A stretch of 32,100 nucleotides of DNA from Spongiactinospora gelatinilytica (GTDB taxonomy: Bacteria; Actinomycetota; Actinomycetes; Streptosporangiales; Streptosporangiaceae). Shown one piece after another: positions 1 through 32,100 of this stretch. A program made the translations under genes and the position numbers. The stretch lies in assembly GCF_003236385.1 (NCBI RefSeq), contig NZ_POUA01000037.1:1-32100 (forward strand), given 5' to 3'. Every line of letters begins with the position of its first letter. Position 1 is the stretch's first letter. The notes under the pieces were generated by a model, which was not told the DNA's origin, did no database searches, and saw only the letters and a program-made list of their open reading frames with translations.

Positions 1-2532
<2,532 letters not shown>

Positions 2533-2534
2533 CA

Positions 2535-2570
2535 CCGGGCCGCCCGCCACCTGATCGGCGGGCGGCCCGG
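2535..2570. terminator. bidirectional hairpin terminator between gdhA and ngcG
   Basis: A perfect 14-bp GC-only stem (2535-2548 with 2557-2570) encloses an 8-base loop (ACCTGATC). It lies exactly between the convergent ends of gdhA and ngcG; the ngcG stop is at 2573. There is no T tract, which is common for actinomycete terminators. The symmetry would let it serve both strands. Confidence 0.85.
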
Positions 2571-2572
2571 CC

Positions 2573-3469
2573 TCACTTGAGCGCGCCCGCCGTCATGCCC
2601 GCCTGCACCCTGCCCTGCAGCAGCGCGTAGACGATCAGGATCGGGGCCATGGCGATGGTGAGCCCGGCGAACAGCCCCGACCGGTCGCCCGCGTAGCCCT
2701 GCTCGACGGCGAGGTTGGCCAGGCCCTGGGCCAGTACGAACTTGCTGTCGTCGTTGACGAGCACGAGCGGGATCAGGTACTGGTTCCACTGGCCGATGAA
2801 GTTGAAGATCCCGACGCTGATCAGTCCCGGCTTGGCCATCGGCAGCATGATCTTGAAGAAGATCGCGGCCTCGCCGCAGCCATCCAGCTTGGCCGCCTCG
2901 GCGATCTCCTCGGGCAGCGTGCGGAAGAAGGCCACCAGGAAGAACACCGAGAACGGCAGCGAGTACGCGGTGTAGACCAGCACCAGGCCGGTCAGCGAGT
3001 TGCCGAGCCCCAGGTTCTGTACCACGAAGAACAGCGGGACCAGCGCCATGAAGACCGGGAACGTCATGCCGGCGATGAAGAAGTAGTAGAGCGCGCTCCT
3101 GAGCCGGAACTCGAAACGGGCCAGCACGTACGCGGCCATCGCCGACAGCAGCAGGGTCAGCACGACACCGCCCCCGACGACCAGGACGGTGTTGCCGAAG
3201 TACGTCCCGATCGACGCCGTCTCCCAGGCCCGGGCGAAGTTCTCCCAGCGCAGCGAACCCGGCAGCGACCACGGGTCGGCCACGATCTCCGGGTCGGACT
3301 TCAGCGAGCTGGCCACGGCCCACAGCAGCGGCAGGATCGAGATGACGGCCCACAGGACCAGGAACGCCTGGGCGACCGCGATCGTCGGCCCCCCGCCCCG
3401 GCCGGAACGCGGCCTCCCCCGGCCGGTGGCGTCCCGCCTGCTCACCCGGGCCTGCGTGGCGGTGGCCAT
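2573..3469 (-). CDS. ngcG: sugar ABC transporter permease, NgcG/MalG type
   Basis: Inner-membrane permease subunit of 298 residues with about six membrane segments, in the binding-protein-dependent MalG family. The first segment starts near residue 28 (TIAVAQAFLVLWAVISILPL). The EAA-type loop is visible as PEEIAEAAKLDGCGEAAIFFKIMLP, which docks the ATPase. The ATG overlaps the stop of the upstream permease by one base (TGATG), so the two are translationally coupled. It is the last gene of the three-gene minus-strand operon and ends at the strong hairpin. No ATP-binding subunit is encoded nearby. In Streptomyces such transporters share the general ATPase MsiK, and I infer the same here. The sugar assignment rests mainly on the NgcE-like binding protein. 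Confidence 0.9.
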   Translation of the reverse strand: MATATQARVSRRDATGRGRPRSGRGGGPTIAVAQAFLVLWAVISILPLLWAVASSLKSDPEIVADPWSLPGSLRWENFARAWETASIGTYFGNTVLVVGGGVVLTLLLSAMAAYVLARFEFRLRSALYYFFIAGMTFPVFMALVPLFFVVQNLGLGNSLTGLVLVYTAYSLPFSVFFLVAFFRTLPEEIAEAAKLDGCGEAAIFFKIMLPMAKPGLISVGIFNFIGQWNQYLIPLVLVNDDSKFVLAQGLANLAVEQGYAGDRSGLFAGLTIAMAPILIVYALLQGRVQAGMTAGALK

Positions 3470-4380
3470 CAGAACTCGATCCTCTCTTTGCGGGTCGCCC
3501 GCAGCGTGAACGCCGACAGGGCCAGGGTGACGACGAAGAGCACGACGCCCATCGCCGAGGCGTAGCCGAACCGGCCGTAGGAGAACGCGTTCTGGTAGAG
3601 GTAGAACGAGCCGACCTGGGTCGAGTCGTTCGGCCCGCCGCCGGTCATGATCTGGACGACGGCGAACGCGTCCAGCGCGGCGATGCCCAGGTAGACCGCG
3701 GCCGTCCGGATGTTCTCCCAGATCAACGGGATCGTGATGCGGAAGAAGACCTGGGTCCTGGAGGCGCCGTCGAGCACCGCGGCCTCCAGCAGCGAGGCGG
3801 GGATCGCCTTGATGCCCGCGGTGAACAGTACGACGTAGAAGCCGATGCCGTTCCAGACCAGCACGGCGAGCACGGCCCAGAACGCCAGCCGTTCGTCACC
3901 GAGCCAGGACGGCTGGACCTCCTCCAGCCCGACGGCCCGCAGCGCGCCGTTGAGCAGGCCGTTGATCGGGTTGTAGATGTTCTTCCACAGCACGCCGATG
4001 ATCGCGATCGACAGGACGTAGGGGAAGAAGTACACGACCCGGTAGAACTTCGCGCCCCGCACGCCCCGGATCTCCCCGCTCCGGGGCCCGCCCGCCGCGT
4101 TGAGCATGAAGGCCAGGAACAACCCCACCCCGATGGTGACGATGGGCAGGGTCACCAGCAGCAGCAGGTTGTTGCGGAGCGCCTGCCAGAACACCGGGTC
4201 GCCGAACAGTTCGGTGAAGTTGCCCAGGCCGATGAGCCCGATCTCGGCCGACAGGCCCCGCCAGTCGGTCAGGGCGATGTAGAACGCCTGAACGTACGGC
4301 GAGGCCACGAACACCGTGTACAGCAGGACCGGCGCGGCGAGAAAGCCGATGATGACGCGGCGTTGGTGCGTCTTGCGCAT
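3469..4380 (-). CDS. ngcF: sugar ABC transporter permease, NgcF/MalF type
   Basis: Inner-membrane permease of 303 residues with about six membrane segments, of the MalF/UgpA family. The first segment is near residues 8-28 (VIIGFLAAPVLLYTVFVASP). The EAA loop reads PASLLEAAVLDGASRTQVFFRITIP. It begins 19 bases after the ngcE stop and overlaps ngcG by one base, so the order is E-F-G as in the characterised ngcEFG operon. The Shine-Dalgarno is weak (GGGACGAG). Translation may depend on coupling to ngcE. It forms the membrane channel with NgcG. Confidence 0.9.
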   Translation of the reverse strand: MRKTHQRRVIIGFLAAPVLLYTVFVASPYVQAFYIALTDWRGLSAEIGLIGLGNFTELFGDPVFWQALRNNLLLLVTLPIVTIGVGLFLAFMLNAAGGPRSGEIRGVRGAKFYRVVYFFPYVLSIAIIGVLWKNIYNPINGLLNGALRAVGLEEVQPSWLGDERLAFWAVLAVLVWNGIGFYVVLFTAGIKAIPASLLEAAVLDGASRTQVFFRITIPLIWENIRTAAVYLGIAALDAFAVVQIMTGGGPNDSTQVGSFYLYQNAFSYGRFGYASAMGVVLFVVTLALSAFTLRATRKERIEF

Positions 4381-4399
4381 GAGGGTGCTCGTCCCGGCG

Positions 4400-5788
4400 C
4401 TAGCCGCGCGCCTTGTCGGTGAGGCTCTGGGCCTGCTTGGCGAGCTGGTCGGCCTTGATGTCGCCGTTCATGAACCGGCCCATCAGGTTGGCGATGTCCT
4501 TCCACAGCCGACTGTCACGGGTGTCGACCGTGATCCCGAAGACGTTGTCGCCGGCCTCCTTCAGGGCGGCGTCGATCGACGTCAGGCCGTGCTTGGCGTC
4601 CTTGGGCGGCTTGGCGTCGCGGTTGGAGGACAGCGTGCCCGCCTTGGCGATGAAGTTCTCCGCGCCCTCGGTGGAGAGCATCGCGCGCAGGAACTCCAGG
4701 CCGCCCGCGGTGTTGGCGGCGCTGCGCGGGATGACGTACGGCTCGCCCGCCTTGGCGCACAGCGAGCCGAACGGCTTGACGTCGTCCTTGCCGATCGAGG
4801 GCGCACGGCAGATCGCCATGTCGAAGCCCTTGGGGACGCTGTCGCCCATCTCGTTCTCCAGCCAGGAACCGCCCGGCACGAACCCGGCCTTGCCGTTCAG
4901 GAACTGCATTTGGGCGTCGGTGTGGTTCAGCCCCGAGCTGCCCTTCAGCACCCAGCCGTTGGCGGGGATCGCCTCGAAGGCGCGCAGCGCGGCGACGGCC
5001 CGGTCGTCGGTCCAGGCGTCCGGCGCCAGGTTGTTGATCTTGTCGATGACCTCGGGCCCGGCGGCCTTGTAGATCAGCGAGGCCAGCCACCAGAACATGT
5101 AGTAGGGGAACTGGCCGGGGTAGGTCCAGGGGGCGATGCCCGCGGTGGCCATCTTGTCGCAGAGCCCGAGGTAGTCGTCCCAGGTCTGCGGGTAGGTCCA
5201 GCCCTTCTCCTCGAACAGCGAGGTGCTGTACCACGCCCCGTACGCGCCGTAGGAGTAGTTCAGCACGACGAACTGCCCGTCGTGCGTGCCGACCTGGACC
5301 ACGCCGGGCCGCAGCGTGTCGCCCACGGTGACCGCCGGGTCGCTCCAGGAGGGGGCCGTCAGCAGCGGCGCCAGGGACAGCAGTGCCTTGTCGCCGACCA
5401 GGGCGCCGTAGTCGATGGCGTTGGACCCGGAGTTGTTGACCACGTCCGGCGGGTTGCCCGCGACGAAGCGGGGCTGCAGGGACTGCTGGATCTGCTGGGT
5501 CGCCGACTGGGTGATCTTGGCCGCGGCGTGCTTCTTTCGGTACAGGTCGAGAGGGACCTTGATGTACTCCTGCCCGTAGCCGCCGTCGAAGACGACGACC
5601 TCCAGGGGCGCGTCCGAGGCCACTCCGAACGGATTGCCGGCCTGGGCACTTCCGGTCGGGGCGGCGGCGGGGGACTGCCGGCTTCCGCCCGTGGCGCAGC
5701 CGGCCAGCGCTCCGGCGACGGGAGTCAGGGCCAGCATGGCCAGGACCGAACGGCGGCCCGGGCGAGATGGCGGGAAACGATCGTTCAT
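4400..5788 (-). CDS. ngcE: N-acetylglucosamine/diacetylchitobiose-binding lipoprotein, NgcE-like
   Basis: Extracellular solute-binding lipoprotein of 462 residues. The N-terminus has a twin-arginine motif (RRSVLAM) and a lipobox (LAGC), so it is probably exported folded and lipid-anchored. The body resembles family-1 binding proteins of the NgcE type. Recognisable blocks are PLEVVVFDGGYGQEYIKVPL, QPRFVAGNPPDVVNNSGSN and AGIAPWTYPGQFPYYMFWW. NgcE of Streptomyces olivaceoviridis binds GlcNAc and diacetylchitobiose with high affinity; the ligand here is inferred from similarity and from the GlcNAc genes across the divergent promoter. The start is the ATG at 5788 with a good Shine-Dalgarno (GGAGGTG, 5796-5802 on the complementary strand). 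It is the first gene of its operon and probably responds to the palindrome at 5832-5852. Confidence 0.9.
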   Translation of the reverse strand: MNDRFPPSRPGRRSVLAMLALTPVAGALAGCATGGSRQSPAAAPTGSAQAGNPFGVASDAPLEVVVFDGGYGQEYIKVPLDLYRKKHAAAKITQSATQQIQQSLQPRFVAGNPPDVVNNSGSNAIDYGALVGDKALLSLAPLLTAPSWSDPAVTVGDTLRPGVVQVGTHDGQFVVLNYSYGAYGAWYSTSLFEEKGWTYPQTWDDYLGLCDKMATAGIAPWTYPGQFPYYMFWWLASLIYKAAGPEVIDKINNLAPDAWTDDRAVAALRAFEAIPANGWVLKGSSGLNHTDAQMQFLNGKAGFVPGGSWLENEMGDSVPKGFDMAICRAPSIGKDDVKPFGSLCAKAGEPYVIPRSAANTAGGLEFLRAMLSTEGAENFIAKAGTLSSNRDAKPPKDAKHGLTSIDAALKEAGDNVFGITVDTRDSRLWKDIANLMGRFMNGDIKADQLAKQAQSLTDKARG

Positions 5789-5819
5789 TGGGGTGCACCT
5801 CCACAGGATCAGCGGCTCT

Positions 5820-5855
5820 TTGACGATCCTGAGTAAGGTAAGTTACCTTACTAAT
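5820..5855 (+). promoter_or_regulatory. leaderless promoter of the SIS-nagK-nagZ-ROK operon
   Basis: TTGACG (5820-5825) and TACCTT (5844-5849) are 18 bases apart. The predicted transcription start, six to seven bases after the -10, coincides with the ATG at 5856. No Shine-Dalgarno precedes that ATG. All of this fits a leaderless transcript. Element positions are seen; the start of transcription is inferred. Confidence 0.65.
5832..5852. promoter_or_regulatory. 21-bp palindromic operator between ngcE and the GlcNAc operon
   Basis: Perfect inverted repeat: AGTAAGGTAA (5832-5841), one central base, then TTACCTTACT (5843-5852). It covers the second half of the promoter spacer and the -10 box, ending three bases before the ATG of the SIS gene. 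It also lies upstream of the ngcE Shine-Dalgarno. It is AT-rich against a very GC-rich background. The obvious candidate ligand is the ROK repressor encoded at the end of the plus-strand operon. Confidence 0.8.
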
Positions 5856-6893
5856 ATGGCTACAGCAACCGGCAATCCACCAGTTTCTCCGTGGAACACC
5901 TTCGACCAGGCGTTTCACAGCCAGTCCGAGGCGTTGGCGGACCTCGCCACGACCCTGCCGGGCCGGCTCGACCGGCACCGCGAGAGTGAGGTGGACCGCG
6001 TGGTCGCCTTCGGCATCGGCGCCAGCCGCGCCGCCGCCCACGTGCTGGTGGCCGGGCTCACCGCGGGAGGCGTACCGTGCGAGCTGCTGACCGGGGCCGA
6101 TTTCACCGCCGCCCAGGTCCGGCCGGGGACGATGTACCTGGGGATCTCCCAGTCCGGGCGCAGCGTCGAGATCGTCCGCGCGCTGTCGGCGGTGCCCGCG
6201 GACGCGCGGATGGGCGTGGTCAACCGGGTGCCCTCGCCGGTCTCGGACCTGACGCCGCGGCTCCTGTGGCTGGGCGGCGTGGCCGACTCGCGGGTCTCGA
6301 CCGTCGGCTACACCGCGACCGCGCTGGCCATGGCGCTGCTCGCCGAGCATCTCACCGGCGGTGTGAACGAGACGCGCTGGCGCGCGTTCGGCGAACGGGT
6401 GGCCTGGGTGATGCGGGAACGGCGCGCCGCCGCGGGCCGGATCGCGGCGGACCTGCTGGGTGCGGGACACATCGACGTGGTCTCCTCCGGAGCGGGCGTG
6501 GCCGCGGCCGAGGGGGCGGCGCTGCTGTTCCGCGAGGGCGCCGCGGTCCCCGCCGCGAGCTACGACACCCGCTCCTACCTGCACGGATTCATGGACAGCG
6601 CCAAGCCGGGCAGCGTCCACCTGATCGTGAACCGGGGGGCCGAGGCGCTGCTCGCCCGGCAGCTCGCCGACCACGGGGCCACGGTCCACCTCATCGGGAC
6701 CGGCCCGATCGAGTACGGCGGGACCGGCCCGCTGCACCAGATCGCCCTGCGCGGCATGACCGACGCCGAGCTGTCCATCGCCGCAAGCGTGATCTGCCAG
6801 ATGGTCGTGCAGGAGGCGTGCGCGGCCATCGGCCGCCGCCCCGAAGATCCGATCTTCACCCGCATCGACACGAAGGTCGAGACCGCCGCGTGA
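5856..6893 (+). CDS. double-SIS sugar-phosphate isomerase/deaminase-like protein
   Basis: 345-residue protein with two SIS (sugar isomerase) domains, like the isomerase half of GlmS and the GlcN6P deaminase/AgaS proteins. SIS 1 has FGIGASRAAA near residue 50 and SQSGRSVEIV near 105. SIS 2 starts near 205 (GHIDVVSSGAGVAAAEGAAL) and has SYLHGFMDSAKPG. There is no glutaminase domain, so it is not a full GlmS. In context a GlcN6P deaminase or isomerase step is the likely role, inferred from neighbours. The frame is open from 5634, but those codons lie in ngcE and its leader. The ATG at 5856 is chosen because it sits at the predicted transcription start. The stop overlaps the next gene by four bases (GTGA). 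Confidence 0.85.
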   Translation: MATATGNPPVSPWNTFDQAFHSQSEALADLATTLPGRLDRHRESEVDRVVAFGIGASRAAAHVLVAGLTAGGVPCELLTGADFTAAQVRPGTMYLGISQSGRSVEIVRALSAVPADARMGVVNRVPSPVSDLTPRLLWLGGVADSRVSTVGYTATALAMALLAEHLTGGVNETRWRAFGERVAWVMRERRAAAGRIAADLLGAGHIDVVSSGAGVAAAEGAALLFREGAAVPAASYDTRSYLHGFMDSAKPGSVHLIVNRGAEALLARQLADHGATVHLIGTGPIEYGGTGPLHQIALRGMTDAELSIAASVICQMVVQEACAAIGRRPEDPIFTRIDTKVETAA

Positions 6894-7819
6894 ACACCCT
6901 CGACCGGCCGCGCCGCGGTGTCGCGGGCTTCGACATCGGAGGCTCCTACCTGCGGGTCCGTGTGGAGGACGCGGCCACCGGCGAACCCGTCGCCGCCGAG
7001 ACCCGGCCGAACCCGGGCTGGAACGACCTGCCCGCGACCGGCCGGGCCCGCCTGATCGGCGACGTCCTGCGCGAGGTCGCCCCGCAGCTGCCGATCGCCG
7101 TGGGCGTGGGCGCGAGAGGCTGCGACTCCGACGCCCTGACCAGGGAACTCGCCGCCGCCGTGGCCGCCGAACTCGGTCCCGGCGCGCAGGTCGAGGTCTG
7201 CAACGACGTCCTGCTCGTGGGCCTGGCCGGCGGGCACGACCACGCGCTCTCGGTGATCGCCGGGACCGGCGCCGCGGTCGGAGGCCGTACCGCGGACGGC
7301 CGCACGGTGCTCACCGACGGCTGGGGCTGGCTCCTCGGCGACCACGGCAGCGCGCCGCGCATCGTGATCGACGCGCTGCGGCGCTACACCGCCCACCTGG
7401 ACCGCGGGGAAGACGACCCGGTGCTGCGCCCCTTCGTGGCCGGGGCGTTCGCCCTCACCGACGCCCGTCGGCTGCCCGCCGCGCTGAAGCGGTCCAAGGA
7501 GGAGCTGGGCGACCTCGCGGCCGGCGTCTTCGCGTGCGCGGAGGCCGGATCCGAATCCGCCCGGCAGGCCATCGCCGGCAACGCCCGGAAGCTGGCCGGC
7601 AACGTCGCGACGGCGCTGCGCCTCAGGGTGCGGGCCGACGCCGTCGTGGGGGCCGGCGCGGTCATGGTCAAGCAACCCGCCTTCCGGGCCGCGTTCGCCG
7701 CCGGACTGGCCGATCTGGACGTGTCCCTGCCACTGTCGGTCCTCGGCACCGAGCCGGTCCACGGGGCCGTCCGGCTCGCCAGGCTGGCACTGCGAAACGA
7801 CGAGGAGCAACCCGTATGA
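6890..7819 (+). CDS. N-acetylglucosamine kinase-like protein (BadF/BadG/BcrA/BcrD ATPase family)
   Basis: 309-residue cytoplasmic ASKHA-fold ATPase. The first phosphate loop is GVAGFDIGGSYLRVRVE near residue 12. The second phosphate motif is SVIAGTGAAVGGRTADG near 122, followed by GWGWLLGDHGSAPRIVIDAL, a block typical of BadF-type GlcNAc kinases. The C-terminal third includes VVGAGAVMVKQPAFRAAF. Proposed reaction: GlcNAc or a related amino sugar plus ATP to the 6-phosphate. The substrate is inferred from the NagZ and NgcE neighbours. The GTG start overlaps the SIS stop (GTGA) and its own stop overlaps the next ATG (ATGA), so all three are translationally coupled. Confidence 0.85.
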   Translation: MNTLDRPRRGVAGFDIGGSYLRVRVEDAATGEPVAAETRPNPGWNDLPATGRARLIGDVLREVAPQLPIAVGVGARGCDSDALTRELAAAVAAELGPGAQVEVCNDVLLVGLAGGHDHALSVIAGTGAAVGGRTADGRTVLTDGWGWLLGDHGSAPRIVIDALRRYTAHLDRGEDDPVLRPFVAGAFALTDARRLPAALKRSKEELGDLAAGVFACAEAGSESARQAIAGNARKLAGNVATALRLRVRADAVVGAGAVMVKQPAFRAAFAAGLADLDVSLPLSVLGTEPVHGAVRLARLALRNDEEQPV

Positions 7820-9297
7820 CATCCGACCTGCGCCGGCTCGCGCTCGGCACCGTGCTGCCCGCCTTCACCGGCACCACCGCACCGGCATGGCTGCTGGACC
7901 GGCTGCGCGAAGGGCTGGCCGGGGTCGTCCTGTTCGGCCGCAACATCGTCTCGCCGGAGCAGGTGGCGGCCCTGGTACGGCAGATCAGGGACGTCCGCCC
8001 GGACGCCATCGTGGCGATCGACGAGGAGGGCGGCGACGTCACCCGGATCCACCACGACCGGGGCAGCCCGTATCCCGGCAACCGGGTGCTGAGCGAGCAC
8101 GGCGACCTGGCCGCCACCCGCGCGGTGGGCCGCGGCATCGGCGCCGAACTGCGCGACCTCGGCATCAACTACAACCTCGCGCCGATCGGCGACTACGTGA
8201 CCGACCCGCTCAGCCCGCTCACCACCCGCTCCTTCGGCCGCGGCCCGCGCGACAACGCCGAGCACGCCGCCGCCTGGGTCCAGGGCCTGCAAGAGGCGGG
8301 CGTCGCGGCGTGCGTGAAGCACTACCCGGGGCTCGGCGGGTCGCTGCTGGACTCCCACCTCGCGCTCGGCCGGGTCCCCGCGAGCCGGGCCGAGTTCGAG
8401 TCCGGACACCTGCGGACCTTCGTCCGGGCCGCCGAGGCGGGCACGGCGAGCATGATGACCGCCCACGTCATCGTCGAGTGCCTGGACACCGAGGCGCCCA
8501 CGACGCTGAGTGGGACGGTGATCGGCCGGCTGTTGCGCGACGAGATCGGCTACGACGGCGTCCTCATCTCCGACGCGCTGGAGATGCACGGCGTGCTCAA
8601 CCACACCGGCTCGCTGCCGGCCGCCGCGGTGGGCGCGCTGCGCGCCGGGGTGGACCTGCTGTGCCTGGGAGCCGAGCAGTACGAGGAGGCGACCACGGCG
8701 GTGGTGGACGCGATCGTCGTCGCCGCCAGGTCCGGCGCGCTCGCGATCGACCGGCTGCACGAGGCCGGCCGGCGCGTCGAGGCGATGGCCCGCGCCTATC
8801 CCGGCACGCCGGGCGTACCCGGGACGTCCGACACCGCCGCCGAGCGCGCGATGGGCGCGGCGGCGGCGTGGGGCGCGACCGCGACCGAGGGCGAGGTGTC
8901 GATCGCCGGCTCGGGCGTGCACGTCGTGACGTTCGACGACCGGACGTCCATCGCGGCCGGGCCGGTGCCGTGGGGCATCGGCCCGGAGCTTCGGGCGGCC
9001 GGCGTGGAGTTCCGCGACCTGGTGCTGAGCCCGCCGATCAACGAGGACCCGGATCTGTCGGACGTCACGCCCTCCGACGTCGTGGTGGCGGTGGTGCGCG
9101 ACCTGCCGCGGCATCCCGCCAGCGTGGAGGTCTTCGCGCGGCTGCGCGCGCCGCGCCTGGTCGTCGTCGACATGGGATATCCCGGGACCGAATACCCGGG
9201 CGCGGCCGGGGTGATCCGGACATTCGGCGCGTCCAGGGCGAGTTCCGCCGCCGCCGTTCGCGCGCTGACCGAGGCCGGCGCGAATCTGGTTGGATGA
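7816..9297 (+). CDS. nagZ: GH3 beta-N-acetylglucosaminidase, NagZ-like
   Basis: 493-residue family-3 glycoside hydrolase. The TIM-barrel core shows GVVLFGRNI (37-44), VAIDEEGGDVTRI (66-78), the NagZ loop KHYPGLGGSLLDSHLAL (168-184) and ISDALEMHGV (251-260). The loop carries the Asp-x-His dyad (Asp179, His181) that NagZ enzymes use as general acid/base. Asp253 is the expected nucleophile. A second domain of about 160 residues follows, ending in ASRASSAAAVRALTEAGANL. There is no signal peptide, so a cytoplasmic role on imported GlcNAc disaccharides or muropeptide fragments is likely. Some relatives act as phosphorylases, which cannot be excluded. Shine-Dalgarno GAGGAG precedes the ATG, and the start overlaps the kinase gene by four bases. 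Confidence 0.92.
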   Translation: MTSDLRRLALGTVLPAFTGTTAPAWLLDRLREGLAGVVLFGRNIVSPEQVAALVRQIRDVRPDAIVAIDEEGGDVTRIHHDRGSPYPGNRVLSEHGDLAATRAVGRGIGAELRDLGINYNLAPIGDYVTDPLSPLTTRSFGRGPRDNAEHAAAWVQGLQEAGVAACVKHYPGLGGSLLDSHLALGRVPASRAEFESGHLRTFVRAAEAGTASMMTAHVIVECLDTEAPTTLSGTVIGRLLRDEIGYDGVLISDALEMHGVLNHTGSLPAAAVGALRAGVDLLCLGAEQYEEATTAVVDAIVVAARSGALAIDRLHEAGRRVEAMARAYPGTPGVPGTSDTAAERAMGAAAAWGATATEGEVSIAGSGVHVVTFDDRTSIAAGPVPWGIGPELRAAGVEFRDLVLSPPINEDPDLSDVTPSDVVVAVVRDLPRHPASVEVFARLRAPRLVVVDMGYPGTEYPGAAGVIRTFGASRASSAAAVRALTEAGANLVG

Positions 9298-10555
9298 CGA
9301 CGTGCGTTCCGTGGAGCTGCCCCCGACTCAGCGGCACGTCCTGAGCCACACGCTCGGGCACGGGTCCACCACCCGGCCCCGGCTGCTCACCGCGACGGGT
9401 CTGTCCAAGCCGAGCGTCAACGACGCCGTCGGCTCCCTGGAGAAGGCCGGATACGTCCGCCGCAACGGCAGGCACGTCCCGGTCACCGGCAAGCCGGCCG
9501 TGCTGTTCGAGGCGGCCGGCGAGGTGGGCTGGGTGCTCGGCATCGACCTCGGCAGCTCGCACGTCGATCTGATGGCCGTGGACCTCGCGGGGGCGGAGAG
9601 CACGCACGTGTCCGTCGCCGAGCCGGGCCCGGCGGGCGCGGCCCGGCGGCGCGAGCTGTCCCCGGCCACCGTGGAGCGGGCGGCCGGGCTGCTGGCCGAG
9701 TGGTGCGACCGGCCCGACCGCCGCGGCCGGCTGCGGTCGGTGACGATCGCCGTCCCGCAGATCATCGACGCCGGCCGCCGGCAGGTGTCGCCCGCCGGCG
9801 CCGGGCGCGAGCAGGGCGCGCTCGCCGCCCTGCTGGGCACGCTCGCCGGGCACTACGACGGCCCGGTACGCCTGGAGAACAACGTCAACTGCTCGGCGGT
9901 GGCCGAGATGCGGATCGGGGCGGGGGCCGAGGTGCCCAGCCTGGCCTACCTGCAACTGGGCGTCGGCGTCGGCGCGGGGATCATCACGGAGGGCCGCCTG
10001 GTCCGGGGCGCGCACGGAGCCGCGGGCGAGCTGTCGCGGCTGCCGTTCCCGTGGGCCGAGGGCGCCGGGCAGGTCTCCCGGCACGCGATGGAGGAACGGC
10101 TGGCGGCCTCCCGCCTGGTCGACTCCTACCGCTCGCGTGCGGCGCCGGCCGCGGACGCCACGGTCGGCGAGGTGGTCAAGGCGATCCTGGCCGACGTCGC
10201 GGACGGCTCGGCCGAGGCCAAGGCCGTCCTCGACGATTACGTGCGCGATGTCGCCAGGGCGTGCGTCGCGCTCGCGGCCGTGGTCGATCCCGACCTCGTG
10301 GTGATCGGCGGCGAGATCGGCGACGCGCTCGAGGTGGTGACCGCGATCCAGGCGGCGGCCCGGCCCCTGCACGAGTTCGTGGCGGTGTCCGGCAGCGTCG
10401 TCGGCGCGCTGGCCACGGTGCTCGGCGCGGTCATCCTCGGCCTCGAAGAGGCCCACACCGAGCTGCTGGGCGAGTACGCGGTCCACGCGGGCCCGGCCAT
10501 CGACCGGCTCCGCGGCCGTCCCCGGCAGCCCTGGTCGGAGCAGCACGCCGGGTGA
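9290..10555 (+). CDS. ROK-family transcriptional repressor (NagC-like)
   Basis: About 421 residues from a TTG at 9290; a GTG at 9302 is an equally possible start, and neither has a clear Shine-Dalgarno. The N-terminal winged helix-turn-helix is at about residues 15-65 (RPRLLTATGLSKPSVNDAVG). The ROK fold starts near 80 (GWVLGIDLGSSHVDLMAVDL). The zinc-binding cysteine cluster CxCGxxGC after GAHGAAGELS is absent. The sugar-kinase catalytic segment reads ENNVNCSAVAE instead of ENDANxxA. It should therefore sense a sugar without phosphorylating it. It overlaps nagZ by eight bases and ends the operon. I infer that it binds the palindrome at 5832-5852 and is released by GlcNAc or a phosphorylated derivative. 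Confidence 0.88.
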   Translation: MDDDVRSVELPPTQRHVLSHTLGHGSTTRPRLLTATGLSKPSVNDAVGSLEKAGYVRRNGRHVPVTGKPAVLFEAAGEVGWVLGIDLGSSHVDLMAVDLAGAESTHVSVAEPGPAGAARRRELSPATVERAAGLLAEWCDRPDRRGRLRSVTIAVPQIIDAGRRQVSPAGAGREQGALAALLGTLAGHYDGPVRLENNVNCSAVAEMRIGAGAEVPSLAYLQLGVGVGAGIITEGRLVRGAHGAAGELSRLPFPWAEGAGQVSRHAMEERLAASRLVDSYRSRAAPAADATVGEVVKAILADVADGSAEAKAVLDDYVRDVARACVALAAVVDPDLVVIGGEIGDALEVVTAIQAAARPLHEFVAVSGSVVGALATVLGAVILGLEEAHTELLGEYAVHAGPAIDRLRGRPRQPWSEQHAG

Positions 10556-10657
10556 CCCGGCGCGCGGCGCGGCGACGGGCCGGCGTCGCGACGCACATCC
10601 GGGCGTCTGACCGGCATCGTCTCCGTGAGCGCGAGCCCCCTGCGCTCGGCTGCGACA

Positions 10658-11917
10658 ATGGACGGCGTGCGTGAGAGGCCGAGCGAGCGCGGCACGGGCC
10701 TTGGGGTCTTCCGCCGCTACACGTGGTGGAGCCTGACCGGGACCGTCACTCTGTTTCTGGTGCTCTTCGGCAGGGGCTGGATCGCCGACCCCGCCCTCCC
10801 GCCGTGGGGCAAGGCCGTCGCCGTCGTGGCGCTGGCCGTCATGGTGACGGCGGCCGGGGTGCTGCTGCACCTGCGGCTGCCCCGGGGCGGGGACGGGCAC
10901 GCCCCGGAGGGCCGGGCGGTACGCCCGCCGCTCGCCTGGCTGATCGCCGGGAGCCTGGCCGCCGCCGCGCTCGCGGCGATCCCGCTCGCCCTGGGCGACC
11001 ACCGGCTGTGGCCGCTCGCGCCCGCGCTGATGGTCTCGATCATCGCCATGTTCGTGCCGCCGCTGCGCAGGTGGGCGCTGATCGCCGCCGCCGTCGTGGC
11101 CGCGGCGGCGCTGGGCGGGGTGGGCGGCCTGGCCTCCGCCGACGGGTGGCGGTCCGGGGCGGCGTTCTCCGCCGGCCTGGTGGCCTTCACCGCCTGGACG
11201 ACGCTCGGCATGCTGTCGGCCTGGGACATCGCCGAGCGGCTGAACCACGCGCGGCACCTGGCCGCGGAACTGGCGGTCAAGGACGAGCGGCTGCGTTTCG
11301 CCGCCGAACTGCACGACATCCAGGGACACCACCTGCAGGTGATCGCGCTGAAAAGCGAACTGGCGGCCCGGCTCGTGGAGTCCGACCCGGCGCGGGCCGC
11401 CGCCGAGATGAGGGAGGTGCGCCGGTTGTCCGCCGAGGCGCTGGACGACACGCGTGCCGTGGTACAGGGCTACCGCCGTACGACGCTGGAGGCGGAGATC
11501 GCCAACGCGGCGAAGGTACTGGCCGCGGCCGAGATCGACACCCGCGTGGAGCGCCCGCCGGACCCCCGCTCCGGCCCGCTGTCCGAGCCCGGCAGGCACC
11601 TGCTCGGCCTGGTGATGCGCGAGGCGACCACCAACGTCCTGCGGCACAGCCGGGCCCGGCACGCCGAGGTCGACTTCCGCGTCACCGACGGCGTCGCCCG
11701 ACTCCGCGTGACCAACGACGGCGCCGCCACCCCGCCAGGCCCGCGTCCAGGTACCGACGCTGCCGCCCTGGCGGCTTCGGGGCCGGGGAGTGGGCTGGTT
11801 GCTCTGGCGGAGCGGCTGGAGGCCGCGGGGGGCGCGTTGAGCTGGGAGTGCGATGGTGATCTGTTCGAGGTGGTGGCCTCGTTGCCGGTGGTGGAGGCCG
11901 GGGTGGTGAGCCGATGA
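10658..11917 (+). CDS. DesK-like membrane sensor histidine kinase
   Basis: About 419 residues. Five or so hydrophobic segments span residues 15-175 (for example WSLTGTVTLFLVLFGRG and APALMVSIIAMFVPP). A HisKA_3 dimerisation domain follows with the phospho-acceptor in ELHDIQGHHLQVIALKSELA. A HATPase domain is seen as REATTNVLRHSRARHAEV and GSGLVALAERLEAAGGAL. Alternative in-frame starts are GTG 10625 and GTG 10667. TGCGACAAT ending at 10659 resembles an extended -10, which would make GTG 10667 a leaderless start. The stop overlaps the regulator gene (ATGA). The many close relatives with the HDIQGHHLQVIALKSE motif have no known signal. No effector transporter lies beside it. Confidence 0.9.
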   Translation: MDGVRERPSERGTGLGVFRRYTWWSLTGTVTLFLVLFGRGWIADPALPPWGKAVAVVALAVMVTAAGVLLHLRLPRGGDGHAPEGRAVRPPLAWLIAGSLAAAALAAIPLALGDHRLWPLAPALMVSIIAMFVPPLRRWALIAAAVVAAAALGGVGGLASADGWRSGAAFSAGLVAFTAWTTLGMLSAWDIAERLNHARHLAAELAVKDERLRFAAELHDIQGHHLQVIALKSELAARLVESDPARAAAEMREVRRLSAEALDDTRAVVQGYRRTTLEAEIANAAKVLAAAEIDTRVERPPDPRSGPLSEPGRHLLGLVMREATTNVLRHSRARHAEVDFRVTDGVARLRVTNDGAATPPGPRPGTDAAALAASGPGSGLVALAERLEAAGGALSWECDGDLFEVVASLPVVEAGVVSR

Positions 11918-12516
11918 TCAAACTCTTGATCGCCGATGACGAAGACCTGCTGCGCGGCGCGCTGGCCGCGCTGCTGGAACTGGAGGACGACCTGACCGTC
12001 GTCGCCGAGGCGGCCACCTCCACCGACGCGGTACGGCTGGCCCGCGAGCACACCCCGGACATCGCCGTGCTGGACCTGGAGATGCCCCCGGCCGACGGCC
12101 TGCGCGCGGCCGAGGAGATCCGCGCCGAACTGGACGTCCCCATCATCCTGATCACCCGGCACGCCCGGCCCGGCGTACTGCGCCGGGCGCTTTCGGCTGG
12201 TGTACGTGGTTTCGTGCCCAAGACCACTCCCGCAGCCAAGCTGGCCGAGATCATCCGTGACGTCGCCGCCGGGCGGCGCTACATCGACGCCGACATCGCC
12301 GCCTCCGCCCTCTCAGAGGGCGAGTGCCCGCTCAGCGAGCGCGAGCTCGAAGTGCTGCGCGCCTCCCGCACCGGCGCGTCGATCAACGAGATCGCCGCGC
12401 AGGTCCACCTCGCCCCCGGCACGGTCCGCAACTACCTGTCGGCGGCGATGTCCAAACTGGGCGTCGCCTCCCGGCACGCCGCCGCGCACCTGGCCTGGGA
12501 AGAGGGCTGGATCTGA
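11914..12516 (+). CDS. NarL/DesR-type response regulator
   Basis: 200-residue DNA-binding response regulator. The receiver domain (1-120) has the acidic pair in IADDEDLL, the phospho-acceptor Asp in IAVLDLEMPPADG and the conserved lysine in GFVPKTTP. The C-terminal LuxR-type helix-turn-helix (about 135-198) reads LSERELEVLRASRTGASINE and continues through the HLAPGTVRNYLSAAMSKLG block. The ATG overlaps the kinase stop (ATGA), so the two form a cognate pair. The target genes are not evident from position; the next genes downstream have their own regulator. Confidence 0.93.
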   Translation: MIKLLIADDEDLLRGALAALLELEDDLTVVAEAATSTDAVRLAREHTPDIAVLDLEMPPADGLRAAEEIRAELDVPIILITRHARPGVLRRALSAGVRGFVPKTTPAAKLAEIIRDVAAGRRYIDADIAASALSEGECPLSERELEVLRASRTGASINEIAAQVHLAPGTVRNYLSAAMSKLGVASRHAAAHLAWEEGWI

Positions 12517-12554
12517 CACCCGGTCGAAGACCTCCGAGCTTTCTCCGTTGTCAT

Positions 12555-12583
12555 GTACTTGCCAATCAGGAAAGTACTTGCCA
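12555..12583. promoter_or_regulatory. direct repeat, probable operator for the winged-helix regulator
   Basis: GTACTTGCCA occurs at 12555-12564 and again at 12574-12583, start-to-start 19 bp, so both copies face nearly the same side of the helix. The repeats are AT-richer than their surroundings and lie 32-60 bases before the ATG of the membrane-protein gene. They probably mark the operator of the two-gene operon encoding its own regulator. Exact -35/-10 boxes cannot be fixed. Confidence 0.6.
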
Positions 12584-12614
12584 TTCTATGGACACGGTGT
12601 CGAAGGGAGCGGAC

Positions 12615-13031
12615 ATGGAGCCGGACGACGCGCGGACCGCGCTGCTGGAGGTCGAACGTCGTGGCCGGGAGGTGCGGGCCGGGTCGCGCTGGCCGATCAC
12701 TCTGCTGACCGTCTGGGGCGTGGTCACCGTCGTGGTGGAGCCCGCGTTCGCGCTGCTGTCCGAGCGGCCCTGGAGCCTGGTGTTCCCGATGGCGGTCATG
12801 CTGGGCTTCGTCGCCTGGGTCGGCGTCTTCGCGGCCCGTCAGCGCGTGGTGGCGCGCGGCTTCGCCCGCCGCTACCTCACCGTGGTGGCGGTCTGGGCGG
12901 TGCTGCACACGGGCTACATCGCGCTGATCACCGGGATGGGCGTCCGTGATCCGGCGATCGTGGTCGCGGCCGGTCTGGTCGTGGCACTGCCGCTGTTCGC
13001 CGGCGCCTACGCCGAGGGCAGGCGCCTGTGA
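12615..13031 (+). CDS. small four-helix membrane protein
   Basis: 138 residues with four predicted membrane segments: about 25-46 (WPITLLTVWGVVTVVVEPAF), 53-72 (SLVFPMAVMLGFVAWVGVFA), 87-105 (VVAVWAVLHTGYIALITGMG) and 111-130 (AIVVAAGLVVALPLFAGAYA). The N-terminus is charged and cytoplasmic in character. The start is the ATG at 12615 with Shine-Dalgarno GGGAG. Its stop overlaps the GTG of the winged-helix regulator by four bases (GTGA). Membrane proteins paired with such small regulators are common in actinomycetes, but their function is unknown to me. Confidence 0.8.
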   Translation: MEPDDARTALLEVERRGREVRAGSRWPITLLTVWGVVTVVVEPAFALLSERPWSLVFPMAVMLGFVAWVGVFAARQRVVARGFARRYLTVVAVWAVLHTGYIALITGMGVRDPAIVVAAGLVVALPLFAGAYAEGRRL

Positions 13032-13339
13032 GCCATCCCCGGCACGAGCTGGACGAGGTGATCCACTCGCCGGTGCGGATGTCCATCATGGCCGTGCTCG
13101 CCGCGGCGGACAAGGCGGAGTTCGGCTTCGTCCGCGACACCGTCGAGATCACCGACTCGGCCCTCTCCAAGCAGGTCGCGATCTTGGAGAGGGTGGAGTA
13201 CGTCAAGGTCACCAAGGGCTACGTCGGCAAGCGCCCGCGCACCTGGCTGGCGCTGTCCAAGACCGGGCGGGACGCCTACGCCCGCCACCTGGCCGCGCTG
13301 CGCGCCATCGCCGAAGGGCGGCCGGTCCGGACGGGCTGA
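13028..13339 (+). CDS. small winged-helix transcriptional regulator
   Basis: 103-residue single-domain winged-helix protein, of the MarR/ArsR-like type that is nearly all DNA-binding domain. The core reads HELDEVIHSPVRMSIMAVLA, then DTVEITDSALSKQVAILERV as helix-turn-helix, and GYVGKRPRTWLALSKTGRDA as the wing. No sensing domain or cysteine motif is visible. It is translationally coupled to the membrane protein. I infer autoregulation at the direct repeat 12555-12583. Confidence 0.88.
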   Translation: MSHPRHELDEVIHSPVRMSIMAVLAAADKAEFGFVRDTVEITDSALSKQVAILERVEYVKVTKGYVGKRPRTWLALSKTGRDAYARHLAALRAIAEGRPVRTG

Positions 13340-13342
13340 GCA

Positions 13343-13376
13343 AAAGGCGATCAATGTTCGCGCCCTCGTCGCCTTT
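13343..13376 (+). terminator. weak hairpin after the winged-helix gene
   Basis: AAAGGCGA (13343-13350) and TCGCCTTT (13369-13376) form a perfect 8-bp stem with an 18-base loop just after the stop at 13339. No T run follows, so terminator function is tentative. Confidence 0.4.
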
Positions 13377-13420
13377 CCGCCGCGTGGCGCGACGCCGGGT
13401 GTTCACCGCGGCGTGGAGAT

Positions 13421-13444
13421 CCTCTGTGGAGCCCACAGGGGAGG
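13421..13444 (+). promoter_or_regulatory. hairpin overlapping the phoD Shine-Dalgarno
   Basis: CCTCTGTGG (13421-13429) pairs with 13433-13441 over a 3-base loop (AGC): nine pairs, one of them T-G. The 3' arm contains the first Gs of the Shine-Dalgarno GGGGAGG (13438-13444) that serves the ATG at 13449. In the mRNA this could mask the ribosome binding site. Confidence 0.45.
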
Positions 13445-13448
13445 CAGT

Positions 13449-15110
13449 ATGCCTGATCATCATGCTCGCCGTCGCTTTCTCGCCACCGGTGGGGCCGCCA
13501 CCGTCCTGACCGCGGGCCACCTGCTGTTCGGGCCCGCGCTGACCGGCCCGGACGGCGCGGCCGCCGCGGTCCGGGCGTACGGCGGCGGCCCGCTGCCGCA
13601 CGGCCTGTTCACCCTCGGAGTCGCCTCCGGCGACCCGCTGCCCGGCGGTTTCGTACTGTGGACGCGGCTGGCCCCGCGCCCCCTGGACGGCGGCGGCATG
13701 CCCGACCGCCCGGTGCCGGTGCGCTGGCAGGTCGCCGAGGACGAGCGGTTCCGGCAGATCCGCGCCCAGGGCGTGGAACTCGCCCGGCCCGAGCGCGGGC
13801 ACGCCGTACACGCCGAGATCGGCGGCCTGCGGCCGGACCGCGAGTACTTCTACCGCTTCCGGGCCGGTGAGGAGGTCTCGCCGGTCGGCCGCAGCCGTAC
13901 CGCCCCGCGCCCCGGCCAGGCCAACCGGCACCTGCGCTTCGCCTTCGCCAGTTGCCAGAACTGGCAGGACGGCTACTTCACCGCCTACCACCACCTGGCC
14001 CAGGAGGACCTGGCGTTCGTCGCCTTCCTCGGCGACTACATCTACGAGTCGGTCCCGCGGACCACGACCGTGCGCACCCACGAGGGCGACGACGAACCGT
14101 ACACCCTGGCCGACTACCGCAACCGGCACGCGCAGTACAAGACCGACCCCGAACTCCAGGCCGCGCACGCCGCGTTCCCCTGGATCGCGACCTGGGACGA
14201 CCACGAGGTCGACAACAACTGGGCCGACGACATCCCGCAGGACCCCGCCCAGCAGCCGCCGGACGCCTTCCTGGCCCGCCGGGCCGCCGCCTTCCAGGCG
14301 TACTACGAGCACCTGCCGCTGCGCGGGTCCGCCCGCCCGCGCGGGATCGACCTGCGGCTGCACCGCAGGCTGGGCTTTGGCCGGCTCGCCACGCTGCACG
14401 TGCTCGACACCCGCCAGTACCGCAGCGACCAGCCCGCCACCCTGGCCGAGGCCGAGGACCCCGCCCGCACGATGACCGGCCCCGAGCAGGAAGAATGGCT
14501 GGTCAAGGGCATGTCCGAGGCCGACACCCGGTGGAACCTGCTGGCCAACCAGGTGATGTGGGCCTCCAACGACCGGATGGCCGGGCCACAGCAGGTCTTC
14601 GACTTCGACAACTGGGACGGCTACCGGGCGCAGCGCCGCCGCCTGCTCGACTTCTTCGGCTCCGGCCGTACGGCCAACCCGGTGGTGCTCACCGGCGACC
14701 GGCACGCCACCTGGGTGTGCGACCTGAAGCCGGACTTCGACGACCCGGCCTCCCCGGTGGTGGGCGCGGAGATCACCGGCACCTCGATCAGCTCCGGCGG
14801 CGACTCCGACCCCGTCGCCTTCCACCGCGTCTACGATCCGATCATGGCGGAGAGCCCGCACTGGAAGTACATCGGCAACCGGCGCGGCTACGTCGTGTGC
14901 GACGTGACCCCCGCCAGGCTGCTGGCCTCCCTCCAGGTCGTCAGCACGGTCTGGCAGCCGGGCGAGACCACGATGGTCACGGCCGCGCGGTTCCAGGTCG
15001 AGGCGGGCCGCCCGGGGATCAGCGTGGTCGACCGGCTGCCCTGGGAGGAGGAGCAGCGGACGATCGACCGCGCCCCGCGCCGCCACGACGTGGACGACGA
15101 CCAGTTCTGA
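13449..15110 (+). CDS. phoD: Tat-exported PhoD-family alkaline phosphatase
   Basis: 553-residue metallophosphatase of the PhoD family, which hydrolyses phosphomonoesters and diesters outside the membrane with Fe/Ca cofactors. The N-terminus has a Tat signal (RRRFLATGGAATVLTAG). An N-terminal Ig-like domain follows (GLFTLGVASGDPLPGGFVLW, about 55-165). The catalytic domain starts with LRFAFASCQNW. Metal-site blocks are FLGDYIYE, WDDHEVDNNWADDIPQ and LTGDRHATWVCDL, then TGTSISSGGD. A GTG or ATG further upstream is possible, but the ATG at 13449 has Shine-Dalgarno GGGGAGG and starts just before the Tat motif. It stands alone. No PHO box was identified, though the hairpin upstream may influence translation. 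Confidence 0.94.
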   Translation: MPDHHARRRFLATGGAATVLTAGHLLFGPALTGPDGAAAAVRAYGGGPLPHGLFTLGVASGDPLPGGFVLWTRLAPRPLDGGGMPDRPVPVRWQVAEDERFRQIRAQGVELARPERGHAVHAEIGGLRPDREYFYRFRAGEEVSPVGRSRTAPRPGQANRHLRFAFASCQNWQDGYFTAYHHLAQEDLAFVAFLGDYIYESVPRTTTVRTHEGDDEPYTLADYRNRHAQYKTDPELQAAHAAFPWIATWDDHEVDNNWADDIPQDPAQQPPDAFLARRAAAFQAYYEHLPLRGSARPRGIDLRLHRRLGFGRLATLHVLDTRQYRSDQPATLAEAEDPARTMTGPEQEEWLVKGMSEADTRWNLLANQVMWASNDRMAGPQQVFDFDNWDGYRAQRRRLLDFFGSGRTANPVVLTGDRHATWVCDLKPDFDDPASPVVGAEITGTSISSGGDSDPVAFHRVYDPIMAESPHWKYIGNRRGYVVCDVTPARLLASLQVVSTVWQPGETTMVTAARFQVEAGRPGISVVDRLPWEEEQRTIDRAPRRHDVDDDQF

Positions 15111-15135
15111 CCCCGGCGCGCCTTCCGCGCGGCGT

Positions 15136-15570
15136 TCAGCGGGGCTCCACCGCCCGCCGCGCGGAGGCGGGGTGCGCCGCGGCCCAGCGGCAGATCCGGG
15201 CGACCTCCTCGCCGTGGTCGGCGAGGGTGTCGCCGACGATCCCGACCACGGGCAGGTGCCCCGTGAGCGGCCGGGTCGGCCGGGCGGGCGCGAAAGCCCT
15301 CCTCGTGCGCTCCGGTGCTGCCCGGCCCGGGGTGCCCTCGGCCAGGTGGCCCGTGGTCCGGCCGTACCGGGTGAGCACGCCGGGCGCGCGGAAGTTCCGG
15401 CCGAAGCCGAGCCACTGCCGGCTGAGCGGGAACAGCGCGACCATCGCGTCCCACCACCCTTCGGCCGCGAGCAGCAGATCGGGATGGCGGCCGAGCAGCT
15501 CGGCGCGCAGCGCCCGGTACCCGGGGTAGAGCGGGTGGCGCGGGTCGTCGGACCAGAAGCCCGCCGTTCG
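15136..15570 (-). pseudogene. 3' fragment of an unrecognised gene (5' end lost)
   Basis: On the minus strand an open frame of about 145 codons ends at 15136 and reads like the C-terminus of a real protein: FWSDDPRHPLYPGYRALRAE, then LLAAEGWWDAMVALFPLSRQ, then LPVVGIVGDTLADHGEEVAR. The tone recalls a TIM-barrel glycosidase tail, but I cannot name the family. Upstream (above about 15570) the frame runs straight into the antisense of another gene fragment with no start codon or leader. The likely reading is a gene that lost its 5' part by deletion. The first internal ATG (15444) could still allow a 102-residue product, but I see no Shine-Dalgarno. Confidence 0.55.
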
Positions 15571-15581
15571 GCTGGCGCGGG

Positions 15582-15939
15582 CTTTGCGAGTGCGGCTGGC
15601 GCGGGCCGCTGTGGGTGCGGGTGTCCTGGCCGGAACAGGCCGACCCGGACGCCTACCGGGTACACGTCCCCGACGCCGACCGGTACGGCACCGCGCCCGC
15701 CGAGATCACCGAGGAGATCGAGGAGGAGTGGCGGGCGCACGCCGATCCGGCCGACGCGCTGGACGAGGTCGCCCGCACCGCGGCCGCCGCCGCGGTGGCC
15801 GACCGGCGGCTGACCCGCGCGGTCCGTACGGCCCTCGGCTGCGGCGCCTCCTGGGCCGAGGTCGCCGCGGCGGCCCGGCGTGACCTTCCAGGCCGCCTAC
15901 GAACGCTGGGCCCCCTTCTTCCCCGCCGCCGGCGGCTGA
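15582..15939 (+). pseudogene. truncated, frameshifted HTH protein remnant
   Basis: The plus strand encodes a zinc-ribbon-like CECGWRGPLWVRVSWPEQ, an acidic helical middle (EITEEIEEEWRAHADP), and then GCGASWAEVAAAA. At the CCC run at 15874-15876 the frame breaks. Removing one base restores GVTFQAAYERWAPFFPAAGG and a stop at 15937, completing a helix-turn-helix of the ASWAEVGxAxGVTxQAAYERW type. No start codon or leader lies before the zinc-ribbon, so the 5' end is missing as well. The nearest in-frame GTG is 15615. The frameshift could be a sequencing error, but the missing 5' end supports decay. Confidence 0.6.
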
Positions 15940-15961
15940 CCCGCTCGCCTCGGCCTGGGGG

Positions 15962-17185
15962 TCAGAGGCCGAGGATGGCGGTGCGTTCGCGGGTGATGAT
16001 CGATTGGATGTCGAGATCGTAGTTGCAGAGGATGATCCCCATCCAGCCGCGGTCGCGGTAGATCGTCCAGTTGGTGTTCCCGCCCCCGATGCCGCCGCCG
16101 TGCCCGGCCAGGAACCGGCCGCCGATCAGGCTCGTCACCACCCCGTACGCCGAGAACCCCTGCCCCGGCCGCTCACCCCCGCCGGGCGGGGTGGTGGGAT
16201 ATTTCGGGCTCAGGAAGAGTTCGGTCAGCGCGGGGTCGAGCAGCCTGCCGTTCAGCAGCGCCCGCGCGAAGGCGGCCAGGTCCGGGGCCGTGGAGAAGCC
16301 GCCGCCACCGCCCGAGCCGATCCAGGCCCGTGCCGCGTTGGTGCCCTTCCCCCCGTTGAGCACCGCGCCCTTGTCCAGGTTGCGGACGGCGTCCACCCGG
16401 GGCCCGTCCTCCTGCCACATGTAGGGATGCGCGATCCGCTCGTTGTTCAGCCAGTCCGGGCGGGTGTAGTACGCCGAGTCGGTCATCCCCGCGCGCCGGA
16501 AGACGTTCTCGGCGACGTACTCGTGAAAGGACCCGCCGCCGCCCACCTTCTCGACGATCTCCCCGAGGATGGACATGCCGACGCTGCTGTAGGCGTGGTC
16601 GCCACCAGGCGTGAACACCGGCTTGGCGGCCCGGTGGACCATCTCGCGCAGCGCCCTTTCCTCCTGCACGCTGTTGGTGATCCGGTCCGGCAGGTGAACA
16701 TTGCTCTCCAGGCCGGAGGTGTGGGTGAGCAGGTGGTGGATCATCACGTGCCGGGCCGTCTCGGCCGGATAGCCGTCGAGGTGGTCGCCGATCTTGTCGG
16801 TGAGCTTGAGCCTGTTCGCCTGGACCAGTTGCAGGATGGACAGCGCGGTGAAGGGCTTCGAGGCCGACGCCAGGTTGAAGATGGTGCGGGCCCCGTTCGG
16901 GATCGCGCGCTCCTTGTCGGCCATGCCGTACGACCTGGACAGCACCGTGCGCTCGTGGTACTTGATCAGCACCGTGCCGGAGAACCCGTCCTCGTCGGCC
17001 AGCTTTTTGAGAAACCTGTCGTAGGCCCCGCCCGGGCGTACGTCCCCAGGGATTCCGCCGTTGCCCGCGGACTCCTCGGCGGCGGCCGGTTCCGCGAACG
17101 CCGTCACACCGCCCGCGGTGAGCGGAACCGCGCCCAGCAGGCCGAGCGCGACCCGCCGTGAAGGATGAGCCTCTGCTGAAGTCAT
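15962..17185 (-). CDS. Tat-exported serine hydrolase (beta-lactamase/DD-peptidase family)
   Basis: 407-residue serine hydrolase of the class-C beta-lactamase/esterase/DD-carboxypeptidase fold. The signal is RRVALGLLGAVPLTAGG with a twin arginine, cleaved near AEPAAA. The nucleophile motif SxxK is SASK in FNLASASKPFTALSILQLVQ. The second motif is YSS in HAYSSVGMSILGEIVE, where YxN is usual. The third is HGG in AGHGGGIGGGN. The protein is probably secreted. The substrate cannot be told from sequence: peptidoglycan peptide, ester or beta-lactam are all possible, and resistance should not be assumed. The start is the ATG at 17185 with Shine-Dalgarno GGAAAGG. It is monocistronic. Confidence 0.92.
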   Translation of the reverse strand: MTSAEAHPSRRVALGLLGAVPLTAGGVTAFAEPAAAEESAGNGGIPGDVRPGGAYDRFLKKLADEDGFSGTVLIKYHERTVLSRSYGMADKERAIPNGARTIFNLASASKPFTALSILQLVQANRLKLTDKIGDHLDGYPAETARHVMIHHLLTHTSGLESNVHLPDRITNSVQEERALREMVHRAAKPVFTPGGDHAYSSVGMSILGEIVEKVGGGGSFHEYVAENVFRRAGMTDSAYYTRPDWLNNERIAHPYMWQEDGPRVDAVRNLDKGAVLNGGKGTNAARAWIGSGGGGGFSTAPDLAAFARALLNGRLLDPALTELFLSPKYPTTPPGGGERPGQGFSAYGVVTSLIGGRFLAGHGGGIGGGNTNWTIYRDRGWMGIILCNYDLDIQSIITRERTAILGL

Positions 17186-17329
17186 GCGGATGCCTTTCCG
17201 AAAGCCGATGGGCGAAAAGGGACCACGGGGGCCGGAACGGTGCAGCCCGCCCCGGCCCCGTGATCACCCATCGAACCGCCCGGCGTGTTTCCGCACTGTT
17301 TGCGTGTACGCGGCCGAGGCTCCGGAGGG

Positions 17330-17881
17330 TCAGTGGTCCGCGCAGCAGGGCGTCGGGTCCGGTACCTCGAAGGGGGCCACCCGGCCGCCCGCCACCGGCA
17401 CCGTGACCAGCGTCAGCAGGCCGTCCATCCACTGCGGGCGGACGAAGTCACGGGTTTCGAGTCCCGTCCCAGGCTCCGGCGGCGGGCCGCCGAGCCCGGT
17501 CACCCGCTCGATGGCGCTCAGCGCGATCACCTCGCCGACCGTCAGCGTGCCGGTCAGCCTCTCCACGCCGGGATAGATCACCGCCCTGCCGGACCGGCGG
17601 GCGGCGTGCTCGGCGGCGGCGTGCCCGGCCGCCTCCCGCAGCTCGGCCGCGGTCACCGGCAGGCCGGTCGGCGGCTCGCCGCCCGTGGCCAGGCTCACCG
17701 CCACGTGCGGGAACGGCCGCCGCACCAGGTGCGTGCAGGCGACCAGGCCCGGGAGGCCGAGCGGGCGCACCGCGTGGCGCAGCCAGTGCTCGGCGTCCCG
17801 GTCGGTACGGTGCCCGAAACTGAGCCCGATCAACTCGGCAGGACCCAGATCGGGTTGGCGTAGAACCACAGGTCCTCCCAC
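17330..17881 (-). CDS. conserved-looking hypothetical protein coupled to the PHP gene
   Basis: Up to 183 residues from a GTG at 17881. A TTG at 17833 that overlaps the upstream stop (TTGA) would give 167 residues and is more consistent with normal operon spacing. Segments with clear coding character are GHRTDRDAEHWLRHAVRPLG, HVAVSLATGGEPPTGLPVTA and LTVGEVIALSAIERVTGLGG. The C-terminus ends with PTPCCADH, a vicinal cysteine pair that could bind metal or thiol. There is no signal peptide or membrane segment. I do not recognise the family. It is probably co-expressed with the PHP-domain protein immediately upstream. Confidence 0.7.
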   Translation of the reverse strand: MGGPVVLRQPDLGPAELIGLSFGHRTDRDAEHWLRHAVRPLGLPGLVACTHLVRRPFPHVAVSLATGGEPPTGLPVTAAELREAAGHAAAEHAARRSGRAVIYPGVERLTGTLTVGEVIALSAIERVTGLGGPPPEPGTGLETRDFVRPQWMDGLLTLVTVPVAGGRVAPFEVPDPTPCCADH

Positions 17882-19527
17882 GGGTCGGCGGCGCCCGCCA
17901 CGTCCAGCGCGGGCCCGGCCGGGTCGACCGCCGCGCCCATCAGGCCCGGCGCGCCGCGCTTGCCGTCCGTACCGCGGATCCGGAAGTAGAACGGCTCGCC
18001 CGCCCGCCCGAAGGAGTAGGTGAACGACACCCGGCCGGTGGCCTCGCCGACCTCGAAGGACTTGACCACCCGCGCGGTCGGGGCGGTGAAGGTGTCGCGG
18101 TCGGCGACCGGTCCGGTCACCTGCCCGGCGATCACATCGACCCGGGCGAGCCTCGGGACGAACTGCGACCAGTTGGGCGTGGTGGCCAGGTCGATGTCGA
18201 TGGTCACCTCCACCTTCGCGCCGCGCCGTGCCCGCATGACGCCGCCCAGCGGCGTGCCGGAGTGCCCGCGCCGGTCGCCCTCGTGCCGGGCGCGGACGTC
18301 CAGGCCGCCGATCAGGCCGCCGTGGTCGACCCAGACCCGCCCCGCGCGCAGGCCGTCCATCACCGCGCGGTGATCGAACGACGTCGCGCCGACGTGCGTG
18401 CGGCTGTACTGGCCCGGCCAGTAGTCACCGGCGTCGGTGAGCACCGGCCCGTACACCGGGTCGGCGTGCCTGCCGTCGCGTTCGAAGTCGGTGCCGGGAC
18501 CGCGCCGGGAGGTGTCCAGGTGGTTGACGTGCGAGTCGGAGTTGGCGCTGATCCACCACGGCTTGCCCTCGGCGAGCAGGCTGTCCCATAGCCCGCCGAC
18601 GGTCGCGGTCATCCAGTCGAAGCCGCCCCAGGTGCGGTAGCTCTCCAGCGGGTAGCCGGGGAAGGAGCCGGGGGAGGGGTTGTTGTCGTAGTAGCCGCGG
18701 GCCCGCCCGCCGGTCGGCCGGGGCAGCCCGGCGGCCTGGTGCCCGGGCGCGCCCTCCATGCCGATCGCCACCGAGGGGTCGGCGTCGCGCCAGGCGCGGA
18801 TCTCGTGCGGCGAGTCGATCCCGCGCCGCGCGGGGTGGTTGGCCAGGAAGAGCGCGCCTTCGACACGGCGTCTGCGCACCTGCTCGCCGAGGAACTTGAT
18901 CCCCGCGATGGCCAGCGCCTCGTTCGCCGGGGTCGAGTCGCCTGCCCCCTTGACCGAGCCGTCGTAGGCGTTCTCGAACTCCTTGAGCACCGCCACCTCG
19001 TTGCGCCCGGGGTGGACGAAGACGGTGGCGTGCTCGGCGGCCGGGATGTTCCACTCCAGGCCCTGGTAGATCAGCAGGCCCCTGAGCTCGTCGCGGGCGG
19101 CGCGGATGTCGGGGTTGACCTTCTCCACGCCGATCCTCGCGTGCGCGGCCCCGCCGTGGTCGGTGATGACCATCCAGTCCAGGCCGTAGGCGTGCGCGTG
19201 CCTGGCCTGGTCGATGACCCGGTACTGGCCGTCGGAGCTGTACTGGGTGTGGATGTGGTGGTCGCCGGCGAGCCACCGGTATCCGCCCCTGCCGCCGTGG
19301 TGGCCGTGGCCGTGGGCGCGCGCCGCGTCCGGGGCGGCCAGCACGCTCGTCGCGGCGGCGGCGCCGGCGCCGAGCAGCCCGGCGCGGCGCAGGAAGCCGC
19401 GGCGGGAGGCGTCGGCGGGGGACAACTCGGCGTCCGGGACCGACAGGTCGAGCACCGGGGGGACGTCCGCGTCCGCCGTGCCCTGGTCCAGGTCGTGGTG
19501 GTGCGGGTGAGGGTGACCGTGACCCAT
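17830..19527 (-). CDS. Tat-exported PHP-domain metal-dependent phosphoesterase-like protein
   Basis: 565-residue protein. A histidine-rich start (MGHGHPHPHHHD) precedes the Tat signal RRGFLRRAGLLGAGAAAATS. After the signal there is a second His-rich patch (HGHGHHGG), then the PHP domain: GDHHIHTQYSSDGQYRVIDQ, DWMVITDHGG, LEWNIPAAEHATVFV, FLANHPARRG and ANSDSHVNHL. These are the metal-binding His/Asp/Glu blocks of the PHP family. A C-terminal beta-rich region of about 150 residues ends in EPFYFRIRGTDG and YANPIWVLPS, as in secreted PHP proteins. The substrate is unknown. The ATG at 19527 has Shine-Dalgarno AGGGAG; an in-frame extension to 19599 lacks one. Confidence 0.88.
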   Translation of the reverse strand: MGHGHPHPHHHDLDQGTADADVPPVLDLSVPDAELSPADASRRGFLRRAGLLGAGAAAATSVLAAPDAARAHGHGHHGGRGGYRWLAGDHHIHTQYSSDGQYRVIDQARHAHAYGLDWMVITDHGGAAHARIGVEKVNPDIRAARDELRGLLIYQGLEWNIPAAEHATVFVHPGRNEVAVLKEFENAYDGSVKGAGDSTPANEALAIAGIKFLGEQVRRRRVEGALFLANHPARRGIDSPHEIRAWRDADPSVAIGMEGAPGHQAAGLPRPTGGRARGYYDNNPSPGSFPGYPLESYRTWGGFDWMTATVGGLWDSLLAEGKPWWISANSDSHVNHLDTSRRGPGTDFERDGRHADPVYGPVLTDAGDYWPGQYSRTHVGATSFDHRAVMDGLRAGRVWVDHGGLIGGLDVRARHEGDRRGHSGTPLGGVMRARRGAKVEVTIDIDLATTPNWSQFVPRLARVDVIAGQVTGPVADRDTFTAPTARVVKSFEVGEATGRVSFTYSFGRAGEPFYFRIRGTDGKRGAPGLMGAAVDPAGPALDVAGAADPWEDLWFYANPIWVLPS

Positions 19528-19683
19528 GTGCTGTGCTCCCTTTGGGCGATGGCCCGTGCTGCTCGGTGTAGGCGCGAAAGGCGCCCGAGCCAATCTCATG
19601 GGGCACGGGGAACGATAGGTGTTCGGACCACGGCCTACGGGCGAACAGGATCTTTCCGGTACGAACCGATCGGCGAGTGGTCT

Positions 19684-20070
19684 TCATGGGCGGGTGTCGT
19701 CGTCCTGGGCGAAGTGGGGTAGCTCGTCGCTCAGCAGTCGCTCGGCGCCACCCTCCAAGAGCTTGGCCTCTCGGTCCAGCGGGGCAGCATCGTCTCCTCG
19801 TGATCGCGTACGGCGTCGGCGACGGTGGCCGAACGGGCCAGGGCGAGGGCCGGGTCGTGCTCCCAGGTCTGCGGGACGGGCAGCGCGAAGATCGGGCGGT
19901 CGATGTAGGGGCCGTCGTTGTCACCGATCAGCCGGCTGGTGCTCCAGGGGTACTTGTGCGGTGGTCCAAGACCTCGATCCCGGCCTTCTTGAGGAGCCTT
20001 TCGGCGGAGGGACGTCACCCTCCTCGGCGAACTTTCAGAGATCGAGCGGCGACGTCCGGGGGGCCGCCGC
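19684..20070 (-). pseudogene. multiply frameshifted gene remnant
   Basis: Coding-like sequence on the minus strand is spread over three frames. Reading toward lower coordinates it gives ERLLKKAGIEVLDH, then after a frame change KYPWSTSRLIGDNDGPYIDR and PIFALPVPQTWEHDPALALA, then VADAVRDHEETMLPR, then after another change LDREAKLLEGGAERLLSDEL and a stop at 19684. At least two frameshifts are needed to join these parts. The beginning cannot be traced above about 20070. I do not recognise the family. Confidence 0.5.
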
Positions 20071-20509
20071 CAAGAATGTCCGGCGGGCCGCGCGAGCGTG
20101 GTCAGGCGGCCACTGCTCGCTGATGGCGGCGGTCTGCGGCCGTACGAGGCCGGCGGCCACCTGCCGCCGGGCTGATCGCGGGTTCCGCCCCCGGAGCATT
20201 CTCCCCGCCGGGCTCCTGTCCCCCCGCGTGCGGTGCGGTCGTGCATTGTCAGGCAATGTCGCTCACTATCGGGCAGGTGAAATATGTCTCGGTCTGCCAG
20301 GCGTGCATCGACGTCCTCCCAAACGTCCGCGTACCCGCCGCGCATCAGCACGCGGATCTCAGCGGCGCGGTGAGAGCGATGCCGAGCCGTCAGCAGTGTC
20401 CGGAAGCAGCAGCTTGTGGCCGCCGTGTCCGGCCGTCGAGTACAGAGGCGCTGCCGATGGACTTCCAGGGCCCCGGAAGCACTCCAGGCGCGCCGCGCGG
20501 GGACCGTTC
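20071..20509. other. spacer without a recognisable gene
   Basis: Open frames on both strands here have poor amino-acid character and no Shine-Dalgarno. Base composition is patchier than in the coding neighbours. It may be the worn 5' part of the minus-strand remnant or the upstream region of the membrane-protein gene at 20510. Confidence 0.5.
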
Positions 20510-21211
20510 GTGAAACTCGCTCAGTGTATGGAGCACGTGGTGGCCGCCGCAGGCGCGCTGATCGGCGGGACGGTGGTGTCGGTCGTCACGTCCGGCGAGG
20601 GCGCGCTCGGCTTCGTGTCCCTGGTGGTCGTGCCGGGGTTGCTGATCGCGCTGTTCGTGGTGCCATGGCTGTCGGCGGCCCGCCCCGGCGGCCCGCGCCG
20701 CGCGGGTCTGTGGGCCGCCGTCGTCCTGGGCGGCGGGTCGCTGCTGCCGGCCGTGATCGCGCCGAAGTTCGCGCTGCTGCCGGTGTTCATCGCCGCGCTG
20801 TACCTGACGATCGCAGGGCCGCCGGCCCTCTCCGGCGCCTGCGTGGCGGCGATCGCGGCGGTCAGATCGATGTGCCCGCGGCGGATGTGGGCACGCTGGT
20901 CGTGGACCTGGCTGCTGGGCGCCGTGGCGACCTACGGGTACGGCCTCACCCACTTCAACGACGGGATGCTGGACGTCAAGGACGGTGTATGCCGCGTCAC
21001 CCCCTCAGGCGAGCGGGTGACCTCCCGTGGCACGCAGACCCTGCTGCCACTCGGTGACACCTCCTGCGGAGCCGACACCGTCCCCGGGTTCGTCAACCCG
21101 CTGCTGGCCGTGCTGGCCGTACTCCTTGCAGTGTCCGCGACGGGATGCATCACCGCGCGGGTACGCACTGAGCGGAGGCGACCATCGATTCCGCCGCCCA
21201 CGAACCGGTGA
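20510..21211 (+). CDS. hypothetical membrane protein
   Basis: 233 residues from the GTG at 20510 (preceded by GGGGA); an ATG at 20528 is the alternative. There are about five membrane segments: AGALIGGTVVSVV, FVSLVVVPGLLIALFVVPWL, GLWAAVVLGGGSLLPAVIAP, LLPVFIAALYLTI and, near the C-terminus, VNPLLAVLAVLLAVSATGCI. Between the last two lies a polar loop with two cysteines (DGVCRVTP and DTSCGADT) that could form an extracytoplasmic disulfide. The family is not recognised. The gene is surrounded by decayed sequence and ends against the truncated end of the kinase pseudogene. Confidence 0.65.
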   Translation: MKLAQCMEHVVAAAGALIGGTVVSVVTSGEGALGFVSLVVVPGLLIALFVVPWLSAARPGGPRRAGLWAAVVLGGGSLLPAVIAPKFALLPVFIAALYLTIAGPPALSGACVAAIAAVRSMCPRRMWARWSWTWLLGAVATYGYGLTHFNDGMLDVKDGVCRVTPSGERVTSRGTQTLLPLGDTSCGADTVPGFVNPLLAVLAVLLAVSATGCITARVRTERRRPSIPPPTNR

Positions 21212-21219
21212 TCTCTGCC

Positions 21220-21931
21220 GTTACCGTGTCGCGCCAGGCCACGTCGCGGAGCTCGACCAGGGCCTTTTGCGACTGCTGGTGTGCCTCGGCCAGCAGATCA
21301 CGGGCGTCCTGGCCGTCCGTGGCGCGTCGGGCGCGCCCGATGAGCGTGCCCAGCGCGACCAGTTGCTGCTAGACGCCGTCGTGCAGATCCCTTTCTATCC
21401 GGCGTCGCTCCTCGTGGACGGTCGTGAGGATGTCGGCTCTGCTCTCCGACAGCCGGGCGATGCGCAGTTCGTACTCCTGGCGGGTGGGGCCGAGGCAGCG
21501 CAGCGCCGGCCTGCGCTCGAACGCGGCGACGGCGGCGAGCCCCTGGAGGTCCAGGAACAGCAGTACGCTCCCGGCGATGACCAGGTAGCCGATGAGGTAC
21601 GGCATCGGCCTAAGCCGGCGACGATGTCACCGGTGATCCACCCTGTCGGAATGGCGACGGTGGCGGTCAGGCCATAGCCCAGGAGCAGGAAGAGAATGAG
21701 CGCCAGGAACCCCAGCGGCGCACGCAGCCCCAGGTAACCGACCGCCTGACCGGGGCCGTAGGCGGTACGCACACCGCCGCCGAGGAAGCGCGCGAGGCGA
21801 CGCTGCTCCAGGTCCGTGAGCGTGCTGGACAGGTTCGCGATCCGGCCCGTCAGGGGGCGTCGCCGGGTGGCGGCGGCCAGGGCGGCAGGTGCCACCGCGA
21901 GGAGAAGGAACACCGCGACGATCGCGGTCAT
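21220..21931 (-). pseudogene. decayed sensor histidine kinase
   Basis: Starts as a normal sensor kinase (ATG 21931): a hydrophobic start MTAIVAVFLLLAVAPAALAA, a putative-sensor-domain block LEQRRLARFLGGGVRTAYGP and membrane segments. Near 21605 the frame shifts, and the protein continues in another frame (MPYLIGYLVIAGSVLLFLDL). The phospho-acceptor site follows in HEERRRIERDLHDGV. Directly after it a TAG (21369-21371) stands where the family has a glutamine. Beyond the stop the HisKA_3 domain continues (QQLVALGTLIGRARRA, then KALVELRDVAWR) and is then cut off near 21230, so the ATPase domain is missing. Frameshift, nonsense codon and truncation together make this a clear pseudogene. No partner regulator remains. 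Confidence 0.85.
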
Positions 21932-21985
21932 GCCGCCGAGCAGCAGGCCGGTGCGGTGCGCCTGGCGTGGGAAGCAGTGACGCCA

Positions 21986-22384
21986 TCACCCGGAAGAGCC
22001 TATGCGCGGTCGCCGGCGGCGCCTGATGGATGCGAGGCGCATGACGATGACAGCGGCGGCCATCAGGGCGGATGCCGCCGGCAATACCACCAGTGCGGGC
22101 CACACGTAGACAAGCTGCCGCCAGTTGTGATCGACTCCGAGCGCGAGCATGATCACCGGAAAGCACACCACCAGCGCCACCGTCAGCAGGTAGGGGAGCA
22201 GCCGCAGAGCGGTGATCCAGACGGGGCGGCCGGCGCGTCTTATCGATCGATGGTCTGCGGGGTCATGGTGGGAGCCGGTGCCGGGACCCCCGAGAGCACG
22301 ACCAAGTGCACCGCGGCCGTGATCCGAGGCATGAGAGAACGCTAGAAGGCGCCCCGGCGCAGGACCATGTGGTTCGCTGCACAC
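21986..22384 (-). CDS. small membrane protein, possibly decayed
   Basis: The last 75 residues look real: two to three membrane segments (ITALRLLPYLLTVALVVCFP and VWPALVVLPAASALMAAAVI) and a basic tail (RLASIRRRRRP). The first 55 residues from the ATG at 22384 have poor character. A better start, ATG ACC CCG in another frame near 22270, runs into a TAA near 22240. A frameshift there is likely, so the gene is probably broken like the kinase remnant next to it. Its original function is unknown, perhaps a partner of that kinase. Confidence 0.4.
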   Translation of the reverse strand: MCSEPHGPAPGRLLAFSHASDHGRGALGRALGGPGTGSHHDPADHRSIRRAGRPVWITALRLLPYLLTVALVVCFPVIMLALGVDHNWRQLVYVWPALVVLPAASALMAAAVIVMRLASIRRRRRPRIGSSG

Positions 22385-22428
22385 TCACCCTGGGGAAAAC
22401 CTCAGTTGATCTCTGGCAACTGCATGCC

Positions 22429-22458
22429 TTGACAGGCAGCCATCCGGCTGCCTAAATT
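22429..22458 (+). promoter_or_regulatory. promoter of the ArsR-SRPBCC gene
   Basis: A consensus -35 TTGACA (22429-22434) and TAAATT (22453-22458) are 18 bases apart. The spacer is filled exactly by the first operator palindrome. Transcription would start near 22465, inside the second palindrome, giving a leader of about 50 bases to the ATG at 22515. Confidence 0.75.
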
Positions 22459-22479
22459 AAAGGCAGCCGGATGGCTGCA
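22435..22479. promoter_or_regulatory. nested double-palindrome operator
   Basis: Two palindromes share the half-sites GGCAGCC and GGCTGCC: 22435-22452 with centre ATCC, and 22462-22479 with centre GGAT and one mismatch at its last base. They are separated by the AT-rich TAAATTAAA and lie 27 bp apart centre to centre. Because the two centres are complementary, the whole is also one large inverted repeat. The sites bracket the -10 box. The encoded ArsR-type regulator is the likely ligand. Confidence 0.85.
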
Positions 22480-22514
22480 TATCGATGAACGGCGACCTGG
22501 GGGCGAGGGCGGGC

Positions 22515-23306
22515 ATGGACGAGGTGTTCAAGGCGTTGGCCGATCCGAGCCGGCGCGCGCTGCTCGACTCGCTCAACGCCCGCAACGGGCAGACGCTGCG
22601 CGAGCTGTGCGCCGGACTCGACATGGCCAGGCAGTCCGTCAGCAAGCACCTCGCGGTGCTGGAGGAGGCCGGGCTCGTCGCCACCGTGCGGCGGGGCCGG
22701 GAGAAGCTGCACTACCTCAACGCCGCGCCCGTGCACGAGATCGCCCACCGATGGATCAGCCGCTACGACCGGGCCAGGGTCCAAGCCCTGGCCGACCTGA
22801 AACTCGCCTTGGAGGAGACCCCGATGGACGCACCGACCTTCGTCTACACCACCTACATCCGCACCACCCCGCAAAAGCTCTGGCAGGCGCTGACCGAGCC
22901 CGCCTTCACCCGCCGCTACTGGGCCACGGAGTTCAGTACGGACTGGTCCGTCGGCTCGCCGATGACCTGGGACAACCACGGCGTGCTGATCAGCGACCCG
23001 GAGCAGGTCGTGCTGGAGGCCGAACCGTACAGCCGGCTCTCCTACACCTGGCACGCGATCACCCCTGAGCTCGCCAAGCGCTTCGGCTGGGACGAGGAAA
23101 CGCTCGCCCGGCTGTCCGGCGAGCCCCGCTCGAAGGTCACCTTCACGATCGAGGAGGGCGCCCAGGTCGTGAAGCTCACCGTCGTACACGACGGCTTCGA
23201 GCCCGGATCGGCCCTGGCCGAGATGGTCAGCCACGGCTGGCCGAACGTGGTGGCGAGCCTGAAGACGCTGCTGGAGACCGGCGAACCACTGCCGGACGAC
23301 GCGTGA
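22515..23306 (+). CDS. ArsR winged-helix regulator fused to an SRPBCC (AHSA1-like) domain
   Basis: 263 residues. An ArsR winged helix covers about 1-95: MDEVFKALADPSRRALLDSL, then LCAGLDMARQSVSKHLAVLE as the recognition unit, and RRGREKLHYLNAAPVHEIAH as the wing. An SRPBCC/AHSA1 lipid-pocket domain covers about 105-258: TFVYTTYIRTTPQKLWQALT, WATEFSTDWSVGSPMTWDNH and a C-terminal helix MVSHGWPNVVASLKTLLETG. Such fusions are known in actinomycetes; the pocket may bind a hydrophobic ligand. The ATG at 22515 has a G-rich Shine-Dalgarno (GAGGGCGGGC); the ATG at 22485 has none. Strong self-repression at the double palindrome is inferred. No metal-binding cysteines are seen. No downstream gene follows on the same strand. 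Confidence 0.92.
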   Translation: MDEVFKALADPSRRALLDSLNARNGQTLRELCAGLDMARQSVSKHLAVLEEAGLVATVRRGREKLHYLNAAPVHEIAHRWISRYDRARVQALADLKLALEETPMDAPTFVYTTYIRTTPQKLWQALTEPAFTRRYWATEFSTDWSVGSPMTWDNHGVLISDPEQVVLEAEPYSRLSYTWHAITPELAKRFGWDEETLARLSGEPRSKVTFTIEEGAQVVKLTVVHDGFEPGSALAEMVSHGWPNVVASLKTLLETGEPLPDDA

Positions 23307-23547
23307 CCTCCTCCTGGTCGATATGGACGGCCGGGACGATGCGCCGGCCGGCGCGGATGGCGGGGTCACGGCGTACTCACCCCCGGGGGCGGCGAGCGCG
23401 AGGAGGACCTGCGGGATGTAGTTCATGAACTGTCGCCTATGGGCCCTCGCCGACGCCGTCAATGCGTGGAGATCCGCCACTGTCCGGGAGACGCATGGTC
23501 GAAACGCGCGGCGGCGACGGCGGCGGCATGGCGGCGCAGCGTCCACC

Positions 23548-24183
23548 TCATGGATCACGGCGCAGGCGCTCGCGCCACGAATGTGTGGTGTGCTCCATCT
23601 CCAGAGCCTCGTCCAGCCAGCGCCGCTGCCCGTCGCTCAGCAGCGGGAGCGCCTTCTCGAAATCGGTCTCGTCCTTCGGCCGCCTGCCCTTGGCCTTGTA
23701 GAGCAATTGCACCTCCGGGGCAAGCCGGTGGAAACCGTCCTCCTCGACGGTCAGCCCGGCCAGCGGGCGGCGGATCCGAGGGTCACGCCGGTAGACCCAC
23801 TCCTCCCCATCGGCCTCGTCCAGCATGAGCTGGAACCGCCATGGCCCTTCCGGATGCTCGCGCACCCAGATGTCGTGCGCCGACTCGGGCAGCACCTCCT
23901 CCAGCGCCCATGGCCGCAGCGTCCGGGGCACGACCGCGGCGTGGACGTCCCAGTCGTGCAGCAGCCGCCGCACCGCGAGCTGGTCCCGGCGCAGCAGCGC
24001 GATGTCCACGTCCTCATGCTCGCGATACGGACGGCCCACGGCCAGCTCGATCGCGTACCCACCGGCCACCCACCACGGCGCCGCCAGCCCGCGCATCAGC
24101 GCGACGACCTCGTCAAGCGGCGCGGCTTCCCATGGCCCCCACGGCGTCTCGATCCTCATCATCGCGCCATCATGCGTGATCAC
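23548..24183 (-). CDS. nucleotidyltransferase-fold protein
   Basis: 211 residues from a GTG at 24183 (a GGAGG lies only three bases before it); ATGs at 24162 and 24159 are alternatives. The nucleotidyltransferase signature is WWVAGGYAIELAVGRPYREH followed by EDVDIALLRRDQ, giving the GG and DxD motifs. A helical C-terminal part contains LLYKAKGRRPKDETDFEKAL, which resembles proteins of the aminoglycoside-nucleotidyltransferase-like group. The substrate is unknown and antibiotic resistance should not be assumed. It is oriented away from the small membrane proteins upstream and appears intact. Confidence 0.85.
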   Translation of the reverse strand: MITHDGAMMRIETPWGPWEAAPLDEVVALMRGLAAPWWVAGGYAIELAVGRPYREHEDVDIALLRRDQLAVRRLLHDWDVHAAVVPRTLRPWALEEVLPESAHDIWVREHPEGPWRFQLMLDEADGEEWVYRRDPRIRRPLAGLTVEEDGFHRLAPEVQLLYKAKGRRPKDETDFEKALPLLSDGQRRWLDEALEMEHTTHSWRERLRRDP

Positions 24184-24276
24184 CGACCTCCGCTGGACCG
24201 AGAGGAGACGTACGAGGGTTCGGAGGAGTCGCGGCCTCTACGCCGATCCACAGAAGATCCCCAGATCTCCTCCGGA

Positions 24277-24776
24277 TCAGGTCCTGCTGAGGCGCCATCC
24301 ACTCACTGCCCGGCACGTGCCCCAGAGCAGGAAGAACGGCGACCACAGCAGCAGGTCCCACCACGCCGGGTCACGGGCCAGCGCCCGGTGCTCGACGGGT
24401 GGGGGGCGCAGCCCGGTCAGCACCGCCGCGTCGCCGACGAAGCCGAACCCCAGAACTCCCACTGATCGGGCGATCATGAAAGCCCCCAGCGACCAAAAGA
24501 TGACCAGCAGCAGGCGGCGCGGAACGCCCGCACTCCAGGGTCGGAGGGTGAGCAGCGCGACGATGACACCGACCGCCGCGGCACCGGCCAATACCCAGTG
24601 GCTCGCCACGAAAATCGGGTCACGCGCGAGCAGGCGCGCCCGCGCTTCGGGGGCAGCGGGTCCTTGTCGGCCGGCGCGGTGGCCCCCAGCGCCTGCGCGA
24701 GCTTCATCGATCCGTAGGCCACGCAAAGCGCCGCCGCCCCGTACCCGCCCAGCCGCGTCCAATCAGTGCGCGACAC
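24277..24776 (-). pseudogene. frameshifted DUF3995-like membrane protein
   Basis: Begins at a GTG at 24776 (overlapping the upstream stop by 14 bases) with VSRTDWTRLGGYGAAALCVA and YGSMKLAQALGATAPADKDP. It then breaks at a run of five Gs (24649-24653, Cs in the sense strand). One added base there continues the protein as LPPEARARLLARDPIFVASH, then membrane segments WVLAGAAAVGVIVALLTLRP and LLLVIFWSLGAFMIARSVGV, ending WRLSRT. The repaired product has about 166 residues and four membrane segments. A homopolymer indel can be a real mutation or a sequencing error. It is the second gene of a two-gene unit with the membrane protein at 24763. Confidence 0.7.
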
Positions 24777-25215
24777 GTCTCGTCCGCACCACATTGGACC
24801 GGAACATCTCGGCGGCCGGCGCGACAGCGACGAGTCCGACGACGCCGTGGTTCCACTGCCAGCCCACGCCGATGCCGATGAACCCGTCCAGGATCGTGAT
24901 CCCCTTGCCGCCGAGTACGGCCAGCAGCAGCACGGTCAGCATGAGCCACATCAACGTTCTGGGCACCCTGCGGCCCCGCGCGGTGACCGTGGCGAGGGCG
25001 ATGCACGCGCCCAGCACGCCCGACGCGGTGGCGAACCATTGCGCCAGGGCCGGGTCGAGGAAGTAGCTGTCGGTCTCTGCGGCCGACACCGGCGGACCGC
25101 CCGGGAATCCGAGCCGGGCCTGCAGAGCGAAGACGGCCTTCCCGGCGGCATAACCGAGCAACATCAGCGCCACGACGTACGCCGGCCAGCATTGCGAACG
25201 ATCGGAACCCATCAT
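24763..25215 (-). CDS. four-helix membrane protein, related to its downstream neighbour
   Basis: 150 residues from tandem ATGs at 25215/25212. Four membrane segments: WPAYVVALMLLGYAAGKAVF, WFATASGVLGACIALATVTA, TLMWLMLTVLLLAVLGGKGI and HGVVGLVAVAPAAEMF. The pattern of a glycine-rich first helix followed by a polar loop and further helices resembles the DUF3995-like protein just downstream. The two may be diverged tandem copies (inference from layout). The Shine-Dalgarno is poor. Paired hairpins at 25248-25288 lie just upstream in its leader. Confidence 0.7.
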   Translation of the reverse strand: MMGSDRSQCWPAYVVALMLLGYAAGKAVFALQARLGFPGGPPVSAAETDSYFLDPALAQWFATASGVLGACIALATVTARGRRVPRTLMWLMLTVLLLAVLGGKGITILDGFIGIGVGWQWNHGVVGLVAVAPAAEMFRSNVVRTRRVAH

Positions 25216-25247
25216 GGCTCGACCGCAGAACCGGCAGGCTCGGCATT

Positions 25248-25288
25248 CCTCCCGTAGGTGAGGGAGGGGCTTCCCCCATTCGGGGGAA
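25248..25288. repeat. two adjacent GC-rich hairpins
   Basis: Hairpin 1: CCTCCC (25248-25253) with GGGAGG (25262-25267), 8-base loop. Hairpin 2: TTCCCCC (25271-25277) with GGGGGAA (25282-25288), 4-base loop. They lie back to back, 30-70 bases before the start of the minus-strand membrane protein. They could be a terminator, a leader structure, or the end of a lost IS200/IS605-like element. Confidence 0.55.
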
Positions 25289-25674
25289 CCGCCGCGTGAC
25301 GGAGCACACCTCGTCGAGCTTCTCGGCACGCGGCGCGATCACCAGGATCGCGCTGGTGCTCATCAGTCGGGGTGATCTCGGGAATTGCGCCGACGAAGTC
25401 GTCAATGACAACGATGGCCGTCTCTGGTGCGCCCATCGCCACGAGCCCAGTGTTCATGACGCTGATTTCTCTTTCGTCATGCCGGCGCCGTGGATCTTGA
25501 CACTCATGCATGGATGATAGCCGCGCCAAACGAGCCGCTTCGATCGGGCCACAGCGCGGAGTACGGCTCTTTCGCCCGATTGCCCGCAACGGACGACGTC
25601 CGCCCCGATCTCCCCGGCGGGTGATCAAAGAGCTTGCGCATCGGGGACCGCAGACGCGCTGCCCGCGGAGATGG
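25289..25674. other. degenerate spacer between the tRNA cluster and membrane protein
   Basis: No convincing gene. On the minus strand three short frames overlap in series: MSVKIHGAGMTKEKSAS (ATG overlapping the next by ATGA), MNTGLVAMGAPETAIVVIDD and MSTSAILVIAPRAEKLDEVC. The last two are shifted relative to each other and look like pieces of one or more broken small genes. The block next to the tRNA-Val 3' end (25510-25674) shows nothing recognisable. Confidence 0.5.
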
Positions 25675-25749
25675 TGGTGGGCGATACTGGGATTGAACCA
25701 GTGGCCTCTACCGTGTCAAGGTAGCGCTCTCCCACTGAGCTAATCGCCC
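25675..25749 (-). tRNA. tRNA-Val (GAC), CCA encoded
   Basis: Cloverleaf is complete: acceptor GGGCGAT with ATCGCCC, D-arm GCTC/GAGC, anticodon stem CTACC/GGTAG around loop TTGACAC (anticodon GAC), T-arm ACTGG/CCAGT around TTCAATC. Discriminator A at 25678 is followed by an encoded CCA (25675-25677). Last of three tRNAs on this strand. Confidence 0.97.
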
Positions 25750-25762
25750 CGGATGTCATCGG

Positions 25763-25833
25763 AGGTGGAGACGGGATTTGAACCCGTGTACGCGGCTTTG
25801 CAGGCCGCTGCCTCGCCTCTCGGCCACTCCACC
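25763..25833 (-). tRNA. tRNA-Cys (GCA)
   Basis: Acceptor GGTGGAG with CTCCACC, anticodon stem GCGGC/GCCGC around loop CTGCAAA (anticodon GCA), T-arm ACGGG/CCCGT around TTCAAAT. Discriminator T at 25763; CCA is not encoded. Confidence 0.97.
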
Positions 25834-25850
25834 GGGCAAGGCCCTGTCCG

Positions 25851-25923
25851 AGCGGACGACGGGATTCGAACCCGCGACCCTCACCTTGGCAAGGTGATGC
25901 TCTACCAGCTGAGCCACGTCCGC
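25851..25923 (-). tRNA. tRNA-Gly (GCC)
   Basis: Acceptor GCGGACG with CGTCCGC, D-arm GCTC/GAGC, anticodon stem TCACC/GGTGA around loop TTGCCAA (anticodon GCC), T-arm GCGGG/CCCGT (one mismatch) around TTCGAAT. Discriminator T at 25851; CCA is not encoded. First of the three-tRNA unit. Confidence 0.97.
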
Positions 25924-25969
25924 GTGGGTGCGTCGCCGGGCCGGGGCCCGGGGCGGTGCCACGGCATGA

Positions 25970-25998
25970 ACTCTAGCGAATCGCGGGCGAGTCCCCAA
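25970..25998 (-). promoter_or_regulatory. promoter of the tRNA cluster
   Basis: On the minus strand TTGGGG (25998-25993) and TAGAGT (25975-25970) are 17 bases apart, close to the vegetative consensus. Transcription would start near 25963, about 40 bases before tRNA-Gly. The GC-rich leader can fold. Confidence 0.7.
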
Positions 25999-26053
25999 AC
26001 CGGCGGCGACACTTCGATACCGGCGCAACCATGCCGGCGTTACGTTGTGCGGT

Positions 26054-26743
26054 ATGGACGCTGAACCGTTCGCGAAGGACGCGGACATCACCAAGGTCGC
26101 CGGGTTGATGGCGGACGCGACCCGGGCGGCGATGCTGACCACGTTGCTGGACGGGCGGGCGCTCGCCGCCGGGGAGCTGGCCAGGGCGGCGGGGGTGAGC
26201 CCGCCGACCGGGAGCGCGCATCTGGGGCGGCTGCTGGACGGCGGGCTGGTGACCGTGGTGAGTCAGGGGCGGCACCGGTACTACCTGCTGGCCGGGCCGG
26301 ACGTCGCGGCGGCGCTGGAGGTGCTGGCCAGGATCAGCCCGCGGCCGGCCGTACGGTCGCTGAAGGGCGCACGGCAGGCGCGGCTGTTGCGCGACGCGCG
26401 CACCTGCTACGACCACCTGGCCGGGCGGGCCGGGGTGGACCTGCTGGACCGGCTGGTGGCCGCCGGATGCCTGCTGGACCGGGGCGGGCGTTACGACGTG
26501 CCGCAGGCGGGGGAGGCGATGTTCCTGCGGCTCGGGGTGGACGTGCCGGAGGCACGGCGGGCCCGCCGTAAGTTCGCGCCGTCCTGCCTGGACTGGACCG
26601 AACGGCGGCCGCATCTCGGCGGGGCGCTGGGCGCCGCGCTGACCGGGCGGCTCATCGAGCGTGGGTGGTTCGAGCGCGGGCAGGTGAGGAGGGCGCTGCG
26701 GATCACCGATAAGGGCAGGGTGGGTCTGGCAACGCTGCTGTAA
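26054..26743 (+). CDS. ArsR-family winged-helix regulator with long C-terminal domain
   Basis: 229 residues. The N-terminal winged helix (about 10-85) reads ITKVAGLMADATRAAMLTTL, LARAAGVSPPTGSAHLGRLL, then SQGRHRYYLLAGPDVAAALE. The C-terminal 130 residues contain SCLDWTERRPHLGGALGAAL and RRALRITDKGRVGL, a block found in a subgroup of actinomycete ArsR-like proteins whose ligand I do not know. The single conserved cysteine in SCLDWTERR may be functional. The ATG at 26054 has no Shine-Dalgarno. TACGTT at 26041-26046 fits a -10 seven bases before it, so a leaderless transcript is plausible. It lies 57 bases before histidine ammonia-lyase on the same strand. Confidence 0.88.
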   Translation: MDAEPFAKDADITKVAGLMADATRAAMLTTLLDGRALAAGELARAAGVSPPTGSAHLGRLLDGGLVTVVSQGRHRYYLLAGPDVAAALEVLARISPRPAVRSLKGARQARLLRDARTCYDHLAGRAGVDLLDRLVAAGCLLDRGGRYDVPQAGEAMFLRLGVDVPEARRARRKFAPSCLDWTERRPHLGGALGAALTGRLIERGWFERGQVRRALRITDKGRVGLATLL

Positions 26744-26800
26744 GGGGCTAACATGCCATACGCAGGTTACGCGGCGTTCGATGCGAAAGAGTGACTCCCT

Positions 26801-28348
26801 ATGCGTGACAACGAGGTCGTCGAGATCGGGCCTGGCCCGCTGGATCCGGCCGACGTGGTGGCGGTGGCGCGGCGCGGCGCCGCCGTACATCTGACCGACG
26901 ACGCCGTGGCGGCGATGGCCGCCGCCCGCTCGCGCGTGGAGGAACTGGCCGAAGGCGCCGTCCCCGCGTACGGCGTGTCCACCGGATTCGGCGCGCTCGC
27001 CAACCGGCACATCGCCCCCGAACTGCGGGCCAAACTGCAGCGGTCGCTGATCCGCTCGCACGCCGCCGGATCGGGGCCCGCGGTGGAGATCGAGGTCGTC
27101 CGGGCGATGATGCTGCTGCGGCTGAGCACGCTCGCCACCGGGCACACCGGCGTGCGGCCCACCACCGCCAAGACCCTCGCCGGGATGCTCAACGCGGGCA
27201 TCACCCCGATCGTCCACGAATACGGCAGCCTGGGGTGTTCGGGGGACCTCGCGCCGCTCTCGCACGTCGCGCTGGCGATGATGGGGGAGGGGCCGGTCAT
27301 CGACGCCGCAGGCCGTACGGTGTCCGCCGCCGAGGCCCTGAAGCAGGCCGGCATCGAGCCGGTCGAACCCGCGGCCAAGGAGGGCCTCGCGCTGGTCAAC
27401 GGCACCGACGGCATGCTCGGCATGCTGGTGCTCGCGCTCGCCGACCTGTCGATGCTGCTCACCACCGCCGACATCGCCGCCGCGATGAGCGTTGAGGCGC
27501 TGCTCGGCACCGACTACGTCTTCGCCGCCGACCTTCAGGAGCTGCGGCCGCACCCCGGCCAGGCGGCCAGCGCGGCCAACCTGCGGGCGCTGCTCGCCGG
27601 TTCCGGGATCATGGCGGGGCACCGCGACGGCTCGTGCACGCGGGTCCAGGACGCCTATTCGTTGCGCTGCGCCCCGCAGGTGGCCGGCGCCGCGCGCGAC
27701 ACCCTCGCCTACGCCGCCACCGTGGCCTCCCGCGAGCTGGCCTCCGCCATCGACAACCCGGTGGTGCTGGACGACGGGCGGGTGGAGTCCAACGGCAACT
27801 TCCACGGCGCGCCCGTCGCCTACGTGCTGGACTTCCTGGCCATCCCGGTGGCCGACGTCGCCTCGATGTCCGAGCGGCGCACCGACCGGTTCCTCGACGT
27901 GGCCAGGAACCACGGCCTGCCCGCCTTTCTGGCCGACGATCCGGGCGTCGACTCCGGCCACATGATCGCCCAGTACACCCAGGCGGCGGTCGTCTCGGAG
28001 CTGAAGCGGCTGGCCGTACCGGCCAGCGTGGACTCCATCCCCAGCTCGGCCATGCAGGAGGACCACGTGTCCATGGGCTGGTCGGCCGCGCGCAAGCTGC
28101 GCCGGGCGGTGGACGGCCTGACCCGCGTGCTCGCCGTGGAGATCCTCACCGCCGCGCGCGGCATCGACCTGCGGAGCCCGGCCACGCCCGCCCCGGCGAC
28201 CGGCGCGGTCGTCGCGGCGTTGCGCCAGGAGGTGGCCGGGCCCGGCCCGGACCGGTTCCTGGCGCCGGAGATCGAGTCCACGGTACGGCTGGTCGCCGAC
28301 CGCACCCTGGTCGCCGCGGCCGAGTCCGTCACCGGGCCGCTCAACTAG
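26801..28348 (+). CDS. hutH: histidine ammonia-lyase
   Basis: 515-residue enzyme that deaminates L-histidine to urocanate, first step of histidine utilisation, cytosolic. The MIO cofactor triad lies in YGSLGCSGDLAPLSH and reads Cys146-Ser147-Gly148, where many bacteria have Ala-Ser-Gly. The Cys form is, to my memory, also that of Streptomyces HutH. Other active-site blocks are YGVSTGFGAL (57-66), NGTDGMLGML, RVQDAYSLRC, ESNGNFHGAP and SIPSSAMQEDHVSMGW, which separate it from phenylalanine/tyrosine lyases. The ATG at 26801 follows a weak AAAGAG. Other hut genes are not in the window, which is usual for actinomycetes, where hutH stands apart. Confidence 0.95.
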   Translation: MRDNEVVEIGPGPLDPADVVAVARRGAAVHLTDDAVAAMAAARSRVEELAEGAVPAYGVSTGFGALANRHIAPELRAKLQRSLIRSHAAGSGPAVEIEVVRAMMLLRLSTLATGHTGVRPTTAKTLAGMLNAGITPIVHEYGSLGCSGDLAPLSHVALAMMGEGPVIDAAGRTVSAAEALKQAGIEPVEPAAKEGLALVNGTDGMLGMLVLALADLSMLLTTADIAAAMSVEALLGTDYVFAADLQELRPHPGQAASAANLRALLAGSGIMAGHRDGSCTRVQDAYSLRCAPQVAGAARDTLAYAATVASRELASAIDNPVVLDDGRVESNGNFHGAPVAYVLDFLAIPVADVASMSERRTDRFLDVARNHGLPAFLADDPGVDSGHMIAQYTQAAVVSELKRLAVPASVDSIPSSAMQEDHVSMGWSAARKLRRAVDGLTRVLAVEILTAARGIDLRSPATPAPATGAVVAALRQEVAGPGPDRFLAPEIESTVRLVADRTLVAAAESVTGPLN

Positions 28349-28354
28349 GAGCGG

Positions 28355-29422
28355 GTGCGGCGCGACATGTCGGGTTGGCGGGACAATTGCCTGGGGGATG
28401 GTTCCTTTGCCCACATAGGCGGGCTTGTCGCGACGCGGCTGCGTGACGTCACCACCGACCTGTCCGCGCTGGACGGCGCCGGTTGGTGGGCCGTCGTGGT
28501 CACCTATGAGGGCAAGGTCACCTGCGCCCGGTTCGACGACGTACGGCCCGCCCCGCCGGGCCCCCGCCTGGCCGCCGGGCGCGAGCCCTGGCGGGGCCCC
28601 GAGCCCGGCGCATGGCACGGTTCGCTCGACCAGGCGGCATACGAGGCCGGGGTGGAGAAGATCCGCGCCTACATCGAGCAGGGCGAGGTCTACCAGGCCA
28701 ACCTGTGCCGGGTGCTGTCCGCGCCGCTGCCCCGCGCCGGGCGCGATCCGCTCGCGCTGGCCGTACGCCTGGCGGAGGGCAACCCGGCCGCGCACGCCGC
28801 CGCCATCGCGCTGCGCGGCCTGACCGTGGTCTCGGCCTCGCCCGAGCTGTACCTGTCGCGGGACGGCGACCTGGTCGAGTCCCGCCCGATCAAGGGGACC
28901 GCCCGCACCCCCGAGGGCCTGCTGGACAAGGACCGCGCGGAGAACGTGATGATCGTCGATCTGGTGCGCAACGACCTCGGGCAGGTGGCCGAGGTGGGGT
29001 CGGTCGCCGTGCCGGACCTGTGCCGGGTGGAGGAGTACCCGGGGCTGGTCCACATGGTCTCCACGGTCCGCGCCCGGCTCGCCGCCGGGCAGGGCTGGCC
29101 CGAGCTGTTCGCGGCGACCTTCCCGCCGGGCTCGGTGACCGGCGCGCCCAAGTCGTCCGCGCTGCGCATCATCAACGAGCTGGAGCCCGAGCCCCGCGGG
29201 CCGTACTGCGGCGCCGTGGGATGGGTCGACGCCGACCGGCGGAAGGCGGCGCTGGCCGTCGGCATCCGCACCTTCTGGTTGGAGGACGACCAGATCCGGT
29301 TCGGCACCGGAGCCGGAATCACCTGGGGCTCTGACCCTCGGGGAGAATGGCGGGAGACCGAGTTGAAGGCGTCCAGGCTGATCGCCCTGGCGTCGTACCG
29401 CGAAACTGGAGGCGTCACATGA
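28355..29422 (+). CDS. pabB: chorismate-binding enzyme, PabB-like (aminodeoxychorismate synthase component I)
   Basis: 355 residues from the GTG at 28355 (GGAG just before it); ATG 28367 is an alternative. Chorismate-binding fold of the PabB/TrpE family: EKIRAYIEQGEVYQANLCRV (about 90-110), SASPELYLSRDG, the signature ESRPIKGTARTP (about 172-183), MIVDLVRNDLGQVAEVGS, TFPPGSVTGAPKSSAL and AVGIRTFW. PIKGTARTP with a lysine supports aminodeoxychorismate synthase over anthranilate synthase. No PabA glutaminase is adjacent. It is coupled by ATGA overlap to an aminotransferase-class-IV gene, so p-aminobenzoate synthesis for folate is the likely pathway. Confidence 0.9.
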   Translation: MRRDMSGWRDNCLGDGSFAHIGGLVATRLRDVTTDLSALDGAGWWAVVVTYEGKVTCARFDDVRPAPPGPRLAAGREPWRGPEPGAWHGSLDQAAYEAGVEKIRAYIEQGEVYQANLCRVLSAPLPRAGRDPLALAVRLAEGNPAAHAAAIALRGLTVVSASPELYLSRDGDLVESRPIKGTARTPEGLLDKDRAENVMIVDLVRNDLGQVAEVGSVAVPDLCRVEEYPGLVHMVSTVRARLAAGQGWPELFAATFPPGSVTGAPKSSALRIINELEPEPRGPYCGAVGWVDADRRKAALAVGIRTFWLEDDQIRFGTGAGITWGSDPRGEWRETELKASRLIALASYRETGGVT

Positions 29423-30252
29423 CGACACCCGTATGGGTCAACGGCGAGCTGCTGGACCCGGCGCGGGCCACGATCTCGGTCTTCGACCACGGGCTGATGG
29501 TCGGCGACGGCGTGTTCGAGACCGTCAAGAGCGTGTACGGCCGGCCGTTCGCGCTCACCCGGCACCTCGACCGGCTCGCCCTGTCCGCGCGCCGCCTGGG
29601 CATCCCCGAGCCGGACACCACGGCCGTCGCCGAGGGCGTGCGCGCCTGCCTGACCGGCGCCGCAGCGAGCTGGCCGCTGGCCCGCATCCGCATCACCCAC
29701 ACCAGCGGCAACGGCCCGCTCGGCTCCGACCGCGGCGACGACGGCCCGACCACCGTGGTGATCGCCGCGGAGCAGCGCGCCTTTCCCGCAACCGTCGACG
29801 TCACCGTGGTGCCCTGGCCGCGCAACGAGCGCGGCGCGCTGACCGGCGTGAAGTCCACCTCCTACGGCGACAACGCCAAGGCCCTGGCGTACGCCAAGGA
29901 GCGCGGCGGCGGCGAGGCGATCTTCGGCAACCTCGCCGGCGACCTCTGCGAGGGCACCGGCAGCAATGTGTTCGTCGTGACCGGCGGGCGGCTGATCACC
30001 CCGACGCTGGAGTCGGGCTGCCTGGCCGGGGTGACCCGCGCCCTGGTCCTCGCCTGGTTCGGCGGGGAGGAGGAGGACGTGCCGCTGACGGCGCTCGCCG
30101 AGGCCGAGGAGGCGTTCCTGACCTCCACCACGCGCGACGTCCAGCCGGTCCGCCTGGTGGACGGCGTGGCCCTCCCCGCCGTTCCCGGGCCGGTCACCAC
30201 CAAGGTGATGGAGGTCTTCGCCGAGCGCTCCGCGGCCGACCTGGACCCGTGA
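29419..30252 (+). CDS. pabC: class-IV aminotransferase, aminodeoxychorismate lyase-like
   Basis: 277-residue PLP enzyme of fold type IV. SVFDHGLMVGDGVFETVKSV starts the fold (about 20-40). The PLP lysine lies in GVKSTSYGDNAKAL (about 147). LCEGTGSNVFVV and ESGCLAGVTRALVL are further cofactor-site blocks. Linked to PabB, it probably converts aminodeoxychorismate to p-aminobenzoate plus pyruvate. A branched-chain or D-amino-acid aminotransferase function is the alternative. The ATG at 29419 follows GGAGG and overlaps the PabB stop (ATGA). Its stop abuts the stop of the opposing LVIVD gene with no base between. Confidence 0.9.
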   Translation: MTTPVWVNGELLDPARATISVFDHGLMVGDGVFETVKSVYGRPFALTRHLDRLALSARRLGIPEPDTTAVAEGVRACLTGAAASWPLARIRITHTSGNGPLGSDRGDDGPTTVVIAAEQRAFPATVDVTVVPWPRNERGALTGVKSTSYGDNAKALAYAKERGGGEAIFGNLAGDLCEGTGSNVFVVTGGRLITPTLESGCLAGVTRALVLAWFGGEEEDVPLTALAEAEEAFLTSTTRDVQPVRLVDGVALPAVPGPVTTKVMEVFAERSAADLDP

Positions 30253-31671
30253 TCACTTCCCGTACGATCGCTGCGTCTGCACGTTGAAGTCCTCCATCCG
30301 CACCCGCTTGGCCGGATCGGTCAGCGGATCGTCGATGTCGATGACGTCGAGCCCGTGCGTGATGTCGCTGGAGTAGATTTGGCCGTTGTAGTAGTACGCC
30401 GACCACGACCCGCCGAAGGAGTCGCCCTCCTTCAGCGGGCCGCGCTCGAAGAAGCCGATCTCCTTCGGCTTGCCAGAGTCGGTGAAGTCCCAGATCGACA
30501 CCCCGCCCTGGTACCACGCCTGGACCATGATGTCCTTGCCCTCGACCGGGATCAGCGAGGCGTTGTGCGCGACGCAGTTCTCGCCCTTCCCCTGTTCGCG
30601 CGGCATCTTGAAATACGAGCGCAGGGTCAGCTTGCCGTCCTTGAGGTCGTAGATCGCGTTGCCGCCCTTGGTGACCGGGGTGGCGCTGTCGCAGGTGGCG
30701 GTGCCGCCGCCGCCCAGCTCGTCGGTGAACACGATCTTGGAGGCGTCGTCGCTGAAGGTCGCCGAGTGCCAGAGGGAGAAGTTCTTCTCGTCGCTGACCT
30801 GCTGTAGCACCTTGGGCCGTACCGGGTCGGCGATGTCCAGCAGTACGCCGTCGCCGAAGCAGGCCGCGGCGGCCAGGTCCTTCTCCGGGTAGGCGGTGAT
30901 GTCGTGGCAGCCGCCGGCGACCATCTCGTCGCGCTTGTGACCTTTCTCGAAGACCATGGGCTCGGCGACGACCTTCGCGGACGTCGGCTCGGCCACAGGC
31001 ACCTCCACGATCGAGATCGTCTCGTGCGGCGGCGCGCAGCTCTTGGAGTCGGGGATCGGCCCCGGCGAGGACACATAGAGGTAGACGGTCTTGCCGTCGT
31101 CGGACGGGATCGTGGTGTGCGTGTGCGAGCCGCAGGCGGTGGCGACGGAGGAGACGTACCGGGGCTTGGCCCGGTTCTTGATGTCGAAGATCCGGATGCC
31201 CTCCCAGCCCTCGTCCGGCTGGCCGGGGGCCTCCTCGCTGGCACAGGACTCGTCCGAGCGGGGTTCGTCGATCGACAGGAAGAGCAGGTCCCCGCTGACC
31301 GAGATGTCGTTCTGCCCGCCCGGGCACACGACCTGGCTCACGGTGACGGGCTTGGCCGGGTCGCGAATGTCGTAGATCGTGAAGCCCTCGTAGTTGCCGA
31401 CGAACACATGGTCGCCCTGGAACGCCAGGTCTGTCCCCCAGGACTCCTCGCCGTCGAACGGCTTGGCCGGCCGGACATTCGTCAACAGTTTGACGTTGGC
31501 ACTGGTCCGCACCTCGCCCACGGCGAGCGCACCGGGCGTGCCCTGGCTCGTGGCCTGCGACCGGGCGGAGCCGGGCTTCGCCGCCGGTCCTGGATCGGCC
31601 GTGCAGCCCGCCATCACCAGCAGTGCCGTCATCGCCGCGGCCGTCCCGCCGGCCGATCGCGCAGTGATCAC
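30253..31671 (-). CDS. LVIVD-repeat lipoprotein
   Basis: 472-residue surface protein made of beta-propeller-like LVIVD repeats. The N-terminus is a lipoprotein signal (ALLVMAGC). Repeat cores include HVFVGNYEGFTIYDIRDPAK, GWEGIRIFDIKNRAKPRYVS, ISIVEVPVAEPTS, GVLLDIADPVRPKVL, GGVSIWDFTDSGKPKEIGFF and GLDVIDIDDPLTDPAKRVRM. Several His/Asp-rich loops (CGSHTHTTIPSDDG, WHSATFSDD) may bind metal. Its function is unknown. The start is GTG 31671 with Shine-Dalgarno GGGGAG. It is divergent from a DUF305 lipoprotein gene across 47 bp. Confidence 0.9.
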   Translation of the reverse strand: MITARSAGGTAAAMTALLVMAGCTADPGPAAKPGSARSQATSQGTPGALAVGEVRTSANVKLLTNVRPAKPFDGEESWGTDLAFQGDHVFVGNYEGFTIYDIRDPAKPVTVSQVVCPGGQNDISVSGDLLFLSIDEPRSDESCASEEAPGQPDEGWEGIRIFDIKNRAKPRYVSSVATACGSHTHTTIPSDDGKTVYLYVSSPGPIPDSKSCAPPHETISIVEVPVAEPTSAKVVAEPMVFEKGHKRDEMVAGGCHDITAYPEKDLAAAACFGDGVLLDIADPVRPKVLQQVSDEKNFSLWHSATFSDDASKIVFTDELGGGGTATCDSATPVTKGGNAIYDLKDGKLTLRSYFKMPREQGKGENCVAHNASLIPVEGKDIMVQAWYQGGVSIWDFTDSGKPKEIGFFERGPLKEGDSFGGSWSAYYYNGQIYSSDITHGLDVIDIDDPLTDPAKRVRMEDFNVQTQRSYGK

Positions 31672-31718
31672 AGTCTCCCCATCCGAAGTGCCGATGAACG
31701 TGCCCCAGTATGGAAGCT

Positions 31719-32100
31719 ATGTCGGCGAGATGGGGAACTCGGCGGGTTTCGGCCGCCCTTGTACTGGTATCGGTCCTCGCCGGATGCTCGGGCCGGCCGG
31801 CGGAGGAGCGTGGCGAGCCGCTGACCGCGGGCTCGGGTGCACCGGTCATCGTCCCGGGCGAGCCGGGCGGGAGCGGCCGTACGGCGACGCCGGGGGAGCG
31901 CCTGGGCGATTCCGGCGCGCGGACCTCCGCCGCCGACATCACGTTCGCCGAGTCGATGATCCCGCACCACCGCCAGGCCCTGGAGATGGCCGCGCTCGCC
32001 CCCGCGCGCTCGGCCGATCGCAGGCTCCTCGCGCTCGCCGAACGCGTGACCGTGGCCCAGGGGCCGGAGATCCGGGCGCTCGCGGGGTGGCTGCGGGGGG
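31719..32100 (+). CDS. DUF305-family lipoprotein (partial, cut by right edge)
   Basis: The first 127 codons are visible. A lipoprotein signal (VSAALVLVSVLAGC) is followed by a Gly/Pro-rich linker and then the DUF305 ferritin-like helical domain with its signature ITFAESMIPHHRQALEMAAL and ERVTVAQGPEIRALAGWL. The HHxxAxxMA motif is typical and may bind metal. No clear Shine-Dalgarno precedes the ATG. TATGGA at 31709-31714 could be a -10 of a near-leaderless transcript. Together with the divergent LVIVD lipoprotein it probably forms a functional pair at the cell surface. The C-terminus is outside the window. Confidence 0.9.
   Translation, partial: MSARWGTRRVSAALVLVSVLAGCSGRPAEERGEPLTAGSGAPVIVPGEPGGSGRTATPGERLGDSGARTSAADITFAESMIPHHRQALEMAALAPARSADRRLLALAERVTVAQGPEIRALAGWLRG

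Follow-up and report, generated by a model that had tools for sequence, protein, structure and literature searches.

A predicted single operator for a dedicated ROK repressor between the divergent ngcE and SIS-domain genes of Spongiactinospora gelatinilytica

Several described systems control genes for the use of GlcNAc or chitosan in actinobacteria. In Streptomyces coelicolor, ngcE has a dre site and is repressed by DasR, a GntR-family global regulator with a 16-bp site, and GlcNAc derivatives relieve the repression of the ngcEFG transporter genes (PMC6167110). In Streptomyces lividans, the ROK repressor CsnR controls chitosanase genes by binding AGGAAANTTTCCT, an AT-rich palindrome with a single central base; it is autoregulated, it responds to an amino-sugar oligomer, and its cluster includes an ABC transporter and a sugar kinase (PMC3048496, PMC6097792). 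The CsnR box overlaps the transcription start point at csnN106 (PMC3048496), and Streptosporangium roseum has an enlarged set of CsnR boxes, while no DasR orthologue was found there (PMC6097792). In bifidobacteria, NagR is a ROK repressor of GlcNAc genes that is released by GlcNAc and its phosphates and whose operators lie over −10/−35 boxes (PMC9599254). RokB of S. coelicolor is also a ROK regulator; in PnovH its site, an inverted repeat, overlaps a start codon (PMC4856308).

The window analyzed here, a stretch of 32,100 nucleotides from Spongiactinospora gelatinilytica, contains a seven-gene cassette with the divergent organization ngcGFE/SIS–BadF kinase–GH3–ROK. On the minus strand, ngcE (4400–5788) encodes a GlcNAc/chitobiose ABC substrate-binding protein, the assignment to an NgcEFG transporter coming from its score of 503.8 bits against the NgcE equivalog TIGR03851 (cut-off 399.65), and domain matches identify an ngcF-like (3469–4380) and an ngcG-like (2573–3469) ABC permease gene. 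On the plus strand, genes for a SIS-domain sugar-phosphate protein of NagB-II/GlmS-like type (5856–6893), a BadF/NAGK-type sugar kinase (6890–7819; PF01869, with a weak NagK_SO3507 match), a GH3 beta-N-acetylhexosaminidase-like protein (7816–9297; PF00933, with PRK05337 below its cut-off) and an HTH-ROK regulator (9290–10555) overlap at their ends. The kinase is of the BadF type, not the ROK type. Because the NagB, NagK and NagZ-like labels fall below curated cut-offs, we can only infer the exact enzyme roles of the SIS, kinase and GH3 proteins. Downstream of the ROK gene lies a histidine kinase and response regulator pair (10625–12516), which is also present in S. rosea. It was not found at the remaining orthologous loci, where the flanking sequence examined extends ∼3 kb beyond the ROK gene.

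The SIS gene and ngcE are separated by a 67-bp intergenic region (5789–5855), and direct reading of the sequence places within it the palindrome AGTAAGGTAA-G-TTACCTTACT (5832–5852, without strand), the predicted operator. The palindrome ends 3 nt before the ATG of the SIS gene and lies 43 nt from the start of ngcE. It is AT-rich in a window of 72% G+C, and the window contains no other perfect palindrome with arms of at least 10 and a gap of 0 or 1. The original prediction had put a perfect palindrome between these two genes, over the −10 of a promoter that would start transcription on the ATG, and both its location and the layout of TTGACG (5820–5825), 18 nt, TACCTT (5844–5849) and ATG (5856–5858) are borne out. 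A genome motif scan with the 21-bp site, which had been suggested as a check, was run on the 8.05-Mb genome and returned the palindrome as the sole site at up to 3 mismatches. A scan with a looser 14-base core likewise gave a single exact match, at the window site; the next best sites have 2 mismatches, and weaker matches occur at chance level (65 vs. 60 for a reversed control); these genome-wide site counts come from pattern scans. Sites of the DtxR/IdeR type have a 7-nt spacing between AGGT and ACCT. The palindrome bears a likeness to such sites, but its spacing is 5 nt and it occurs once in the genome, and this candidate was rejected.

The whole cassette is found in six more genomes, those of Spongiactinospora rosea, Spongiactinospora sp. 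TRM90649, two Streptosporangium and two Nonomuraea. All seven genes occur together at loci L002–L007 and L081, and box and cassette are inherited together. Absence of the palindrome from orthologous loci was looked for; instead, it is present, almost invariant, at every one. The sequence TTTGACGATCCTGAGTAAGGTAAGCTACCTTACTAAYATGG is nearly invariant and the spacing from box to ATG is fixed. Between the −35 and the ATG, ∼40 bp have hardly changed, although most cassette proteins have diverged to 71–90% identity. The linker toward the ngcE Shine–Dalgarno sequence (GGAGG, 5798–5802, minus strand, read from the sequence and conserved in orthologues) is variable. Two species have AGT at the center of the box and the other five, which carry AAGCTACC centrally, have AGC; therefore, the conserved operator unit is 9+3+9. 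Thus, the perfect 10+1+10 form over the −10, as originally described, holds for the window and S. rosea and is a local form, the other five orthologues having the 9+3+9 arrangement. The S. carneum box has one further mismatch, a T to G change in an arm. When 345 genomes from the order were scanned with AGTAAGGTANNNTACCTTACT at up to 2 mismatches, the box turned up in the cassette genomes; matches with 0–1 mismatch were confined to them, and three further genomes matched at 2 mismatches, with no cassette genes nearby.

Promoter-like sequences can be read on both strands around the operator. The −35-like TTGACG of the SIS operon is kept in 6/7 orthologues (N. antri has TTGCGA and a 17-nt spacer), the −10-like TACCTT, a TANNNT hexamer, lies within the right half of the operator, and in 7/7 orthologues the promoter spacing puts +1 on the A of the ATG. 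No Shine–Dalgarno sequence is found at a useful distance from the SIS ATG, and in S. carneum the SIS frame is closed 42 nt upstream, the sole other start codon there being the TTG of the −35 box. The SIS transcript is therefore likely to be leaderless, with its 5′ end at the AUG, a reading that rests on this position of the promoter and on the fixed operator spacing. The −10 hexamers are weak, with 3/6 consensus matches, and a default sigma-70 scan found no promoter because the −10s are only TANNNT. Immediately downstream, SIS codons 3–5 contain the invariant, CA-rich ACAGCAAC (5862–5869, without strand), and of 89 four-fold columns with an invariant amino acid, only those of codons 3 and 4 (ACA GCA) have an invariant third A. 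This invariance may reflect either CA-rich enhancement of leaderless translation, as described elsewhere (PMC9031893), or a −35 (TTGCTG, 5868–5863) of an ngcE promoter on the minus strand. Such a promoter, weak by consensus, would read TTGCTG-17-TARCTT, with its possible −10 (5840–5845; TAACTT here and TAGCTT in five orthologues) also inside the operator and a predicted start at ∼5833; a promoter-like pair arises in 15.5% of shuffles.

The ROK protein combines an N-terminal winged HTH (PF12802, residues 10–58, with PF13412) and a ROK domain (PF00480, residues 83–382), the architecture of ROK-family repressors. Across all of its orthologues the recognition helix, SKPSVNDAV, does not vary, and neither does the outer part of the box. 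The Cys-rich zinc motif, common in the ROK family but not obligatory, is taken as optional in this branch: the GAAGELSRLPFPW... segment has no cysteines in the window protein or its orthologues, and the aligned segment also has none in the other actinobacterial ROK proteins compared. The ROK regulators of SIS/NAGK cassettes (the window protein and those at L050, L051 and L080) carry ENNVNC in place of the END of other ROK proteins, which suggests a sub-branch without the catalytic Asp.

A class-wide ROK search at 1e-60 returned the protein's own genome as the only match. The closest homologues beyond the orthologues (E ∼1e-47) lie in related ABC-SIS-NAGK cassettes, and distant relatives (∼30–38% identical) have boxes of the same geometry upstream. 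In the closest case, L077, the ROK gene and an ABC-SIS-NAGK operon point away from each other, and the 19-bp box GTTAGGTCATTTACCTAAC lies in the 50-bp gap that separates the start codons of the ROK gene and the substrate-binding gene. The boxes of L078 and L079 are GTTCGTTAAGTTACCGAAC and GTTCGTTAGGTTAACGAAC, and a larger ROK group carries AGTTAGGACAGTATCCTAACT upstream. The window-only motif GTAAGGTN5ACCTTAC, at up to 4 mismatches, matched 14/28 upstream regions of ROK homologues, many of which are close to each other and so are not 28 independent cases, compared with 5/194 control segments and 57/1680 shuffles. Only this comparison used the window-only motif; a relaxed box pattern had been chosen after the sites were seen. 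Several of the relatives have no such upstream box. A group of related ROK genes (L053, L055, L056, L058, L060, L063, L065–L067 and L075) shares the palindrome TAGTTAGGACAGTATCCTAACTA upstream, some copies being one or two bases off. The upstream regions of SIS homologues (32–39% identity) are mostly inside operons and showed no common AT-rich box. Because of its HTH domain, its membership of the SIS operon and the boxes of the same geometry upstream of its relatives, the local ROK protein, to which the original prediction had also pointed, is the likely repressor. That it binds the palindrome directly is only likely, since more than ten further HTH-ROK homologues and a set of CsnR-type boxes are present in this genome, and a paralogue could bind.

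The palindrome could alternatively be a CsnR box of variant sequence, to which this genome's CsnR-type ROK paralogue binds in place of the local ROK protein. The two boxes have the same geometry, and the CsnR-critical A5 and T9 are kept (AGGTAAGTTACCT vs. AGGAAANTTTCCT). In addition, the genome contains 19 CsnR-type boxes GNTAGGAAANTTTCCTANC at up to 3 mismatches (2 for a reversed control), suggesting a sizeable ROK-controlled chitin/chitosan regulon and resembling the enlarged set of Streptosporangium roseum (PMC6097792). Among the eight CsnR-type loci that were read (within L090–L097), some boxes adjoin genes for chitin-binding (CBM5/12), GH3 and ABC substrate-binding proteins; another site precedes a GH4-like gene, judged by eye from its N terminus. 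However, the genome's CsnR-type boxes are separate from the ngc box, which has two symmetric differences per arm (GTAAGGTAA vs. GTTAGGAAA); AGGT/ACCT occurs in 0/19 of them; all orthologues keep the arm differences, save one base in S. carneum; and the SIS operon has an HTH-ROK gene of its own, whose recognition helix is invariant. Because two symmetric positions per arm differ, the ngc box looks like a specificity separate from the CsnR-type boxes, and we consider control by the CsnR-type paralogue unlikely. Control by DasR, the precedent set by ngcE in S. coelicolor, is not supported at this locus and is highly improbable. As had been suspected, the palindrome is not a DasR dre: the conserved box is unlike the dre consensus A(G/C)TGGTCTAGACCA(G/C)T, which has no match in the window at up to 3 mismatches. 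The three dre-like sites with 2 mismatches elsewhere in the genome are at chance level (the reversed control gives the same count), two of them adjoin FGGY kinase and PEP carboxylase genes, and the lack of a detected DasR orthologue in Streptosporangium roseum (PMC6097792) also speaks against this regulator.

The inverted repeat might instead work at the RNA level, as a hairpin within a longer leader of the SIS mRNA, through attenuation or translation control, as nine base pairs are possible with a 3-nt loop. Yet conservation is letter by letter, with zero compensatory changes among orthologues, and the sole arm change, T to G in S. carneum, breaks a pair. No terminator-like site and no promoter-like pair farther upstream on the plus strand of the intergenic region were found, and the box lies over the −10; a hairpin is thus very unlikely. 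The palindrome might also have arisen by chance and have no part in regulation. Under a first-order Markov model, 0.13 perfect 10+1+10 palindromes are expected per 32.1 kb, none as AT-rich. The same model gives P = 0.00045 for one in the 67-bp intergenic region, and the box is nearly invariant, at fixed spacing, in seven species of three genera. In practice, this conservation refutes a chance origin, leaving it a negligible probability.

We therefore favor, with good though incomplete confidence, the palindrome as the single operator of a local, autoregulated ROK repressor (9290–10555) that would gate both promoters. Without amino sugar, a ROK dimer would occupy 5832–5852, covering the −10 and start point of the SIS–kinase–GH3–ROK operon and also the ngcEFG promoter region on the opposite strand, so that uptake and catabolism would both be off while it is bound. 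The dimer would come off the operator when a chitin-derived sugar (GlcNAc, GlcNAc-6-P or chitobiose) is present in the cell. With its gene at the end of the SIS operon, the ROK protein would repress its own synthesis, and, with the SIS mRNA most likely starting at the AUG, the operator would stand in for a 5′ leader. In this model we infer repression as the sign, the identity of the effector and direct binding.

The proposed pair is a switch of a known kind, CsnR/NagR-like, and is new as a pair. It shares with CsnR a predicted overlap with the transcription start, a predicted amino-sugar effector and predicted autoregulation, next to a transporter and a kinase. It departs from CsnR and the csnREFGHK order in two bases of each box arm, in having GH3, SIS and BadF-type kinase genes in place of GH4, in a divergent ngcEFG, in a regulon with a single site and in a predicted substrate that is acetylated. 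NagR likewise exemplifies actinobacterial ROK control of GlcNAc uptake and catabolism, which here is predicted, but its targets are nagA/nagB and milk-oligosaccharide genes rather than ngcEFG or this cassette. RokB differs in its motif, in genomic sites without perfect repeats and in its proposed amino-acid role. With DasR control, the system shares the transporter type and a predicted relief of repression by GlcNAc derivatives, but not the site, and its predicted regulator belongs to another family. It is possible, and we put this forward tentatively, that in part of the Streptosporangiaceae control of ngcEFG passed from DasR to a dedicated ROK repressor, that a single operator gates two overlapping opposite promoters, one of them leaderless, and that the two symmetric base changes in each arm keep it apart from the cell's own CsnR-type regulon. 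The analysis names a testable repressor–operator pair for the use of chitin sugars in a family of which one species, when examined, yielded no DasR, and the ngc and CsnR boxes provide a clean paralogous ROK pair for how recognition helices set specificity.
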